DNA from: Actinacidiphila acidipaludis
GTDB taxonomy: Bacteria > Actinomycetota > Actinomycetes > Streptomycetales > Streptomycetaceae
NCBI RefSeq assembly: GCF_019890725.1
Contig: NZ_JAINZZ010000010.1
Span: 62,001 to 126,000, forward strand
Direction: 5' to 3'
DNA length: 64,000 bases
Shown here: piece after piece, positions 1 to 64,000 of the stretch
Position numbering within the stretch: the first letter of the stretch is position 1
How the letters are laid out: the number at the start of each line of letters is the position of its first letter
The notes under the pieces: generated by a model
Told to the model about the DNA's origin: nothing
Database searches by the model: none
Seen by the model: only the letters and a program-made list of their open reading frames with translations
Made by a program: the position numbers and the translations under genes

Positions 1-605
1 TCGACGCCGTCGACACCTGTGTGCCGGTGCCCGAGCGCTACACCGACGCGCCGTTCCTGCTCTCGGTGGAGAACGTGCTGAGCATCACCGGGCGCGGCAC
101 GGTGGTGACCGGCGCCGTCGAGCGCGGGGTGGTGCGGCCGGGCGACCGCGTGGAGGTGCACGGCGCGGACGGCGAGCCGCTCGGCAGCGTCGTCACCGGG
201 CTGGAGACCTTCGGCAAGCCGATGGACTCCGGGCAGGCCGGCGACAACGTGGCGCTGCTGCTGCGCGGGGTGCAGCGCAGCCAGGTGCGGCGCGGTGACA
301 TCGTCGCGGCGCCCGGGAGCGTCACGCCGCACCGCCGCTTCACCGCCCGCGTCTACTTCGTGCCCGCGGCGGAGGGCGGACGGCACACGCCGGTCGTCAC
401 CGGTTACCGGCCGCAGTTCTACATCCGCACGGCGGACGTGGTCGGAGACGTCGACTTCGGGCCCGGCGGCATGGCACTGCCGGGCGACACCGCAGACGTC
501 TCGGTGGAGCTCGGGCGCGCCCTGCCGCTGGAGCCGGGGCTCGGGTTCGCGATCCGTGAAGGGGGCCGGACCGTCGGCGCCGGCACGGTCACCGCGCTCG
601 GCTGA
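1..605 (+). CDS. tuf3: Elongation factor Tu, divergent (tuf3-type) copy, 5' end outside window
   Basis: This is the C-terminal half of an EF-Tu-like translational GTPase; the G domain lies before base 1. Translation reads in frame from base 3. Domain II is seen as FLLSVENVLSITGRGTVVTG, and domain III as VTPHRRFTARVYF followed by GGRHTPVVTGYRPQFYIRT. EF-Tu normally delivers aminoacyl-tRNA to the ribosome. The sequence departs clearly from the highly conserved housekeeping EF-Tu (for example FTARVYFVPAAEGG where the canonical protein has FEAQVYILSKDEGG), which fits the third-type EF-Tu that streptomycetes carry in addition to tuf1. Assignment to tuf3 is inferred from this divergence and from the neighbours. 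A hairpin terminator follows. Confidence 0.85.
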   Translation, partial: DAVDTCVPVPERYTDAPFLLSVENVLSITGRGTVVTGAVERGVVRPGDRVEVHGADGEPLGSVVTGLETFGKPMDSGQAGDNVALLLRGVQRSQVRRGDIVAAPGSVTPHRRFTARVYFVPAAEGGRHTPVVTGYRPQFYIRTADVVGDVDFGPGGMALPGDTADVSVELGRALPLEPGLGFAIREGGRTVGAGTVTALG

Positions 606-640
606 CGGCCCGCCCGCCGTCCGTCGCGCAGGGGGGGGCG

Positions 641-662
641 GTCCCGCACGTCGGTGCGGGGC
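641..662 (+). terminator. Hairpin terminator after the EF-Tu gene
   Basis: CCCGCAC (643-649) and GTGCGGG (654-660) form a perfect stem around a 4-nt loop, extendable by a G-T and a G-C pair. It lies 36 nt after the EF-Tu stop. There is no T-tract, as is usual for Streptomyces terminators. Confidence 0.55.
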
Positions 663-703
663 CGCCGCCGCGGTTCCGGCCGCCGTGCTGGGAGGATGGG
701 GGC

Positions 704-1576
704 ATGGAGCACGTAGAGGCGGGGCCGGGCGGGGACGAGGATGTGCCGGTCGGCCGGACCGTGGACTTCGGGGAGGCACGGCTGCTCCCGGACGTGGACC
801 GGCCCCGGGCGTGGCTGCTGACCGTCGACGGCGCACCGCAGTCGTACGTGGACCTCGACGACCCGGCGCATCTGGAGTTCGAGTACGTGCGCAGGTTGGC
901 CTCCGCGATCGACTGCGCGTTCCCCGACGGGCCGCTGGACGCCGTGCACCTCGGCGGCGGCGCGCTCACGCTGCCGCGCTGGCTCGCCCACGAGCGGCCC
1001 GGGTCACGCCAGCAGGTGGTGGAGGCCGACCGCGGGCTCGTCGCGCTCGTGTCCGAGTACCTGCCGTGGGCCGCCGACGGCGTCACCGCGCACACCACCG
1101 ACGCCCGCGCCTGGCTGACCGGCGCTCCCGCCGCGAGCGCGGACCTGATCGTCGCCGACGTCTTCGGCGGCGCCCGGGTCCCCGCGCATCTGACGTCGCT
1201 GGAGTTCGCCCGGGAGGCTGCCCGGGTGCTGCGCCCGGACGGGCTGTACCTGGCCAACCTCGCCGACGCGGCGCCCTTCGCCTTCCTCGGCGGCCAACTG
1301 GCCACCGTGCGCCAGGCGTTCGGCGGACCGGACGCGTTCGTGTGCCTGCTCGCGGAGCCGGGGGTGCTGCGCGGCCGCCGCTACGGCAACGCCGTCCTGG
1401 CCGCCGCGCGCCGGCCGCTGCCGCTGGACGCCCTGTCCCGGCTGTGCGCCGCGGACGTCTTCCCGGCGCGGGTCGTCTCGGGGTCCGCGCTGGACGTGCT
1501 CACCGGCCGGCCCGTGCACGACGCCGCGGCGGTGCCGTCGCCCGAACCGCCGGACGGCGCCTTCACTGTGGGGTGA
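704..1576 (+). CDS. Spermidine synthase-like methyltransferase-fold protein
   Basis: A 290-aa protein with the class I AdoMet/polyamine-synthase Rossmann fold. The glycine-rich motif VHLGGGALTLPRWL is followed by the acidic VVEADRGLVALV strand, then DLIVADVFGGARVP and a typical C-terminal half. Such stand-alone proteins are annotated as spermidine synthases, but many actinobacterial members have lost the polyamine-specific active site. I cannot confirm that this one makes spermidine. The ATG follows a GGGAGG ribosome-binding site. The 3' end overlaps the convergent MFS gene by 14 nt. Confidence 0.7.
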   Translation: MEHVEAGPGGDEDVPVGRTVDFGEARLLPDVDRPRAWLLTVDGAPQSYVDLDDPAHLEFEYVRRLASAIDCAFPDGPLDAVHLGGGALTLPRWLAHERPGSRQQVVEADRGLVALVSEYLPWAADGVTAHTTDARAWLTGAPAASADLIVADVFGGARVPAHLTSLEFAREAARVLRPDGLYLANLADAAPFAFLGGQLATVRQAFGGPDAFVCLLAEPGVLRGRRYGNAVLAAARRPLPLDALSRLCAADVFPARVVSGSALDVLTGRPVHDAAAVPSPEPPDGAFTVG

Positions 1577-2909
1577 GCGGGGCGGGGGCCTGCGGCAGCC
1601 CGGCGGCCGTACCCTCCCGCGGGGCGGCGGGGAGGGCGGTGCCGGTGGCGTCCGCCGCGGGCTCCGGCACGGCCACGCCGTGCCCGCGCTCCAGCCGCCG
1701 CACGTCGGGCAGCACCAGTACGGCCGCGGTCAGGACGACGACCAGCACCGCCGAGCCCCACAGCGACTGCGTCCGGCCGAAGGCGGTCGCGGCGGGTCCG
1801 GCCAGCGCCAGGCCGAGCGGCATCACCGCGATCGAGCCCAGCCAGTCGTACGCGGAGACCCGGGACATCTTGTCCTCGGGGATCTCCTGGTGCAGGGCCA
1901 CCATCCAGCCGACGCCGAAGACCTCGATGGCGACACCGGCGGTCAACTCGGCCGCCACCAGCGCCCACAGGGGCAGGGCCAGGGCGAGCGCGACCAGCGG
2001 CAGGGCGAGCGGGAAGACCCCGAGCGTGCCGGAGAGCAGGATGCGCCGGGGCTTCCACCGGATCATCAGCAGACCGCCGAGGACCGTGCCGACGCCGTCG
2101 GCGGCCAGCGCCAGGCCCCACGGGCCCGCACCTCCGAGGTGGTCGCGGGAGACCAGCGGCCCGTACACCGACTGGGCGGCGCTCGTCATGGCGTTGACCA
2201 CCGCGAACTGCACGACGATGCCCCACAGCCAGGACCGCGAGACGAACTCCCGCCAGCCCTCGCGCAGATCGCGGATCATCCCGCTCTTCTCCACCCGGGC
2301 GGCCTCCCGCACCGACAGCCGGGCCCGCAGGCCGCCGGCCACCGCGAAGCCGATCGCGTCGACGGCCAGCACCCAGCCGGGGCCGAGCGCCGCGATGAGG
2401 GCGCCGCCGATCGCCGCGCCGCCGATGTTCGCGCCGTTGGTCGCCAGCCGGAACACCGAGAACGCCTTCCCGGCGTGCGCGGGTTCGACGGTCGACATGA
2501 CCAGGCCCTGCGAGGCGGGGGAGAAGAAGGCCTGCGCGGTGCCGCCGACCGCGGTCAGCGCCGCCATCTGCCACAGCGGCGGGTGTCCGGCCAGCACGAG
2601 CAGGGCGAACAGGCCCTGGGAGAGGGCGTTGACCGTGTTGGCGCTGACCATGACCCGCTGCCGCGGGATCCGGTCGGCCACCGCGCCGCCGATGAGCAGG
2701 AAGACGACCATGGCGAGCGTGCGGGCGGCGGCCACCACGCCCACGTCGGTCGCGCTGCCGCCGGTGTCGATCACCGCGTAGGCGGCGGCGATGGTCGCGC
2801 CGGAGTTGCCGAGTCCGCTGATGAACGAGGCCGAGACCAGCAGTTGGAAGTCGCGGTTGGCCCACGACGGGAGCCGGGTGGCCGTCGTGCTCGAATCGTC
2901 GCTGGTCAT
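1563..2909 (-). CDS. MFS transporter (drug/siderophore exporter type)
   Basis: A 448-aa polytopic inner-membrane protein with about 12 hydrophobic helices. The N-terminal half holds FQLLVSASFISGLGNSGATI and the cytoplasmic loop GGAVADRIPRQRVM, the MFS motif A between helices 2 and 3. This places it in the EntS/MFS_3-like exporter group. The substrate cannot be read from the sequence. It has an Ala/Pro-rich hydrophilic C-terminal tail of about 45 residues. It ends on top of the convergent spermidine-synthase-like gene (14-nt tail-to-tail overlap), so the two transcripts are antisense at their 3' ends. Confidence 0.85.
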   Translation of the reverse strand: MTSDDSSTTATRLPSWANRDFQLLVSASFISGLGNSGATIAAAYAVIDTGGSATDVGVVAAARTLAMVVFLLIGGAVADRIPRQRVMVSANTVNALSQGLFALLVLAGHPPLWQMAALTAVGGTAQAFFSPASQGLVMSTVEPAHAGKAFSVFRLATNGANIGGAAIGGALIAALGPGWVLAVDAIGFAVAGGLRARLSVREAARVEKSGMIRDLREGWREFVSRSWLWGIVVQFAVVNAMTSAAQSVYGPLVSRDHLGGAGPWGLALAADGVGTVLGGLLMIRWKPRRILLSGTLGVFPLALPLVALALALPLWALVAAELTAGVAIEVFGVGWMVALHQEIPEDKMSRVSAYDWLGSIAVMPLGLALAGPAATAFGRTQSLWGSAVLVVVLTAAVLVLPDVRRLERGHGVAVPEPAADATGTALPAAPREGTAAGLPQAPAPLTPQ

Positions 2910-3018
2910 TCGGGCACTGTCCCGGAGCGGCGCCGCGGGCGCAAGCGGGTTTCGGCGGGACGGCGGCCCCGGCGCCCGGAAGGCCCGGGGACGCCGTGAG
3001 CCGCCCGTCGCGGCGGTG

Positions 3019-4191
3019 CTACTTCTTGATCAGCCGGATCGAGCTCATGATCTTGTCGATCGTGGCCTGCGGGAGCTGGTCCTTGACCCCGCGGTCGGCG
3101 TACAGCACCCACACCACGAGCTTCTTGGTCGGATCGCTCTGCGTCGGGTCGAGCCAGGCGACGGTGAAGGCCTCGCCGGCGGGCGACGCGCACTTGTTGG
3201 GCATCGGGACGTTCGTCGCGGTCGCCCGGGCCTGCCAGCCGGTGATCCCGTGGGAGTTGTGGAACGCCTTGCTGTCCAGCGCCTTGGAGAAGGTGCCCTT
3301 GCCGTTGTCCTGGTAGGCCCAGTACGCCCAGGCCGTGGCTTGCACCTCGGCGGCGTTGCGCACGCTGGTCGCGCCGTTGGCGCCCTTGGTGCCGACCGAC
3401 GCGCGGTCGAAGGTGCTCTTGCCCGAGGTGCAGAAGTCGTGCTTGTAGTAGGCCGGGGCGCTCATGGCCACCGCCGGGTTGCCGCTCTTGTCCGCGAAGC
3501 CGATGGTCATGCCCTGGCTGCCGACCGTCCAGTCCGGCGGCACGTCGAAGAGGACGTTGCGCTGGTCGCGCTCGACGACCTTCCACCCGGGGATGACCGG
3601 CGTGGCGTCGACCGGCGCGCCGCGCGGGTTGTCGGTCGAGCCGCCGCTGTCCGGCGGGTCGCCGCCGGTGTCGGTCGGCGACGGCGTGGGCGTCGGCGAC
3701 GTGCTGACCGTCGCGGTGGGCGTCGGCGACGTGTCCTTCCCGGCGTCCTTCTTCTTGTCGCTCCCGGTGAGGTACACCGCGCCGGTGATGGCCGCGGCGA
3801 CCACCGCGACGGCGGCGGTCACGGCTATCGCGATCGTCCTGGTGTTGCGGTTCTTCGGCGGCGGTCCGTCCGGACCCCCCGGCACCGGAGGCCCCCACTG
3901 CTGCGGCGTCGGGTAGCCGCCGGGCTGCTGCTGGTAGCCCGGCTGTGCGTAGGGGGACGCGGCCGGTGCGCCGTACGGCTGGGTGGGCGCCGCGTACGGC
4001 GGCGGTTGCGGCGCGGGCGGCGGGCCCTGCTGGGGGTAGCCGTAGCCGGGTCCTTGGGCCGGGGGAGGCGGGGGCGGGCCGGGCTGGGCGTACGGGTTCG
4101 GCTGTCCGTAACCGCCGGGGGGTTGCTGAGGGGGTGTCGGTGCGCCCTGCGGGTACTGCTGTCCCCCGGGCGGCTGTTCTCCTGGCCACAT
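3019..4191 (-). CDS. Single-pass membrane protein with Pro/Gly/Gln-rich cytoplasmic tail
   Basis: 390 aa from an ATG beginning MWPGEQPPGG. A longer open frame upstream is ignored because it has no coding character and crosses the next gene. Residues 1 to about 110 are a low-complexity tail rich in Pro, Gly, Gln and Tyr. Next come a single transmembrane helix (TIAIAVTAAVAVVAAAITGA, around 118-138), a Thr/Pro/Ser-rich linker and an extracytoplasmic domain of about 220 residues. The topology (N-in, C-out) is typical of actinobacterial cell-envelope proteins. The function of the outer domain is not recognised. It is divergent from the 4264 gene. Confidence 0.75.
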   Translation of the reverse strand: MWPGEQPPGGQQYPQGAPTPPQQPPGGYGQPNPYAQPGPPPPPPAQGPGYGYPQQGPPPAPQPPPYAAPTQPYGAPAASPYAQPGYQQQPGGYPTPQQWGPPVPGGPDGPPPKNRNTRTIAIAVTAAVAVVAAAITGAVYLTGSDKKKDAGKDTSPTPTATVSTSPTPTPSPTDTGGDPPDSGGSTDNPRGAPVDATPVIPGWKVVERDQRNVLFDVPPDWTVGSQGMTIGFADKSGNPAVAMSAPAYYKHDFCTSGKSTFDRASVGTKGANGATSVRNAAEVQATAWAYWAYQDNGKGTFSKALDSKAFHNSHGITGWQARATATNVPMPNKCASPAGEAFTVAWLDPTQSDPTKKLVVWVLYADRGVKDQLPQATIDKIMSSIRLIKK

Positions 4192-4251
4192 GGCTGGAAA
4201 CACTAGGGGAGCGGGGGCCGCGGTTCCATGCCGGATGGTGCTACTGACTGG

Positions 4252-4263
4252 TAACATCCGGCC
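4252..4263 (+). promoter_or_regulatory. -10 box giving a leaderless start for the 4264 gene
   Basis: TAACAT (4252-4257) lies exactly 6 nt before the ATG at 4264, so transcription should begin at or next to the start codon. There is no Shine-Dalgarno sequence and no clear -35. Confidence 0.5.
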
Positions 4264-4716
4264 ATGTCCGAGACGATGCCTTCCATAGGCGAGCTGATGG
4301 CGGCCACCGTGCCGATGGCCCGCACCCTCAACCTCCAGTACACGGAGACCACCGCCGAGCGCGCCGTGGTCGTACTGCCCGACCAGCCGGAGTACCGGAA
4401 CCACGTGGGCGGTCCGCACGCCGGCGCGATGTTCACCCTCGCCGAGTCGGCCAGCGGCGCCGTGGTGCTCGGCGCGTTCGGCGACCAGCTCGGACGCGCG
4501 ATGCCGCTGCCGGTGCGCTGTGAACTCGCCTGGACCAAGCTCGCCAAGGGGCCGGTGACCGCGACCGCCGAGCTCGGCCGGCCCGCCGCCGAGGTCGTCG
4601 CCGAACTGGACGCGGGCGAGCGCCCCGAGTTCCCCGTCGAGGTCTCCGTCCGCCGCGAGGACGGCGCCGAGACCTCGCACATGACGATCGTCTGGACCCT
4701 GCGTCCCAACGGCTGA
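4264..4716 (+). CDS. Hotdog-fold DUF4442/PaaI-like thioesterase-type protein
   Basis: 150 aa with the hotdog-fold pattern: a long N-terminal helix region, then EYRNHVGGPHAGAMFTLAESASG, which corresponds to the N-H-x-G-x-x-HAG-A-x-x-x-x-E helix motif of PaaI/DUF4442 thioesterases. Family members hydrolyse acyl-CoA or acyl-ACP thioesters in the cytoplasm. The substrate is unknown here. It stands alone between divergent and downstream genes. The promoter spacing suggests a leaderless mRNA. Confidence 0.75.
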   Translation: MSETMPSIGELMAATVPMARTLNLQYTETTAERAVVVLPDQPEYRNHVGGPHAGAMFTLAESASGAVVLGAFGDQLGRAMPLPVRCELAWTKLAKGPVTATAELGRPAAEVVAELDAGERPEFPVEVSVRREDGAETSHMTIVWTLRPNG

Positions 4717-4865
4717 CCGTGCTTCGCCGGCCGGCGGCGGCGCCCTCGGCCGGCGCCGGCCGGCCGCCGTTCGGGCCGGAATGGTTCGTCCGGTGGGTCG
4801 GTTAGGCTTCCACGAGGCGTGCGAAGGGCGCACACCTGATCGTCGTCACGGGGAGGGGACCGTCT

Positions 4866-5522
4866 GTGCACGTCCAGGACTGGCTCGACGGCATCCCGCC
4901 GGTCGCCGTCTACCTGATGGTGGGCCTGGTGGTCGGCGTCGAGAGCCTGGGCATCCCGCTGCCCGGCGAGATCGTGCTGATGACCGCGGCGCTGCTGTCG
5001 TCGCAGGGTCACGTCAACCCCTGGATCGTGGGCGCGTGCGCCGTCGTCGGCGCCGTCGGCGGAGACTCGATCGGGTACTCCATCGGTCATCGCGGCGGCA
5101 AACCCCTGCTTGAGCGGCTCGGCCGCAGATTCCCCAGACACTTCTCACCGGCCCAGATCGCGGCCGCCGAGCGGTCGTTCGACCGCTGGGGCATGTGGGC
5201 GGTGTTCTTCGGCCGCTTCGTGGCCCTGCTGCGGATCTTCGCCGGCCCGCTGGCCGGTGTCCTGCGCATGCCCTACCCGCGCTTCCTGATCGCCAACGCG
5301 CTCGGCGGTGTCGTCTGGGCGGGCGGCATCACGGCGATCATCTACTACGTCGGCATCGTCGCCGAACCCTGGCTCAAGCGGTTCGGCTACATCGGACTCG
5401 CCATCGCGGTGCTCTTCGGCATCGGGTCGATGGTCTTCGTGAAGCGGCGCGCCGCGAAGGCGCACGCGGAGTTCGAGGCCGCGGCCGAGCAGGAGGTCGC
5501 GGCGGCGTCGGCCGCGGACTGA
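4866..5522 (+). CDS. DedA-family membrane protein
   Basis: 218 aa, starting at GTG after a GGGGAGGGG ribosome-binding site. It has the DedA/SNARE-associated signatures ESLGIPLPGEIVLMTAALL near the N-terminus and FFGRFVALLRIFAGPLAGVLRMPYPRFL in the middle, with several membrane or re-entrant helices. Members of this superfamily act as lipid transporters or flippases, for example undecaprenyl-phosphate recycling (UptA), and support proton-motive-force maintenance. Which lipid this one handles is not visible. The C-terminus is a short charged cytoplasmic tail. Confidence 0.88.
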   Translation: MHVQDWLDGIPPVAVYLMVGLVVGVESLGIPLPGEIVLMTAALLSSQGHVNPWIVGACAVVGAVGGDSIGYSIGHRGGKPLLERLGRRFPRHFSPAQIAAAERSFDRWGMWAVFFGRFVALLRIFAGPLAGVLRMPYPRFLIANALGGVVWAGGITAIIYYVGIVAEPWLKRFGYIGLAIAVLFGIGSMVFVKRRAAKAHAEFEAAAEQEVAAASAAD

Positions 5523-5562
5523 CACCGCCGCGTTCCGGCCCGGTGTCCTCCCGGGGCGGGCG

Positions 5563-6147
5563 TCACCCCCGGCCCAGCGCCTCCCGGTGCTGTGCCGCCA
5601 GCGCCACATAGTGCTCGGCGTTCAGCGCGAGCCCGGCCCGCTCCTCCTCGGTCAGCGGCCTGCGGATCTTCGCCGGAACCCCGGCGACCAGCGATCCCGG
5701 CGGCACCTCCATGCCCTGCGGCACCAGGGCGGCGGCCGCGACCAGGGAACCGGCGCCGATCCGCGCGCCGTTGAGCACGGTGGCCCCCATCCCCACGAGC
5801 ACGCCGTCCTCCACGACACAGCCGTGCAGTACCGCGTTGTGCCCCACCGACACGCCCGCGCCGATCACCGCCGGGAACCCGGGATCGGCGTGCACCGTGC
5901 AGTTGTCCTGGACGTTGGAGCCGGCGCCCACGCTGATCGACTCGCAGTCGCCGCGCAGCACGGTGTGGTACCAGACGCTCGCCCCGGCGCCGAGGGTGAC
6001 GTCGCCGAGCACCACGGAGGTCGGCGCGGTGTACGCGGCGGGGTCGACCACCGGGGTCCGGCCCGCCACGGCCGCGACGAGAGCCCCGTGCCCACCCGGC
6101 CCGCGCCCCTGCCCGTCCCGCTCCTCCGGCTCCGCCTGGTCCGTCAT
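5563..6147 (-). CDS. Gamma-carbonic anhydrase-like hexapeptide-repeat protein
   Basis: 194 aa, starting MTDQAEPEER; the open frame continues upstream but only from this ATG does it look coding. The left-handed beta-helix repeats begin at VLGDVTLGAGASVWY. The three zinc-ligand histidines of gamma-carbonic anhydrases are present as TVHAD and VGHNAVLHGC, with the conserved VQDNCTVH strand. The C-terminal helix is typical of the YrdA/PaaY group. It probably forms a homotrimer with metal at subunit interfaces. Activity as a carbonic anhydrase or as a thioesterase partner is not proven. It is divergent from another beta-helix protein at 6274. Confidence 0.85.
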   Translation of the reverse strand: MTDQAEPEERDGQGRGPGGHGALVAAVAGRTPVVDPAAYTAPTSVVLGDVTLGAGASVWYHTVLRGDCESISVGAGSNVQDNCTVHADPGFPAVIGAGVSVGHNAVLHGCVVEDGVLVGMGATVLNGARIGAGSLVAAAALVPQGMEVPPGSLVAGVPAKIRRPLTEEERAGLALNAEHYVALAAQHREALGRG

Positions 6148-6254
6148 CGCCACCGTCCTGCCGTCGTCCGTCGTCGCCCGCCCGGCGCTCCGACGCGGGT
6201 GTGCCGCAGGGCACACCACGTCCACGGCCCCGGAAGCGGCCGCCGCGCTCCCGG

Positions 6255-6268
6255 CACCGTATACGGTG
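6255..6268. promoter_or_regulatory. 14-bp perfect palindrome in divergent promoter region
   Basis: CACCGTATACGGTG is a perfect dyad located 5 bp before the GTG of the 6274 acyltransferase gene. Its centre, TATACG, could also serve as the -10 box. Candidate operator for the 6274 gene or the divergent 6147 gene; the regulator is unknown. Confidence 0.4.
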
Positions 6269-6273
6269 GGCTC

Positions 6274-7098
6274 GTGCGCGAGAACGAGAACGTGTTCTTT
6301 TCCACGGTCGCCCAGGCCGCCGCCTGGCGCCGCCGTGCCACGTCGCGCCTCGTGCACGCCGGCTGGCGGCGGCTGCAGAACGCCGGCGCGGTCACGGCCG
6401 CCCGCCCGGGCCCGTACCGCTTCGGGGCGATCGGGCCGAACACCCGGCTGGCCTTCCCCCAGGGCACGATCTTCGGCGAGCCGTGGATCCGGCTCGGCGA
6501 CCACTGCATCATCGGCGAGCAGGTCACCCTCACCGCGGGCATGATGCCCGGCCTCGACCTGGGGTCCGATCCGATCCTGCGGCTGGGCGACGGCGTGGTG
6601 CTCGGCCGCGGCAGCCACGTCGTCGCCTCGGCCGCCGTGGTCTTCGGCGACGACGTCTACTGCGGGCCGTACGTCTACGTCACCAGCGACAACCACTCCT
6701 ACGACGACACCGCCCAGCCAGTGGGCAAGCAGTGGCCGCGCACGTCGCCCGTGGAGATCGGCGGCGGCAGCTGGCTCGGTTCGGGCTGTGTGATCCTCCC
6801 GGGCGCCCGGCTCGGCCGGAACGTGGTCGTGGCCGCGGGCGCGGTCGTCCGCGGTGAGGTGCCCGACTTCGCGGTCGTGGCCGGCGCCCCCGCCAAGGTT
6901 GTCCGCCGCTGGGAACCGGACACCGGCTGGCAGCCGCCGCTGCGCACACCGGCCCCGGTGCCCATCCCCGACCACGTCACCCCCGACCAGCTCGTGGCGC
7001 TCCGCCGCTGGGACGACCGGCTCGGCGGCCGGCTCGCGGACGTGCTCACCGAGACGCCCGAACCGCTGGTCAAGGAGCCGGCGGAGGAGTCCGGTTGA
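6274..7098 (+). CDS. Hexapeptide-repeat acyltransferase
   Basis: 274 aa from GTG (VRENENVFFSTVAQ). A helical N-terminal segment is followed by left-handed beta-helix repeats, for example IFGEPWIRLGDHCIIGEQVTL and VVLGRGSHVVASAAVVFGDD. The loop YVTSDNHSYDDTAQPVG carries the catalytic-type His of LbH acetyltransferases, and GAPAKVVRRW is the typical end of the helix. Substrate unknown; the layout resembles sugar or serine O-acetyltransferases. An open frame continues far upstream but lacks support. The promoter region holds a 14-bp palindrome. Confidence 0.8.
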   Translation: MRENENVFFSTVAQAAAWRRRATSRLVHAGWRRLQNAGAVTAARPGPYRFGAIGPNTRLAFPQGTIFGEPWIRLGDHCIIGEQVTLTAGMMPGLDLGSDPILRLGDGVVLGRGSHVVASAAVVFGDDVYCGPYVYVTSDNHSYDDTAQPVGKQWPRTSPVEIGGGSWLGSGCVILPGARLGRNVVVAAGAVVRGEVPDFAVVAGAPAKVVRRWEPDTGWQPPLRTPAPVPIPDHVTPDQLVALRRWDDRLGGRLADVLTETPEPLVKEPAEESG

Positions 7099-7130
7099 CG
7101 GCCGGAGTCCGCTGACCGCGCGCTCTTTGT

Positions 7131-7142
7131 TAGGTTCACCGC
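7131..7142 (+). promoter_or_regulatory. -10 box giving a leaderless start for the 7143 gene
   Basis: TAGGTT (7131-7136) is followed by exactly 6 nt and then the ATG. No ribosome-binding site is visible. No clear -35 was found. Confidence 0.5.
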
Positions 7143-7673
7143 ATGCGCGCACCCATCGGCCACTTCGAGGACGCCCACCCCGCCACCGAACGCCGCGACC
7201 TGCTCCCGCCGCCGGTCGCCGCAGCAGTGACCTCCGACATGGTCTTCGTCGACACCGACCCGGCCAAGGCCGACACGGCCGTCTTCGTCGAGACCTACGG
7301 GCAGGACCTCATGCGGCACTCCGCCAACTGCGTCGTGGTCGCCGGCAAGCGCGGCCAGGACGTGACGCTGGCCGCCTGCCTCGTGCTGTCCGCGACCCGG
7401 GTGGACGTCAACGGCGCGGTCCGGCGCCACCTCGGCGTGCGGAAGGCGTCGTTCGCCGCGATGGACACCGCGGTGGGGGAGACCGGCATGGAGTACGGCG
7501 GCATCACCCCGGTCGGGCTGCCGCCGGCCTGGCCGCTGCTCATCGACCCGGCGGTCATCGAGACGCCGCACGTACTGATCGGCAGCGGCGCGCGCCGCGG
7601 CAAGCTCATCGTGCCCGGCAAGACGCTGGCGACCCTCCCCGGCGCGGTGGTCCTCGAAGGGCTCGGCATCTGA
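7143..7673 (+). CDS. YbaK/EbsC-domain protein (aminoacyl-tRNA deacylase family)
   Basis: 176 aa covering one YbaK/prolyl-tRNA-synthetase-associated editing domain. ANCVVVAGKRGQDVTLAACLVLSATRVD supplies the conserved K-x-x-V strand region. RKASFAAMDTAVGETGMEYGGITPVGLP is the G-x-x-x-G-x-x-x-P motif typical of these domains. Relatives hydrolyse mischarged aminoacyl-tRNAs in trans. The true substrate tRNA is unknown. A second, differently organised YbaK protein lies at 51342-51899. Probably leaderless. Confidence 0.8.
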   Translation: MRAPIGHFEDAHPATERRDLLPPPVAAAVTSDMVFVDTDPAKADTAVFVETYGQDLMRHSANCVVVAGKRGQDVTLAACLVLSATRVDVNGAVRRHLGVRKASFAAMDTAVGETGMEYGGITPVGLPPAWPLLIDPAVIETPHVLIGSGARRGKLIVPGKTLATLPGAVVLEGLGI

Positions 7674-7749
7674 CCGGCGACCGGAGTTCGGCGTTCCGCC
7701 GCGCCGGGCGCCGGCGAGGCCCGGTGCGCGTGGAACCGGGCCGTGACGC

Positions 7750-8199
7750 TCAGCCGAGCTGCGGTATCTCGATCGCGGGGCAGCGGTCCATGACCATGTC
7801 CAGGCCCGCGCTCCGGGTCCGCGCGAAGGCGTCCTCGTCGACGACGCCGAGCTGGAACCAGACGGCCTTCGCCCCGATCACCACGGCCTCGTCGGCGACC
7901 GCGCCCGCGAGCTCCGAGTTCACGAAGACGTCCACCACGTCCACGGGGAAGGGGATGTCGGCGAGCGAGGCGTACCCCTGCTCGCCGTGCACGGTCTCGG
8001 CCTTGGGGTGCACGGGGACGATCCGCTTTCCGTAGCGCTGCAGGACGGAGGCCACCCCGTACGCGGCCCTGCGCGTGTTGTTCGACAGCCCCACCACCGC
8101 CCAGGTGTCGCCCGTGGCGGTGAGGATCCTGCGCACCACGTCCCTGTCGCTCTCGCCGCCGCTGCCGTTCACGCCTGACACGCCCTCCACGCCTGACAC
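7750..8199 (-). CDS. CoA-binding protein (YccU-type)
   Basis: 149 aa, Rossmann-like CoA_binding domain. TWAVVGLSNNTRRAAYGVASVLQ is the nucleotide-binding loop, followed by GKRIVPVHPKAETVHGEQGY and AKAVWFQLGVVDEDAFARTRSAGLDMVMDRCPAIE. This matches the succinyl-CoA-synthetase-like YccU family of unknown physiological role. I chose GTG at 8199 because GGAGG precedes it by 5 nt. The longer open frame back to 8337 would overlap the divergent 8310 gene. The N-terminus holds a short repeat (VSGVEGVSGV). Confidence 0.8.
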   Translation of the reverse strand: MSGVEGVSGVNGSGGESDRDVVRRILTATGDTWAVVGLSNNTRRAAYGVASVLQRYGKRIVPVHPKAETVHGEQGYASLADIPFPVDVVDVFVNSELAGAVADEAVVIGAKAVWFQLGVVDEDAFARTRSAGLDMVMDRCPAIEIPQLG

Positions 8200-8297
8200 G
8201 CCGTCCTCCCGCCGCCGCGGCACGGCCCTCAGGCCGCGCCCGTCCTCACTCGTCCTACCTGCGCGAACGCCCCGCGATGCCCGGCCATTCCCGGCGT

Positions 8298-8309
8298 TAG
8301 GCTGAACGG
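8298..8309 (+). promoter_or_regulatory. -10 box giving a leaderless start for the 8310 gene
   Basis: TAGGCT (8298-8303) sits exactly 6 nt before the ATG at 8310, with no Shine-Dalgarno sequence in between. The -35 is not recognisable. Confidence 0.5.
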
Positions 8310-8957
8310 ATGGTCGACCGGTATCTGAGGGTGGCACGCGCGGGCGTCCACGAGAGCGAGATCAAGCGCTCGCGCTTCCTGTGTGCGGTGGCCCCGGCCG
8401 GCAGCGAGGAGGAGGCTCAGGACTTCGTCCGCCGGGTGCGCAAGGAGCACCCGACCGCGAGCCACAACTGCTTCGCCTATGTGATCGGCCCGGACGGCCG
8501 CCTGCACCGCGCGAGCGACGACGGTGAGCCCGGCGGCACCGCCGGCACCCCGATGCTGCAGGTGCTGCTCGGCCGCGAGGTGCGCGACACCGTCGCCGTC
8601 GTGACCCGTTACTACGGCGGCGTCCAGCTCGGCGCGGGCGGTCTCGCGCGCGCCTACGGGGGCGCGGTGTCCGCCGCCCTCGACGCGTTCGGCACCATCG
8701 AGCGGCGCCGCCTGGCCCTGGTGACGGTGACCGCCGACCACCAGCGGGCCGGCCGGCTGGAGAACGACCTGCGGGCCGCCGGCCACACGGTGCGGGACGT
8801 CGCCTACGGCGCCGAGGTCACCCTGCGGCTCGGCATCCCGGAGACCGAGGTGCCCGCGTTCCGGTCCTGGCTCGCCGACGCGACGTCGGGCACCGCGCGC
8901 TGTGTCACGGAGGGCACGGCCTACGTCGACGTCCGGCCGTCCTCCCCGGCGTCCTGA
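8310..8957 (+). CDS. YigZ/IMPACT family protein
   Basis: 215 aa. The N-terminal UPF0029 domain carries the signature TASHNCFAYVIG followed by RASDDGEPGGTAGTPML and VTRYYGGVQLGAGGLARAY. The C-terminal DUF1949 ferredoxin-like domain follows (about 140-205). Eukaryotic IMPACT inhibits GCN2; bacterial YigZ is of uncertain function, with translation-related or peptidase-like roles suggested. Length and domain order are normal for the family. Confidence 0.88.
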   Translation: MVDRYLRVARAGVHESEIKRSRFLCAVAPAGSEEEAQDFVRRVRKEHPTASHNCFAYVIGPDGRLHRASDDGEPGGTAGTPMLQVLLGREVRDTVAVVTRYYGGVQLGAGGLARAYGGAVSAALDAFGTIERRRLALVTVTADHQRAGRLENDLRAAGHTVRDVAYGAEVTLRLGIPETEVPAFRSWLADATSGTARCVTEGTAYVDVRPSSPAS

Positions 8958-8988
8958 GGACCGGTCCCGCGGAACCCCCGCGGCGTCG

Positions 8989-9513
8989 TCACGCGGTGGC
9001 GTTCGCCGCCGGCTCCGGCCGCGTCCCCGAGTCGGGCGGGAGCAGCGCCAGCAACTGTGCGGCGTGCCCGGGCAGTTCGGCGTCCGCCAGACCGGTGAGC
9101 AGATCCCCGAGCGGCATCGGCGCGTCGACCAGCAGCGTGCCGTGGGACACCAGCAACGTCGGCACGCGGACGGCGCGTTCGGCGTCCCCGAGGACCGCGG
9201 CGGCCAGGCAGAGCGCCTCTCCCTGGCGGCGGAGGCGTTCCCGCAGCCCGGGCGCGCCACCGGCCCGGGTGATCACGGTGCCGAGGGTCCAGCCGTCCTG
9301 GGCCGGACGGTTGTCGTAGGTGGCGCCGGAGCCGCAGGCGACGGTCGCGACGGTGACCAGCGTGGTCGCGGTCAGCACCGAGACGTGCGCGAGGATCTGC
9401 TCGGCGTCCCATTCTCCGGGCGGGGGCACGGGCCCCGGCTCCCCGGCACCGGCCACCGTGGCGGCGGCGTCCAGCAGGGTGCGGTACGCCCCTGCGAGGG
9501 CGGAGGTGTCCAT
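8989..9513 (-). CDS. DinB/maleylpyruvate isomerase-fold protein, function unknown
   Basis: 174 aa, mostly helical, start supported by GGAGAAGGGACC before the ATG. The N-terminal helix ends in PPPGEWDAEQILAHVSVLTA, where W-x-x-x-x-x-L-x-H resembles the first metal-binding helix of mycothiol-dependent DinB/MDMPI proteins. The later histidines are not clearly conserved, so I do not claim an enzyme activity. It follows the ArsR-SRPBCC gene on the same strand 65 nt downstream and may be co-transcribed. Confidence 0.6.
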   Translation of the reverse strand: MDTSALAGAYRTLLDAAATVAGAGEPGPVPPPGEWDAEQILAHVSVLTATTLVTVATVACGSGATYDNRPAQDGWTLGTVITRAGGAPGLRERLRRQGEALCLAAAVLGDAERAVRVPTLLVSHGTLLVDAPMPLGDLLTGLADAELPGHAAQLLALLPPDSGTRPEPAANATA

Positions 9514-9578
9514 GAGAGGTCCCTTCTCCGGCGGGCGCTGATCGTGCTGTCGGCTTCGGTCCGGCGCTCTCTGCGAGC

Positions 9579-10388
9579 TCAACGGTGCGCGGGGGACATC
9601 TCCCAGGGCGCCTGCGGCAGCACGTCGCCCGTCTCCAGCAGCGACTTGAGGTTGGCCAGCACGGCCGGCCAGCCCTGCGAGATCCCGCCCAGCATCTCCA
9701 GGTCGGGCAGCTTCTCGTGCGTCACGGTGAGGCGGACGATGTCCTGGTGCGGCTCGACGAGGAAGGTGACGACCGAGGGCTCCCGCTGCATCTCGGCGTC
9801 GGGCCGGTCCTCGAAGGTGATGGCCAGCCGGGTCGGCGGCTCGGCCTCGAGCACCTTGCCGACGACGTCGACGGCTCCCGAACCGTCGGCACGCCGGTGC
9901 TCCCAGGGCGAGCCCGGCTGCCAGTCCGAGACGTTGTGGTGCCCCCAGAAGCGGGCCGTCAGGTCCGCGTCGGTCAGGGCGTGCCACACCTGTTCGGCGG
10001 ACGCGCGGATGTAGGTGACATAGACGTAGTCCGGCACTGATGGCGTCGCGTCGGTCATGGCGTACTCCTCCGCCTGGTTCTTGATGGCACTGAGCAGGTG
10101 CAGACGGGGCTTGTCGAACCCCGCGATCCAGCGCTCCTCGATCTCCTGGATCGGCACCGGGTTGAGGTAGTGGAGCCGCTCCCGTCCGCGCCGTACGACG
10201 GTGACGAGGTTGGCGCGCCCGAGGACGTCGAGGTGCTGGGTGGCCGACTGGCGGGCCATGCCCAGCCGGTCGCACAGCTCGCTCAGCGTCCGGCCGTTGT
10301 GCTCACGCAGCCGGTCGAGCAGCAACCGCCTGGTGGGATCGGCCAGCGCTTTGAACACCGCGTCCATCTCTCGTGCTTCGAGGCTCAC
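9579..10388 (-). CDS. ArsR-family regulator fused to SRPBCC (AHSA1) domain
   Basis: 269 aa. Residues about 5-90 form a winged helix of the ArsR type (AVFKALADPTRRLLLDRL, then LSELCDRLGMARQSATQHL as recognition helix, then the wing VVRRGRERLHYLNP). Residues about 115-260 form an SRPBCC/AHSA1 domain (VYVTYIRASAEQVWHALTD, then ARFWGHHNV, then GWPAVLANLKSLLETG). No metal-binding cysteine motif of ArsR is seen, so it is probably not a metal sensor; the hydrophobic SRPBCC cavity may sense a small molecule. In many genomes the two domains are separate adjacent genes. The GTG start is positioned for leaderless transcription. Confidence 0.85.
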   Translation of the reverse strand: MSLEAREMDAVFKALADPTRRLLLDRLREHNGRTLSELCDRLGMARQSATQHLDVLGRANLVTVVRRGRERLHYLNPVPIQEIEERWIAGFDKPRLHLLSAIKNQAEEYAMTDATPSVPDYVYVTYIRASAEQVWHALTDADLTARFWGHHNVSDWQPGSPWEHRRADGSGAVDVVGKVLEAEPPTRLAITFEDRPDAEMQREPSVVTFLVEPHQDIVRLTVTHEKLPDLEMLGGISQGWPAVLANLKSLLETGDVLPQAPWEMSPAHR

Positions 10389-10425
10389 CTCTCGATTATG
10401 CAGGCATTTACCTGCCTATTGTCAA
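10389..10425 (-). promoter_or_regulatory. Promoter with internal dyad for the ArsR-SRPBCC gene
   Basis: Reading on the minus strand: -35 TTGACA (10420-10425), a 19-nt spacer, then -10 CATAAT (10395-10400). After 6 nt comes the GTG start at 10388, so the mRNA should be leaderless. The spacer holds the inverted repeat GCAGG-N6-CCTGC (10400-10415), overlapping AGGCA-N6-TGCCT. An ArsR-type dimer bound there would block RNA polymerase. Confidence 0.7.
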
Positions 10426-10534
10426 ACGGGCAGGCCGGAGCGGTGCACGGGACGGGTGACAGATCCGGACGGGCGGACGGGACCCGGTGGGGTGAGGTTC
10501 CCGGGTCCGTGCACGGGCGGCCGGGCCGGGACGC

Positions 10535-10540
10535 TAGTCT
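10535..10540 (+). promoter_or_regulatory. Probable -10 box of sbcDC
   Basis: TAGTCT lies 9 nt before the sbcD ATG at 10550, predicting a leader of only about 3 nt. No strong -35 is visible. Confidence 0.45.
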
Positions 10541-10549
10541 TCGGGGATC

Positions 10550-11710
10550 ATGCGCTTCCTGCACACGTCGGACTGGCACCTGGGGCGGTCCTTCCACCGG
10601 GTGAGCCTGCTCGACGCGCAGCGGGCGTTCCTCGACCACCTGGTCGCCACCGTCAGCGACACGGACGTGGACGCCGTCCTCGTCGCGGGAGACGTCTACG
10701 ACCGCGCGGTGCCGCCGCTCGCCGCCGTCGAGCTGTTCGACGACGCCCTGCACCGGCTCGCCGGCCTCGGCGTGCCGACCGTGATGATCTCCGGCAACCA
10801 CGACTCCGCCCGCCGACTCGGCGTCGGCGCGGGACTGATGGGCCGGGCGGGCATCCACCTGCGCACCGACCCCGCGACGTGCCACCAGCCGGTCGTGCTC
10901 TCCGACGAGCACGGGGACGTCGCCCTCTACGGGCTGCCCTACCTCGAACCCGTACTGGTCCGCGAGGAGTTCGGCGCCCGGCGGGCCGACCACACGGCGG
11001 TGCTCGGCGCCGCCATGGACCGGGTGCGCGCCGATCTGGCCGCCCGGCCGGCCGGCACCCGCAGCGTCGTGATGGCGCACGCGTTCGTCACCGGCGGGGC
11101 CGCCTGCGACAGCGAACGCGACATCACCGCCGGGGGAGTCGCGGCGGTGCCCGCCGAACTCTTCGACGGCGTCGACTACGTGGCCCTCGGCCACCTCCAC
11201 GGCTGCCAGACCGTCGCCGACCGCATCCGCTACTCCGGCTCCCCGCTGGCCTACTCCTTCTCCGAGGAGCACCACCGCAAGAGCATGTGGCTGGTCACCC
11301 TCGACGACCGCGGCTCGGTGGCGGCCGAGCGCGTCGACACACCGGTGCCGCGACGGCTCGCCCGGCTGCGCGGCCGGCTCGACGACCTGCTCGCCGATCC
11401 CGCGCACGACCGGCACACCGACGCCTGGGTCGAGGCCACCCTCACCGATCCCGCGCGCCCGCACGAGCCGATGGCCGCGCTGGCCCGGCGGTTCCCGCAC
11501 GTCCTCAGCCTCGCGTTCGACCCCGACCGGACCGACGAGGACGAACTCGCCTCCTACGCGCAGCGGTTGCGCGGCCGCACCGACCGGCAGATCGCCGAGG
11601 ACTTCGTCGCGCACGTCCGCGGCGCCGGACCCGACGCGGCCGAGAGCGGCCTGCTGCAGGACGCGTTCGACGCGGTCGGCGGCGACGCGGTACGGAAGGA
11701 GGCCCGCTGA
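10550..11710 (+). CDS. sbcD: Exonuclease subunit SbcD (Mre11-type nuclease)
   Basis: 386 aa calcineurin-like phosphoesterase. The metal-binding motifs appear in order: LHTSDWHLGRSF (DxH), AGDVYDRAVP (GDxxD), ISGNHDSARR (GNHD), MAHAFVTGG (H) and LGHLHGCQ (GHxH). With SbcC it forms the Mn-dependent complex that opens hairpins and processes DNA ends at stalled forks and double-strand breaks. The stop codon overlaps the sbcC ATG (TGATG), indicating translational coupling and fixed stoichiometry. Confidence 0.96.
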   Translation: MRFLHTSDWHLGRSFHRVSLLDAQRAFLDHLVATVSDTDVDAVLVAGDVYDRAVPPLAAVELFDDALHRLAGLGVPTVMISGNHDSARRLGVGAGLMGRAGIHLRTDPATCHQPVVLSDEHGDVALYGLPYLEPVLVREEFGARRADHTAVLGAAMDRVRADLAARPAGTRSVVMAHAFVTGGAACDSERDITAGGVAAVPAELFDGVDYVALGHLHGCQTVADRIRYSGSPLAYSFSEEHHRKSMWLVTLDDRGSVAAERVDTPVPRRLARLRGRLDDLLADPAHDRHTDAWVEATLTDPARPHEPMAALARRFPHVLSLAFDPDRTDEDELASYAQRLRGRTDRQIAEDFVAHVRGAGPDAAESGLLQDAFDAVGGDAVRKEAR

Positions 11711-14700
11711 TGCGGCTGAACCGGCTCCGGCTCAGCGCGTTCGGGCCGTTCGCGGGCTCGCAGGACGTCGACTTCGACGAACTCTCCGCCGCCGGCCTGT
11801 TCCTGCTGCACGGTCCCACCGGCGCGGGCAAGACGTCCGTACTGGACGCCGTCTGCTACGCGCTGTACGGCCAGGTCCCGGGTGCTCGCCCGGCCAACCG
11901 GCTGCGCAGCGATCACGCCGCTCCCGGCACACCCACCGAGGTCGTGCTCGAACTGACGGTCGGCGAACGGCGGCTGGAGATCATCCGGCGCCCCGAGCAG
12001 GCCCGGGCCAAGAAGCGCGGCAGCGGCACCACCCTGGACAAGCCGGTCACGCTGCTGCGGGAACTGGCCGGCGGCGAGTGGCGTGGCCTGTCCACCTCGC
12101 ACCAGGAGATCGGCGAGGAGATCAAACAGCTCGTCGGCATGAGCTGCGAGCAGTTCTGCCAGGTCGTGCTGCTGCCGCAGGGCGAGTTCGCGACCTTCCT
12201 GCGGGCGACCGCGACGGAACGCGGTCACCTGCTCGGCCGCCTCTTCGACACGCGGCGGTTCACCTCGGTCGAGGCGTGGCTGCGCGACCGCAGGCAGGAG
12301 GCCGGGCAGCGGCTCGCCCGCAGCGACGAGGAACTGCGGCAGCTCGGCGCCGCGTTGCGCCAGGCCGCGGGCCCCTGGGCCGGCGAGCCGGAGGACGACG
12401 GCGCGCTCCTGGAGTGGGCGGCCCGCCTGCGCTGCGAGGCACGCGAGATCGCGGAGATCACCGCCCTCGCGGTCACCCGCGCCGAGGCCGCGCACCGGGA
12501 AGCGGCCACCGCCCACGCCGAGGCACGCGACCTGCACGCGCTCCAGCGCCGCCACCAGGAAGCCGCGACGCGTGCCGCGGCCCTGGACGAGCAGCGGCCG
12601 GCACGGTCCGCGGCCCGCGCCGCCCTGGACCGCGCCCACCGGGCCGCCGCCGTCGAACCGGCGCTCTCCCTGCGCGACAAGGCCGCCACCCAGCACGCCG
12701 AGGCCGCCCACCTGGCCTCCACCGTCCTCGCCGAACTCGCCGCGTCCCCCGACCCCGGTGGCTCGGCCCTTCCCCACGCCCGCCCCGCGGATCACCGGAC
12801 GCCGGACGCGGAGGACGCCCCGGGGGTGCCGGCCCAGTCCGGGCGCCGGAGCGGACCTTCCGAGCCGGCCGGTGCCGACGGGCCCCAGGACCCGGCCGCG
12901 GACGGCCGTGGCGCGGGGGGCTCCCCGCAGGCCCAGGAGGTCGTGGCCCGGGGCGTGGACGGTGCGGTGCCCGCGGCGCGGACGGACACCGGCGACGGGC
13001 GTTCCGGCGTCGAACCCGACGGCCAGCCGGCCCCCGGGCAGGGGCAGTTCGCCGCCACGCGCTCCGAGCGGGATCGCGCCGTGGCGGCAGGCCCCGGGAC
13101 AGAGCCCCAACGCGGACGCCGCAGCACGCTGGGCGGCGGCCCCGCCGGCGCCCTCGGGGAGCCGAGGGCGACCGGGGCGGCGCCACGCGCCGTGGGCGGG
13201 GAAGCGGCGGAGCTGGGACGACGCGCGGGGGAACTGCGGGAGGTCCTGGGCGGGTTGACCGCGGCCGCGGAAGGCGAGACGCGGCTCGGCGAGATCGCCG
13301 GGCGGCGGGCGAGCCTCGACCGGGAGGACGGCGCGGACGAGGAGACCGCCCGCGAGGCGCAGGGCTGGCTCGACCGCTGGCCCGAGCGGCGGACCGCGCT
13401 GCAGTCCCGGGTGGACGCCGGCATGGAGGGTGCGGCACGGGCTGCGGAACTGGCCGCGGAGGTGGAGGCGGCACGGCGCCGCGTGGACGCCGCCGCCCAG
13501 CGCGACCGCCTCATCCGGGAGTCGGCCGCCGCCGACGGCGCCACCCGCGACGCCCGCGACCGGGCGCAGAACGCGCGCGAGGCCTGGCAGGACCTCCGGG
13601 AGGCCCGGATCTCCGGGATCGCCGCCGAACTCGCGGCCGGCCTCGTCGACGGCGCGGCCTGCCGGGTGTGCGGCTCCGAGGACCATCCTGCGCCGGCGCG
13701 GCCGGCCGGGCGGCAGGTGAGCCGCGCCGACGAGGACGCCGCCGAAGCCCGTTTCCAGGAGGCGACCACACGCTACGAACAGGCCCGCGACCGGGGCCAG
13801 CGCCTGGCGGCGGCGCTGGAGGCCGCCTGCGCGGCCGCGGGCGGTCTGCCGCTGGCCGAACTCACCGCGGAGCACGCCGCGTCGGCCGCCGCCCACGCCG
13901 CCGCCGCGGCGCGGGCCGCCGACGTGGCGGAGGCGCGTGCCGCCCTGGACAGGGCCGAGGCCGAGCGCGACGACCGCGCGGCGCAGCGCCAGGACGCGCT
14001 CAGCCGCAGCGCCGCCCGCACCTCACGCCGCGAGGAACTCGACGAGCAGCACGAGCGGTTGAGCCGCGAACTCGCCCGGGCGCGCGCGGGACACGCCACG
14101 GTCGCCGCCCGGCGCGCCGCCCTCGCCGCGCGCGTCGCCCTGCTGGAACGGGCCGAACGCGCCGTCCGGGACCGGGCCGAGGCCCGCACGCGGCTGACCG
14201 AGGCCGAAGCCGCCCTCGCCGACGCCGCCACCCGCGCCGGATTCGCCTCGCCCGCCGAGGCGTCGGCGGCGCTGATGCCGCAGTCCCGGCTCTGGGCCGC
14301 CGAGCGGCAGGCCGAGGCGTGGGCCAAGGAGGAGGCGGCGCTCGACGCCGAACTCGCCGCCCCCGAGCCGGTCGCGGCGGCCGCCCTCCCGCCCGCCGAA
14401 CCCGCCGCCGCGCAGAGCGTCCTGGACGCGGCCACCCGGGCGCTGCGGCAGGCGGCCGCGACCGCGTCCGCCGCCGAGCACCGCTGCGCCGAACTCGACC
14501 GGCTGAGCGCGTCCGCCGCCGCGCGGGTCCGTGAACTCGCGCCCGCGCGCGCCGCGTTCGACCGCGTCCGGCGGCTGGCGGACCTGGCCGCGGGCACCTC
14601 GGCGGAGAACCGGTACCGCATGGGCCTGGAGACCTATGTGCTGGCCGCCCGCCTCGAACAGGTCGCCGCGGCCGCCGCCGTGCGCCTGCAGCGGATGTCC

Positions 14701-15129
14701 GCGGGCCGCTACACCCTGGCGCACTCCGACGCCCGCGGCAGCGGACGGGCCCGTTCGGGTCTCGGGCTGGTGGTCGTGGACGCCTGGACGGGCACCGAGC
14801 GGGACACCGCGACCCTCTCCGGCGGCGAGACCTTCTTCGCCTCGCTCGCCCTCGCCCTGGGCCTCGCCGACGTGGTGACCGACGAGTCGGGCGGCACCCG
14901 GCTGGACACCCTGTTCATCGACGAGGGATTCGGCAGCCTCGACGACCAGACGCTCGACGAGGTGCTGGACGTGCTGGACGGCCTGCGTGAGCGCGACCGC
15001 GCGGTCGGCATCGTGAGCCATGTCGCCGACCTGCGGCACCGCATCCCCGCCCAGCTCCGCGTGGACAAGGGCCGGGACGGATCGGCCATCCGCCTGCGCA
15101 CCGGCGCGGTTGCGCGGTCGGGCGCATAG
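11710..15129 (+). CDS. sbcC: Exonuclease subunit SbcC (Rad50/SMC-type ATPase) with disordered insert
   Basis: 1139 aa. Walker A is HGPTGAGKTSVLDAV near residue 37, and LLPQGEFATFLRA is the Q-loop region. The zinc hook CRVC has Cys651 and Cys654. Near the C-terminus are the ABC signature LSGGETFFASLALALGLA and Walker B TLFIDEGFGSLD. Two long Ala/Arg/Glu-rich coiled-coil arms flank the hook. In the ascending arm, residues about 346-500 are replaced by Pro/Gly/Ala/Asp-rich, non-heptad sequence, which is unusual and likely disordered. The partner is SbcD, whose gene overlaps by 1 nt. A longer open frame upstream is the sbcD region read in another frame. Confidence 0.95.
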   Translation: MRLNRLRLSAFGPFAGSQDVDFDELSAAGLFLLHGPTGAGKTSVLDAVCYALYGQVPGARPANRLRSDHAAPGTPTEVVLELTVGERRLEIIRRPEQARAKKRGSGTTLDKPVTLLRELAGGEWRGLSTSHQEIGEEIKQLVGMSCEQFCQVVLLPQGEFATFLRATATERGHLLGRLFDTRRFTSVEAWLRDRRQEAGQRLARSDEELRQLGAALRQAAGPWAGEPEDDGALLEWAARLRCEAREIAEITALAVTRAEAAHREAATAHAEARDLHALQRRHQEAATRAAALDEQRPARSAARAALDRAHRAAAVEPALSLRDKAATQHAEAAHLASTVLAELAASPDPGGSALPHARPADHRTPDAEDAPGVPAQSGRRSGPSEPAGADGPQDPAADGRGAGGSPQAQEVVARGVDGAVPAARTDTGDGRSGVEPDGQPAPGQGQFAATRSERDRAVAAGPGTEPQRGRRSTLGGGPAGALGEPRATGAAPRAVGGEAAELGRRAGELREVLGGLTAAAEGETRLGEIAGRRASLDREDGADEETAREAQGWLDRWPERRTALQSRVDAGMEGAARAAELAAEVEAARRRVDAAAQRDRLIRESAAADGATRDARDRAQNAREAWQDLREARISGIAAELAAGLVDGAACRVCGSEDHPAPARPAGRQVSRADEDAAEARFQEATTRYEQARDRGQRLAAALEAACAAAGGLPLAELTAEHAASAAAHAAAAARAADVAEARAALDRAEAERDDRAAQRQDALSRSAARTSRREELDEQHERLSRELARARAGHATVAARRAALAARVALLERAERAVRDRAEARTRLTEAEAALADAATRAGFASPAEASAALMPQSRLWAAERQAEAWAKEEAALDAELAAPEPVAAAALPPAEPAAAQSVLDAATRALRQAAATASAAEHRCAELDRLSASAAARVRELAPARAAFDRVRRLADLAAGTSAENRYRMGLETYVLAARLEQVAAAAAVRLQRMSAGRYTLAHSDARGSGRARSGLGLVVVDAWTGTERDTATLSGGETFFASLALALGLADVVTDESGGTRLDTLFIDEGFGSLDDQTLDEVLDVLDGLRERDRAVGIVSHVADLRHRIPAQLRVDKGRDGSAIRLRTGAVARSGA

Positions 15130-15227
15130 CCGTTTCCCGCCGACCCTGCCGACCCCGCGCTTCTCCGTGCCTGTCCCCGTCCTTCGCGACCGGCCCGCCC
15201 GCCGCTCCGGCGGCGACGGCCGCCGCC

Positions 15228-15674
15228 TCACAGCACCAGCGGCCGCCGCTCCAGCGGCGAGGAGTACACCACGCTCGTGGTCACCGCCCCCAGCCCGGAG
15301 ATGCGGCCGGTGACCTCCTCCAGGTGCTTCATCGAGCGGGCGGCGACCTTCATCACGAAGCAGTCGTCACCGGTGACGTGGTGGGCCTCCAGCACCTCCG
15401 GCGTGGTCGCGAGCAGGTCGCGGAACGGCTTGTAGTTGCCGTGCGGGTAGCGCAGCCGCACCAGCGCCAGCACCGGCAGGCCGATCCGTTCGTGGTCGAT
15501 GACGGCCGTGTACCCGGTGATCACGCCCGCCTCCTCCAGCCGCCGCACCCGTTCGGTCACCGCGCTCGGCGACATCGCGACGGCGCGGGCCAACTCGGCG
15601 TAGCTCGCACGGCCGTCGCGCTGCAGGGCCTCCAGGAGACGCCAGTCCGTGGCATCCGGGGAAAACGTGGTCAT
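15228..15674 (-). CDS. Lrp/AsnC-family regulator
   Basis: 148 aa from ATG MTTFSPDATDWRLLEAL. The N-terminal HTH (LLEALQRDGRASYAELARAVAMSPSAVTERVRRLEEAGVI) is followed by the RAM/AsnC ligand-binding domain (PVLALVRLRYPHGNYKPF through CFVMKVAARSMKHLEEV). These proteins form octamers that sense amino acids. It is divergent from the rhodanese gene at 15770, the likeliest target besides itself. The start codon lies 6 nt after a -10 box, so translation is probably leaderless. The longer open frame to 15710 is not needed. Confidence 0.9.
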   Translation of the reverse strand: MTTFSPDATDWRLLEALQRDGRASYAELARAVAMSPSAVTERVRRLEEAGVITGYTAVIDHERIGLPVLALVRLRYPHGNYKPFRDLLATTPEVLEAHHVTGDDCFVMKVAARSMKHLEEVTGRISGLGAVTTSVVYSSPLERRPLVL

Positions 15675-15710
15675 CGACGAGAAATAGCAGGGGAATCCCC
15701 GGCCGGGCAA
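15675..15710 (-). promoter_or_regulatory. Promoter with dyad in spacer for the Lrp gene at 15674
   Basis: On the minus strand: -35 TTGCCC (15705-15710), an 18-nt spacer, -10 TATTTC (15681-15686), then 6 nt to the ATG. The spacer contains the dyad GGGGA-T-TCCCC. This looks like an autoregulatory operator and a leaderless start. Confidence 0.5.
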
Positions 15711-15756
15711 GGTCGGCGCCGGGAGAAGTGCCTTCAGCCGGACCGGGTGGTGGCCG

Positions 15757-15769
15757 TAGGTTTTCCGCC
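15757..15769 (+). promoter_or_regulatory. -10 box of the rhodanese gene
   Basis: TAGGTT (15757-15762) lies 7 nt before the ATG at 15770. The transcript is predicted to be leaderless or nearly so. Confidence 0.45.
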
Positions 15770-16267
15770 ATGACCACCGTGACAGCGCAGCAGCAGCCCA
15801 CCGCCGCCCACCCCGTCCTGCGGGTCCCGCCGGCCGCCCCGGCCGACGCGGCCGCGTACTTCGCCGCCAGTCTCGCCTTCCACACCGACGTCTCCGACGT
15901 GTCGGCGGCCCTGGCGGCCGGCGGCGACCCGGGATTCACCCTCGTCGACACCCGCAGCACCGCGGCCTGGGACCAGGGACACATCCCCGGCGCGGTCCAC
16001 CTGCCCACGGACCTGATCCCGCGGCAGGCCGCCCTGCTCCTCGACCGTGACCGCCCGGTGGTCGTGCACTGCTGGGGTCCGGGCTGCAACGGCGCCACCC
16101 GAGCCGCCCTGGCGCTGGCGACCCTCGGCTACCGGGTCAAGGAGATGCTGGGCGGCATGGAGTACTGGATCCGCGAGGGCTTCGCCTACGAGACCCACGA
16201 GGGCGCCGCGCGGCGCGACACGGACCCTCTGACCGCACCCGTGGACGCCGCGGACTGCGGCTGCTGA
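15770..16267 (+). CDS. Rhodanese-like sulfurtransferase
   Basis: 165 aa with one rhodanese domain. FTLVDTRSTAAWDQGHIPGAVHLP is the CH2-type entry, and VVVHCWGPGCNGATRAALALATLGY is the active-site loop with the nucleophilic Cys in HCW. The loop CWGPGC is the usual 6-residue type with a second Cys. The C-terminus ends in DCGC. It may transfer sulfane sulfur to an unknown acceptor. The gene is divergent from an Lrp-family regulator with 95 bp between the starts, so co-regulation is plausible. Confidence 0.85.
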   Translation: MTTVTAQQQPTAAHPVLRVPPAAPADAAAYFAASLAFHTDVSDVSAALAAGGDPGFTLVDTRSTAAWDQGHIPGAVHLPTDLIPRQAALLLDRDRPVVVHCWGPGCNGATRAALALATLGYRVKEMLGGMEYWIREGFAYETHEGAARRDTDPLTAPVDAADCGC

Positions 16268-16365
16268 CCGGGCACCCGGAGGGCCGGACCACCCCCGGGA
16301 GCGCGGTGCGGGAACGCGTTCCGGGAACACGGTCCGGGGAAGCGCACGCCTCCCCGGACGCCGGT

Positions 16366-16890
16366 TCACGACCGCAGCGACGTCAACTCGTAGGCCCACA
16401 ACTCGCCGCGGTCGGCGACCCGGACGAAGCCGACGCGCTCCAGCACGGCCTGCGAGGGCTGGTTGCCGGGTTCGGTGGTCGCCAGCACGACCGTCACCTC
16501 GGGCTGCTCCAGCGCCCACTGGCACAGCGCGCGGGCCGCGTCCGTGGCCCAGCCGGCGCCGCGGGCCGAGACGGACAGGTCGTAGCCGATCTCCACCGAA
16601 CCGAGGTTCGGCGGGCCGTGGAAGCCGGCGCCGCCCACGGCCACGCCGTCCTCGCTGCGTATCACCGCGAACAGGCCCCAGCCGGGCTGGTAGACACCGG
16701 CCTGGGACGCCGCCACGGTCATGGAGGCCGCACCGGTCGTCCCCTCGCCCGGTACCCCGTCGATCCACACCAGCGCGGCGGGCTTGCCGTCGGCCAGCAG
16801 GGCGGCCTCGTCCGGCGACTGCTCGCGCAGGGTCAGCCGCCCCTGCGTCAGCACCAGGCGTCCGCCGTCGTGGGAAGCGTGCAGGGTCAT
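16366..16890 (-). CDS. GNAT-family N-acetyltransferase
   Basis: 174 aa. The GNAT core is visible as EIGYDLSVSARGAGWATDAARALCQWAL, where the acetyl-CoA loop (R/Q-x-x-G-x-G/A) is degenerate (ARGAGWA) but of the RimJ/RimL type. VTVVLATTEPGNQPSQAVLERVGFVRV follows as the N-x-x-S-x-x-x-L-x-x-x-G-F motif. Substrate unknown; RimJ/L-like members modify protein N-termini or small molecules. The ATG at 16890 gives the natural start. A monocistronic gene convergent with the rhodanese gene. Confidence 0.8.
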   Translation of the reverse strand: MTLHASHDGGRLVLTQGRLTLREQSPDEAALLADGKPAALVWIDGVPGEGTTGAASMTVAASQAGVYQPGWGLFAVIRSEDGVAVGGAGFHGPPNLGSVEIGYDLSVSARGAGWATDAARALCQWALEQPEVTVVLATTEPGNQPSQAVLERVGFVRVADRGELWAYELTSLRS

Positions 16891-17103
16891 CGGTGCGCAC
16901 CGCCTTGTCGTCACGGGTTCCGGCACGAGCCGGGGGCAGCAGGGTAACGGCCGGGCCGCGCCGCCGGTTCCGGCGGGGCGGCGGCCCCGGTGGCGGGTGT
17001 CGACCACCTCCCCGCGCGGTCAGCGGTGGTGGGGGCCGGTACGGGCCCGGGAGCACGGTGTCCCGGGCCCACCCGGACCGCGAGCGGAGCGGTGCTCCGC
17101 GCA

Positions 17104-18789
17104 CTACAGCGCGGAGATCTCCTCCACCAGGTCGTCGAGACCCAGCGAGCCGAGGGACAAGGCCGCCATGTGCCACGCCTTGGCGTCGAAGGCGTCGCCG
17201 TGCGCGGCGCGCGCGGCGGCCCGGCCGGTCAGCCAGGCCCGCTCGCCCAGTTTGTAGCCGATGGCCTGGCCGGGCATGCCGAGGTAGCGGATCAGCTCGC
17301 TGTCGACGAAGTCGGACGGACGGCCGCTGTGCATCCCGAAGAACTCCCGGGCCAGTTCCGGCGTCCACCGCTCACCGGGGTGGAACGGGGATTCCGCCGG
17401 GATCTCCAGCCGCAGGTGCATGCCGATGTCCACGATGACGCGGTTGGCCCGCATCATCTGCGCGTCCAGGTAGCCCAGCCGGCGCTCGGGGTCGGTGAGG
17501 AAGCCGAGTTCGTCCATCAGCCGCTCCGCGTAGAGGGCCCAGCCCTCGGCGTTGGCGCTGACCATGCCGACCGTGGCCTGGTAGCGGGACAGGTTCTCGG
17601 CGACGTGCGCCCACTGCGCGAGCTGCAGGTGGTGACCCGGCACGCCCTCGTGGTACCAGGTGGAGACCAGGTCGAAGAGGGGGAAGCGGGTCTTGCCCAT
17701 GGTCGGCAGCCAGGTGCGCCCGGGACGGCTGAAGTCCTCCGACGGCGCGGTGTAGTACGGGGCCGCGGCGCCGCCGGGCGGGGCGATCCGGGACTCCACG
17801 CGCTTGACGCGCTCGGCGAGCTCGAAGTGGGTGCCGTCCAGCGCCTCGATGGCCTCGTCCATCAAGCCCTGCAGCCAGGCGCGCACCTCGTCGACGCCCT
17901 CGATGGCCTGGCCGTGCTCGTCGAGGTGGCGCAGCACCTCCCACGGCGACGCGTCCGGCAGGATCTTCCCGGCCTCGGCGACCATCTCGGCGTGCAGCCG
18001 GTGGAACTCCGACCAGCCGTAGGCGTACGCCTCGTCCAGGTCCAGGTCGGTGCCGTTCCACAGCCGGGTCCACAGCGCGTAGCGCTCACGGCCCACCGTG
18101 TCGGCCGCGCCGGCGACGGCGGGCGCGTAGGTGTCCTTGAACCAGTCGCGCAGTTCCACGAACGCGGCGGTGGCCTCGGCGGCCGCCGCCTCCAGCTCGG
18201 CCCGCTGCTCCTGCGGGCCGTCGGCGACCAGCCCGGCGAACCAGCTCGCCGACCCGCCGTCGCCGACCCACTCGGTGAACTGGCCGATGACCGTCTCCAC
18301 CTGGCGCGGCCCGGCCGGCAGGTCGCGCGCGAGTCCCTCGGTGAGGGACGCCCGGTAGCCGTCCAGGGCCGCCGGGACGGCCCGCAGGCGGGCCGCGATG
18401 TCCGCGTAGTCCTCGGCCGTCTCGCTCGGCATCAGCGTGAACGCCTCGCGAACGGCGTGCGCGGGGGAGTTGAGGTTGCTGACCGCCCGCAGGTGCTCGT
18501 CCGCCTCGTGGACGGCGAGCTCCGCGGTCAGGCGTTCGCGCAGCAGCCGCGCGCAGCGCCGCTCGGCGTCGTTCTGCGCCCCGGGCAGCGCCTCGGCCTC
18601 GGTGAGCCCGGCCAGCGTGGTGCGGGCCAGCGCGGCGCGGGCGTCCGCGCCGGCCGGAGAGAAGTCCGGCAGGCTGCGGGCGCTTCCGGGCGCGCCGAGG
18701 TAGGTGCCGAGGAGCGGGTCGAGTTCGAGGAGCCCGTCGACGTAGCCGTCGGCGACCTCGCGGGGCAGCGGGCTGCTGGTGGTAGACAT
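17104..18789 (-). CDS. DUF885 family protein (putative metallopeptidase)
   Basis: 561 aa, mostly helical, matching the DUF885 family throughout. The motif TWYHEGVPGHHLQLA around residue 385 supplies the HExxxxHH zinc-binding helix, which suggests a gluzincin-like peptidase. LDYLDAQMMRANRVIVDIGMHL-type segments follow (here GYLDAQMMRANRVIVDIG). No signal peptide is seen, so it should be cytoplasmic. The start at ATG 18789 has AGGATGG 8 nt upstream. An alternative ATG 9 nt earlier has no ribosome-binding site. Confidence 0.82.
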   Translation of the reverse strand: MSTTSSPLPREVADGYVDGLLELDPLLGTYLGAPGSARSLPDFSPAGADARAALARTTLAGLTEAEALPGAQNDAERRCARLLRERLTAELAVHEADEHLRAVSNLNSPAHAVREAFTLMPSETAEDYADIAARLRAVPAALDGYRASLTEGLARDLPAGPRQVETVIGQFTEWVGDGGSASWFAGLVADGPQEQRAELEAAAAEATAAFVELRDWFKDTYAPAVAGAADTVGRERYALWTRLWNGTDLDLDEAYAYGWSEFHRLHAEMVAEAGKILPDASPWEVLRHLDEHGQAIEGVDEVRAWLQGLMDEAIEALDGTHFELAERVKRVESRIAPPGGAAAPYYTAPSEDFSRPGRTWLPTMGKTRFPLFDLVSTWYHEGVPGHHLQLAQWAHVAENLSRYQATVGMVSANAEGWALYAERLMDELGFLTDPERRLGYLDAQMMRANRVIVDIGMHLRLEIPAESPFHPGERWTPELAREFFGMHSGRPSDFVDSELIRYLGMPGQAIGYKLGERAWLTGRAAARAAHGDAFDAKAWHMAALSLGSLGLDDLVEEISAL

Positions 18790-18876
18790 GCGGACCATCC
18801 TGGTACGTCGGAGGCCCCCGCGTCACCACCGAAAAGTGCCGCGTTCCTTACGCGTCACGCGAAATCGCGACGATCG

Positions 18877-19350
18877 TCACGACGGCGGCAGCAGCGGACC
18901 GCACTCCCACTGCTGGAAGATCAGCCGGGTCTCGACCCGGGCCACCTCACGGCGGGAGGTGAACTCGTCCAGCACCAGCCGCTGCAGGTCCGCCGTGCCG
19001 GTGACCGCGACGTGCACCAGATAGTCGTCCGGGCCGGTCAGATGGAACAGGGCGCGCGACTCCGGCAGCCCGCGGATCCGCTCGACGAACGGATCGATCA
19101 GCTCCCGGCGGTGCGGCCGCACCTGCACCAGCAGCAGCGCCTCCAGGCCGCGCCCCAGCCTGGCCGGATCCAGCCGCAGTTCGTGCCCGAGGATCACGCC
19201 GCTGCGCCGCAGCCGGGCCACACGGTCCAGGCAGGTCGACGGCGCGACGCCGACCGCGGCGGCCAGGTCGCGGTACGTGGTCCGGGCATCGTTCTGCAGC
19301 AGCCGGAGAATCTCCAGGTCCACCGGATCGAGAGCGACGGAATCGGTCAT
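18877..19350 (-). CDS. Lrp/AsnC-family regulator
   Basis: 157 aa. The HTH is LDPVDLEILRLLQNDARTTYRDLAAAVGVAPSTCLDRVARLRRSGVI; the AsnC ligand-binding domain follows (LEALLLVQVRPHRRELIDPF, then DYLVHVAVTGTADLQRLVLDEF). It is divergent from the PLP-dependent sulfur amino-acid enzyme at 19411, with only 60 bp between starts. Regulation of that gene, probably with a sulfur amino acid or other amino acid as ligand, is the natural inference. A TACGTT -10 box 6 nt before the ATG suggests a leaderless mRNA. Confidence 0.9.
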   Translation of the reverse strand: MTDSVALDPVDLEILRLLQNDARTTYRDLAAAVGVAPSTCLDRVARLRRSGVILGHELRLDPARLGRGLEALLLVQVRPHRRELIDPFVERIRGLPESRALFHLTGPDDYLVHVAVTGTADLQRLVLDEFTSRREVARVETRLIFQQWECGPLLPPS

Positions 19351-19380
19351 CGGGCGAACGTAGCACGGCGGTTTCCCCAC
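19351..19380 (-). promoter_or_regulatory. -10 box and GC dyad upstream of the Lrp gene at 19350
   Basis: On the minus strand TACGTT (19357-19362) lies 6 nt before the ATG. Just upstream GGCGG-N10-CCGCC forms a dyad that could be the Lrp operator shared with the divergent PLP enzyme gene. Confidence 0.35.
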
Positions 19381-19410
19381 GCCGCCCGCCGTCCGTTCAG
19401 TCTGGCGGGC

Positions 19411-20631
19411 ATGGAGACGTATCCACGCGTGACCCCGCAGGGCCCCGAACGGGCCCTGGCCACCGAGGCCGTGCACGCCGGACGCGAGGACCTCGCGGAC
19501 CTGGGTGTGCACGCCGTACCGCTGGACCTGTCCACCACCTACCCCTCGCACGACAGCAGGGGAGAGGCGGCCAGGATCGACGCCTTCGCCACCACCGGCG
19601 AGCGCCCCGACGGCCCGCCGGTCTACGGCCGGCTCGACAACCCGACCACGGCCCGCTTCGAGACGGCACTGGCCCGCCTGGAGGGCACCGAGTCCGCCGT
19701 CGCCTTCGCCAGCGGGATGGCGGCGCTCAGCGCCTGCCTCCTCGCCAGGTCCGCCGACGGGCTCCGCCACGTGGTGGCCGTCCGGCCGCTGTACGGGTGC
19801 AGCGACCACCTGCTGACCGCGGGCCTGCTGGGCACCGAGGTCACCTGGACCGACCCGGCGGGGATCGCCGACGCGATCCGGCCCGACACGGGCCTGGTCA
19901 TGGTCGAGACGCCCGCCAACCCCACCCTCGCCGAGGTGGACCTGCGGGCCGTCGCCCACTCCTGCGGCTCGGTGCCGCTGCTGGCCGACAACACCTTCGC
20001 CACGCCCGTGCTGCAGCGGCCCGCCGGGTCCGGCGCGCGGATCGTGCTGCACAGCGCCACCAAGTACCTCGGCGGGCACGGCGACGTGCTCGGCGGTGTG
20101 GTGGCCTGCGACGAGGAGTTCGCCCGGCGGCTGCGCCAGGTGCGGTTCGCCACCGGCGGTGTGCTGCACCCCCTGGCCGGATACCTGCTGCTGCGCGGGC
20201 TGTCGACCCTGCCGGTGCGGGTCCGGGCGGCGTCCGCGACGGCCGCGGAGCTGGCCGCCCGGCTCTCGGCGGACCCGCGGGTGAGCGCCGTGCACTACCC
20301 GCGGATCGGCGGGGCCATGATCGCGTTCGAGGTCGCGGGCGACCCGCACGCGGTGATCGCCTCGGTCCGGCTGGTCACACCGGCGGTGAGCCTGGGCAGC
20401 GTGGACTCGCTGATCCAGCACCCGGCGTCGATCAGCCACCGCATCGTCGGCGCCGACGACCGGCGGCGCGGCGGGATCAGCGACCGCCTGCTGCGCATGT
20501 CGGTGGGCCTGGAGGACGTCGAGGACCTGTGGCGCGACCTGGACGCCGCCCTCGACGCCGCCACCGCGGGCGCCGCGCTCGCCGACGGGACCGCGCGGCC
20601 GGCCGCCCGGGTCAGCGCCGGCGGCTCGTGA
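19411..20631 (+). CDS. Cys/Met metabolism PLP-dependent enzyme (methionine gamma-lyase / cystathionine gamma-synthase family)
   Basis: 406 aa, fold-type I PLP enzyme of the trans-sulfuration family. Present are PVYGRLDNPTTARFETALA (the phosphate-binding Y-x-R of the neighbouring subunit), ESAVAFASGMAALSA, LLADNTFATPVLQRP, and the Schiff-base lysine in LHSATKYLGGHGDVLGG. SLGSVDSLIQHPASISH and RMSVGLEDVEDLWRDLD end the protein. Family members split or make cystathionine, or release methanethiol from methionine; sequence alone does not decide. The adjacent divergent Lrp regulator suggests an amino-acid-responsive catabolic lyase. Its 3' end overlaps the convergent gene by 20 nt. Confidence 0.85.
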   Translation: METYPRVTPQGPERALATEAVHAGREDLADLGVHAVPLDLSTTYPSHDSRGEAARIDAFATTGERPDGPPVYGRLDNPTTARFETALARLEGTESAVAFASGMAALSACLLARSADGLRHVVAVRPLYGCSDHLLTAGLLGTEVTWTDPAGIADAIRPDTGLVMVETPANPTLAEVDLRAVAHSCGSVPLLADNTFATPVLQRPAGSGARIVLHSATKYLGGHGDVLGGVVACDEEFARRLRQVRFATGGVLHPLAGYLLLRGLSTLPVRVRAASATAAELAARLSADPRVSAVHYPRIGGAMIAFEVAGDPHAVIASVRLVTPAVSLGSVDSLIQHPASISHRIVGADDRRRGGISDRLLRMSVGLEDVEDLWRDLDAALDAATAGAALADGTARPAARVSAGGS

Positions 20632-22000
20632 CCCACGGCAGGGCGTCGGCCGACGGGACGTCGGCGCCCTGCGCCGTGGGCAGCGACGCGGTGATCACCA
20701 GCGTGGCGTCCTCGACCTGGTAGTCCAGCGGGAGGCCGAGTTCGCGCATGGCCGCCACCATCCCGGTGTTGGCGGCCTGGGTGACCGCGTACACCGACTC
20801 CCGGCCCGACTCCGCGGCCAGTTCGACCAGCCGCCGCAGCAGGGCCGCGCCGATGCCCCGGCGCTGCCACGCGTCCTCCACCAGCAGCGATACCTCGTTC
20901 TCGTCGCCGTCCCACAGCAGATGGCCGAGGGCCACCAGCCTGCCGGACGCGGTCTCCACGGCCAGCGACCGCCCGAACCGCGGGCCCAGCAGATGGGTCA
21001 GGTAGCGGTCGGCGTCGGCCACCGGACCGTGGTAGCGCAGGGCCAGCGTCGCCGGGGAGCACCGCTCGTGCATCGCCAGTGCTGCGGCCCGGTCCTCCGG
21101 CCCCGCACGGCGCACGGTGAGTTCGTTGCCCTCCGGCAGGGTGACCGTCCCGCGGCCGGCCGGCATCCGCACCCCCAGGCGGGCGTCCAGTTCCACCAGG
21201 GCGCGGGCCCGCGCGAACTCGGTGGGCGTGAACGGCAGATGGTCACGCTGCACGGTGATCGTGCCGCCCGAGGGGTCGCGCAGCCGCATCACGGTCGCCT
21301 CCAGCGTGTCCTCGGCGGGTTCCCGGCCCGCACCGGGCGGTGTCGACCTGATGGTGCAGCGGCCGAACAACTGACGCAGGGCCAGCGGGAGTTCGGCGGC
21401 GTCCAGCGCTGTCCGGGTGGCCAGCGTCAGCATCCGCGTCGGGGTGTCGACCAGGTCGTGCGCGTCGGCGCGCTCCAGCCAGGTGTCCCGGCCGCCCGCG
21501 TCGGCGACGGTCAGCGCCAGCGCCGCGGCGGACAGCCCGGCGGGCGCCCGGAGCAGGAACTCGTCGACCGTGCCGTCGCCCAGTGGATGGGTCTGCAGGG
21601 TCACGATGTCGACGCGGCCGGCCGCCAGGGCCGTGCACACCCGGCCCAGGCTGCCCGGGGTGTCGGCGACGGTGGTCCGCATCCGCCACAGGGCGCACTC
21701 CGCGTCATCCCGCGCGGTGCCGACGGCGGTCGCGGCGGTCGCGGTGTCCGCCGTCAACGCCGGTGCGTCCGGCTCGGCGGGAGCGTGACCACGGCGCGCC
21801 CACCAGGTGTGGACACCCGCCGCGGACAGCAGCGCCGCCCCCGAACCCATGAGCAGCACACGGCCGTCGGGGCCGTGGCCGACCAGGTCGGCCGCGAAGT
21901 CCGCGGCGGCCATGGCCGTGAAGACGGCCGCGACCTCCACGAGGTCGCGGCCCCAGCGGCGGCGAGGGGCCCGGAACTGCTCAACTGGCGTGTGAGGCAT
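20612..22000 (-). CDS. Membrane-anchored ACT-GNAT protein (putative amino-acid-sensing lysine acetyltransferase)
   Basis: 462 aa. Two hydrophobic segments at about 20-41 (VEVAAVFTAMAAADFAADLV) and 48-67 form a hairpin. An ACT domain follows around 103-180 (WRMRTTVADTPGSLGRVCTALA, then VDIVTLQTH), then a linker. A C-terminal GNAT domain runs from about 295 (LTVRRAGPEDRAAALAMHER) with the acetyl-CoA loop QRRGIGAALLRRLV and TQAANTGMVAAMRELGL. ACT-GNAT fusions in actinomycetes (MaKat, AAPatA) are amino-acid-controlled protein acetyltransferases of acyl-CoA synthetases. The membrane hairpin here is an addition. Target protein and ligand are unknown. Confidence 0.8.
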   Translation of the reverse strand: MPHTPVEQFRAPRRRWGRDLVEVAAVFTAMAAADFAADLVGHGPDGRVLLMGSGAALLSAAGVHTWWARRGHAPAEPDAPALTADTATAATAVGTARDDAECALWRMRTTVADTPGSLGRVCTALAAGRVDIVTLQTHPLGDGTVDEFLLRAPAGLSAAALALTVADAGGRDTWLERADAHDLVDTPTRMLTLATRTALDAAELPLALRQLFGRCTIRSTPPGAGREPAEDTLEATVMRLRDPSGGTITVQRDHLPFTPTEFARARALVELDARLGVRMPAGRGTVTLPEGNELTVRRAGPEDRAAALAMHERCSPATLALRYHGPVADADRYLTHLLGPRFGRSLAVETASGRLVALGHLLWDGDENEVSLLVEDAWQRRGIGAALLRRLVELAAESGRESVYAVTQAANTGMVAAMRELGLPLDYQVEDATLVITASLPTAQGADVPSADALPWVTSRRR

Positions 22001-22341
22001 ACAAGTACGATGACGAAGGCGTGTTGCGTGATCACGAACGCTTCATGACCAGACGGTAAAGGACCGGGCTTTTCGGTTAACTTACGCTTTCAACGGTTAT
22101 GCCCCCCTCTCCGGTTGCTCCGGAAATCTTCCCGCGGCCGTGGCCCCTCCATGGTCAACTCCATGGTCAACATCGCTCGCGACGCCTACCATGGCCGGAC
22201 CCTCGCCCCCCGCGGCCCTGCCGCCCGACCCGCGCCGTGCCCGCAGTGCCCCCGACGGCGCCCCCCTATGACTGCCGAACAGACACCGCACACCTCCCCG
22301 GCCGGCCGGTTCCTCCCTCCTTCCGGCGAGAAGGAGGGCCG
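22001..22341. other. Divergent intergenic region, 341 bp
   Basis: It separates the ACT-GNAT and TPR genes. It holds the palindrome CGTGATCACG (22027-22036), two tandem copies of CTCCATGGTCAA (22147-22170) and the strong ribosome-binding site AAGGAGGG (22331-22338) of the TPR gene. I see no gene in it; open frames that run into the TPR frame from 22099 lack a ribosome-binding site. Confidence 0.5.
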
Positions 22342-24258
22342 ATGACCGCCGACACCGGGCAACCGGCCGTGGAGGAAGAGCACTCCGGCGACCGGCCGCC
22401 CCAGGAGCATGGCGCGGGAACGGCGGACGGGGTGGCCGCGCTGGCGGCCGAGGCCCGCCGCCTGACCGACCTCGCGCACCCGCATGCCTGGCAGGCGTGG
22501 GCGGCCGCGGAAGCCGCCGCCGAGCGCACCGGCACGGTGCCGGACGAGCGGACCCGCGCGGAGATCACCGAACACGCCGCACTGGCCGCCGTCGACGAGC
22601 CCGAGCGGTCGGCGGCGCTCTTCCATTCCGCCGCCGAGCAGTTCGAGACCGCCGGGGACCAGGGCGAGGCCGCCGCGTGCCGGGCCCGTGCCGCCTGTGC
22701 CCGGGCCACGGCCGCCACCGCCGACCAGGCGCTGCGCGCCGCGGACGAGCAGTGCGTTCGGCTCGGCACGCTGTTCGGCCTTCACCGCGCGACCCGACGC
22801 CAGTACCTCGGGGCGCTGCTGCTGCGCTGCCGCATCCTGCTCCGGGCCGCGGCCGACCCCGCACGGAAGGACGAGGCACTCGCCGCGGCCGCCGCCCAGG
22901 CCGAGGACGTCATCACGCTGGGGGAGCGCCACCGCGGCGAGCCCGGCGTCACAGGACGGCTGGCCGACGCCACCGTCCTGCTCGGGCGCCTGGCCGCAGC
23001 ACGCCACGAAGGACCGCGGGCCGCCGTGTTGCTGGCCCGGGCCGCCGCCCTCCACCTGGAGGCCGGACAGCCGTGGTGCGCGGTCGAGCCCGCGGCGGCC
23101 CTCGCCGAACTGTGCCTGCGCCAGGGCGACGCGGCGGGCGCCGCCCGCTGGGCCCGCGCCGCGCTCGGCCACGGCGACACGGTGCTGGAGGCGCCGCACC
23201 GCGCTCATCTGCATCTGCTCGCCGCCGAGGCCCTCACCCGCCTCGGCCAGGACGAGGACGTCGTCGGGCACGCCCGCGAGGCGGCTCGGTGGGCCGACGA
23301 CGCCGGCGAGGGCGCGGGTCCGGGCGCCGGCGCCCGGCTGCGCCTCGGCGGTGCCCTGCGCCGGCTGGGCCGGGCCCGCGAGGCGGCGGGCGTGCTGGAG
23401 TCCGTCATGCCGGACCTCGAACGCGCCGGCGACCAGGGCGAGTACGTGCAGGCCCGCTGGTGGCTCGCGGAGTGCCGCCTCGACCTCGGTGAGGCGCGCG
23501 AGGCCGCCGAGCAGTTCCTGCTGGCCGCCGGCGTCGCCGGGGGGTGGGAGCACCCGCACGACCACGCGATGCTCACCAACCTCGCGGCCGACGCGCTCAA
23601 CCGGGCCGGCCTTCACGAGGAGTCGGCCGGCGCCTACGCCCGCGCCGAGGACCTGTGGCGCGCGGCCGGCGACCGCGCGCCCGGCCCCGAGGAGCGCGCG
23701 CAGGCCGCCCTCGCGGTGGTCCGGACGCTGCGGGCCCGCGCCTGGCTCGAACTGCACGAGGACCGCGGCGGCCTGCCGGCGGCCCGCGCCTACATGACCG
23801 CCGCGCTGCTCGGCCTCCGGGCGGAACTCGACCGCCGGGACGAATCCGGCATCCGCCAGGAAAGCGGCGTCGGGGACGAGACGGAGGGAGCGGGCCAGGG
23901 AGCGGGCACCGTCGATCTGTTCACGGCCCTGGCCGACACCTACCGGCAGACGGCCGAGATCGTGATGCGCGAGGCGGACACCGACGACCCGCGGCCCGCC
24001 TACCGCGAGGCCCTGGAACTGGTCAGGCAGGCCGTCGGCATCCTCACCCCGCTCGGTCCCGCCGGACGGGACGACCGCGCCTCGGACCTGCTGCTCGCCG
24101 CGCGGCTGGAGTCCGCACTGGACCGGCCCGGCACCGCCCGCGCCGCGGCCGAGGCGGCGGTCGCCGCCTACGACGGCGTGCAGGATTCCGCGGCGGCGGC
24201 CTGCCGGAAGGACGCGTCCGCCCTGCTGGCCGGCCTTCCCGCCGGCCACCCCGTCTGA
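22342..24258 (+). CDS. Tetratricopeptide-repeat protein
   Basis: 638 aa, almost entirely Ala-rich amphipathic helices in 34-40-residue TPR-like units. Examples are LFHSAAEQFETAGDQGEAAACRARAA, AVEPAAALAELCLRQGDAAGAARWARAAL, and VLESVMPDLERAGDQGEYVQARWWLAECRLDLGEAREAAEQFLLAAG. The N-terminal 45 residues are acidic and disordered. There is no signal peptide or enzymatic domain, so it should act as a cytoplasmic protein-interaction scaffold. The partner is not known. An excellent ribosome-binding site (AAGGAGGG) precedes the ATG. Confidence 0.75.
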   Translation: MTADTGQPAVEEEHSGDRPPQEHGAGTADGVAALAAEARRLTDLAHPHAWQAWAAAEAAAERTGTVPDERTRAEITEHAALAAVDEPERSAALFHSAAEQFETAGDQGEAAACRARAACARATAATADQALRAADEQCVRLGTLFGLHRATRRQYLGALLLRCRILLRAAADPARKDEALAAAAAQAEDVITLGERHRGEPGVTGRLADATVLLGRLAAARHEGPRAAVLLARAAALHLEAGQPWCAVEPAAALAELCLRQGDAAGAARWARAALGHGDTVLEAPHRAHLHLLAAEALTRLGQDEDVVGHAREAARWADDAGEGAGPGAGARLRLGGALRRLGRAREAAGVLESVMPDLERAGDQGEYVQARWWLAECRLDLGEAREAAEQFLLAAGVAGGWEHPHDHAMLTNLAADALNRAGLHEESAGAYARAEDLWRAAGDRAPGPEERAQAALAVVRTLRARAWLELHEDRGGLPAARAYMTAALLGLRAELDRRDESGIRQESGVGDETEGAGQGAGTVDLFTALADTYRQTAEIVMREADTDDPRPAYREALELVRQAVGILTPLGPAGRDDRASDLLLAARLESALDRPGTARAAAEAAVAAYDGVQDSAAAACRKDASALLAGLPAGHPV

Positions 24259-24544
24259 CCTGGCCTTGCCGGCTCCCGGCCGTGCCACTCGCCGCCGGAC
24301 GCGGCGGCCCCGGTCGGCGCGTCCGCACATGGTGCGGCGAATTCCTCCCTCTCTACGGGAACTCCGCCCGGTTGGGGTGAGTTGTGATGAGTACGGGCCG
24401 GTGCGCGGCACCGGCCCGGCCAGCAGCCCCGACCGGGTGCCCCCGTTCCGGTCGGGGCGCCGTTCCGCTCGACGGCCGCGGGTCCCCCTCCTCCCGCGCC
24501 GTCGGGCGGCGGACGGCCCCCGGACGGCGGCCGCCGGCCGGCTG

Positions 24545-26005
24545 TCAGTTGGCGCCGAGCCAGCTCTGCAGCGGGTGGATCGCGAAGTACGCCAGGAAGC
24601 ACACCGACACGCCCCACACCAGCGGGTGCACCTCGCGCCACTTGCCGAGCACCGCCTTGATGGTGACGAAGGACAGGAACCCGGCGCCGATGCCGTTGGT
24701 GATGCTGTAGGTGAACGGCATCACCGCGATGGTGAGGAACGCGGGGATGGCGATGTCGTACTGGGTCCAGTCGATGTTCCTGACCTGGGCCATGAGCAGG
24801 AAGCCGACCGCGACCAGGGCCGGTGCGGCCGCCTGCGACGGAACCACCGAGGCCAGCGGCGCCAGGAACAGCGTCACGGCGAACAGCGCCCCGGTCACCA
24901 CGCTGGCCAGACCGGTCCTGGCACCCTCGCCCACGCCGGCCGCGGACTCCACGTAGGCGGTGTTCGAGGAGCAGGACGCGGCGCCGCCCGCGACCGCCGC
25001 GGCTCCGTCGATGAACAGCACGCGCCCGATGTTCGGCACGCGCCCGCGCTCGTCGAGCAGCCCCGCCTCGTTGGAGATGCCGACGATGGTGCCCATCGCG
25101 TCGAAGAAGTCCGAGAGCACCAGGGTGAAGACGAACAGGGAGGCGGTGACCACGCCCGCCTCGGAGAAGCCGCCGAACAGGCTGAAGTGGCCGATGAGCC
25201 CGAAGTCGGGGCTCGCCACCACGTCGTGCGGGACCTTCGGCACGGTCAGGCCCCACGCGGCGGCCGGGACGTCGGCGACGGCGTTGACGACGACCGCCAC
25301 GATCGTCATGGTCACGATGCTGATCAGGATCGCGCCCTTGACCCGCCGCGCCACCAGCGCCACGGTCAGCAGCACCCCCACGCAGAACACCAGCACCGGC
25401 CAGCCGGACAGCGTCCCCGTCCCGCCGAGCTGCACCGGCACGGTGGTCTTCGCCGCGTCCGGGATGCGGCTGGCGAAACCGGCGTCGATGAAGCCGATGA
25501 ACGCGATGAACAGGCCGATGCCCACGCTGATCGCCTGCTTGATGGCCTGCGGGATGGCGTTCATGATGGCCTCCCGGAGCCCGGTGACCACCAGCACGCA
25601 GATCAGCAGGCCCTCCAGGACCACCAGGCCCATGGCGTCCGGCCAGCTCATCCGCGGCGCCAGCTGGAAGGCGACGACGGCGTTGAGCCCGAGGCCCGCC
25701 GCGATCGCCAGCGGCAGGTTGCCGCCCACGCCCATCACGGCCGACATCACCGCGGCCACCAGCGCGGTCGCGGTGAGCAGTTGGGCCGGGGACAGGTGGT
25801 GCCCGAACTTGTCCGTGGCGCTGCCCAGGATGATCGGGTTGAGGACCAGGATGTAGGCCATCGTGAAGAAGGTGGCGAGCCCGCCCCGGACCTCCCGGCC
25901 CGGCGTGGACCCGCGCTCGGATATACGGAACCAGCGGTCGAGCGGACTGCCGGCCGGGGGTGGGGCGGACGTCGGCTTCACGGTGTCCACGGGAGATCCG
26001 GGCAT
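24545..26005 (-). CDS. NCS2-family purine permease (AzgA/GhxP type)
   Basis: 486 aa with about 13 hydrophobic segments. Family marks include GGLATFFTMAYILVLNP, GGNLPLAIAAGLGLNAVVAF, GISNEAGLLDERG, and CSSNTAYVESAAGVGEGARTGLASVVTG, where the N-T-x-Y-V-E-S-x-x-G motif typifies AzgA-type adenine/guanine/hypoxanthine proton symporters. A purine substrate is likely; the exact base is not decided. The start has GAAGGAGCACG upstream. The C-terminus is a short cytoplasmic stretch. Confidence 0.88.
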   Translation of the reverse strand: MPGSPVDTVKPTSAPPPAGSPLDRWFRISERGSTPGREVRGGLATFFTMAYILVLNPIILGSATDKFGHHLSPAQLLTATALVAAVMSAVMGVGGNLPLAIAAGLGLNAVVAFQLAPRMSWPDAMGLVVLEGLLICVLVVTGLREAIMNAIPQAIKQAISVGIGLFIAFIGFIDAGFASRIPDAAKTTVPVQLGGTGTLSGWPVLVFCVGVLLTVALVARRVKGAILISIVTMTIVAVVVNAVADVPAAAWGLTVPKVPHDVVASPDFGLIGHFSLFGGFSEAGVVTASLFVFTLVLSDFFDAMGTIVGISNEAGLLDERGRVPNIGRVLFIDGAAAVAGGAASCSSNTAYVESAAGVGEGARTGLASVVTGALFAVTLFLAPLASVVPSQAAAPALVAVGFLLMAQVRNIDWTQYDIAIPAFLTIAVMPFTYSITNGIGAGFLSFVTIKAVLGKWREVHPLVWGVSVCFLAYFAIHPLQSWLGAN

Positions 26006-26226
26006 CGTGCTCCTTCGGGATGCGGCCGGCCTGCTCGCGCGGCAGGCCCGGACGGTGGATGAGCGGGGGACCAGCGCCCGCCTGCCCGGCGCTGCCGGGT
26101 ATCACCGTCGTGTTTCGGCCATGGCCACGTCAATGCCCAGGTCACTGCCTGTTGCGCGGGAGCGTCCTCGATCCCGTCCGGCGCCGTCCCGCCGCCGTCA
26201 CCCCTGTCCCCGGCGGCGCGCGCGGC

Positions 26227-26973
26227 TCACAGACCTCCGGCGACCCGCAGCACCGCGCCCGTCGTGTAGGACGCCTCGGAGGACAGCAGCCACGCCACCG
26301 CGGCCGCGACCTCGTCCGGCTCGCCGGGGCGGCGCACCGGGATGCGGTCGGGATTGCGCCAGGGCCGCTCCGGGTCGCCCATCGCCGCGTGGATGCCGGT
26401 GACGATCATGCCGGGCTGCACGGAGTTGACCCGGACGCCCTCCTGGGCCAGCTCCTTGGCCAGGCCGAGGGTCATGGTGTCCACCGCGGCCTTGCTCGCC
26501 GCGTAGTGCACGTACTCGCCGGGGCCGCCGAGGGTGGCCGCGCCCGAGGAGATGTTGACGATCGCGCCGCCCTGGCCGCCGCGGGCGGTGGACATCTCGC
26601 GCGCCGCCCGGCGCGCGCAGATCAGCGCGCCCACCACGTTCACGTCCACCACGCGCCGCATCACCTCGACGGGGGTGTCGGCGAACCGGCCGAGAGGACC
26701 GGTGATGCCCGCGTTGTTGACCAGCCCGGTCACCGGGCCCAGCTCGGCCCGCACAGCCTCGAAGAACGCGTCGACCTGGTCCGCGTCGGTGGTGTCCACC
26801 CGGTGCGTCAGGGCCCGGCCGCCGGCCTCGCCCACCGCGCGGGCCACCTCCTGCGCCGCGTCCTCCGCTCGCTCGTAGCCGATGCCGACGAGGTGGCCGG
26901 CCGCCGCCAGCCGCAGGGCCACCGCGGCCCCGATACCGCGGCTCCCGCCCGTCACCACGGTGACCTGCTCCAT
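26227..26973 (-). CDS. SDR-family oxidoreductase (FabG-like)
   Basis: 248 aa classical short-chain dehydrogenase. The cofactor motif TGGSRGIGAAVA is at the N-terminus, followed by NNAGITGP, then the catalytic Ser in NISSGAATLGGPGEYVHYAASKAAVDTM, whose YAASK provides the Tyr and Lys. The C-terminus SSEASYTTGAVLRVAGGL fits FabG-like 3-oxoacyl reductases. It likely uses NADP(H). The substrate is unknown; it stands alone rather than in a fatty-acid operon. Confidence 0.88.
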   Translation of the reverse strand: MEQVTVVTGGSRGIGAAVALRLAAAGHLVGIGYERAEDAAQEVARAVGEAGGRALTHRVDTTDADQVDAFFEAVRAELGPVTGLVNNAGITGPLGRFADTPVEVMRRVVDVNVVGALICARRAAREMSTARGGQGGAIVNISSGAATLGGPGEYVHYAASKAAVDTMTLGLAKELAQEGVRVNSVQPGMIVTGIHAAMGDPERPWRNPDRIPVRRPGEPDEVAAAVAWLLSSEASYTTGAVLRVAGGL

Positions 26974-27095
26974 CGTGCGCTCCCTCGTCTTCCTCGCCGT
27001 TCCCCCGGAGATCACGAACGCTACCGCAGCACGCCGTCAACACTGCGTGAACGTCTCATGTATCCGGTTCCGGACGGGATGGGCGGGAAACGAGG

Positions 27096-27131
27096 ATTGG
27101 TCTTGACCAAGTCCGGGAGGCGCTCTATGGT
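27096..27131 (+). promoter_or_regulatory. Promoter of the GntR gene with dre-like palindrome on the -35
   Basis: -35 TTGACC (27103-27108), a 17-nt spacer, then -10 TATGGT (27126-27131). The -35 lies inside the perfect dyad TTGGTC-TT-GACCAA (27097-27110), which closely resembles the operator consensus of the HutC/DasR branch of GntR regulators. This points to autorepression by the downstream GntR protein or cross-control by DasR. A leader of about 100 nt follows, containing an AT-rich stretch (27150-27160) rare in this genome. Confidence 0.7.
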
Positions 27132-27237
27132 CCCAGTAGTGCAAGGACCTTTAATAAATAGGGGTTCCTAAACAAGGTTGGACAAGCGGCAGCGGTGCAC
27201 CGGCGCCGGTCGCGACCACGGTGATTGCGAGGACAGG

Positions 27238-27999
27238 GTGGGGACCACGCAGCTCGAATCGGTGCAGGAGCCGAAGTACTGGCACCTGAAGACCGTGCTG
27301 ATCGACGCCCTCGACTCCGAGTTCGAGGTCGGCGAGATCCTGCCCAACGAGCGCGACCTGGCCGCCCGCTTCGGCGTCGCGCGGGCCACGCTCCGCCAGG
27401 CCCTGGAGCAACTGGAGCTGGAGGGCCGCCTGCAGCGCCGCCGCGGCGTCGGGACCACGGTCGCGCCCCCGCGCATGGGTGTCGCGGTCGGGCCCTCCGC
27501 CAACGTCTGGCCCGGCGCCGGGCGCGACGCGTGGCAGACCATCGGCTGCGCCGAGGCGGTCGCCCCGGCGGCGGTCGCCGCGGTGCTGGGCACCGGCGCC
27601 GACGAGGCCGTGCACACCATCCACCGCGAGCGCGTGATGCAGGGCCAGCCGGTCGCCACCGAATTGCTGTATGTGCCCGCCGCCTCCGTGCCGGACCTGT
27701 CGCCGCTGCTCAGCCCGGCGAACCACGCCCCCGCGGTGCTGCGCGAGCTGCACGTCCTGGAGCTGGAGGGCGAGGACCGCGCGGTCGAGCTCGGCTCCGC
27801 GCGCGCCGAGGACGCCAAGCACCTCGACCGCCTCCCGGGCGCGCCGGTGCTGGTCGTCACCACCCGCTACTTCGCGCAGGGCAGGGTCGCCGCCGCCTCG
27901 GTCGCCACCTACCGTGCCGACACCTGCCGGCTGACCTTCGGAGACTCCGGCGCGGTGGAGGTCACCCACCACCAGGCCGAGAGCCGCCAGGCCTCCTGA
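27238..27999 (+). CDS. GntR-family regulator, HutC/DasR-like (UTRA domain)
   Basis: 253 aa from GTG, preceded by GCGAGGAC. The winged helix covers residues about 12-75 (YWHLKTVLIDALDSEFEVGEILPNERDLAARFGVARATLRQALEQLELEGRLQRRRGVGTTVA as seen in pieces). The C-terminal UTRA domain (about 90-250) senses small phosphorylated or amino sugars in this family. The upstream dre-like palindrome supports a HutC-type regulator. The ROK regulator gene lies convergent downstream, so this is a pair of sugar-type regulators without an obvious transporter nearby. The effector is unknown. Confidence 0.88.
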   Translation: MGTTQLESVQEPKYWHLKTVLIDALDSEFEVGEILPNERDLAARFGVARATLRQALEQLELEGRLQRRRGVGTTVAPPRMGVAVGPSANVWPGAGRDAWQTIGCAEAVAPAAVAAVLGTGADEAVHTIHRERVMQGQPVATELLYVPAASVPDLSPLLSPANHAPAVLRELHVLELEGEDRAVELGSARAEDAKHLDRLPGAPVLVVTTRYFAQGRVAAASVATYRADTCRLTFGDSGAVEVTHHQAESRQAS

Positions 28000-28016
28000 G
28001 CCCCGGATCACCGGAC

Positions 28017-28045
28017 CGGCCCGTCTCCTCTCCGGAGGCGGGCCG
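28017..28045. terminator. Bidirectional terminator between GntR and ROK genes
   Basis: A 12-bp stem (CGGCCCG plus TCTCC pairing with GGAGG plus CGGGCCG, one T-G wobble) closes on a 5-nt loop. It lies 18 nt after the GntR stop and serves the two convergent genes. Confidence 0.7.
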
Positions 28046-28119
28046 TTCGCGTGTGCGCGACCGCCGTCCCCCGGGGGGGGGTGCCTCGACAGCGCTCCCC
28101 CAGGGGCCGAGGGCCGGGA

Positions 28120-29277
28120 TCAGTGCCGGGACAGCGCCGTCTGCTCGACGGCGAACAACTGCTCCTCGACGTGGTCCAGCGCCAGCCGCAGCGCCCCCGT
28201 GGCGATGGCCGCCTGCCCCAGCGCGGACAGCACCACCGTCGGCGGCCGCAGGCAGTACCGCGCGAGCTCCGAGCGCAGCGGCTCCAGGACGTCGTCGAGC
28301 CCGGCCGCCCACCCGCCGATCACGACGAGTTCGGGGTCGATCGCCAGCACCAGGGCGGCCACGTCGTGCACCAGGCGCCGCAGGAACCGCTCGACCGCGT
28401 CCTTGGCCTGTGCGTCGCCCTCCCGCGCCAGCGCGAACACCCGCTCCACGGCGGGCTCGTCGAGCGGGTGCAGCGGCGTGCCGGTGGTCGACAGCAGGTG
28501 CTCGGGCGTGACCTCGCGGCCCAGCAGGTGCAGCGCGCCGATCTCACCGGCGGCGCCCCCGAAACCGCGGTGCAGCCGGCCGCCGATCAGCGAACCCGCG
28601 CCCGGGCTCAGCCCGGCCAGCACGAACACCACGTCGTCGGTGCCGACCGCCGCGCCCTTCCAGTGCTCGGCGACCGCGGCCACGTTCGCGTCGTTCTCCA
28701 CCAGGACCGGGCAGCGGAACGACCGCTGGAGGCGTTCACCGAGCGGCAGGCCGGTCCAGCCGGGCAGCGCGGTGCCCAGGCGGACCTCGCCGTGCGCCTC
28801 GACGATGCCGGGGCTGCCGACGCCCACCGCCCACAAGGTGCTGCGGGCCACCCCGGCCCTCCGCAGCAGCTCGGCGACCGTGCCGCGGACCCGTTCCAGC
28901 CGGTCGTCGGCCGAGGCGGACTCCGGGACGTCGCGGCTGTGCGAACCGAGCACCTCGCCGCCGAGGTCGGCCAGCACCACCCGGACCTGGTGGGCGCCGA
29001 TCTCGATGCCGAGCAGATGGCCGGCCTCGGCGTGGAAGCGGAAGCGCCGCGCCGGGCGGCCCTGCTTGCGCGTGTCGGCGGTCTCCGGGGCGACCTCGAC
29101 GACCAGGCCGGACTCCGTCAGGCCCTCGATCACACCCTCGACGGTCGGCCGGGACAGCCCGGTGCTCTGCACGAGTTCGGTGAGCGTGGGGGTCTGCGCC
29201 CCGCGCAGCGCGTGGAGGACGACCGCGGAGTTGATCCGCCTGAGCAGGGACGGGTCCCCGCCGGTGAGTCGCCCCAA
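28120..29277 (-). CDS. ROK-family transcriptional regulator lacking the zinc-cysteine motif
   Basis: 385 aa. The start is a TTG at 29277 with GGGAGG 7 nt upstream; a longer frame to 29400 has no ribosome-binding site. The N-terminal winged helix (LLRRINSAVVLHALRGAQTPTLTELVQSTGLSRPTVEGVIEGL) is followed by the sugar-kinase-like ROK domain (LLGIEIGAHQVRVVLADLGG, then VGSPGIVEAHGEV, PVLVENDANVAAVAEHW). After GGAAGEIGALHL the expected CxCGxxGCxE zinc motif is absent and replaced by REVTPEHLLSTTGTP. It probably works as a sugar-responsive regulator, not a kinase. No sugar genes adjoin. Confidence 0.88.
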   Translation of the reverse strand: MGRLTGGDPSLLRRINSAVVLHALRGAQTPTLTELVQSTGLSRPTVEGVIEGLTESGLVVEVAPETADTRKQGRPARRFRFHAEAGHLLGIEIGAHQVRVVLADLGGEVLGSHSRDVPESASADDRLERVRGTVAELLRRAGVARSTLWAVGVGSPGIVEAHGEVRLGTALPGWTGLPLGERLQRSFRCPVLVENDANVAAVAEHWKGAAVGTDDVVFVLAGLSPGAGSLIGGRLHRGFGGAAGEIGALHLLGREVTPEHLLSTTGTPLHPLDEPAVERVFALAREGDAQAKDAVERFLRRLVHDVAALVLAIDPELVVIGGWAAGLDDVLEPLRSELARYCLRPPTVVLSALGQAAIATGALRLALDHVEEQLFAVEQTALSRH

Positions 29278-29429
29278 GGTGTGTCCTCCCAGCCTGTACC
29301 TGTGTGTGGCGGATCGTACCCGGCACGGGGCCGCGCGGCGAGTGCCGACGGGTACCGGTTGCGTGACGGCCGGACCGGTGGTCACCTGACGGACTGCCAA
29401 TTGTCAGAGGGGCGGGCTTTACTGGACGC

Positions 29430-29897
29430 ATGGATCTTGCTGCCCAGCTCGCCGAGGTGGACCGGCTGCGCGCCCTGGAGTTCCCGGCGCGGCGGGTCAC
29501 CTCCGCCGCCGTCGAGAGCGGCCCCGGTTACCACGTCGCGGACCTCGCCGTGAGCGAGGATTTTCATGACGCCGACGTCGTCCGCCGGGAGGCGGTGGCC
29601 GAGGACTTCGAGGCCGCCTGCCAGGCGTTGATAGAACTCCTCGCGCAACGCTGGGGCGAGCCGCAGCCGCTGGACCTGTACCCGTATCTCATACGGCTGG
29701 AGGAGGGCGGACAGGTGCCGCCGCCGCTGGACCTGATCTGCGGCTACGTCTCCGAGGTGTACGGCTGGACGGTCGGCGACCGGTGGATGGCCCTCGGCAT
29801 CGGCCAGGGCGACCGCGAACTGCCCTTCCAGCTCGTGCTGGCGGTGGGGGAGGCCGGTGCGCTGCCGTCGTCAGGCGGCGAAGGCCGCCTCGCGTAG
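29430..29897 (+). CDS. Hypothetical protein, 155 aa
   Basis: No family recognised. It is a soluble, acidic protein with good Streptomyces codon use. Features include ALEFPARRVTSAAVESGPGYHVADLAV, a middle helix EDFEAACQALIELLAQRWGEP, and EVYGWTVGDRWMALGIGQGDRELPFQ at the C-terminus, with several Trp and Tyr residues. It may be a small immunity-type or SUKH-like fold, but I cannot support that. The 3' end overlaps the convergent mug gene by 27 nt. Confidence 0.6.
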   Translation: MDLAAQLAEVDRLRALEFPARRVTSAAVESGPGYHVADLAVSEDFHDADVVRREAVAEDFEAACQALIELLAQRWGEPQPLDLYPYLIRLEEGGQVPPPLDLICGYVSEVYGWTVGDRWMALGIGQGDRELPFQLVLAVGEAGALPSSGGEGRLA

Positions 29898-30362
29898 CCG
29901 GGCGAACTCCTCGGCCAGCGCGGCCGGTGTCCAGTGCGCGTTGAGCCCGCTGGGACTCGGCAGCACCCAGATCCGGGTGCCGCCGATGGTCCGCTCCTGC
30001 GGTCCGACCTGCGCCAGACGCTCGCCGAACGCGGTCCGGTAGGCCGTCACGCCCAGCACCGCCAGCCAACCCGGGCGGTACCGCTCGACCTTGGCGGTCA
30101 GCGTCCGGCCGCCCGCGACGAGCTCAGCGGCGCTCAGCTCGTCGGCCCGCGCGGTCGCGCGCTCGGCGACGTTGGTGATGCCGAACCCCAGGGCCAGCAC
30201 CTGCTGCTGCTCGGCGGGCGCGATCCGCCGCGGGGTGAACCCGGAGGCGTGCAGCGCGGGCCAGAAGCGGTTGCCGGGCCGGGCGAAGTGGTGACCGGTC
30301 AGCGCGGACATCAGGCCCGGGTTGATCCCGCAGAACAGCACCCGCAGCCCGTCGGCGATCAC
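29871..30362 (-). CDS. mug: G/U mismatch-specific DNA glycosylase (Mug/TDG)
   Basis: 163 aa from GTG. Motif LRVLFCGINPGLMSAL holds the catalytic Asn (GINPG). GHHFARPGNRFWPALHASGF and VLPSPSGLNAHW (substrate-loop PSPSG) complete the uracil-DNA-glycosylase fold of the Mug family, which removes U or T opposite G. The codons upstream of this GTG read LTPEQLAEARELTLED, resembling the usual Mug N-terminus, so translation may begin at a CTG at 30410 that overlaps the purB stop codon. Same strand as purB and probably coupled to it. Confidence 0.88.
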   Translation of the reverse strand: MIADGLRVLFCGINPGLMSALTGHHFARPGNRFWPALHASGFTPRRIAPAEQQQVLALGFGITNVAERATARADELSAAELVAGGRTLTAKVERYRPGWLAVLGVTAYRTAFGERLAQVGPQERTIGGTRIWVLPSPSGLNAHWTPAALAEEFARLREAAFAA

Positions 30363-30406
30363 ATCCTCCAGCGTGAGCTCCCGGGCCTCGGCGAGCTGCT
30401 CCGGCG

Positions 30407-31840
30407 TCAGAGGATCGCCCCCGGCCGGTACGCGGCGGCCTGCGGACGGTCCTTCACGACGTCCTCGATGCGGCGCACGACCTCGGCGACCTGCCCGGTG
30501 GCGGCACCGGTGAAGCCGAGCGGATCGCCCATGAGGGTCTCCAGGGCGGCCCGGTCGAGCGGGATGCGCTCGTCCGCGGCCAGCCGGTCCAGCAGTTCGT
30601 TGCGCTCGGTGCCCTGCTCGCGCATGGCCAGTGCCGAGGCCACCGCGTGCTCCTTGATGGCCTCGTGGGCGATCTCCCGGCCGACGCCCGCCCGTACGGC
30701 GCCCATCAGGACCTTGGTGGTGGCCAGGAACGGCAGGTAGCGGTCCAGCTCACGGGCGACCACCGCGGGGAACGCGCCGAACTCGTCGAGCACGGTCAGG
30801 AACGTCTCCAGCAGGCCGTCGAAGGCGAAGAAGGCGTCGGGCAGCGCGACGCGGCGCACCACCGAGCAGGAGACGTCGCCCTCGTTCCACTGGTCGCCGG
30901 CCAGCTCGCCGGTCATCGACGCGTAGCCGCGCAGCACCACCATCAAGCCGTTGACCCGCTCGCAGGACCGGGTGTTCATCTTGTGCGGCATGGCGGACGA
31001 GCCGACCTGGCCGGGCTTGAAGCCTTCGGTGACGAGCTCGTTGCCGGCCATCAGCCGGATGGTCTTGGCCAGCGACGAGGGGGCGGCCGCGAGCTGGACC
31101 AGCGCGGTCACCGCGTCGTAGTCCAGGGACCGCGGGTACACCTGGCCGACCGAGGTGAACGCCCGGGAGAAGCCGAGGTGATCGGCGATCCGCTGCTCCA
31201 GGTCGGCCAGCCGGGCGGTGTCGCCGCCGAGCAGGTCCAGCATGTCCTGGGAGGTGCCGACCGGGCCCTTGATGCCCCGCAGCGGGTAACGCCCGATCAG
31301 GTCCTCGACGCGCTCGTACGCCACCAGCAGCTCGTCCGCCGCCGTCGCGAAGCGCTTGCCGAGGGTGGTGGCCTGCGCGGCCACGTTGTGGGAGCGGCCG
31401 GCCATGACCAGCTCCGCGTACTGCGCCGCGAGCTGCCCGAGCCGGGCGAGCACCGCGACCGTGCGGTCCCGTACGTGCTCCAGCGACAGCCGGATCTGGA
31501 GCTGTTCGACGTTCTCCGTCAGGTCCCGCGAGGTCATCCCCTTGTGGACCTGCTCGTGCCCGGCGAGCGCGTTGAACTCCTCGATCCGCGCCTTCACGTC
31601 GTGCCGGGTGACCTTCTCGCGCTCGGCGATCGAGGCCAGGTCGACCTGCTCCAGCACCCGCTCGTAGTCCGCGAGCGCCTGCTCCGGCACCTCGACCCCG
31701 AGGTCCTTCTGGGCCCGCAGCACCGCCAGCCACAGCTGGCGCTCGAGCACCACCTTCTGCTCGGGGGACCACAGGGCGGCGAGCTCCGCGGAGGCGTAGC
31801 GGCCGGCGAGGACGTTCGGGATACGCGGCTTGGCAGTCAC
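30407..31840 (-). CDS. purB: Adenylosuccinate lyase
   Basis: 477 aa from GTG (VTAKPRIPNVLAGRY). Signature SSAMPHKMNTRSCERVNGL is the fumarase/aspartase-superfamily loop with the catalytic Ser. GRSHNVAAQATTLGKRFA carries the proton-relay His. It catalyses two fumarate-releasing steps of purine synthesis (SAICAR to AICAR, adenylosuccinate to AMP). A TAAACT -10 box lies 8 nt before the GTG, implying a leader of one or two nucleotides. mug follows downstream. Confidence 0.96.
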   Translation of the reverse strand: MTAKPRIPNVLAGRYASAELAALWSPEQKVVLERQLWLAVLRAQKDLGVEVPEQALADYERVLEQVDLASIAEREKVTRHDVKARIEEFNALAGHEQVHKGMTSRDLTENVEQLQIRLSLEHVRDRTVAVLARLGQLAAQYAELVMAGRSHNVAAQATTLGKRFATAADELLVAYERVEDLIGRYPLRGIKGPVGTSQDMLDLLGGDTARLADLEQRIADHLGFSRAFTSVGQVYPRSLDYDAVTALVQLAAAPSSLAKTIRLMAGNELVTEGFKPGQVGSSAMPHKMNTRSCERVNGLMVVLRGYASMTGELAGDQWNEGDVSCSVVRRVALPDAFFAFDGLLETFLTVLDEFGAFPAVVARELDRYLPFLATTKVLMGAVRAGVGREIAHEAIKEHAVASALAMREQGTERNELLDRLAADERIPLDRAALETLMGDPLGFTGAATGQVAEVVRRIEDVVKDRPQAAAYRPGAIL

Positions 31841-31970
31841 GTGTGCAGAGTTTACCCGGCGGCGGAGCCCGTCCTCGCCGCCGTGTGCGGTGGGGAACCC
31901 CAGATCAGAGGGGATGCCGGGGCGGGCGCCGGAACCCCGCGCGACCGCCCCGCGCCGGGCGGGCGCGGGG

Positions 31971-32795
31971 TCAGGCCTCGGCGGTGGTCCCGGCGGCGGT
32001 GGCACCGGTACCGGAGGCAGGGGCCGTGATGGAGTACGGCAGCAGCTCGGGGCGCTTGGCGGGGCGGCCGTCGCCCGAGGAGCGGCCGGTGAGGCGGCGC
32101 CCGATCCAGGGCAGCAGGTGCTCGCGGGTGAAGCGCACGTCGGCGGTCCGGCGCGCCGCCCAGCCCAGCGGGACCGCGGGCGGCAGCGGCAGTGTCCACT
32201 CGGACTCCGCGGGCAGGCCGAGCCGCTGCCAGATCGCCTCCGCGACCCGCTCGTGGCCCCCGGCCGTCAGGTGCAGCCGGTCGTCCGCCCACAGGCGCGG
32301 GTCACCGAGCACCTCCGCCCCGTACAGGTCCACGACCAGGGCGCCGTGGCGCCGCCCGAGGTCGTCGATGAAGGTGAAGAGCTGTTCCATGCGGGGGGCG
32401 AACCGGGTGGCCACCGGACCCCGGCGGGCCGGGCTGCGCATGAGGACGAGCCGGCCGCAGGACGGCGCCAGCCGCTCCACCGCGCTCTCCAGCTGCGCGC
32501 ACACCGCGTCCACGTCGCACTTGGGCCGCAGCACGTCGTTGAGGCCGCCGACCAGCGTGACGAGGTCGGCGCGCATCGCCGCCGCGGTGTCGACCTGGTC
32601 CTCGGCGATCTGCCGGATCAGCTTGCCGCGCACCGCGAGGTTGGCGTAGCGGAAGTCCGGGTGACGTGCCGCCAGACGGGCGGCGAGCAGGTCGGCCCAG
32701 CCGCGGTAGGAGCCGTCCGGCAGGACGTCGGACATTCCCTCGGTGAAGGAGTCCCCGATGGCGACGAAACTGGTGAACGTGGCGGGCGTCTGCAT
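31971..32795 (-). CDS. SGNH/GDSL-family hydrolase
   Basis: 274 aa. Block I FVAIGDSFTEGMSDVLPDG holds the catalytic Ser. Block II has Gly in NLAVRGK, block III Asn in LVGGLNDVLRPK, and block V WADDRLHLTAGGHERVAEAIWQRLG has the Asp-x-x-His pair. No signal peptide, so it is a cytoplasmic esterase or lipase of unknown substrate. The C-terminal 30 residues are Ala/Thr/Gly-rich and probably disordered. Confidence 0.87.
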   Translation of the reverse strand: MQTPATFTSFVAIGDSFTEGMSDVLPDGSYRGWADLLAARLAARHPDFRYANLAVRGKLIRQIAEDQVDTAAAMRADLVTLVGGLNDVLRPKCDVDAVCAQLESAVERLAPSCGRLVLMRSPARRGPVATRFAPRMEQLFTFIDDLGRRHGALVVDLYGAEVLGDPRLWADDRLHLTAGGHERVAEAIWQRLGLPAESEWTLPLPPAVPLGWAARRTADVRFTREHLLPWIGRRLTGRSSGDGRPAKRPELLPYSITAPASGTGATAAGTTAEA

Positions 32796-32944
32796 GGCGC
32801 CGCGATCCTATGCGACCGCTCGGTCGGCCGGAAAACCGGCACGTCACCGCCTGGGCGGCAGGTTCGTCCCCCGGGCGGAAGCGGCGATTGGCCCGTCGGC
32901 GCCCGGGCCGTCCGCCGACTGTCGGCGCGCTCCGCGCCCGCCGC

Positions 32945-33970
32945 TCAGGCGCGTCCGCCGGGCTGCCGGCCGACCAGCTCCTTGAGGACGTCCTCCATCG
33001 TCACCAGGCCGAGGCCGCGCCCCTCGTCGTCCACCACCGCGGCCAGGTGCGCCCGGCCCGCGCGCATCGCGGTCAGCACGTCGTCCAGCGGGGTCGCCGC
33101 GCCGACCCGGGTGATGTGCCGCAGCGCGGAGCGGGGGAACGGCGCGTCCCGCGACTCGGCGTCCAAGGCGTCCTTGACGTGCAGATAGCCGAGCACCCGC
33201 CCGTCGTCGTCGGCGACCGGGAAGCGGGAGAAGCCGGTGCGCGCGCCCAGTGCCTCCAGGCCCTCGGCGGTGATGCCCAGCGGCGCCCGCACCACGCGTT
33301 CCGGCGGCAGCACGATCTCCCCGACCGGCCGCCGGCCCAGCTCCAGGGCCTCCCGCAGCCGCCCGGTCGCGCGTTCGTCCAGCAGCCCGGCGGCGCCCGC
33401 GTCGACCACCATCCGGGACAGCTCGTCGTCCGAGAAGACCGCCACGACCTCCGAGCGCGGCTCGACCCGCAGCAGCCGCAGCCCGGCGTTGGCCAGGCCG
33501 TTCACGACGAAGATCAGCGGCCGCAGCGCCCTGGTCAGTGCGACCAGCGACGGGCCCAGCAGCATCGCGGCCCGCAGCGGCTCGGCCAGCACCACGTTCT
33601 TGGGCACCATCTCGCCGATGAGCATGTGCAGATAGGTGGCCAGCGCCAGGGCGATCACGAACGAGACGGGGTGCACTGCGCCGTGCGGCACGTGCGTGGC
33701 GCGGAAGAGCGGTGCCAGCAGGTCGGAGATGGCGGGTTCGGCCACGATGCCCAGCACCAGGGTGCAGGCCGTGATGCCGAGCTGGGCGGTGGCCAGGAGC
33801 TGCGCCAGGTGCTCCAGGCCCCACAGCACGGGCCCGGCCCGCCGGTCGCCGGCCTCGTACTTGGGCTCGATCTGGCTGCGCCGCACCGAGATCATCGCGA
33901 ACTCGCCCCCCACGAAGAAGGCGTTCACCACCAGGGTCAGCGCGCCGATCAGCAGTTGCAGAAAGGTCAT
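32945..33970 (-). CDS. CNNM/CBS-domain membrane protein (second of pair)
   Basis: 341 aa. The N-terminal DUF21/CNNM domain spans about 190 residues with several membrane helices (FLQLLIGALTLVVNAFFVGGEFAMISVRRSQIE, then LGITACTLVLGIVAEPAI). Two CBS domains follow (VRAPLGITAEGLEALGARTGFSRFPV, then RVGAATPLDDVLTAMRAGRAHLAAVVDDEGRGLGLVTMEDVLKELVG). The C-terminal CorC-HlyC domain is missing, unlike in its partner. Its ATG overlaps the stop codon of the 33967 gene by 4 nt, so the two are translationally coupled. Role probably in Mg or Co efflux, as inferred for the family. Confidence 0.88.
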   Translation of the reverse strand: MTFLQLLIGALTLVVNAFFVGGEFAMISVRRSQIEPKYEAGDRRAGPVLWGLEHLAQLLATAQLGITACTLVLGIVAEPAISDLLAPLFRATHVPHGAVHPVSFVIALALATYLHMLIGEMVPKNVVLAEPLRAAMLLGPSLVALTRALRPLIFVVNGLANAGLRLLRVEPRSEVVAVFSDDELSRMVVDAGAAGLLDERATGRLREALELGRRPVGEIVLPPERVVRAPLGITAEGLEALGARTGFSRFPVADDDGRVLGYLHVKDALDAESRDAPFPRSALRHITRVGAATPLDDVLTAMRAGRAHLAAVVDDEGRGLGLVTMEDVLKELVGRQPGGRA

Positions 33971-35304
33971 CCGGCCTGCCCGCCCCCGTCCTGGCCGGGC
34001 GGCGGCGAGACCAGGCGGGCCCGGGCGGCCCGGTGGCCCTCGGCGTCCGTCACCTCGATGCGCCAGTCGCCGATCTCCACGGTGTCGCCGCGCTCCGGGA
34101 TCCGGCCAAGCCGCTGGGCCAGCAGGCCGGCCAGCGTCTCGTAGGGGCCGTCCGGCACCTGCAGGCCGACGCGTTCGAGCTGGTCCTCGGTCCGCGTCGC
34201 GCCGTCCGCGTCGTAGATCCGCCGGCCCTCGGCGTCGGTGCGCAGGAAGAGCAGGTCGGGCCGCTCCTGGGGGTCGTGCTCGTCGCGGACCTCGCCGACC
34301 ACCTCCTCGACGATGTCCTCCAGGGTCACCACCCCTGCGGTCCCGCCGTACTCGTCGATCACCACGGCCATGGTCCGGCGTCCCGAGAGCTGGTCGAGCA
34401 GCCGGTCGACGGTCAGCGACTCGGGGACCAGCAGCGGCTCGCGCAGCAGGTCGGTCACCGGCAGCCGGGGGCGGCGGCGGGCCGGGACGGCCAGCACGTC
34501 CTTGATGTGCACGGTGCCGACGACCGCGTCCAGGCTCTCCCGGTACACCGGGAAGCGGGACAGGCCGGTGGCCCGCGTCGCGTTGGCGACGTCCTCGGCC
34601 GTGGCCTGCGCCTCCAGCGCGGTGACCTGCACGCGGGGTGTCATCACGTTCTCCGCGGTCAGGTCGGCCAGCGCCAGGGTGCGGACGAAGAGCTCGGCCG
34701 TGTCGGGCTCGAGGGCGCCCTCCTTCGCCGAGTGCCGGGCGAGGGCCACCAGTTCCTGCGGTCCCCGGGCGGAGGCCAGCTCCTCGGTGGGCTGCAGCCC
34801 GAGCCGGCGCAGCACCCGGTTGGCGGTGTTGTTCAGGTGGTGGATCAACGGCGAGAACGCCCTGGTGAACGCGCGCTGCGGCGGCGCGACCGCCCTGACG
34901 ACCCGCAGCGGCCGGGAGATCGCCCAGTTCTTGGGCATCAGCTCGCCGGCGACCATCAGCACCACCGTGGTCAGCGCGGTGCCCAGCACCAGGGCCAGGC
35001 TGGACGCCGCCGACGCGCCGAGTCCGGCCGACCGCAGCGGCCCGCGCAGCAGCCCGGCGACGGACGAACGGGCGAGCATACCGATGATCAGACCGGCCGC
35101 GGTGATGCCGAGCTGTGCGCCGGAGAGCTGGATGGTCAGGGTCCGCACGGCCGCCAGGGCCGACGACGCCCCCCGCTCGCCGCGCCGCGCGGCCCGCTCC
35201 AGCTCACCGCGGTCGACCGTGGTCAGCGAGAACTCCGCCGCGACGAACACGCCGGAGGCGAAGGTGAGCAGCAGGGCCGGCACCAGCAGAAGCGCTTCGG
35301 TCAT
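33967..35304 (-). CDS. CNNM/CBS/CorC-HlyC membrane protein (first of pair)
   Basis: 445 aa, a full-length member. The DUF21 membrane domain comes first (LLLVPALLLTFASGVFVAAEFSLTTVDRGELERAARRG, then LGITAAGLIIGMLARSSVAGLL). Two CBS domains follow (VMTPRVQVTALEAQATAEDVANATRATGLSRFPVY and TDLLREPLLVPESLTVDRLLDQLSGRRTMAVVIDEYGGTAGVVTLEDIVEEVVGE). The C-terminal CorC-HlyC domain (about 355-435) includes GLLAQRLGRIPERGDTVEIGDWRIEV. It is followed with a 4-nt overlap by a shorter paralogue, suggesting a heteromeric divalent-cation transporter. Confidence 0.92.
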   Translation of the reverse strand: MTEALLLVPALLLTFASGVFVAAEFSLTTVDRGELERAARRGERGASSALAAVRTLTIQLSGAQLGITAAGLIIGMLARSSVAGLLRGPLRSAGLGASAASSLALVLGTALTTVVLMVAGELMPKNWAISRPLRVVRAVAPPQRAFTRAFSPLIHHLNNTANRVLRRLGLQPTEELASARGPQELVALARHSAKEGALEPDTAELFVRTLALADLTAENVMTPRVQVTALEAQATAEDVANATRATGLSRFPVYRESLDAVVGTVHIKDVLAVPARRRPRLPVTDLLREPLLVPESLTVDRLLDQLSGRRTMAVVIDEYGGTAGVVTLEDIVEEVVGEVRDEHDPQERPDLLFLRTDAEGRRIYDADGATRTEDQLERVGLQVPDGPYETLAGLLAQRLGRIPERGDTVEIGDWRIEVTDAEGHRAARARLVSPPPGQDGGGQAG

Positions 35305-35442
35305 GGGACACCTCCGTGCCATGATCGGCCAAGTTCGCGCGGGACGCACGGTCCGGGCGGCCGGTGTGCGGCCGTCCGGCGGTCCTCAGCTCCGAGGCGC
35401 ACGGCGTCCGGCCGACGTCACGCGGCCGGCCGCGCACCGTCC

Positions 35443-35871
35443 TCAGCGTGGGGCCAGCGGCTTGGTCCAGCGCCGCCACTGCTCCTCCCGGGCGTACCCC
35501 ACGGCCTGCCAGGCGTGGTGCGCGCGCTCGTTCGCCTCCAGCACCATGGCGTCGCCGCGCCGGCCGCCGAGCGCGGTGAACCGCTCCTCGGCCGCCGCCA
35601 GCAGGGCGCGGGCGACGCCCTGCCGGCGCGCGGACGGGTGGACGGCGAGCCGGTACAGGTGGCAGCGCCAGCCGTCGAAGCCGGCGATCACCGTACCCAT
35701 GAGCGTGCCGTCGCGCTCGGCCAGCAGCAGGGCCGCGGCGTCGCGCCCGATCAGCCCGGCGACGCCGGTCTCGTCGTCGCTGACGCTCGTCCCCTCGGCG
35801 GCCACCCGCCAGAACGCGAGGACGGCGGGTATGTCGGAGACTTCGGCGGGCCGGATGCGGAGATCGCTCAT
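35443..35871 (-). CDS. GNAT-family N-acetyltransferase
   Basis: 142 aa from MSDLRIRPAEVSDIPAVLAFW. The core motif LYRLAVHPSARRQGVARALLAAAEERF gives the acetyl-CoA loop RRQGVA. ANERAHHAWQAVGYAREEQW follows as the second conserved block. Small, single-domain and of unknown substrate. An alternative ATG lies 9 nt upstream (MPVMSDL). Confidence 0.82.
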   Translation of the reverse strand: MSDLRIRPAEVSDIPAVLAFWRVAAEGTSVSDDETGVAGLIGRDAAALLLAERDGTLMGTVIAGFDGWRCHLYRLAVHPSARRQGVARALLAAAEERFTALGGRRGDAMVLEANERAHHAWQAVGYAREEQWRRWTKPLAPR

Positions 35872-35936
35872 GACCGGCATCCCATCAGGCCGGGCGCGGG
35901 CCGCTCCGCTGTTTCCGCGATACGAGACGCCCGCTC

Positions 35937-35972
35937 TTGCCGCTACTAGCATTCCGGCGCTAGCTTTGTCGT
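35937..35972 (+). promoter_or_regulatory. Promoter with dyad and leaderless start for the RHH antitoxin gene
   Basis: -35 TTGCCG (35937-35942), an 18-nt spacer, and -10 TAGCTT (35961-35966), followed by exactly 6 nt to the ATG. The inverted repeat CTAGC-N8-GCTAG (35946-35963) covers the spacer and the start of the -10. This is a natural operator for the encoded ribbon-helix-helix protein. Confidence 0.6.
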
Positions 35973-36200
35973 ATGGCCAAGACCCAGTTGAACGTGAGGG
36001 TGGACGAAGCCACGGCCGAGGCGGCGCGGGAACGCGCCTCGCAGCGCGGCATCAGCGTGAACCGCTACATCGAGGAACTCGTCCGGCAGGACGAGGGAGA
36101 GAACGGCCGCGCGTTCGTCCAGGCCGCCGCGGAGTTCATGCAGAAGTACGAGGCGGTCTTCGCCGAGGAGTTCGACGCCAGGGGAGACGGCATCCGTTGA
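35973..36200 (+). CDS. Ribbon-helix-helix antitoxin
   Basis: 75 aa. The N-terminal Arc/MetJ-type fold reads KTQLNVRVDEATAEAARERASQRGISVNRYIEELVRQ, with the beta strand QLNVRV for DNA binding. The C-terminal half (FVQAAAEFMQKYEAVFAEEF) is a helix suited to wrap a toxin. The stop codon overlaps the TTG of the next gene (TTGA), the usual arrangement of coupled toxin-antitoxin genes. The promoter carries a dyad in the spacer and a leaderless start, supporting autoregulation. Confidence 0.85.
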   Translation: MAKTQLNVRVDEATAEAARERASQRGISVNRYIEELVRQDEGENGRAFVQAAAEFMQKYEAVFAEEFDARGDGIR

Positions 36201-36568
36201 CGCTGCGGATCGACCTCGCCTGGCTGCTGATGGTGGCGGAGCACAACACCCCGGGGGACCCGCAGGTCACCGACTGGGGAGCCCTGGTGGCGGCGGTCAG
36301 CCGGCACGAGGCCGAGATCTTCGGCCGCCCGGTGTACGGCGACGCGCCCGCGCGCGCCGCGGCGCTGCTCCAGCTGCTGATGCACGTGCCCGCCCTGGAG
36401 CGGTCGAACGCCCTGTTCGCCACCGCCGTCGCCTACGCCTATCTGGTCGCCGGCGGCCTGAAGGTCACCACCACGCCCGAGCAGGTACGGGACCTGGCCC
36501 GGCTGGTGAAGGACGGCCGCGCCGGAGTGGACCGGATCGCCGAGGAGCTGCGCGGCTGGACCCGGTGA
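36197..36568 (+). CDS. Fic/Doc-like toxin component with degenerate active site
   Basis: 123 aa from TTG overlapping the antitoxin stop by 4 nt. It has an all-helical Doc-like pattern. The Fic motif HxFx(D/E)xN(K/G)R aligns with residues 63-71, HVPALERSN: the His is kept, but the acidic residue, the Asn and the final basic residues are replaced by Leu, Arg, Ser and Asn. Phosphate-binding and Mg-binding functions are therefore probably lost or altered. Doc kinases phosphorylate EF-Tu and other Fic proteins AMPylate targets; neither activity can be assumed here. It retains the TA gene arrangement with an RHH antitoxin. Confidence 0.75.
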   Translation: MTLRIDLAWLLMVAEHNTPGDPQVTDWGALVAAVSRHEAEIFGRPVYGDAPARAAALLQLLMHVPALERSNALFATAVAYAYLVAGGLKVTTTPEQVRDLARLVKDGRAGVDRIAEELRGWTR

Positions 36569-36647
36569 CGGCGGGCGGCGTCCCGGGCGGGCCACCGCCC
36601 CAGGACGCCGCCGATCCGTGCCCGTTACCCGCGCGCGGCGGGTCCTC

Positions 36648-37391
36648 CTACCGCGTGGTTCCGGCCGTGGGTGTCGCCGGGCCGTACACCCGGGTGAACG
36701 CCTCGGCGTCCCAGGAACCGCCGAGCTGCGGGGCCAGCCAGTCCGGCGCCGCCGCGCGGAACGCCTCGGGCTCCAGGCCGCCGGCCCGGGCCGGCAGGGC
36801 CCCCAGCAGCGGCGCGGAGGCCGCGACGGGCAGGTCCCCGACGTTGCAGCGCTCGGCGAGCTCCGGATCGCCCGGCCAGCTCCCGATGATCAGCCCCAGC
36901 AGGGTGATCTTCCTGGCCCGCAGCGCCTCGGCGGTCAGCGTCGTCGCGTTGAGGGTGCCGAGCCCCGCGGGGGCGACCAGCAGGACCCCGGCGTGCATGA
37001 GCTCCGCCGCGTCGGCGAGCGTCGAGCCCGCCTCGTCGTACCGCACGAGCAGCCCGCCGGCGCCCTCCACCAGCACCACGTCGTGCACCGCCGACAGCTT
37101 CGCGGCGGCCTCCGCGATGTCCGTCGGACCCACGGACGGCAGCCCGGCGCGGGCGGCCGCGGTCGCCGGCGCCAGCGGGTCGGGGTAGCGGGCGAGCTCC
37201 ACGGCGGTGACCGCGCCGGCCAGCCTGGTCACCTCGGCCGCGTCACCCGGCTCGCCGTCGGCGACACCGGTCTGCGCGGGCTTGAGGACCGCGACGCTCA
37301 GCCCCTGGGCGAGCGACGCCGCGGCCACGGCCGCGGTCGCCACGGTCTTGCCCACCTCGGTTCCGGTCCCGGTGATGACCACGATGGCCAT
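36648..37391 (-). CDS. bioD: Dethiobiotin synthetase
   Basis: 247 aa. P-loop VITGTGTEVGKTVATAAVA at the N-terminus is the typical BioD signature, followed by LKPAQTGV and EGAGGLLVRYDEAG. It carboxylates 7,8-diaminopelargonate to form the ureido ring of dethiobiotin with ATP. It lies last in the bioB-bioA-bioD direction, 147 nt after bioA; that gap contains GC-rich inverted repeats. Confidence 0.94.
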   Translation of the reverse strand: MAIVVITGTGTEVGKTVATAAVAAASLAQGLSVAVLKPAQTGVADGEPGDAAEVTRLAGAVTAVELARYPDPLAPATAAARAGLPSVGPTDIAEAAAKLSAVHDVVLVEGAGGLLVRYDEAGSTLADAAELMHAGVLLVAPAGLGTLNATTLTAEALRARKITLLGLIIGSWPGDPELAERCNVGDLPVAASAPLLGALPARAGGLEPEAFRAAAPDWLAPQLGGSWDAEAFTRVYGPATPTAGTTR

Positions 37392-37538
37392 ACGGTCTCT
37401 CCTCTCCTCGAAGGTCTGCCAGGGGTGCGCCCGGCGCGGCGGCGCGCGGGCGGAGACCCGCCGCCGTGTCCGGCCGCCGTGCCGCCTCGCGGCGGCGCCG
37501 CGGCCGGACGCCGCTCGCCTGCCCGCGTGCCGCGGGCT

Positions 37539-38888
37539 TCACCCCTCCTGCGCCGAGGCGCGGACGGCGGCACAGATCCGCGCCACGTCCTCGTCACCGG
37601 TCACATAGGGCGGCATCGTATAGATCAGGTCGCGGAAGGGCCGCAGCCACACCCCCGCGCGGACCGCCGCCCGGGTCGCCGCGGCCATGTCGACCGGGTG
37701 GTCGAGCTGGACCACGCCGATCGCCCCGAGCACGCGGACGTCCCGGACCCCGGGCAGCCCGGCGGCCTCGGCGAGTCCCTCGCGCAGGCCGGTCTCGATC
37801 CGCTTGACCTCCTGGGCCCAGTCCTGGCCGAGCAGGAGGTCGACGGAGGCGCAGGCGACGGCCGCGGCCAGCGGATTGCCCATGAACGTCGGCCCGTGCG
37901 CCAGCACCGGGACCTCGCCGCGGGAGATCCCCTCGGCGACCCGCGAGGTGCACAGCGCCGCCGCCAGGGTGAGGTAGCCGCCGGTCAGCGCCTTGCCCAC
38001 GCACATCACGTCCGGGGAGACGTCCGCGTGGCCGGCCGCGAACAGCGTCCCGCTGCGGCCGAAACCGGTGGCGATCTCGTCGAAGACCAGCAGCACGTCG
38101 TGCGCGTCGCACGCCTCCCGCAGGACCCGCAGATAGGCGGGGGAGTGGAAGGCCATGCCGCCCGCGCCCTGCACCACCGGCTCCACGACCACCGCCGCGA
38201 GCTCATGGGCGTGACGCCCGATCAGCTCGTGCAGGTGCGCCGCGTAGGCCGGGTCGGGGGCCGCGTCGAAGCCCGGCGGCGGGCTGTCGGCGAAGATCTG
38301 CCGGGGGAGCACCCCCGACCACAGGTGGTGCATCCCGCCGTCCGGGTCGCACACCGCCATGGGCTGCCAGGTGTCGCCGTGGTAGCCGCCGCGCCAGGTC
38401 AGCAGACGGTGCTTCTCCGGACGGCCCAGCGAACGCCAGTACTGCAGGCACATCTTGAGCGCCACCTCGACCGACACCGAACCGGAGTCGGCCAGGAAGA
38501 CGTGTTGCAGCGGTTCGGGCGTGATCTCGACCAGCCGGGTCGCGAGGCGCACCGCGGGCTCGTGGGTGAGGCCGCCGAACATCACGTGGCTCATGCGGTC
38601 GAGTTGCTCGCGGGCTGCCTCGTCGAGGACCGGGTGGCGGTAGCCGTGGATCGCCGACCACCAGGAGGACATGCCGTCCACCAGTTCGGACCGCCCCTCG
38701 GCCGGTGCGGCCAGCCGCAGCCGCACCCCGGAGGCCGATGCCACGACCAGGGGATCCTGGCGGCCGGGCATCGGGCCGTAGGGGTGCCAGACGTGCTGCC
38801 GGTCCAGAGCCAGCAGCGCCTCGGGGGCGAGCGGACCGGGCGTCGGCGGTCGGGTCGTCGGCGGTGCGGGTGTCAGCGGTTCAGGCAT
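37539..38888 (-). CDS. bioA: Adenosylmethionine-8-amino-7-oxononanoate aminotransferase
   Basis: 449 aa class III PLP aminotransferase. [11 protein letters not shown] at the N-terminus, [31 protein letters not shown], and [17 protein letters not shown] are followed by the PLP lysine in [17 protein letters not shown]. It converts KAPA to DAPA using AdoMet as amino donor. The ATG overlaps the end of bioB by 8 nt, so the genes are coupled. Confidence 0.95.
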
Positions 38889-40173
38889 TGGGCGGGAGGT
38901 CCGTGCCCGCGCCGCGGCGCCGGACCGCGACGAGGTCCGTGCGCGCCGCGCCCACCGGCTCGGCGACCGGCTCGGCGACCGGTTCCACCGCCGGTTCCGC
39001 GGTGCGGCCGGTCCCGGGGTCCGCGGCCCGCTCCGCCGGGGCCTCGCAGGTCCCGCAGCCCGACCCGTGCCCGCCGCAGCCCGAACCCTGGGCCGCCGCC
39101 TCCACGTCGTGCGCGGCCCCCAACGGACCGCAGGCGCCTCCGTGGCCGCCGCAGCCCGCGCCGGCCGCGGCGCGGTGCTCCGGCAGCGTGACGGTGCCCG
39201 CGCCCTCCACCTCGAAGCCGGCGTCGGCGATCATGTCGAGGTCGGCCTGCCCGGCCTGCCCCTCGCTCGTCAGGTAGTCGCCCAGGAAGATCGAGTTGGC
39301 CAGGTGCAGGGCCAGCGGCTGCATGCTGCGCAGGTGCACCTCGCGGCCGCCCGCCAGCCGGACCTCGACGTCCGGGCAGACGAACCGGACCATCGCCAGG
39401 ATCCGCAGGCAGCGCTGCGGCGTGAGGTTCCACTCCTTGGCCAGCGGCGTTCCCTCGAACGGGATGAGGAAGTTGACCGGCACCGAGTCCGGGTCCAGGT
39501 CCCGCAGCCCGAACACCACGTCCACCAGGTCGGCGTCGGTCTCGCCCATGCCCGCGATGAGACCCGAGCAGGCGGACAGGCCGGCCGCCTGCGCCTGCTG
39601 CACCGTGTCCACCCGATCGGCGTACGTGTGGGTGGTGGTGATGTCCCCGTAGGTGCTCTCGGAGGTGTTGAGGTTGTGGTTGTAGGCGTCGGCGCCGGCC
39701 GCGCGCAGCCGCTCCGCCTGGTCGCCGGAGAGCAGGCCGAGACAGGCGCACACCTCGACGCCCTCGTTCTGCTCCTTGATCGCGGCGATGGTCTGCGAGA
39801 CCCGGTCCACGTCCCGGTCGGTGGGCCCGCGCCCGCTGGCCACCAGGCACACCCGCTTGGCGCCGCCCGAGACGCCGGCGGAAGCCGCGGCCGCCGCCTG
39901 GTCGGGCTTGAGCCAGGTGTACTTGAGGATGTCGGCCGTCGAGCCCAGGCGCTGCGAGCAGTAGGAGCAGTCCTCAGGACACAGCCCCGACTTGAGGTTG
40001 ACCAGGTAGTTGAGCTTCACCCGGCGGCCGAACCAGTGCCGGCGCACGCGGCCCGCCGCGGCCACCACGTCGAGCAGGTCGTCGTCCTGGGTCGCGAGGA
40101 CGGCGAGCGCCTCGTCCCTGGTGGGCAGCTCGCGACGCAGCCCCTTGTCCACGAGAGTGGTCAGCAGATCCAT
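38881..40173 (-). CDS. bioB: Biotin synthase with Cys/His-rich C-terminal tail
   Basis: 430 aa. The radical-SAM motif CPEDCSYC has Cys65, Cys69 and Cys72. [27 protein letters not shown], and [18 protein letters not shown] mark the TIM-barrel core, which ends near residue 333. The remaining 97 residues form an extra tail: two GCGGHG-type clusters (Cys341, 348, 366, 373, 376 with His344, 355, 369), then a repeated EPVAEPV stretch. The enzyme inserts sulfur into dethiobiotin. It is the first gene of bioB-bioA-bioD and divergent from bioF. Confidence 0.95.
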
Positions 40174-40238
40174 ACCGGCGATCCTTTCCCATCGGGGCAC
40201 CCCGGGCCAATGGCGGACCGCACAAGACCGGTGGCCGC

Positions 40239-40260
40239 GGGTGTGTGCATCACCACACCC
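40239..40260. promoter_or_regulatory. 22-bp inverted repeat in the bioB/bioF divergent region
   Basis: GGGTGTG (40239-40245) and CACACCC (40254-40260) form perfect 7-bp arms around an 8-nt spacer, midway between the two start codons (40173 and 40345). Candidate operator controlling both biotin arms. It does not look like the BioQ box (TGAAC-N3-GTTCA type) known elsewhere. Confidence 0.5.
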
Positions 40261-40344
40261 TGTGCGGGTGTCACGGGCCAGTACGTTGCTGCATGCACAC
40301 CCCGGGCGCCGCCGACCGCCGCCCACCGACTCCGAGGGAGCGCC

Positions 40345-41517
40345 GTGAACAGTACGCCGCCGGCCGCCCGACGGCCCGGAACCGGCCCGTTCGGCCGGCT
40401 CGCCGAGCAGGACGCGGTCCGCCGCCGCGCCGGACTGCGCCGCGAACTGCGCCCGCGCGAGGCCGACTCGGCGCTGCTGGACCTGGCGGGCAACGACTAC
40501 CTGGGCCTCACCCGGCACCCCGACGTCACCCGTGCGGGTGCCGAGGCGTGCCTGCGCTGGGGGGCCGGCTCGACCGGCTCCCGCCTCGTCACCGGCACCA
40601 CCGCCCTGCACGCCGAACTCGAGGCCGAGCTCGCCGACTTCACAGGCGCCGAGGCCGCCCTGGTGTTCGCCTCCGGGTACGCCGCCAACCTGGCCGCCGT
40701 GACCGCGCTGTCCGGCGCGGGCTCGCTGCTGGTCTCCGACGCGGCCAACCACGCCTCCCTCATCGACGGCTGCCGGCTCTCCCGCGCCGCCGTCGAGGTC
40801 GTCCCGCACGCCGACCCGGACGCCGTCCGCAAGGTCCTGGCGGGGCACGACGGGCCGGCCCTCGTGGTGAGCGACTCGGTGTTCTCGGTCGACGGCGACG
40901 CCGCGCCGCTGCCGCGACTGGCGGCCGCCTGCCGGGAGTACGGCGCCGGGTTGCTGGTGGACGACGCGCACGGTCTCGGCGTGCTGGGCGACGGCGGACG
41001 CGGCGCGCCGCACGCGGCCGGGCTGGCCGGCGCGCCCGACGTGGTGTGCACGGCGACGCTGTCGAAGTCGCTGGGCGCGCAGGGCGGCGTGGTGCTCGGC
41101 CCGGCCGCCGTCATCGAGCATCTGGTCAACGCCGCCCGTACGTTCATCTTCGACACCGGCCTCGCCCCGGCCGCGGCGGGCGCGGCACTCGCCGCGCTGC
41201 GGGTGCTCCGCCGCGAGCCGGAGCGCGCCGAACGCGCCAGGGCCGTCGCCCGCGACTTCCATCAGCGGCTGAGCGCGGCCGGGCTGGACACGACCAGGCC
41301 CGACGCGTGCGTGGTGTCGGTGCGGGCGCCCTCGCCGGAGGACGCCGTGGCGTGGGCGGCCCGCTGCCGCGAGGAGGGCCTGGCCGTGGGCTGCTTCCGG
41401 CCGCCGTCCGTGCCCGACGGCGTCTCGCGCCTCCGGCTGACGGCCCGCGGCGACCTGACCGCGGCCGAGGTCGGGCGCGCGGTCGAGGTCATCGTCCGGA
41501 CGGCGCCGCGGAGATGA
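40345..41517 (+). CDS. bioF: 8-amino-7-oxononanoate synthase
   Basis: 390 aa from GTG with GAGGGAG upstream. It belongs to the alpha-oxoamine synthase family: [71 protein letters not shown], and the PLP lysine in [11 protein letters not shown]. It condenses pimeloyl-ACP or pimeloyl-CoA with alanine to give KAPA, the first ring-forming step. Divergent from bioB over 171 bp; a terminator hairpin follows. Confidence 0.93.
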
Positions 41518-41552
41518 GGCGCGACGGAGTTGAGGCGGGGCGGAGTTGAGGC

Positions 41553-41574
41553 GGGGCGGCCGGAGGGCCGCCCC
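41553..41574. terminator. Bidirectional terminator between bioF and DUF397 gene
   Basis: GGGGCGGCC (41553-41561) and GGCCGCCCC (41566-41574) form a perfect 9-bp stem around a 4-nt loop, only 6 nt before the end of the convergent DUF397 gene. Two tandem copies of a GGAGTTGAGGCGGGGC unit lie just before it. Confidence 0.65.
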
Positions 41575-41580
41575 GGGCGC

Positions 41581-41787
41581 TCAGACCGGGCGCAGGTCGC
41601 TCGGCCCGCCGGAGACGGCCCGGACGAAGTCCGTCCAGGCCTCCGCCGTGAACAGCAGCGCCGGGCCGTGGGGGTCCTTCGAGTCCCGCACGGCGAGCCG
41701 TCCGGGGCCCGGCACGGCGGTCTCCACGCAGTTGTTGGCCGCGGTGCTGTGGCTGCTGCGCCGCCACGTCAGACCGGCGGTCGTCAT
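41581..41787 (-). CDS. DUF397-domain protein
   Basis: 68 aa, one DUF397 domain: LTWRRSSHSTAANNCVETAVPG, then LAVRDSKDPHGPALLFTAEAWTDFV. DUF397 proteins are small, streptomycete-specific and usually lie beside an XRE/DUF5753 regulator, as here with 32 nt between them. They act as antagonists or partners of that regulator in developmental control (whiJ- and bldB-like systems). Start ATG preceded by GAGGCACC. Confidence 0.9.
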   Translation of the reverse strand: MTTAGLTWRRSSHSTAANNCVETAVPGPGRLAVRDSKDPHGPALLFTAEAWTDFVRAVSGGPSDLRPV

Positions 41788-41819
41788 GGTGCCTCCTCGT
41801 TGTGTGGGGGGAGCGCGCG

Positions 41820-42677
41820 CTACCGCGTCACCTCCGCGCGGACCCGGGCGATCAGGGCCGCGGACTCCTCGCACGGAAGGGCACGGGCGCGCAGGCCGGT
41901 GAACGCCGCGGTGTAGGCCGCGACATCCTCGGTGCGATCGACGTGGAGACTACCGGTCAGATGGTCGACCACCACAACATCGAGCTCGGGCATCTGCGGA
42001 AAGACGAAGATGACAAAGGAGTTGGTCACGCCCATGTGACCGCCGGCGGTGAACGGCAGGATCTGCAACCGGACATGGGGCAGCCGCGCCGCCTCCTCCA
42101 GCCGTGCCAGCTGACCGGCCATCACCTCGGGCCCGCCGACGTCCCGGCGCAGCACCGACTCGTCGAGCACCGCGCGGAACTCCGGCCGCGGGTCCTGGCG
42201 CAGCACCGTCTGCCGGGCGGTGCGGACTTCGGCCAGGGCGGCCACCTCGCGCGCGGCGAGCCCGGGCATGACGGCGGCGGTCAGCGCGTGCGCGTACTCC
42301 GGCGTCTGGAGCAGGCCGGGCACCACGCTGTTCTCCAGCGACAGGATCCGGCCCGCGCCGGTCTCCAGACTGATGAAGTCGCGGTACTCGACCGGCAGGA
42401 AATCGCGGAACTCGTGCCACCAGCCGCGCCGGTGGGCTCGCCCGGCGAGCATGGTCAGCAGGTCGCGCGTCCGCCGGTCCTGCACGGCGTACACGTCGAG
42501 CAGCACACCGACGTCCTCGGTCGTCACACTGCTGTGCCCGGTCTCGATCCGGCTGACCTTCGACTGGTGCCAGCCCGCCCGTTGGGCGGCCTCCCCGCTG
42601 GTGAGGCCGGCCAGGTCCCGCAGCCGCCGCAACTCCTCGCCGAGACGCCGCCGGCGTACCGCCGGAACTCGCTCCAT
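41820..42677 (-). CDS. XRE-family regulator with DUF5753 (WhiJ-like)
   Basis: 285 aa. The N-terminal HTH_31-type helix-turn-helix (LGEELRRLRDLAGLTSGEAAQRAGWHQSKVSRIETGHSSV) is followed by the DUF5753 domain: GRILSLENSVVPGLLQTPEYAHALTAA and LPHVRLQILPFTAGGHMG. The context with DUF397 downstream and a divergent HATPase gene is the classic streptomycete module related to whiJ and the abaA locus. Its likely role is repression of development or secondary metabolism, released by the small partner. Target unknown. Confidence 0.92.
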   Translation of the reverse strand: MERVPAVRRRRLGEELRRLRDLAGLTSGEAAQRAGWHQSKVSRIETGHSSVTTEDVGVLLDVYAVQDRRTRDLLTMLAGRAHRRGWWHEFRDFLPVEYRDFISLETGAGRILSLENSVVPGLLQTPEYAHALTAAVMPGLAAREVAALAEVRTARQTVLRQDPRPEFRAVLDESVLRRDVGGPEVMAGQLARLEEAARLPHVRLQILPFTAGGHMGVTNSFVIFVFPQMPELDVVVVDHLTGSLHVDRTEDVAAYTAAFTGLRARALPCEESAALIARVRAEVTR

Positions 42678-42936
42678 GGTGGTCTCGCGCCTCCTGCACT
42701 CGGCCTGTCCGCGGGACGGCATGCCTCGGACCAGTGTGCGGCCGCGGGGCTCTCCTGGGGAGGCCGGTTCACCGGTTCGGGCGACAGATATATGCAGGGG
42801 GCTGTGGAGCGCCCGGAACAGCGGCACGATGGGGGCACTCTGGCGCGAACCGGTCGTGTCGCGTGGGGCATGCCCGCTCGGCGTACCCGGGCACGCGCCG
42901 GAGGCCGGTCACGGCGGGAAAGGGAACAGCGTCGCC

Positions 42937-43368
42937 ATGGCAGATCTCCAGGAAGCATCCGTCACCCTGCCGAGCGACCCGGCGTCGGTCACGACGGCCC
43001 GCCGCTATGTGTGCGGCCTCCTCGCCGATTGGGGACTGCCACCCGGCGACGACGTGGTGGACGCGGTCCGGCTCATCGTCTCGGAGCTGGCCACCAACGC
43101 CGTGCTGCACACCTCCGGGCTGTCGCCGACGTTCACCGTCGACGTGCGCCTGGAGCGCAGCGAGCAGCTCTACATCGGGGTCACCGACAGCCATCCGCGC
43201 CGCCCGCAGCGGCAGCGGGCGACCGCCGTCCAGCAGGACAACGGCCGCGGCATGGTGATCGTGCGGCACCTCACCCAGGAGTCCGGCGGCCGGCTCGAGG
43301 TGACCCCGACCGAGGACGGCGGCAAGACGGTCTGGATCATGATCCCGTGGGCGGTCGCCGTCACCTGA
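42937..43368 (+). CDS. HATPase_c regulatory protein (anti-sigma/RsbW-like)
   Basis: 143 aa single GHKL ATPase domain. The N box VSELATNAVLHTSG holds Glu and Asn; the G1 box has GVTDSHP (degenerate, D present) and the G2 region is DNGRGMVIVRHLTQ. It is typical of the many orphan RsbW-like proteins of streptomycetes that sit divergent from XRE/DUF397 pairs. Whether it is a kinase of an anti-anti-sigma factor is not visible, as no partner gene lies nearby. The last 8 nt overlap the convergent gene. Confidence 0.88.
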   Translation: MADLQEASVTLPSDPASVTTARRYVCGLLADWGLPPGDDVVDAVRLIVSELATNAVLHTSGLSPTFTVDVRLERSEQLYIGVTDSHPRRPQRQRATAVQQDNGRGMVIVRHLTQESGGRLEVTPTEDGGKTVWIMIPWAVAVT

Positions 43369-43999
43369 CCAGCAGCGCCTCCGCGCCGACGGGAGCGAAG
43401 CCGGCCGAGAGCAGAGCCCGGACGCCGGCCGCGTTCCCCGGGGCGACCTGAGCCCACAACGCGGTTCCCCCCGGCACCAGATGGCGTGCCGCGCGGGCGA
43501 GCCGGCGTCCCAGGCCGTCGCCGCGGGCCGCGGGTTCGACCTCCAGCGCCGTCTCCCAACGGCCCGCCACGCCACGGCCGATGACCAGCGTGCCGCCCGG
43601 CACGGTCCAGGCGCGCACCTCGTCGCGGTGCAGCAGCGCCCTGACGATCCTGGGGTGCGCCCGGTCGGTCGTCTCGGTCAGCTCCAGTGGCGGCGGGCCG
43701 GGAAGCGGCCCCGCGACGGTCAGCAGGTCGACGTTGTCGACGCGGCGGCCGGTCCGCTCGGTGAGCGCGGACAGGAACGGCGGGCAGAGCGGCGCGCCCA
43801 GGTCTCCTGGCGCCAGTAGCGCCCGGAGTTGGTCGTGGTCGGCGTCGGTGAACACCACGGTGTGCGCGGTGAAGGCGATGACTCCCGCGTCGCGCTGCGA
43901 GGGCTGGGGCAGGAAGGTCACCGACCCGTCGGGCGGCGGGAAGGCGCCGGAGGCGGCGCGGGCGAGGAGGCCCGCCAGATCGGGTGCGCCGTGCGTCAT
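43361..43999 (-). CDS. GNAT-family N-acetyltransferase
   Basis: 212 aa. An N-terminal domain of about 100 residues precedes the C-terminal GNAT core, visible as ALEVEPAARGDGLGRRLARAARHLVPGGTALWAQVAPGNAAGVRALLSAGFAPVG in sections. The acetyl-CoA loop is RGDGLG and the helix GNAAGVRALLSAGF is the usual end. The N-terminal part (SVTFLPQPSQRDAGVIAFTAHTVVF) resembles the extra domain of two-domain acetyltransferases. Substrate unknown. The 3' end overlaps the HATPase gene tail-to-tail by 8 nt. Confidence 0.78.
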   Translation of the reverse strand: MTHGAPDLAGLLARAASGAFPPPDGSVTFLPQPSQRDAGVIAFTAHTVVFTDADHDQLRALLAPGDLGAPLCPPFLSALTERTGRRVDNVDLLTVAGPLPGPPPLELTETTDRAHPRIVRALLHRDEVRAWTVPGGTLVIGRGVAGRWETALEVEPAARGDGLGRRLARAARHLVPGGTALWAQVAPGNAAGVRALLSAGFAPVGAEALLVR

Positions 44000-45284
44000 C
44001 GTCCCGATCCTGCCACCAGGGGCGCGATCCTGCGGACAGGTCGTCGAGATCGGCGCCGAACCCGGCATCCCTGTCGGCGGGTTGGTGACACCCGGTACCG
44101 TGCACGACGCGTGAGCGCACCAGCGGCCGGGCGGTGGGAGACGTGCCGCGGTCCCGCACTCCCGAGGCGGCACGCCTCCCCGACCGGCGCGGCCGGTCGC
44201 CCGGCGGTGCGGGTCGCACCCTCCCCGACCCGCACGGCCCGCCCGACTCCCTGTGGGCGCCGGCGCATCGGCAGGAGAAGGTCCGATGCACACGGACACC
44301 CGCCCGGGCGGACCCGCGCCGGCCACCTGCGCCGCAGCGAGGGGCCGCCGTCCGGATCCGGCGACGCGCGGGACGCCCCGCGCCGCATCGCCGTCCTGAT
44401 CAGGCACATCACCGCCGTCCCGCTCCGCGAGCCGGGACCGCTCGCCGGGCGGCTGGTGGTGCCGAATGTGATGCCGAACGTGGTGCCGACCGCGTCGTGG
44501 CCGCTGTACGAGCGGGCTCAGGGCTCGGGCGGAACCGGCCGGACCGGCCCTGTCGATCGCCGGCGGCTCACTCCTCTCCGAGCGTGGCCGGCGTACCCGG
44601 GACCGGCCGCGCGCTGCCCCGGTCCGGCCGGCCGATCTGCTGATCGGCATGACGTGCCGGTGTTCGGCGTGCTCGCCCTTCGCCAGGCGATGGTGCCGGG
44701 CCCCGGCGTCGCCGTGTTCGGCATGCCGGTGGCCGCGCCGGGTCCGCTGGTGAGCCTGTGCCGCGCGGGGACCGGCGCTGCTCGGGATGGATCGGGATGG
44801 GTCGGCGTGGGATCGCGATGCGAGAGGCCGCCGGTGTGCCGGTCCGCGGCCACGGCCGGCGGTCGGCGGTGTTCGGCATCGGCGCCCGGTGCCGAACCAC
44901 ACCGGGTGCCGCGCCGGTCCCGCTGTCCACGCTGCCGTGCCGTCGGCGGCCGGTCGGCCGGCTCTCGCCCGGGTACCGGGCGGCCCCTACGCTGCGGCAC
45001 GCCGCGGCGGGCGACACCGCCCCGACTGTGCGCGGGGCCGCCGTGCTGCTCGCCGTGGGCGCGGCCGGCGAGCGGTGGCCCGCCGGCGGGTGGCCCGCGG
45101 TTGGGGCCGGAAACCGGAGCTATGACGCCGGGGCCGGCACCAAACCCGGGCCCGGACGCTGCGGCGGTACTGCCGCGGGCGTGGACGTGGCGGGTCAGGA
45201 CGTCGGGGAAGACGCCCGGACGATCGCGGAGGAGGAAGGCCAGGAGTTCGTCGAGCGGTCCTGGCCCCAGGGAGCCGGCGCCGT
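44000..45284. other. 1.29-kb region without a convincing gene
   Basis: Open frames run through on both strands but give Arg/Pro/Gly-rich translations without domains. Two things stand out. A strong AGGAGAAGG ribosome-binding site precedes the ATG at 44286. The plus frame read from about 44387 to 44760 has normal Streptomyces third-position GC and reads sensibly, for example PLAGRLVVPNVMPNVVPTAS. The sequence GGTGTTCGGC(A/G)T or a close form recurs at about 44660, 44717 and 44866. It may be a decayed gene or a frameshifted small one. Confidence 0.45.
44286..44399 (+). pseudogene. Possible start of a frameshifted or decayed gene
   Basis: ATG (MHTDTRPGGPAPATC) 5 nt after AGGAGAAGG. This frame stops after 37 codons, whereas coding-like codon use continues in another plus frame from about 44387 for roughly 370 nt. 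A single-base indel would join them. No homology recognised, so this is only a suggestion. Confidence 0.25.
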
Positions 45285-45782
45285 TCACGCGACGCGGCCG
45301 TACCAGACGCTCTTGGTCCAGATCCGTTCGAGACGGACCGTCGAACCGGTCCTGGGCGCGTGCCAGATGCGGTTGTGCCCGGCGTAGATGCCCACGTGGT
45401 AGACCGACGAGGAGGACGATCCGGCGTGGAAGAACACCAGGTCGCCGACGTGCCGCGCGGAGGCGGAGATGTGCCGGGTGCTGTTGTACTGGGCGGCGGC
45501 CGTGCGGGGGAGCGTCTTGCCCGCGGCCTTGAACGAGTAGAGCGTCAGCCCCGAGCAGTCGAACCGGTAGGGCCCGCTCGCTCCCCACTGGTAGGGCGCG
45601 CCCTGCTTGGAGGCCGCGATGTCCATGGCCCGCGTGGACAGTGCCGCGGCCTGCGCGGACTGGGCGACGCCGGGGATCAGGGCGGGGGTGGCGACCGCCG
45701 CGGCGGTCAGCACGGACGCGGCCCCGAACCGGGTCAGCCGTGCGGAGACGGGATGGGAGGTCGTGTGGTGGAGCGCGAGCAT
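45285..45782 (-). CDS. Secreted NlpC/P60 peptidoglycan hydrolase
   Basis: 165 aa. Signal peptide: ARLTRFGAASVLTAAAVATPALIPGVAQSAQAA with a likely cut after AQA. The NlpC/P60 domain has the catalytic Cys in YRFDCSGLTLYSFKAAG, the His in VYHVGIYAGHNRIWHAP, and the polar third residue in the same strand block. It cleaves D-Glu-DAP-type peptide bonds in peptidoglycan. The domain is minimal, with no LysM or SH3 part. The gene has a c-di-AMP riboswitch in its leader and a perfect CRP-type site upstream, as described for the streptomycete rpfA muralytic gene. Confidence 0.92.
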   Translation of the reverse strand: MLALHHTTSHPVSARLTRFGAASVLTAAAVATPALIPGVAQSAQAAALSTRAMDIAASKQGAPYQWGASGPYRFDCSGLTLYSFKAAGKTLPRTAAAQYNSTRHISASARHVGDLVFFHAGSSSSSVYHVGIYAGHNRIWHAPRTGSTVRLERIWTKSVWYGRVA

Positions 45783-45792
45783 GCGCAACCCT

Positions 45793-45965
45793 TCGTCGTC
45801 AGCCTGCGAAGGATGACCTGTCGGGTTCGAGCAGGCGAAGATGCTCGGCCGCTGTGCTGCGGCTTCACCCCAAGAGGCGGTCCGGTGGAGGCCGGGTTCC
45901 GCCCCGTCGTGCTGGGTCCTCCGCTCCTGCCGCGTGCACTCGTGTCGACCTGGCGTCCGCGCGGC
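45793..45965 (-). ncRNA. ydaO-yuaA (cyclic di-AMP) riboswitch
   Basis: Reading on the minus strand, the conserved blocks appear in order. CGGCAGGAGCGGAGGACCCA is at 45932-45913, CTTGGGGTGAAGCC at 45874-45861, and GAACCCGACAGGTCA at 45828-45814, followed by a CGCAGGC block just before the GAAGG ribosome-binding site. These are the hallmark segments of the c-di-AMP riboswitch class found before actinobacterial cell-wall hydrolase genes. Ligand binding normally lowers expression, here of the NlpC/P60 hydrolase. The exact 5' boundary is approximate. Confidence 0.85.
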
Positions 45966-46073
45966 GGCAGGATTGGGCGTCCGCTCGGACCGCCCCGTCA
46001 CGGCGACGGGGGCTTGTCGTCACCACGGATGGTTACGCAGGAAACCGCCCGATGTGGTGCTGAAAACGCGCTA

Positions 46074-46089
46074 TGTGAGCCTCGTCACA
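46074..46089. promoter_or_regulatory. Perfect CRP-type binding site
   Basis: TGTGA-GCCTCG-TCACA matches the TGTGA-N6-TCACA consensus in every conserved position. It lies about 110 bp upstream of the c-di-AMP riboswitch and 292 bp before the start codon of the NlpC/P60 gene, so cAMP-Crp probably controls this promoter. Confidence 0.75.
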
Positions 46090-46332
46090 TTTCACCTATC
46101 CGAGTGAACGGCCTCGCCGGAAGCGTTCGCTGACGACGCGTCCGCGACGCTGACCAGGCGTGATGGGGCGCCGGGCGAGGCCGTCCAGCCGACATGCGCA
46201 ATTCCGGGCCGAATTGACAAACCCAGTCGGATACCCCCAATGGAATGACCAAAACGGTCACCGTGTCGGGCGTGTCGGCGGCGAACGGGGGGCCGGATCG
46301 GCCGTTTTCGCGCGAGGACCCTCATTCCGGCC
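46090..46332. other. Intergenic region upstream of the CRP site
   Basis: No gene seen. It contains the dyad TGACC-AAAAC-GGTCA (46246-46260) and an isolated TTGACA (46214-46219) without a matching -10 box. The base composition is less GC-rich than its surroundings, as expected of a promoter region. Confidence 0.4.
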
Positions 46333-46650
46333 TCAGTGGGGCGGTGGTTCCTTCGCGTCGGACACCACCGTGACCAGGGTGGACCGGCGTTCACCGTCCA
46401 GGACGCGCAGCGCCCGCGCCAGCGTGGCCTGGTGAAGTTCCGTCTCGCCGCGCATGTGCATGGTGGTGAGCGCGTCCTTCAGGGCCGTGGCCCGTCCGAC
46501 CAGCGCCTGAGCCGCCCGCAGCGCACGGTAAGTGTCCGTCGTGCGGGAGGGGTTGATCTTGCCCAGGAGGTCGACGACCTCCAGGTAGCAGTCGACGACC
46601 TCGCCTTCGGAGCGGGTGAGGGCGGGCAGCGGGGGCAGTTCGGGCACCAC
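46333..46650 (-). CDS. Small hypothetical protein downstream of clpP5
   Basis: 105 aa from GTG (alternative GTG 3 nt later), weak ribosome-binding site. It is a mainly helical acidic protein: RSEGEVVDCYLEVVDLLGKINPSRTTDTYRALRAAQALVGRATALKDALTTM as two long amphipathic helices, then ETELHQATLARALRVLDGER. No family recognised. It begins 7 nt after the clpP5 stop codon and is surely co-transcribed, so a role as ClpP5 partner or adaptor can be considered, though nothing in the sequence proves it. Confidence 0.65.
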   Translation of the reverse strand: MVPELPPLPALTRSEGEVVDCYLEVVDLLGKINPSRTTDTYRALRAAQALVGRATALKDALTTMHMRGETELHQATLARALRVLDGERRSTLVTVVSDAKEPPPH

Positions 46651-46656
46651 CGGGGA

Positions 46657-47292
46657 TCACCGCAGGCCGGAGGAGGCGCCGTTGGTCTTCCGACTGGTCG
46701 TCAGACGGTCCACCAGGCCGTACGCGAGCGCCGATTCCGCGTCGAACACCTTGTCGCGTTCGATGTCGGTACGGATGCGGTCCGCGTCCTGGCCGGTGTG
46801 CCGGATCAGCAGCGTCTCCAACTGCTCACGCGTGCGGAGCAGTTCGTTGGCCTGGATCTCCAAGTCGGACACGTCGCCCTGGATGGCCTCGCTCATCGAC
46901 GGCTGGTGGATCAGGATCCGCGCACCCGGGGTGATCATCCGCTTGCCCGGGTGGCCGGCGGCCAGCAGGACCGCGGCGGCCGACGCGGCCTGGCCGATGC
47001 AGACCGTCGCCACGTCGCAGGTGACGAACTGCATCGTGTCGTAGATCGCGGTCATGGCCGAGAAGGAGCCGCCCGGCGAGTTGATGTACAGGTGGACGTC
47101 CTGCTCGGGCGCGGCGCTCTCCAGGTGGATGAGCTGCGCCATCACGTCGTTGGCCGACGTGTCGTCGATCTGGGTGCCGAGGAAGACGATCCGCTCCTGC
47201 AGCAGCTTGGAGTACGGATCCATCGTGCGGACGCCGTTGCTGCTGCGCTCGGTGAACTCCGGCAGGACGTAGCGGGCGGTGGGTCGGAACAT
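46657..47292 (-). CDS. clpP5: ATP-dependent Clp protease proteolytic subunit (ClpP5 type)
   Basis: 211 aa. Catalytic Ser104 in [16 protein letters not shown], His129 in [10 protein letters not shown] and Asp180 in [10 protein letters not shown] are all present. [19 protein letters not shown] precedes them. An N-terminal propeptide-like segment of about 25 residues is seen. Streptomycetes have several clpP genes; this solitary one beside a Phd-type gene fits the clpP5 locus of S. coelicolor as I remember it. A GGAGGTG ribosome-binding site precedes the ATG. The Gln in GQAAS replaces the usual Met of GMAAS. Confidence 0.9.
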
Positions 47293-47318
47293 CGCGGTGC
47301 ACCTCCGTCTGAACAAAA

Positions 47319-47352
47319 TGTACAGGACGTACGTCCCGTTATGATGGGGAGC
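47319..47352 (+). promoter_or_regulatory. Palindromic promoter of the Phd antitoxin gene
   Basis: -10 TATGAT (47340-47345) lies 7 nt before the ATG at 47353. The perfect 12-bp palindrome GGACGTACGTCC (47325-47336) fills the spacer, with TGTACA (47319-47324) as a possible -35. Leaderless start and Phd/YefM autorepression are the likely reading. The divergent clpP5 promoter must share this region. Confidence 0.6.
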
Positions 47353-47646
47353 ATGACCCACGACGTCCCGGTGACACAAGCGCGTGCACAGCTCGCGGAC
47401 CTCATCAACCGCGTCGTCTACGGCGGTGAACAGGTGGTGCTGACCCGCCATGGCAAGCCGCTGGTCGCCCTGGTCTCCGCCGCTGACCTGCAACGACTGC
47501 GGGATCTTGAAGCGGCGGAGGACGAGCAGGTGATCAGCACGGTCTCGTCCGTCGGCGGCCGGGCGTCCGCCACGGGCGAACGCCGGACGTTCGGAATCGC
47601 CGCGGAGCACCGCGGATCCGCGACCGGGGACCGGCCGTCCTCCTAG
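47353..47646 (+). CDS. Phd/YefM-family antitoxin without adjacent toxin
   Basis: 97 aa. The N-terminal Phd domain reads [49 protein letters not shown], a good match to the family. The C-terminal tail is disordered ([23 protein letters not shown]). No RelE/YoeB/Doc toxin gene follows; the next gene is a convergent LysR regulator. The antitoxin is divergent from clpP5, and antitoxins of this type are typical Clp substrates. The function may thus be regulatory rather than part of a toxin pair. Confidence 0.85.
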
Positions 47647-47694
47647 CCGGGCCCTCTCAGCCCGTTCGGCGTCTCGGCGGTTCTCGGCGGGTTC

Positions 47695-48573
47695 TCAGCG
47701 GGCGGCGCCGCGGCGCAGTGCGGCCAGCAGCAGGGCGATCTCCTTGTGCGGGCCCGGCCGCAGCACCGCCTCGACGTGGTGGACCAGCCGGGGTGCGGTG
47801 AGCGGGGCCGCGGCGGGGCCCGCCGCGGAGCGGGGGAGGACGGCCAAGCCGTGGGCGGCGTGGACCAGTTCGTGGACGACCCGGGTGTCGGCGCCCGTGT
47901 ATTGCAGCGCGGCAGGACAGGCGCCGGGTACGGCCGCGCGCAGTTCGGCGAGCGGAACGGCGGCCGCGGGGGCGTCCAGCCACAGGGCGTCCCCGAGATC
48001 GGACAGATCGAGTCCGGACCGCCCGGCCAGCGGGTGGCCCGGCGGCAGCAGCACCGCCAGCGGCTCCTCGCCCACCGCCTCCCTGACCAGACCCTCGGCC
48101 TCCGGCAGGTGCAGCGGGTCGGTCGGTGCGACGGCACCGGACACCAGACCGAGATCGACGTCGCCCGCGGCGACCCCGCCCACCACGCCGGCGGCGTCGG
48201 ACAGCAGCACGGACGGCTCCGCGCGCGGCAGCTCCGCCCGCACCTCGGCCAGGGCGCGCGCCGCCGCGGCGCCGAAAGCGAGCGCGGTGGCGCCGACCGC
48301 CAGCCGGCTCCCAGGTGTCCGGGCGACCCGGGCTACGTCGGCTCGCGCGGCGGCGAGCCGGGCCAGCAGCGGGCCCGTGTGGTCCAGCAGCCGCGCGCCG
48401 GCCTCCGTCGGGGCCACCGGGCGGCGGCCGAGGAGTTCCACGCCCAGGTCCGCCTCCAGCGCCGCGATGTGCTGCGAGACCGCGGACTGCGTGTATCCCA
48501 GCTCGCGCGCCGCGGCGGAGAAGGACCCCAGCCGGGCGACCGCGGTGAACGTGCGCAGCAGATGTGGATCCAT
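47695..48573 (-). CDS. LysR-family regulator
   Basis: 292 aa. The N-terminal winged HTH (HLLRTFTAVARLGSFSAAARELGYTQSAVSQHIAALEADLGVELLGR) is followed by the periplasmic-binding-protein-like effector domain: LAVGATALAFGAAAARALAEVRAEL, then DVDLGLVSGAV. It is divergent from the GATase gene at 48797 with 223 bp between the starts, the usual position for its target. The inducer is not known. Confidence 0.92.
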   Translation of the reverse strand: MDPHLLRTFTAVARLGSFSAAARELGYTQSAVSQHIAALEADLGVELLGRRPVAPTEAGARLLDHTGPLLARLAAARADVARVARTPGSRLAVGATALAFGAAAARALAEVRAELPRAEPSVLLSDAAGVVGGVAAGDVDLGLVSGAVAPTDPLHLPEAEGLVREAVGEEPLAVLLPPGHPLAGRSGLDLSDLGDALWLDAPAAAVPLAELRAAVPGACPAALQYTGADTRVVHELVHAAHGLAVLPRSAAGPAAAPLTAPRLVHHVEAVLRPGPHKEIALLLAALRRGAAR

Positions 48574-48796
48574 GGCTCCGGCCCTCCGTCCTTCCCGCGC
48601 CGCGTACACCGGTCCGGCGCGCGTCCGTCCAGCGCGCGCTGTGACCTGGCCCTTCCGACGAGGCCCGTCGGTCGGCTCGGCGACCCTTCCACGAGCCCGG
48701 GGCCGGCCGCCGCTCAGTCCGGTCATCAGTATCCCTGATACCGCGACCGCGAATCATCGTTGGACGTGATGCCGGGCCCGCCGCCACGATGACGCC

Positions 48797-49654
48797 ATGA
48801 CCACGACCATGACCATGACCATGACCCCGGAACCGGCGGCCGCGCCTGCCCGCCCCGCCCGTATCGCCCTCGTCGGCGACCGCTCCCCGCACGTGCGCGC
48901 CCACCAGCGCGTCCCCGCCCTCCTCCAGGCCCTCCGCGACCGGCACGCCCTCGCGGCCGAGGCCTACTGGATCGCCACCCCCGACGCCGAACCGCCCGGC
49001 GCCGTAGCGGAGTTCGACGCCGTCTGGCTGCTGCCCGGCAGCCCCTACCGCAGTGAGGCCGGCGCGCTGGCGGCCGTCCGCACCGCCCGTGAGCAGGGCA
49101 TCCCCTTCCTCGGCACCTGTGGCGGCTTCCAACACGCCCTGCTGGAGTACGCGCGGACCGTGTGCGGCCTGACGAGCGCCCGGCACGCCGAGAACGACCC
49201 GGACGGCGACTCCTCCGCGGTGCTGATCGCCCCGCTGACCTGCTCACTGGTGGGGCACGAGGGGCGGCTGCGCACCGCGCCGGGCAGCCTCGCCGAACGC
49301 CTGCTCGGCAGCCGCGAGACCGTCGAACGCTTTCACTGCGCGTACGGACCCGTCCCCGGCCTGCTGCCGCAACTGGAGGCCGCGGGGATGCGCTTCACCG
49401 GGCACGACCCCGACGGCGCGGTCCGGGTCGCCGAACTGCCCGGTCATCCCTTCTGGCTCGCCACCCTCTTCCAGCCGGAACTGGCCGGTGACGGCAGCGT
49501 CCCGCATCCCTACGTCCGGGCGCTCGCCGAGGCCGCCGTCACCCGTGCGGCGCAGGCCAACTCCGGTAAGGAATCACGCTTTGATGAAGAATCACCCGCC
49601 TGGCCTGTTCACAGCCGGCACACAGGGGAAAAGATTCGCACCTCACTACTGTGA
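48797..49654 (+). CDS. CTP synthase C-terminal-domain-like glutamine amidotransferase
   Basis: 285 aa class I GATase-like protein. The nucleophile elbow FLGTCGGFQHALLEYAR has Cys108. ARTVCGL and ERFHCAYGPVPGLLPQLEA follow; the block HPFWLATLFQPEL stands where CTP synthase has HPxFxxxQFHPE. The catalytic His is therefore a Gln (FQPE). No synthetase domain is present. It belongs to the stand-alone PyrG-C-like family. Whether it hydrolyses glutamine is doubtful. The N-terminus encodes MTTTMTMTMTPEP from an ATGACC microsatellite-like repeat, leaving several in-frame ATGs. The divergent LysR gene is the likely regulator. Confidence 0.78.
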   Translation: MTTTMTMTMTPEPAAAPARPARIALVGDRSPHVRAHQRVPALLQALRDRHALAAEAYWIATPDAEPPGAVAEFDAVWLLPGSPYRSEAGALAAVRTAREQGIPFLGTCGGFQHALLEYARTVCGLTSARHAENDPDGDSSAVLIAPLTCSLVGHEGRLRTAPGSLAERLLGSRETVERFHCAYGPVPGLLPQLEAAGMRFTGHDPDGAVRVAELPGHPFWLATLFQPELAGDGSVPHPYVRALAEAAVTRAAQANSGKESRFDEESPAWPVHSRHTGEKIRTSLL

Positions 49655-49700
49655 TCGCCGTGGGCACAAGCCACGGTCTGTCAGGGGGAGGTTCCGAACC

Positions 49701-51281
49701 ATGAGACGCACGATCGTGCTGGTCTCCAGCGGGGTCCTGCTCGCCGGCGCCGTCGCTGCCGCACCGGCGGCCGACGCCCACCCCGCCCGGGACATCGTCG
49801 TGCCCGCGTCCGTCGGCGAGATCATCGCCGCCGGCCAGGCCGGACGGCAGGGCGTCGACTGGGCCGCCTGCCCGGCGGACTGGGGGCTGGCCGCACCCGT
49901 GCAGTGCGGCTGGGTCACCGTGCCCGTCGACTACAGGCGCCCCTACGGCGCCACCATCAGACTCGCCGTCGACCGGGCCGCCAGCACCGGGACCGCGGAG
50001 CAGCGGCAGGGCGCGCTGGTGTACAACCCCGGGGGGCCGGGCGGTTCGGGCCTGCGGTTCCCGCTGCGCGTCACCAGCGGCTCGGCGCTGTGGAAGAACG
50101 CCGCCGGCGCCTACGACTTCATCGGCTTCGACCCGCGCGGGGTGGGCCACTCCGCGCCCATCTCCTGCGAGGACCCCCAGGAGTACGTCAGCGCCCCCAA
50201 GGCCGACCCCGTCCCGGACGACGAGGCCGACAAGCTCGCCCAGCGCAAGCTCGCCCGCGAGTACGCCGAGGGCTGCCTGGAACGCACCGGCGCGGCCATG
50301 CTCGCGCAGATGACCACCGCCAACACCGCGCGCGACCTCGACGTCATCCGTGCCGGTCTCGGTGAGCACCGCCTCAACTACCTGGGGGTGTCGTACGGCA
50401 CCTATCTCGGCGCGGTCTACGCGAGCCTGTTCCCGACGCACGTGCGCCGGATGATCGTGGACAGCGTCGTCAACCCGGCCGAGGACCAGATCTGGTACCA
50501 GAACAACCTCGACCAGGACGTGGCGTTCGAGGGCCGCTGGAAGGACTGGGAGAACTGGGTCGCCTCCTACGACTCGGTGTACCACCTCGGCGACACGGCG
50601 GCCAAGGTCCAGGCCGGCTGGGAGCGGCTGCGCGCGGCCGCCAAGGCGCACCCCATCGGCGGCGTCGTGGGCCCGTCCGAACTCCTCGGCTTCTTCCAGA
50701 ACGCGCCGTACTACGACTCCACCTGGGCCACCGTGGCCGGTGTCTGGAGCCGCTACCTCGCTGGGGACACCCAGGCACTGGTCGACGCGGCGGGCCCGGA
50801 CATGTCCGACACCAAGGGCAACGCGACGGCGGAGAACGGCACCGCCGTCTACACCGCGGTGGAGTGCACCGACGCCAAGTGGCCGACGAGCTGGCGCCGA
50901 TGGGACCACGACAACACCGCGCTCAACGCCCAGTACCCGTTCCTCACCTGGTCCAACGCGTGGATGAACCTGCCCTGCGCGACCTGGCCGGTGCGGCAGC
51001 AGCACCCCGTCGACGTCCGCTCGCACCTCGGGCTGCCGGGCGTGATGATCGTGCAGAGCACCCGGGACGCGGCCACCCCGTACACCGGCGCCCTCGAACT
51101 GCACAGCAGGCTGGCCGGATCGCGGTTGATCACCGAGAAGGACGCCGGTTCGCACGGCGTCACCGGGCTGGTCAACCCCTGCATCAACTCCCGCGTCGAC
51201 GCCTACCTGCTCAGCGGCACCCTCGACGCGCAGGACGTGGTCTGCCCGCCGCACGCCACGCCCAAGCCCGCCGGGCAGTAG
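49701..51281 (+). CDS. Secreted alpha/beta hydrolase, TAP/SlpD-type tripeptidyl aminopeptidase
   Basis: 526 aa. Signal peptide MRRTIVLVSSGVLLAGAVAAAPAADAHP with likely cleavage after ADA. GALVYNPGGPGGSGL is the oxyanion-hole block. FIGFDPRGVGHSAPISC, NYLGVSYGTYLGAVYASLFP (catalytic Ser), IVQSTRDAATPYTGAL (Asp) and KDAGSHGVTG (His) complete the triad. The C-terminal TAP-like domain is present. It should cleave peptides outside the cell from the N-terminus. It is followed by an exceptionally strong terminator hairpin. Confidence 0.92.
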   Translation: MRRTIVLVSSGVLLAGAVAAAPAADAHPARDIVVPASVGEIIAAGQAGRQGVDWAACPADWGLAAPVQCGWVTVPVDYRRPYGATIRLAVDRAASTGTAEQRQGALVYNPGGPGGSGLRFPLRVTSGSALWKNAAGAYDFIGFDPRGVGHSAPISCEDPQEYVSAPKADPVPDDEADKLAQRKLAREYAEGCLERTGAAMLAQMTTANTARDLDVIRAGLGEHRLNYLGVSYGTYLGAVYASLFPTHVRRMIVDSVVNPAEDQIWYQNNLDQDVAFEGRWKDWENWVASYDSVYHLGDTAAKVQAGWERLRAAAKAHPIGGVVGPSELLGFFQNAPYYDSTWATVAGVWSRYLAGDTQALVDAAGPDMSDTKGNATAENGTAVYTAVECTDAKWPTSWRRWDHDNTALNAQYPFLTWSNAWMNLPCATWPVRQQHPVDVRSHLGLPGVMIVQSTRDAATPYTGALELHSRLAGSRLITEKDAGSHGVTGLVNPCINSRVDAYLLSGTLDAQDVVCPPHATPKPAGQ

Positions 51282-51286
51282 ACGGG

Positions 51287-51322
51287 GAGTGGCCCGCGAG
51301 CCGTCCGGCTCGCGGGCCACTC
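51287..51322. terminator. Strong bidirectional hairpin terminator
   Basis: A perfect 16-bp stem: GAGTGGCCCGCGAGCC (51287-51302) and its exact complement (51307-51322) close on a 4-nt loop. It serves the convergent peptidase and YbaK genes. Confidence 0.9.
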
Positions 51323-51341
51323 GTGTCCCCGGCGCGGCCGT

Positions 51342-51899
51342 TCAGCCCGCGATCGACTCGGTGCGCGGCGCGGCGATCCGCAGGTAGTCCTTGACCGACA
51401 GCGCCAGCGACCGGTCCAGGCGGGCGGCGTTGAAGAAGATCTCGTCGTGCACCAGCAGGTCCGGGTCCACGACCAGTTCGAGCCGCTCGTCGAAGGAGAA
51501 CGGCAGCACGGTGCCGCTCACACTGCCGGCCAGCCGCTCGGCGATGTCACGGGAGGCGAAGGACGCGTAGGTGCCCTCCAGGAGGGCCTTGACCGCGCCG
51601 ATGTCCACCCGCCGGTCGCCGGGCACGACGGCCAGCACGTAACGCGTCACCTTCTTGCCGACCTTGACCATGACCACGATGCACTTGGCCGCCTGCGCCA
51701 GGGTGTTGCCGCGGAGTTCGCTCACCACCTCGGTGGCGCCCTCCGGAGCGTGATCGATCGTCCGGTACTGCGCGCCCTGTTCGTCCAGCAGCGCGATCAG
51801 CCGGTCGTACTGGGCGTGCGTGTCCCGTTCCGTGCCGGAGTCGCCGCCGCCGTCACCCGCGGTGGTTCCGGCGCTGTCCTGTGTTCCGTGCTCGCTCAT
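51342..51899 (-). CDS. YbaK/EbsC-family Cys-tRNA(Pro)-type deacylase
   Basis: 185 aa. An N-terminal low-complexity tail of about 28 residues precedes the editing domain: QYRTIDHAPEGATEVVSELRGNTLAQAAKCIVVMVKVGKKVTRYVLAVVPGDRRVDIGAVKALLE contains the AAK signature, with VLPFSFDERLELVVDPDLL and EIFFNAARLDRSLALSVKDYLRI after it. It is expected to clear mischarged tRNA in trans. It differs from the shorter YbaK at 7143 in order and tail. Transcribed toward the strong terminator. Confidence 0.85.
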   Translation of the reverse strand: MSEHGTQDSAGTTAGDGGGDSGTERDTHAQYDRLIALLDEQGAQYRTIDHAPEGATEVVSELRGNTLAQAAKCIVVMVKVGKKVTRYVLAVVPGDRRVDIGAVKALLEGTYASFASRDIAERLAGSVSGTVLPFSFDERLELVVDPDLLVHDEIFFNAARLDRSLALSVKDYLRIAAPRTESIAG

Positions 51900-51928
51900 A
51901 CCCGCCTACGGTCGTCGTTGCTGGTCGG

Positions 51929-52792
51929 TCACCGCACCGGCGCCGCGTCCTGCGGCGGGGTGCCGAAGGCGGCGGCGAAGGCCGCCCTCGTGGGGGAGTC
52001 CGCCCGCCGGTCCAGGACGGCGAACACCACCTCGTCCACGGCGCGGGCGAACCGTCCGTCGCCGGTCAGCAGCCGGGCGAAGGCCGCCGCGACCCGCACC
52101 GGGTCGTTCCGGAAGACGCCGCAGCCCCACGCGCCCAGCACAAGTCGCCGGTACCCGTGGGCGACGGCCACCTCCAGGACCCGCTCGGCCCGCACGTCCA
52201 GCGCCGGGCCGACCTCGCCGCTCCGTTCCGGCATCGTACGCGCGATGACGCCGGCGTTCGGCGCGGGGGAGGTGAGGAATCCCGCGGTGAAGGGCGTGTT
52301 GAGGAGGCTGCCCGAGTCGTCGCGGAAGACCGGCACGGCGGGGGAGTGGATGACGCGGTCGCTGTAGAACGGGTCGCGCACCTCGCGGTGGTGGGCGTAG
52401 AACTCCGGCGCGCGCAGCAGGCAGAAGTACAGCGCGGAGGCCCGGCAGAGCGCCTCCTCCTGCGCCTGGGCGCCGTTGACGTAGCCGCCGCCGGGGTTGC
52501 GGGCGGAGGCGAAGTTGAGCACCGCCACCGGTCCGGAACCGCCGCCGTCCGAGGCGGCCAGCCGCCGGGCCGCGACCGTGCTGCTCTCGCCGGTCACCGT
52601 GCACCGCGCCCTCTTCGGGCCGTCGCCGACCGCCGTCACCGGGACGGGCCCGGGGCCGAACATCCGGGTGCCGTCCGCCGCCGCCCCGACCGCGGTGGCG
52701 AGATACACCCGGCCGCCGCCCGGCGCCGTGTACCCGCCGTCGGCGACGATCCGTTCGTTCTCGCGGGCGATGTTCCGCAGTCGCGCACTCAT
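51929..52792 (-). CDS. Bacterial-type poly(ADP-ribose) glycohydrolase (TIGR02452/DUF2263 macrodomain)
   Basis: 287 aa. The macrodomain shows the PARG signature: NFASARNPGGGYVNGAQAQEEALCR holds GGG (101-103) and QEE (111-113) seven residues apart, the last Glu being the catalytic residue of bacterial PARGs. LVLGAWGCGVFRNDP is the diphosphate-binding loop. Such enzymes remove ADP-ribose polymers, or hydrolyse ADP-ribose from other targets. No PARP-type or DarT-type gene lies in the window. It is divergent from the DUF1707 gene and followed by YbaK 29 nt downstream. Confidence 0.88.
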   Translation of the reverse strand: MSARLRNIARENERIVADGGYTAPGGGRVYLATAVGAAADGTRMFGPGPVPVTAVGDGPKRARCTVTGESSTVAARRLAASDGGGSGPVAVLNFASARNPGGGYVNGAQAQEEALCRASALYFCLLRAPEFYAHHREVRDPFYSDRVIHSPAVPVFRDDSGSLLNTPFTAGFLTSPAPNAGVIARTMPERSGEVGPALDVRAERVLEVAVAHGYRRLVLGAWGCGVFRNDPVRVAAAFARLLTGDGRFARAVDEVVFAVLDRRADSPTRAAFAAAFGTPPQDAAPVR

Positions 52793-52952
52793 GACCTCCG
52801 ACCCTAGAGGCGCCGCCGAGGAGCGGGCCAGCGGATATCCCCCCGCCGAGCCGCTCCTTGCACCGGACCGCAGACGCGATATAGCGTGAGTTCGCCGCGC
52901 AGCCGAGCCGGCTCGTGCCCGCGCTGACCCCCACGCCCCAGGAGGTCCTCCG

Positions 52953-53552
52953 GTGTCCGAACTGTCGCCGCGGGAGCAGCCCGCCGACGCGCACCTGCGG
53001 GCGAGCGACGACGAGCGCGACCACACCGCCGCGGTCCTGGCCGACGCCCTCGCGCAGGGGCGGCTCACCGTCGAGGAGCACGCCGAGCGGCTGGAGGCGG
53101 TCTACGCCGCCCGCACCCGTGGCGAACTCGCCCCGCTCACCGCCGATCTGCCCGTCCCGGCCCACGGCGCCCCGCTGACCTCGCCCGCCGACGGCGAGCC
53201 GGTGCCGGCGGTGTTCGGCAAGGTGCGCCGCGCCGGACAGTGGCCGGTCCCGCCGCACACCGTCGCGCACGCCACGTTCGGCGCGGTCGTCATCGACCTG
53301 CGGCAGGCCGTCTTCACCCGCCGCGAGGTCGTGGTGGAGGCCGGGTCGCTGTTCGGCAAGGTCGAGATCCTGGTGCCCGACGACGCCCAGGTCTGCGACA
53401 CCGGCACGGCTCTGTTCGGCAAGCGGTCCCACCTGGGCGGCGGCGAGGAGAAGTCCGGTGACGGGCCGGTGGTGCGCATCACCGGCCGCTCGGTGTTCGG
53501 TCATGTGCGGGTGATGCGGGCCTACCCGTACTCCTGGCGCGACGGACGCTGA
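52953..53552 (+). CDS. DUF1707-domain protein with LiaF-like C-terminal domain
   Basis: 199 aa from GTG with AGGAGG upstream. The DUF1707 domain (about 15-67) reads LRASDDERDHTAAVLADALAQGRLTVEEHAERLEAVYAARTRGELAPLTADLP. The C-terminal half has cell-wall-stress LiaF-like strands (AVFGKVRRAGQW, then TFGAVVIDLRQAVFTRREVVVEAGSLFGKVEILVP). Its repeated FG(K/A)V motif resembles the beta-helical LiaF/DUF2154 module. No transmembrane segment, so it probably acts at the membrane face or in the cytoplasm. Function unknown. Confidence 0.85.
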   Translation: MSELSPREQPADAHLRASDDERDHTAAVLADALAQGRLTVEEHAERLEAVYAARTRGELAPLTADLPVPAHGAPLTSPADGEPVPAVFGKVRRAGQWPVPPHTVAHATFGAVVIDLRQAVFTRREVVVEAGSLFGKVEILVPDDAQVCDTGTALFGKRSHLGGGEEKSGDGPVVRITGRSVFGHVRVMRAYPYSWRDGR

Positions 53553-53588
53553 AGGTCACGCTCAGCCGCAGACACCGGCCCGCGGACC

Positions 53589-53640
53589 CTCACCCTCACC
53601 CTCAGCTTCACCTTCCACCTCCACCTCCACCTCCACCTCC
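53589..53640. repeat. Simple repeat (CACCCT and CCACCT hexamers)
   Basis: Two runs of hexamers, CACCCTCACCCTC and then CCACCT repeated about four times, in the short gap between the DUF1707 and epimerase genes. Polypurine/polypyrimidine in character; no gene is affected. Confidence 0.8.
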
Positions 53641-53661
53641 GGCCTCGGGCAGGCTCCGTGC

Positions 53662-54705
53662 TCAGCGGCCCGTCTCCGCCAGCCAGGCGTCCTCCGCCGC
53701 GTAGTCGAACCAGTCCGCGTGGTCCGACAGCCGGGCGACGACCGGGAACGCCGCCCGCCAGTCCCCGCCCCGCACCGCGTCCGCCAGCCACTCCACCGTG
53801 CCCGGCAGCGACTCCTCGTACGAGGTCACCGCCCGGTACCCCAACTCCCGTTCCGCCGCCGCCATGTCGAGCACGATCGGGTACGGCACCGACCAGGGGC
53901 TGTCGCCGACGGTGGCACTCGGCGGCGGGCCGTCCACCAGCACCGTGCGCGCCCCGGCGCCCAGCACCTCGTCCACGGCGGCGGCGATCCCCGCCACCGT
54001 GGGCACCTCGGGGTCACCGGCGTTGAGGACGCGCGACCCCGGCCTGCGTGCCGCCAGACGCACCAGTTCGGCGATGTTCGCGGTGTGCACCGGGTGGAAC
54101 CGGCTCGCTCCGCCGTACGACAGCACCCGCACCGGACGGCCGTCCAACGCCCGCTTGGCGAAGTACAGTTCGCGCGGCATCGGGCTGAAGCTGCCGTGGA
54201 TCGCGCCCGCCCGCAGCAGCGTGGTGGGCAGCCGGTCGCCGGCTGCCAGCAACTCCTGCTCCAGCGCGACCTTGCGGGTCCCGTAGGTGTCCGCACCGGG
54301 CGCGGCCGTGCCGCAGCTCTCCGGCAGCGGCACCGGGTACCGCGGGAACCCGTCCGGCTCCTCCTGGGTGTCGAAGTTGCGGCCCGCCTCGTCCTGGTAC
54401 ACCGCCGCGCTGGAGATCACCACGGCCGAGCCGATCCGGTCCGCGAGCGAGAGCAACTGGCGCGCGTCGCCCGCGTCGTACGCCACGCAGTCCAGCAGGA
54501 CGTCCACGCCGCCGCCGAGCGCGGCCGCCAGCGCGTCGGTGTCCGTGCGGTCGACGCGGGCCGTGCGGACGCCCTCCGGCCACAGCGGGTCCGCGCCGCC
54601 GCCCCGGGAGGCGGCCGTCACCTCCCAGCCGTCCTCGGCCAGGGCGCGCACCGCCTGCCGTCCGATCTGTCCTGAAGCGCCGATCACCAGCGCGGTTCCT
54701 GTCAT
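53662..54705 (-). CDS. NAD-dependent epimerase/dehydratase family protein
   Basis: 347 aa extended SDR. The cofactor motif ALVIGASGQIGRQAVRALAEDG at the N-terminus is followed by LLDCVAYDAGDARQLLSLADRIGSAVVISSAAVYQDE. The canonical Y-x-x-x-K is seen as YGTRKVALEQELLAAG. The mid C-terminal part HTANIAELVRLAARRPGSRVLNAGDPEVPTV resembles NDP-sugar epimerases and isoflavone-reductase-like proteins. Substrate unknown. Confidence 0.85.
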   Translation of the reverse strand: MTGTALVIGASGQIGRQAVRALAEDGWEVTAASRGGGADPLWPEGVRTARVDRTDTDALAAALGGGVDVLLDCVAYDAGDARQLLSLADRIGSAVVISSAAVYQDEAGRNFDTQEEPDGFPRYPVPLPESCGTAAPGADTYGTRKVALEQELLAAGDRLPTTLLRAGAIHGSFSPMPRELYFAKRALDGRPVRVLSYGGASRFHPVHTANIAELVRLAARRPGSRVLNAGDPEVPTVAGIAAAVDEVLGAGARTVLVDGPPPSATVGDSPWSVPYPIVLDMAAAERELGYRAVTSYEESLPGTVEWLADAVRGGDWRAAFPVVARLSDHADWFDYAAEDAWLAETGR

Positions 54706-54781
54706 GCCGCGACGTTACGTTCGCCCGGGACGCCGGGACCAGGGGCGTTCGCCCGTCGCGGATCCGCTGTGGGCGTGGCGC

Positions 54782-55516
54782 TCAGGGCTTGCGGCGCAGC
54801 CGCGACGTCACCTTGTGCTGCTGCTCCTGCTCGGCCTTCACCTCGCCCGCGTAGCGGTCGACGTACTCCTGGCCCGACATCGCCAGGATCTCGTACATGA
54901 TCTCGTCGGTCACCGCGCGGACCGCCTCGCGCCGGTCGTCCATGCCCGCGAACCGGCTGAAGTCCAGCGGCCGGCCGAAGCGGATGGCGACCCGGCCGAT
55001 CCGCGGCACCACCCGTCCGGGCGGCTGGAGTTCGAAGGTGCCGACCATCGCGCAGGGCACCACGGGCACACCGGCGCGCAGCGCCATCACGGCCACTCCG
55101 GTGCGGCCGCGGTACAGGCGGCCGTCGTGCGAGCGGGTGCCCTCGGGGTAGATGCCGAGCAACTCGCCCTTCTCCAGCACCTCGAGACCCGCGGTGATGG
55201 CGGACTGCGCGGCCTTGCCGCCCGAGCGGTCCACCGGGATCTGGCCCACGCTGCGGAAGAACGCCGCCGTCAGCCGCCCCTTCAGACCCGGCCCGGTGAA
55301 GTACTCGGCCTTCGCGAGGAAGGTGATCCGACGCGGCAGGATCGCCGGCATCAGGAAGTGGTCGGAGAACGACAGGTGGTTGCCCGCGACGATCGCCGCG
55401 CCCGTCTCCGGGATGTTCTCCATGCCCTCGATCCGCGGCCGGAACAGCAGCCGCAGAAGGGGCCCGAGGAGCACGTACTTGAGCAACCTGTAGAACACGG
55501 CGGCTGTCTCCCCCAT
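54782..55516 (-). CDS. 1-acyl-sn-glycerol-3-phosphate acyltransferase (PlsC family)
   Basis: 244 aa. The acyltransferase boxes are clear: GNHLSFSDHFLMPA (NHxxxxD), ILPRRITFLAKAEYF, LLGIYPEGTRSHDGRLYRGRTG (EGTR), and VPVVPCAMVGTFELQPPG. One N-terminal amphipathic segment may bind the membrane. It transfers an acyl chain to lysophosphatidate in phospholipid synthesis. The C-terminal tail is basic. Several plsC-like genes exist in streptomycetes, so the specific acceptor is not certain. Confidence 0.92.
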   Translation of the reverse strand: MGETAAVFYRLLKYVLLGPLLRLLFRPRIEGMENIPETGAAIVAGNHLSFSDHFLMPAILPRRITFLAKAEYFTGPGLKGRLTAAFFRSVGQIPVDRSGGKAAQSAITAGLEVLEKGELLGIYPEGTRSHDGRLYRGRTGVAVMALRAGVPVVPCAMVGTFELQPPGRVVPRIGRVAIRFGRPLDFSRFAGMDDRREAVRAVTDEIMYEILAMSGQEYVDRYAGEVKAEQEQQHKVTSRLRRKP

Positions 55517-55572
55517 GACCGGGTCCCGGCAGGTCCGGGTCGTCCCGGCAGAGTAGTGCGCCGCGCGGGCCC

Positions 55573-55908
55573 TCACCAGGGGCCACGGCGCGCGCGCCGA
55601 TGAACCGGGTGCGGGCCCGGCACGCCCCGGCACCCGGCGGGAGCGTGCCGCGGCCGACCGAGGAGTTCGCCGCCCGTGTCGGCGAGGTGGCCAGGAACAG
55701 GCCAGGAACAGGCCAGGAACAGGCCAGGGGCAGGCCAGGGGCGCAGCTCAGTGGGCAGGCGGATGACGGCGACGCCGGCGGTGCAGAGCAGGAGCACGAC
55801 CCAGCCGAACCAGAGCCAGCCGCCGGCTCCCAGCGCCACCGTGTAGGCCACGACCAGCACGAGCGTCGTGGCCGTCGTCACGGCCATGGTCTTGGCGGCT
55901 CCCGGCAT
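55573..55908 (-). CDS. Small two-helix membrane protein with repeat-altered C-terminus
   Basis: 111 aa from ATG with GGGAGG 6 nt upstream. Residues 1-55 form two membrane helices (AVTTATTLVLVVAYTVALGAGGWLWFGWVVLLLCTAGVAVIRL). The rest is encoded by an 11-nt tandem repeat (55689-55743) and reads LRPWPAPGLFLACSWPVPGHLAD, after which the sequence looks non-conserved. Homologues probably end near residue 55-60. The C-terminus is thus likely an artefact of repeat expansion in the coding sequence. Confidence 0.6.
   Translation of the reverse strand: MPGAAKTMAVTTATTLVLVVAYTVALGAGGWLWFGWVVLLLCTAGVAVIRLPTELRPWPAPGLFLACSWPVPGHLADTGGELLGRPRHAPAGCRGVPGPHPVHRRARRGPW
55689..55743. repeat. 11-nt tandem repeat, 5 copies
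   Basis: GGCCAGGAACA repeated three times, then two variants (GGCCAGGGGCA, GGCCAGGGGCG). Unit length is not divisible by 3, so copy-number change would shift the reading frame of the small membrane protein gene it lies in. Confidence 0.9.
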
Positions 55909-55976
55909 CGTCGGCCTCCCTCCGGGGCGGCACGGCGGCCCCGACCGCCATGGTCGCTCGCGGCTGCGCTCCGGCG

Positions 55977-57026
55977 CTACCACTGCCCGTCGGTCACCAC
56001 GCCCGGATCGTCGCCGAGCTGCTTCACCTGGCCGGGCTGGACCGGCGCCCACGGCTGCTGGTCGTCGCCCAGCCAGTCGCCGACCGGCTTGACCTGCGCC
56101 AGGTCCCCGGCCGGGGCCAGGTCCTCGGCGTCCGCGTCGTAGTAGTCGAACCACGGCAGTCCCGCGGAGTTGTACGCCGCGCGGTCCACCGGGGACTCCG
56201 GCGCCGGCCCCCCGGTGATCTCCCGCCACTGCGGCACGGTCGCCAGGTGCACGAACACCCGGCCGGACGGCTCGTCCTGCCAGTCCGACAGCGGCCGTTC
56301 GTCGCGGTACACCTCCTGCCGCATCCGCCCGCCCGCGCCGAGCCCCATGGCCGGTGCGGCGGCCCGGGCCGGGGCGGGCGGCAGCGATCCCGCGGCCGCC
56401 TGCGAGGAGAAGGTCAGGCCGCCGCCGGGCGCCATCGGCACCGGGCCCCCCGGGCCCGGCCCGTGACCCCAGCCGCCGCGCGCCCGTCGGGCCTGCGCGG
56501 CGTGCCAGCGCTCCAGCTCGTCCTCCCGCAGTTCGAACACCTGGAGCTGGACGCCGCCCCACACCTCCTCGCCCGTGACCTGGCCCTCGACCGTTGCCCC
56601 GAGTCCCAGGGGCACCGCGACGAACTGGCGGATCGTGCCGGAGCCGGAGTTGATGCCGTCCAGCCAGGGCTGGCGGGGCAGTACGACGTAGTTCTGCGGG
56701 TCCTGCGCCAGCCGGTCGCTCCACGGCTTCCCGGACACCGCGCAGACCTTGCCGACGCCCACCTGCAGCGCCACCGGCACCGGCGAGGAGAAGCTCAGCC
56801 ACATCGCCTCGCGCTGGTAGACCGGCAGCAGGACCCCGCCGCGCTCCCGCCACTCGGCCGGCGCGGTGTCCGCGTGGTCCGCGACGCGCCGCAGCGGGAA
56901 CGCCCCCAGGCCGGGCGGCAGCGGGTGCGTCCCCGTCTCCGGCAGCCGCAGCGTCCGCATGAACCTGACCGTCGCGCCGCCCGGCAACTCCAGCGCCGCC
57001 TCCGTGATCCGCACCTGCCCGCCCAT
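55977..57026 (-). CDS. Conserved hypothetical protein, 349 aa
   Basis: No family recognised with certainty. Residues 1-190 contain mixed strands and loops (ITEAALELPGGATVRFMRTL, then LLPVYQREAMWLSFSS, DGINSGSGTIRQFVAVPLGLGATVEGQVTGEE). A Gly/Ala/Pro-rich segment covers about 195-245. The C-terminal part has many Trp and Asp residues (VFVHLATVPQWREITG, then AAYNSAGLPWFDYYD). No signal peptide or helix-rich core; it may be a structural protein. A GGAAGGGG ribosome-binding site overlaps the end of ctaG, so the two are probably coupled. Confidence 0.65.
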   Translation of the reverse strand: MGGQVRITEAALELPGGATVRFMRTLRLPETGTHPLPPGLGAFPLRRVADHADTAPAEWRERGGVLLPVYQREAMWLSFSSPVPVALQVGVGKVCAVSGKPWSDRLAQDPQNYVVLPRQPWLDGINSGSGTIRQFVAVPLGLGATVEGQVTGEEVWGGVQLQVFELREDELERWHAAQARRARGGWGHGPGPGGPVPMAPGGGLTFSSQAAAGSLPPAPARAAAPAMGLGAGGRMRQEVYRDERPLSDWQDEPSGRVFVHLATVPQWREITGGPAPESPVDRAAYNSAGLPWFDYYDADAEDLAPAGDLAQVKPVGDWLGDDQQPWAPVQPGQVKQLGDDPGVVTDGQW

Positions 57027-57040
57027 CCAGGCCCCTTCCG

Positions 57041-57994
57041 TCAGCCGCGGCCGCGCGCCTCCAGCGAAGCCAGATAGGCGTTGTAGGCCACGAGTTCCGC
57101 GTCCCCGTCGCGGTCCGCGGCCCGGTCCTTGCGACGGGCCTGCCGCTGCTCGGAGGTGTACCACTGGAAGAGCAGCGCCACCAGCACGATGACGGACGGG
57201 ATCTCGCTGAACGCCCACGCGATGCCGCCCGCCGCGGTCTGGTCGCTCAGTGGATCGATGCCCAGCGACGCCGCCGGGTGCTTGAACGTCGAGACCATCG
57301 GCTCGCTCGCCATCATCAGGGCGATGCCGAAGAACGCGTGGAACGGCATCCCGGCGAACAGCTCCAGCATGCGCATCACATAGCCGGGCCGGTGCGGCCC
57401 CGGGTCCACGCCCATGATCGGCCAGAAGAACACCAGGCCCACCGCGAGGAAGTGGATCATCATCGCGATGTGCCCGGCCCGGTTGCCCATCAGGCTGTCG
57501 AACAGCGACGTGAAGTACAGCGCGTACAGGCTCGCGATGAACAGCGGGATGGTGAACGCCGGGTGCGTGATGATCCGCATGTAGCGGCTGTGCAGCAGCT
57601 TCACCAGCAGCTCGCGCGGTCCGGTCCTGCCGCGGCGCGCGGTGGGCAGCGCCCGCAGCGCCAGCGTCACCGGCGCCCCCAGCAGCAGTAGTATCGGGGA
57701 CAGCATGCTGAGGATCATGTGCTGGATCATGTGCACGCTGAACATGACCATGCCGTAGTCGTTCAGCTTGGTGCACATCGTCACGCCGACCGTCAGCACG
57801 CCCAGCGCGAAGGCGATCGTGCGGCCCACCGGCCAGCGGTCGCCGCGCCGGCGCAGCCGGACGACGCCCCAGCCGTACAGCACGAGCAGCAGCGCGCATG
57901 CCACGAGGAAGAACGGGTCACCGCCGAAGGCGAGCCCCCGGCCCAGAGTGAACGGCGGCAAGTCCATGTGCATGCCGTGCCCGCCGTGATCCAT
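57041..57994 (-). CDS. ctaG: Cytochrome c oxidase assembly protein (caa3 CtaG family)
   Basis: 317 aa with about eight membrane helices. The caa3_CtaG domain has conserved HMIQHMILSMLSPILLLLGAP, FTIPLFIASLYALYFTSLFD, GHIAMMIHFLAVGLVFFW and HAFFGIALMMASEP, whose histidines may bind copper. It helps copper insertion into the aa3/caa3 oxidase. A His/Met-rich N-terminus (MDHGGHGMHMDLPPF) is seen. The next gene starts 15 nt after its stop. Confidence 0.92.
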   Translation of the reverse strand: MDHGGHGMHMDLPPFTLGRGLAFGGDPFFLVACALLLVLYGWGVVRLRRRGDRWPVGRTIAFALGVLTVGVTMCTKLNDYGMVMFSVHMIQHMILSMLSPILLLLGAPVTLALRALPTARRGRTGPRELLVKLLHSRYMRIITHPAFTIPLFIASLYALYFTSLFDSLMGNRAGHIAMMIHFLAVGLVFFWPIMGVDPGPHRPGYVMRMLELFAGMPFHAFFGIALMMASEPMVSTFKHPAASLGIDPLSDQTAAGGIAWAFSEIPSVIVLVALLFQWYTSEQRQARRKDRAADRDGDAELVAYNAYLASLEARGRG

Positions 57995-58031
57995 CTGTCA
58001 CTCCTTCGACCGTTGTGCCCGAACCAGGGTA

Positions 58032-58069
58032 GAACCGCCCCCGGCCGCGGCTGCGGCCGGGGGCGGTTC
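58032..58069. terminator. Strong hairpin terminator of pfkA
   Basis: A perfect 17-bp stem (GAACCGCCCCCGGCCGC, 58032-58048, with its complement at 58053-58069) and a 4-nt loop lie just after the pfkA stop codon on the minus strand. It also insulates the start of ctaG. Confidence 0.9.
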
Positions 58070-58092
58070 GGCGAGCGGGGACGGTCAGACGC

Positions 58093-59118
58093 TCACAGCA
58101 CGCACTCGGCCTCGGTGTAGCGCTCGGCCGGGACCGTCTTGAGGTGCTCCACGGCCTCGGCCAGCGGGACGAGGGTGATGTCGGTGCCGCGCAGCGCGGT
58201 CATCATGCCGAAGCGGTCGTTGTGCACCGCCTCGACGGCGTGCCAGCCGAAGCGGGTGGCGAGCACCCGGTCGTACGCCGTCGGCGTGCCGCCGCGCTGG
58301 ACGTGACCGAGGATCACCGGGCGGGCCTCCTTGCCCAGGCGCTCCTCCAGTTCCACGGAGAGCTGGTTGGCCACACCGGTGAAGCGCTCGTGGCCGTAGA
58401 TGTCGGTCGCGCCGGAGGTGAAGTCCATCGTGCCCTCACGCGGCTTGGCGCCCTCGGAGACCACCACGATCGCGAACTTCTTGCCCGCCTCGAAGCGCTC
58501 GCCGACCACCCGGGCCAGCTCGGTCACGTCGAACGGCCGCTCCGGCACCAGGATCGCGTGGGCGCCGGCGGCCATGCCCGAGTGCAGCGCGATCCACCCG
58601 GTGTGCCGGCCCATGACCTCCACGATCAGCACCCGCTGGTGCGACTCGGCGGTGGTCTTCAGCCGGTCCAGCGCCTCGGTGGCGACCATCACGGCGGTGT
58701 CGAAGCCGAAGGTGACGTCGGTGGAGGCGATGTCGTTGTCGATGGTCTTGGGCACGCCCACGATCGGCAGGCCGGCGTCCGACAGCAGCCGGGCCGCCTT
58801 CAGGGTGCCCTCACCGCCGATCGGGATGATCGCGTCCAGTCCCAGGTCCGCCACGTGCCCCTTGGCCCGCTCCACGCCGCCGCGCAGATGCGCGGGCTGC
58901 ACCCGGGACGAGCCGAGGATCGTCCCGCCGCGGGCCAGGATGCCGCTCACCGCGTCGAGGTCGAGCTTGCGGTAGTCGCACTCGAGCAGACCCTTCCACC
59001 CGTCGTGGAAACCGATCACCTCGTCACCGTGGTCCACCACGGCGCGGTGCACCACGGACCGGATGACGGCGTTGAGCCCGGGGCAGTCGCCGCCGCTGGT
59101 CAGCACACCAATACGCAT
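58093..59118 (-). CDS. pfkA: 6-phosphofructokinase
   Basis: 341 aa. Motifs: GVLTSGGDCPGLNAVIR, IPIGGEGTLKAARLL, VPKTIDNDIASTDVTFGFDTA and MGRHTGWIALHSGMAAGAH. In GGEGT the Gly at the nucleotide-selecting position indicates ATP use, whereas the Lys of PKTIDND is shared with PPi-dependent enzymes. This mix is typical of the group III actinobacterial ATP-PFKs. It phosphorylates fructose 6-phosphate in glycolysis. From memory and position it corresponds to pfkA3 of S. coelicolor; streptomycetes have three paralogues. Confidence 0.93.
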   Translation of the reverse strand: MRIGVLTSGGDCPGLNAVIRSVVHRAVVDHGDEVIGFHDGWKGLLECDYRKLDLDAVSGILARGGTILGSSRVQPAHLRGGVERAKGHVADLGLDAIIPIGGEGTLKAARLLSDAGLPIVGVPKTIDNDIASTDVTFGFDTAVMVATEALDRLKTTAESHQRVLIVEVMGRHTGWIALHSGMAAGAHAILVPERPFDVTELARVVGERFEAGKKFAIVVVSEGAKPREGTMDFTSGATDIYGHERFTGVANQLSVELEERLGKEARPVILGHVQRGGTPTAYDRVLATRFGWHAVEAVHNDRFGMMTALRGTDITLVPLAEAVEHLKTVPAERYTEAECVL

Positions 59119-59312
59119 TGCTCTCGCTACTCCCGCACATCGACCGGACGGCCGGACCCCGTCGTCCGGATGGAACGCGGCAAGCTTACCGAGCCCGCCG
59201 CGCGCGCCTCCACGGCGACCGCAGTGCGGACACCCGGCGATCGCCCGAACACCGGTCGACGGGCGTCCGTCGGGCTCCGGTCCGTCCGGTGAACTCCCTG
59301 GCCCGCCGGGTT

Positions 59313-60041
59313 TCAGGCGGGCTGCACCGCGGCGGCGATCCGCTCGGCCCGCAGCGCGTCGTACCACTGGTCGTCGACCGGCGGGAGGGCGTTCACGTCC
59401 AGGGCCAGCTTGATGAGCATGTCCGCGATGTGCGGGTTGCGGGCCATCACGGGACCGTGCATGTACGTGCCGAACACCGTGTCGTTGTAGGCGCCCTCGG
59501 TGCCGTCCCCGGTCCCGTTGCCCTTGCCGACCCGCAGCCGGGCCAGCGGGCGGGCGGTGGCGCCGAGATGGGTGACGCCCTGGTGGTTCTCGAAGCCGGT
59601 CAGCGGGGGGAGCCCCAGCTGCGGGTCGATGTCGGCCAGCACGTCGCCCACACAGCGCTCGCCCTCGCCGCGCACGCTCACCACGTCGAGCAGACCCAGG
59701 CCCGGCTCGGGTCGGCCGAGGTCGTTGACGAACTCGTGGCCGAGGATCTGGTAGCCCGCGCACACAGAGAAGACGATCGCGCCGTTGGCCACCGCGCGGT
59801 TCAGTCCGCCGTCGCGGCGCAGCCGCTCGGCCGCGAGCCGCTGCGGGCGGTCCTCGCCGCCGCCGATGAGGTAGATGTCACCCGAGGTGGGGATCGGCTG
59901 GTCGGAGCGGACGTCGACCCGGGAGACGGGCACCCGCCGCTGCAGCGCGCGGCGCTCGACCACCAGCGCGTTGCCCTGGTCGCCGTAGGTGCTCAGCAGG
60001 TCGGGGTAGACCCACACCAGGCGGAGGCTGGAATCAGTCAT
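59313..60041 (-). CDS. gatD: Lipid II isoglutaminyl synthase glutaminase subunit GatD
   Basis: 242 aa CobB/CobQ-like glutamine amidotransferase. The nucleophile is in IVFSVCAGYQILGHEF, the catalytic His in FGTYMHGPVMARNPHIADMLI; YGDQGNALVVERRAL and IGGGEDRPQRLAAERL precede them. With MurT it amidates the D-Glu of lipid II to D-iso-Gln, a step required for crosslinking. The gene follows murT on the same strand with 44 nt between them. Confidence 0.93.
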   Translation of the reverse strand: MTDSSLRLVWVYPDLLSTYGDQGNALVVERRALQRRVPVSRVDVRSDQPIPTSGDIYLIGGGEDRPQRLAAERLRRDGGLNRAVANGAIVFSVCAGYQILGHEFVNDLGRPEPGLGLLDVVSVRGEGERCVGDVLADIDPQLGLPPLTGFENHQGVTHLGATARPLARLRVGKGNGTGDGTEGAYNDTVFGTYMHGPVMARNPHIADMLIKLALDVNALPPVDDQWYDALRAERIAAAVQPA

Positions 60042-60085
60042 GCGTGCTTCTCCTTGTCGGGTGCCGGCACGGGTCGGGCGGCGGG

Positions 60086-61324
60086 TCAGTTGCCGACCTT
60101 GCGGCGCAGGTCCTGGAAGGCGGTGTAGTTGGCGATCGACTCGATCCGGCCGGGGGGCGCGGAGCGCACCGCCTCGTCCAGGTCGGAGCACACCAGGAAC
60201 TGCAGGCCGGCGACCTCCAGACGCACCGCGAGGTCCATCTTGCGGTCGCCGATGACCAGGATCGGGTGCCCGGCCAGCCGGGTGTAGTCCACGTCCCACA
60301 GCCAGGAGGTGTCCGTGCCGTCGGCCCCGCGCGCGTTGACCGACAGGATCACCGGCGTCGGCGGCCGGTCGATGAGGGAGAACGTCTCCAGCCAGCCGGC
60401 CGGGTTCTTCGCCAGCAGCAGCCGCAGCTCGCGCTCCTGGTAGGTGACCACGTCGTAACGGCCCGCCACCGCTTGGACCTTGTACATCCGTTCCAGCGCG
60501 ATCTTCGGGTCGACCCCGAAGGCCGCCGCCGCGGCGGCCGAGACGGCCGCGTTCGACCGGTTGGCCCGGCCCGGGAGCTGGAGGTGGATCGGCCAGGCGA
60601 CGCCGTACGGGTCGATGACGTGGTCCTCGGACAGCGCCCAGGTCGGCGTCGGGCGGCGGAAACCGCACTCGGCGCAGTACCAGTCCTCCGAGGGCCGCTG
60701 CAGGACGCCGCCACAGGACGGGCAGGACCAGGCGTCGTCCTTCCACTCCTGGCCGGCCGCAACCCACACCACCGTCGGGCTGGACGAGGCCGCCCAGACG
60801 ATCAGCGGGTCGTCGGCGTTGGCGATGACGATCGCCTCGACGCCGGCCAGGCCCTCGCGCCACTTCTCGGCGAGCATCCGGGTCTCGGCCGCGCGGTCGA
60901 GCTGGTCGCGGGAGAGGTTGAGCAGCGCGATGGCCTTGGGCGCGACGTCGCGGGCCACCGTCGCCAGGTACTTCTCGTCCACCTCGATGACGCCGTAGCG
61001 CGCCTCGGAGCCGCCGGCCAGCGCCGAGGTGATCCCGGCGGGCATGTTGGCGCCGAGCGCGTTCGAGACCACCTGGCCGTTGGCCCGCAGCGCCTCGGCG
61101 AGCAGCCGGGTGGTGGTGGTCTTGCCGTTCGTCGCCGAGACCAGGACGACATCGAGGTGCCGTGCGAGCCGGGCGAGGAGGTCGGGGTCGAACCGGAGCG
61201 CGACCTTGCCGCCGATCACCGATCCGCTGCCGCGGCCCGCCACACGCGACACCGCCGCCGCGGCCCTGCCCGCCGTCACGGCCAGCTTGGCACGCGGCGA
61301 CAGCGGCTCAGAGTTGCCTGCCAT
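60086..61324 (-). CDS. murT: Lipid II isoglutaminyl synthase ligase subunit MurT
   Basis: 412 aa Mur-ligase-like protein. The P-loop VVLVSATNGKTTTTRLLAEALR is at about 60-80. A zinc ribbon (CPSCGGVLQ, then WYCAECGFRR, about 205-230) is inserted as in other MurT proteins. SNAAVSAAAAAAFG and the C-terminal DUF1727 domain follow. It activates the D-Glu alpha-carboxyl with ATP for amidation using ammonia from GatD. Start ATG with GAGGAAGACAG upstream. Forms an operon with gatD. Confidence 0.94.
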   Translation of the reverse strand: MAGNSEPLSPRAKLAVTAGRAAAAVSRVAGRGSGSVIGGKVALRFDPDLLARLARHLDVVLVSATNGKTTTTRLLAEALRANGQVVSNALGANMPAGITSALAGGSEARYGVIEVDEKYLATVARDVAPKAIALLNLSRDQLDRAAETRMLAEKWREGLAGVEAIVIANADDPLIVWAASSSPTVVWVAAGQEWKDDAWSCPSCGGVLQRPSEDWYCAECGFRRPTPTWALSEDHVIDPYGVAWPIHLQLPGRANRSNAAVSAAAAAAFGVDPKIALERMYKVQAVAGRYDVVTYQERELRLLLAKNPAGWLETFSLIDRPPTPVILSVNARGADGTDTSWLWDVDYTRLAGHPILVIGDRKMDLAVRLEVAGLQFLVCSDLDEAVRSAPPGRIESIANYTAFQDLRRKVGN

Positions 61325-61479
61325 CGTCTGTCTTCCTCCTCGACTCCCGGCCGCGCCACTGCCCTGGCGGGGCCGGACCTCCGCTCCCTGGACCGCCTGC
61401 GCGGCCTGCGGGTTCCGGTCGCCGCTCAGCCTATCGAGTCCGGGCACCCTCCCCGCACCTCGCCGCCCCGCCCAGCCCC

Positions 61480-61492
61480 TACGCTGAACCCC
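61480..61492 (+). promoter_or_regulatory. -10 box of the peptide deformylase gene
   Basis: TACGCT (61480-61485) lies 7 nt before the def ATG with no Shine-Dalgarno sequence. Leaderless start predicted. Confidence 0.45.
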
Positions 61493-62038
61493 ATGCGACG
61501 CGGCACCATCCCCGGCAGCACCGGCACCGTCCACCCCTTGCGGCTGCTCGGCGACCCCGTTCTGCACGAGCCCTGCGAGGAGGCGACGGAGTTCGGCGCA
61601 CCGCTGCTGCGGCTGGTGGAGGACATGTTCGCCTCGATGTACGCGGCCGGGGGAGTGGGTCTGGCGGCCAACCAGATCGGGGTCCCGCTGCGGGTCCTCG
61701 TCCACGACTGCCCGGACGACGACGACGTCCGCCATCTCGGCCATCTGGTGAACCCGCGCCTGGTGAGCCTGGGCGGGGTGGAGGTCACCGGTCCCGAGGG
61801 CTGCCTGTCGCTGCCCGGCGTGGAGGCCGGCACCCGCCGCTTCGACGAGACGGTGCTGGAGGGAGTGGACGCCATGGGGAACCCGGTCACCGTCAGCGGG
61901 ACCGGCTTCTTCGCCCGCTGCCTGCAGCACGAGTACGACCACCTGCGGGGCACGGTCTACACCGACCGGCTGCGCGGTCTGCGGCGGCGCCGGGCGCTGC
62001 GCGCGGCCCGCCGGGCGGACCGGCCCGGGGAACGCTAG
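61493..62038 (+). CDS. def: Peptide deformylase
   Basis: 181 aa. All three motifs are intact: GGVGLAANQIGVPLR, EGCLSLPGVEAG (metal-binding Cys) and CLQHEYDHLRGTVY (HExxH). It removes the formyl group from nascent N-terminal methionine. Streptomycetes carry several def paralogues, so this may not be the only essential one. The C-terminus is Arg/Ala-rich. The 3' end overlaps the convergent TetR gene by 4 nt. Confidence 0.94.
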   Translation: MRRGTIPGSTGTVHPLRLLGDPVLHEPCEEATEFGAPLLRLVEDMFASMYAAGGVGLAANQIGVPLRVLVHDCPDDDDVRHLGHLVNPRLVSLGGVEVTGPEGCLSLPGVEAGTRRFDETVLEGVDAMGNPVTVSGTGFFARCLQHEYDHLRGTVYTDRLRGLRRRRALRAARRADRPGER

Positions 62039-62682
62039 AAGCCCTGGCTGCCCGCGCGGTCGTCGACGGCCCCCAGCCGGCCCCACAGCACGTCGGCCAG
62101 CATGCGCACCAACTGGTCGCGCGAGCAGGGGCGTTCGCCCAGCCACCAGTCCCCGGCGGCGTACATCATGCCGACGATGCCGTGGCCCCAGACGCGGGCG
62201 ACCAGCGGTCCGTCCGGGCCGAGGTCGAGTCGTTCGGCGATCACCTCGCCGAGGTCCTCGCCCATCCGCCGCAGCAGCGGGGCGGAGTGGCGCCCGACGT
62301 CGAAGCCCTTCTCGCCGTCGGCGGCGGGCGTCTCGGCCGGGTGCATCAGGAACCGGTACACCTGCGGGCGGGTCTCGATCGCCGAGAGGTAGGCGTGCAG
62401 GGTCGCCTCCACCCGGTCCCGCCGGTCGCCCGGCGAGTCCAGCGCAGCGCGCAGGGTGGCGAGCAGGGCGTCGGTGTGACGGCGGGCGAGCGCCCGGTAC
62501 AGGCCGCTCTTGTCCCCGAAGTGCCGGTACAGGATGGGCTTGGTGATCCCGGCCTCGGCGGCGATCGCGTTCATGGACGCCTCGGGCCCGTCCCGCAGCA
62601 CCACCCGCTCGGCCGCCTCGAGCAGCTCGTGCCGCCGCCGTTCGGTGGCCGTCCGCTGGTCCTCGCGCTGGCCGGTCTCCAC
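62035..62682 (-). CDS. TetR-family regulator
   Basis: 215 aa from GTG with GGGGAGG 5 nt upstream; the longer frame to 62772 would cross the palindromes. The HTH reads RHELLEAAERVVLRDGPEASMNAIAAEAGITKPILYRHFGDKSGLYRALARRH. The C-terminal ligand domain holds PQVYRFLMHPAETP and WGHGIVGMMYAAGDWWLGERPCSRDQLVRMLADVLWG. Divergent from an acyl-CoA dehydrogenase gene, so it most likely represses it and responds to an acyl-CoA. Confidence 0.92.
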   Translation of the reverse strand: METGQREDQRTATERRRHELLEAAERVVLRDGPEASMNAIAAEAGITKPILYRHFGDKSGLYRALARRHTDALLATLRAALDSPGDRRDRVEATLHAYLSAIETRPQVYRFLMHPAETPAADGEKGFDVGRHSAPLLRRMGEDLGEVIAERLDLGPDGPLVARVWGHGIVGMMYAAGDWWLGERPCSRDQLVRMLADVLWGRLGAVDDRAGSQGF

Positions 62683-62765
62683 CGGGCCTCCCCAGATTGT
62701 TCGATTGCCGCTGGTCTGCGCAACGTAACACCCCGGCGGGTCCTGTTCGTCCGTCAAGGGGGGAG

Positions 62766-62805
62766 TTGACATTCCTTACCGACCGGTAACAGACTGCTGT
62801 TACCG
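62766..62805. promoter_or_regulatory. Two overlapping palindromes in the tetR / acyl-CoA dehydrogenase promoter region
   Basis: TTACCG-AC-CGGTAA (62776-62789) and CGGTAACAG-ACTG-CTGTTACCG (62784-62805) are perfect dyads sharing 6 bp. TTGACA (62766-62771) may be a -35 box of the dehydrogenase promoter. This arrangement is typical of a TetR-family operator that can bind more than one dimer. Confidence 0.75.
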
Positions 62806-62831
62806 CTAGTAACCAGCACGTGGAGGGGACG

Positions 62832-64000
62832 ATGGGCGAGTTCACGCTCGAACTCAACGAGGACCAGGAGTCCGTGCGCGAGTGGATCCACGGCTTCGCC
62901 GCGGACGTCATGCGCCCGGCCGCCGCCGAGTGGGACGAACGTGAGGAGACCCCCTGGCCGATCATCCAGGAGGCGGCCAAGATCGGACTGTACTCCCTGG
63001 ACTTCTACGCGCAGCAGTTCTTCGACCCCACCGGTCTCGGCATCCCGATGACCATGGAGGAGCTGTTCTGGGGCGACGCGGGCATCGCCCTGTCCATCGT
63101 CGGCACCGGCCTGGCCGCCGTCGGCGTGCTGGCCAACGGCACCGAGGAGCAGATCGGCACCTGGGTCCCGCAGATGTACGGCGACGCCGGCGACGTCAAG
63201 GTCGCGGCCTTCTGCTCCTCCGAGCCGGACGCCGGCTCCGACGTCGGCGCCATGCGCACCCGCGCGGTCTACGACGAGGCCACCGACGAGTGGGTGATCA
63301 ACGGCACCAAGACGTGGGCCACCAACGGCGGCATCGCCAACGTCCACGTCGTCGTCGCGGTCGTCGACCCCGAGCTCGGCACCCGGGGCCACGCCTCGTT
63401 CATCGTCCCGCCCGGCACGCCGGGGCTCTCCCAGGGCCAGAAGTTCAAGAAGCACGGCATCCGGGCCTCGCACACCGCCGAGGTCGTGCTGGACGGCGTG
63501 CGGGTCCCCGGCGACTGCCTGCTCGGCGGCAAGGAGAAGCTCGACGAGCGGCTCGCCCGGGCGCGGGAGCGGGCCAGGAGCGGGGAGAGCGGCGAGCGCG
63601 GGAAGAACGCCGCGATGGCCACCTTCGAGGCGTCCCGCCCCGCGGTCGGCGCGATGGCCGTCGGCACCGCGCGCGCCGCCTACGAGTACGCCCTCGAATA
63701 CGCCACCGGGCGCGAGCAGTTCGGCCGCCCGATCATCGACAATCAAGGCGTGGCGTTCCAGCTCGCCGACATGCGCACCCAGATCGACGCGGCCCGGCTG
63801 CTGGTGTGGCGGGCGTCCTGGATGGCGACCGCGGGCCGGCCGTTCACCTCGGCCGAGGGTTCGATGTCCAAGCTGTTCGCCAGCGAGACCGCCAAGAAGG
63901 TCACCGCGCAGGCCATCCAGATCCTGGGCGGCAACGGCTACACCCGGGAGTACCCGGTCGAGCGCATGCACCGGGACAGCGCGATCTACACGATCTTCGA
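62832..64000 (+). CDS. Acyl-CoA dehydrogenase, 3' end beyond window
   Basis: 390 aa visible, continuing past base 64000. Start ATG with GGAGGGG upstream. The N-terminal helical domain, the middle beta domain (AAFCSSEPDAGSDVGAMRTRA, then WVINGTKTWATNGG as FAD-binding loop), and the C-terminal helical domain (YATGREQFGRPIIDNQGVAFQLADM, then AIQILGGNGYTREYPVERMHRD) are clear. It oxidises an acyl-CoA at C2-C3 with FAD; chain length not determined. The catalytic Glu is not assigned. Regulated most likely by the divergent TetR. Confidence 0.94.
   Translation, partial: MGEFTLELNEDQESVREWIHGFAADVMRPAAAEWDEREETPWPIIQEAAKIGLYSLDFYAQQFFDPTGLGIPMTMEELFWGDAGIALSIVGTGLAAVGVLANGTEEQIGTWVPQMYGDAGDVKVAAFCSSEPDAGSDVGAMRTRAVYDEATDEWVINGTKTWATNGGIANVHVVVAVVDPELGTRGHASFIVPPGTPGLSQGQKFKKHGIRASHTAEVVLDGVRVPGDCLLGGKEKLDERLARARERARSGESGERGKNAAMATFEASRPAVGAMAVGTARAAYEYALEYATGREQFGRPIIDNQGVAFQLADMRTQIDAARLLVWRASWMATAGRPFTSAEGSMSKLFASETAKKVTAQAIQILGGNGYTREYPVERMHRDSAIYTIF

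Follow-up and report, generated by a model that had tools for sequence, protein, structure and literature searches.

An antitoxin gene that faces the gene of a protease subunit, with no toxin recognised at its side, raises the question of what the antitoxin controls and which neighbouring product the arrangement serves. Such a locus is found in Actinacidiphila acidipaludis (genome size 8.48 Mb), on a stretch of 64,000 nucleotides of contig NZ_JAINZZ010000010.1 called the window here. A phd gene, whose neighbours in the window are clpP5 and a LysR gene, is divergent from the closely spaced genes clpP5 and hp105 (Table 1). The name clpP5 is the label of an earlier, sequence-only reading of this DNA and makes no statement of identity with S. 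lividans clpP5. No paper describing a phd-clpP5-hp105 module was recognised among the open-licence PMC papers listed, the listings being capped.

Table 1. Features of the phd-clpP5-hp105 locus in window coordinates, with the truncated clpP5 frames of other loci.
Feature	Position	Strand	Description
hp105	46333..46650	-	ORF, GTG start; 105-aa protein, predicted three helices
clpP5	46657..47292	-	ClpP2-type proteolytic subunit; Pfam CLP_protease E=1.7e-70, also NCBIfam
phd	47353..47646	+	Phd/YefM family; Pfam PF02604 E=1.1e-12, NCBIfam TIGR01552
Operator candidate TGTACAGGACGTACG	47319..47333	no strand	GTAC-N5-GTAC, centres 9 bp apart
Palindrome GGACGTACGTCC	47325..47336	no strand	Overlaps the operator candidate; itself not conserved
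c-di-AMP (ydaO) riboswitch match	45786..45948	-	E=2.2e-6; 5' side of the NlpC/P60 gene
NlpC/P60 gene	45285..46001		ORF
clpP5 stubs			Open frames of 52 codons (L038), 102 (L046, genome G052), 53 (L096, G040) and 81 (L160, G603)

The phd product scored 48 bits against PF02604, above the curated cut-off of 29.8, and so carries the Phd/YefM antitoxin domain. The host genome has three ClpP genes at E<=0.001, the other two being an adjacent pair on another contig. On the tree the window ClpP5 clustered with Actinacidiphila (Streptomycetaceae) sequences, and its best solved relatives in the PDB were chains named ClpP subunit 2; subunit-2 chains were also among the 11 best matches of the host ClpP gene nearest to it (64%). 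The stop codon of clpP5 and the GTG of hp105 are 6 nt apart in the window, so that the close coupling of the two genes seen in the sequence-only reading holds but the 7 nt given for it does not. The gap was 5-8 nt in 101 of 106 loci, a count that pools two genome sets that may overlap, which argues that the coupling is not due to chance. Host duplicates (L001-L003, L005) and short copies (L058, L093) were left out of the triad, operator, dN/dS and spacing tables; L002 is a second Phd locus of the host, and L004 supplied two host ClpP rows.

A scan with hp105 as query gave 37 named loci, of which 35 hold the complete trio, the exceptions being L035 without a full phd and L038 without a full clpP5. 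The three genes thus form a conserved unit, as had been proposed, and their frequent separation in relatives, which the sequence-only reading had set against itself, is mostly not what these loci display. Among 150 Streptomycetaceae genomes hp105 was detected in 74 and phd in 74, with both in 72 and a single one in 4 (lists compared by eye; one hp105-positive genome, G060, has a 37-residue remnant only). In the 247 genomes of genus g9, hp105 was found in 202 and phd in 196, with both in 194, hp105 alone in 8 and phd alone in 2 (cut-offs 1e-20 and 1e-25, lists compared by eye). In two genomes (L121, L122) phd and clpP are present and hp105 is missing. Outside the family, L126 has the full trio and GTAC-N5-GTAC, with Ser, His and Asp in place by eye, and L127 a partial hp105. 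Three genomes of another actinobacterial family, f15 (L123-L125), carry hp105 with neither phd nor clpP5 in 8-kb stretches, so hp105 does not always need Phd as its regulator; there it sits, by eye, between ORFs resembling a LysR regulator and an acetyltransferase.

The surroundings of the trio were also compared. In every listed row (L006-L122) phd is followed on its own strand by ureA, at gaps of about 80 to 2500 bp, and relatives of the NlpC/P60 gene come after the operon in all 37 named loci. In the window, no ureA stands beside phd, the ureA of the host genome being on contig C120, and the NlpC/P60 gene has a riboswitch match on its 5' side (Table 1). Ten ureA stretches were inspected, nine of which came from trio-less genomes; of these nine, four (L134, L135, L139, L140) passed from ureA to nlpC with no tblastn trace of the trio, and neither nlpC nor the trio was seen in the other five. 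This pattern is consistent with the three genes having been gained or lost together. Two large linear plasmids of Streptomyces and two contigs from a viral collection carry hp105, with clpP and an NlpC/C40 gene adjoining it on three of the four (L144, L145, L147; the fourth, H1/L146, is unannotated), and no copy was found in phage records; the case for a mobile module is weak.

The candidate for a regulatory site lies between phd and clpP5. We found GTAC-N5-GTAC in 73 of 77 sampled loci (78 spacing entries, L118 and L119 being one locus), and each other spacing from 0 to 15 in at most 6. It was absent from L112, L113, L114 and L117, and in the last three of these phd or hp105 is missing, truncated or degraded. 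In most loci tabulated, 17-19 bp separate the site from the start codon of phd, and the intergenic region bears YGTACRTCCTGTACATTTT, little altered in most rows. The shared palindrome named in the sequence-only reading, GGACGTACGTCC, does exist in the window, but the conserved element is the GTAC-N5-GTAC of the 73 loci, which in the window reads TGTACAGGACGTACG; among the rows listed, a perfect GGACGTACGTCC was seen only in the host (L045) and three relatives (L006, L008, L047). No sigma-70-like promoter was found in 47200-47420.

The fuller form GTACNTCCTGTACA has one exact copy in the host genome and 98 exact matches in the 150 genomes, about 67 of them at the module locus as judged from coordinates. 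A wider Phd regulon is not supported: exact sites outside the locus (about 31 of the 98, by eye) were near background, with 23 matches of a reversed control pattern. Seven outside sites in six stretches were looked at: those in L128 (two), L131 and L132 read GGTACGTCCTGTACAAG and were taken as coding, two more are in L129 and L130, and that in L133 lies beside a clpP5 fragment. The last is a second, partial copy of the locus in G134 (L133, 3677-3930), where a perfect TGTAC-N5-GTACA is followed by a fragment matching positions 1-55 of the clpP5 model.

Ten genomes in which phd is 6-347 kb away from the operon or on another contig (G082, G072, G540, G528, G476, G573, G536, G430, G624, G443) bear on what Phd acts upon. 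Both phd and clpP5-hp105 are retained despite the separation, and the site was found upstream of clpP5 in 10/10 and beside the unlinked phd in 0/9 stretches checked, so that phd persists there with no adjoining site. As the site does not follow an unlinked phd but remains at clpP5-hp105, Phd most likely represses the operon, also in trans. These cases, some of which may share an insertion ancestry and which do not count as ten independent events, are the best indication from sequence that Phd acts for the operon, with self-control secondary. The autoregulation suggested earlier is favoured by the Phd-type operator candidate between phd and clpP5 but not by the absence of the site beside unlinked phd; self-control by Phd is plausible where the site adjoins its gene. 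As a separate observation, the phd/operator junction borders inserts or rearrangements of 6-347 kb (L118/L119, L120, L148-L165) and is possibly an insertion hot spot.

Our main reading, to which we assign a probability of roughly 0.6, is exaptation of a Phd/YefM antitoxin into a local repressor dedicated to clpP5-hp105, with hp105 as the most conserved output and ClpP5 decaying outside the window's genus. Phd would bind the double-GTAC site between phd and clpP5 and repress the operon, together with its own gene where adjacent. Translation of hp105, the presumed main effector of the module, would be coupled to the point where the preceding clpP5 frame ends.

The absence of a toxin, as stated in the sequence-only reading, agrees with the neighbourhood of phd: none was recognised among the best-shared ORFs within 2.5 kb downstream of it (25 listed, common to up to 65/75 loci), which belong to the urease region. 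An adjacent cognate toxin, as in Phd/Doc and YefM/YoeB type II systems, is thus not recognised here, while a toxin of an undescribed kind may be present. In the alignments the Phd C-terminus has a conserved RFGIAAEHR-like motif, a form of which persists where clpP5 (L038, L116) or hp105 (L121, L122) is missing; this argues against either as its sole partner.

We examined the catalytic residues of ClpP5 over the 77 loci and found the Ser-His-Asp triad intact in 40 and degenerate in 31, with clpP5 absent or fragmentary in 6. The triad is intact in the window (S104, H129, D180) and in 32 of the 33 loci of its genus; outside the genus (44 loci) the corresponding numbers are 8 intact, 30 degenerate and 6 absent or fragmentary. 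One of these 8 is L115, a second phd-clpP-hp105 locus of G103, whose ClpP groups with the ClpP2-type housekeeping gene. On the tree, changes between intact and degenerate number at least 7, of which 3 are forced by well-supported branches (triad columns kept, 38 open branches, two genome sets possibly overlapping). Of the catalytic residues, His is kept in 7% of degenerate rows, Asp in 42% and Ser in 73%, whereas the 98 columns that are conserved among intact rows are kept there in 84% on average; the degenerate set is defined by its altered triad, so the low triad retention is partly by construction, and the pooled rows may overlap. In each of the two sets, the same 39 columns are retained by 95% or more of the rows, and the median dN/dS of degenerate clpP5 in three groups, 0.23-0.46, still indicates purifying selection. 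Under such constraint these proteins look like pseudoenzymes rather than products of plain pseudogenes. As ClpP2 docks the ATPases in Streptomyces and ClpP1 cuts (PMC9765437), a ClpP2-type subunit could afford the loss of its triad.

In four loci, which may not be independent events, clpP5 is shortened to a stub (Table 1). Each stub still has an SD-like sequence and a start codon, and its stop lies 7 nt ahead of where hp105 starts; phd and the operator candidate are kept in all four. In L116, the start of clpP5 is apparently fused in frame to a diverged hp105. Rearrangements in L035 and L168 took the site and the 5' end of clpP5 and left hp105 whole; of phd, L035 retains just the 3' part, and none was found in L168. 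Outside the window's genus ClpP5 is most likely optional.

Selection on hp105 was estimated in four groups, with a median dN/dS of 0.09-0.24 that identifies it as a real gene. In the three groups with inactive ClpP5 the values were 0.09-0.14 for hp105, 0.23-0.46 for clpP5 and 0.16-0.42 for phd (one group's phd value includes the truncated phd of L035); phd is above clpP5 in one of the three and less constrained than hp105. Whole in stub and rearranged loci and with these low values, hp105 is, from its sequence record, the most consistently kept part of the module. In the window's genus, clpP5 (0.239) and hp105 (0.235) are under equal constraint, and with the triad intact in nearly all its loci ClpP5 may matter equally there. 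The hp105 protein gave no match above threshold in Pfam, NCBIfam, PHROG or PDB. Neither of two low-confidence three-helix AlphaFold models (mean pLDDT 65.8 and 70.7) matched a PDB structure at E<=0.001, and for the second there was no viral match either. A weak PriC match was rejected at E=0.22 for the window protein and 0.047 for the best of 21, both under the Pfam cut-off, as was a metal site at the conserved H65 and H73, H65 being replaced, by eye, in relatives from other families.

Three explanations compete with exaptation of Phd as a local repressor. In the proteolytic switch of the sequence-only reading, Phd is the repressor of the operon and the target of a Clp protease containing ClpP5, whose removal of Phd closes a feedback loop. 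It could still operate in the window, where the triad is intact and the clpP5-hp105 operon faces phd, and PMC4989188 describes the antitoxin RelB2 as lost faster on co-expression with ClpX and single S. cattleya ClpPs, whose numbering may differ from that used here. As a general mechanism it fails, and we consider it improbable altogether: in 37 of 77 loci the triad is lost or clpP5 is missing or a fragment, phd and the site outlast clpP5 in every stub locus, and a C-terminal -AA, which according to a review (PMC9775585) is the ending for degradation by Streptomyces ClpP1/ClpP2, was found in 0/111 Phd proteins (pooled genome sets that may overlap, -AA being the only degron examined). A divergent two-gene toxin-antitoxin pair of Phd and hp105, with hp105 as toxin and ClpP5 as passenger, would explain why both genes occur in 72 of the 76 genomes having either and why hp105 is kept when clpP5 is lost, and the conserved Phd C-terminal motif could bind such a partner. 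Yet hp105 matches no toxin family, its chromosomal neighbours are mostly fixed (ureA and nlpC), and each gene occurs without the other, hp105 without phd in 8/247 genus g9 genomes at the cut-offs used and without a nearby phd in G195, G271 and G326, and phd without hp105 in G011 and G074; we regard such a pair as quite unlikely.

The third explanation makes ClpP5 central, as a ClpP2-type docking ring, often non-catalytic (ClpR-like), that alters the Clp-ATPase coupling of ClpP1, with hp105 as an assembly or adaptor partner. ClpP5 is closest to ClpP2-type subunits, and according to PMC9765437 the ATPases of Streptomyces dock on ClpP2, which can do without its catalytic Ser. Degenerate clpP5 remains under constraint, the 39 columns are shared by both sets, and 51 of 55 degenerate rows retain Tyr69, presumed by eye to be a docking residue. 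However, a second presumed docking aromatic, F or Y at position 89 in 52/52 intact rows, is present in only 30 of the 55 degenerate ones, clpP5 is stubbed while hp105 stays, and the three f15 genomes have hp105 with no clpP5 nearby, and we hold this explanation to be unlikely.

With Phd as local repressor of clpP5-hp105, ClpP5 would be a ClpP2-type subunit that is intact in the window's genus, likely a pseudoprotease elsewhere and in places a short leader ORF. A bolder version, which we put forward only tentatively and think rather unlikely, is that a ClpP gene was repeatedly converted in one family from active protease to pseudoprotease to leader ORF, and kept only for the Phd-repressed, translationally coupled hp105 as the real effector of a toxin-less module.

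Several known systems resemble parts of this locus. With yefM-yoeB and axe-txe it shares the Phd/YefM domain and paired GTAC-centred palindromes just upstream of the antitoxin gene: YefM/Axe operators are described as two palindromes with a TGTACA core, spaced 12 bp apart (PMC7730913), and a Streptomyces yefM operator is also described (PMC3303803). Here, by contrast, no toxin is recognised, a clpP operon lies behind the site, the centres are 9 and not 12 bp apart, and the regulator is sometimes unlinked. PopR and ClgR are likewise dedicated transcription factors for a clpP operon in Streptomyces, according to part of PMC9765437, but they are described as activators that bind other motifs and are degraded by ClpP1P2 (PMC9775585), whereas a putative Phd-family repressor without -AA is found here. 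Plastid ClpR subunits, in an excerpt of PMC6508832, also belong to the ClpP family and lack a complete catalytic triad; compared by sequence only, the loss seen here differs in being patchy, repeated within one bacterial family and sometimes carried on to truncation. The S. lividans clpP5 is, as here, a solitary clpP apart from clpP1P2 and clpP3P4, and the same partial source calls it monocistronic (PMC9765437), unlike the present gene with its closely following second gene; again, this does not imply that the two are the same gene.

Seen in its sequences, the locus is a conserved Phd module in which no toxin is recognised, with a candidate operator of unusual geometry and an eroding ClpP. It gives a little-understood Streptomyces ClpP a partner gene and a candidate mechanism of control, and it suggests that an antitoxin-family protein can be retained as a trans-acting operon regulator with no toxin recognised. 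At one locus, ClpP subunits form a natural series from intact through triad-less to truncated, and hp105, conserved but without family or fold assignment in the libraries searched, is a gene worth testing.
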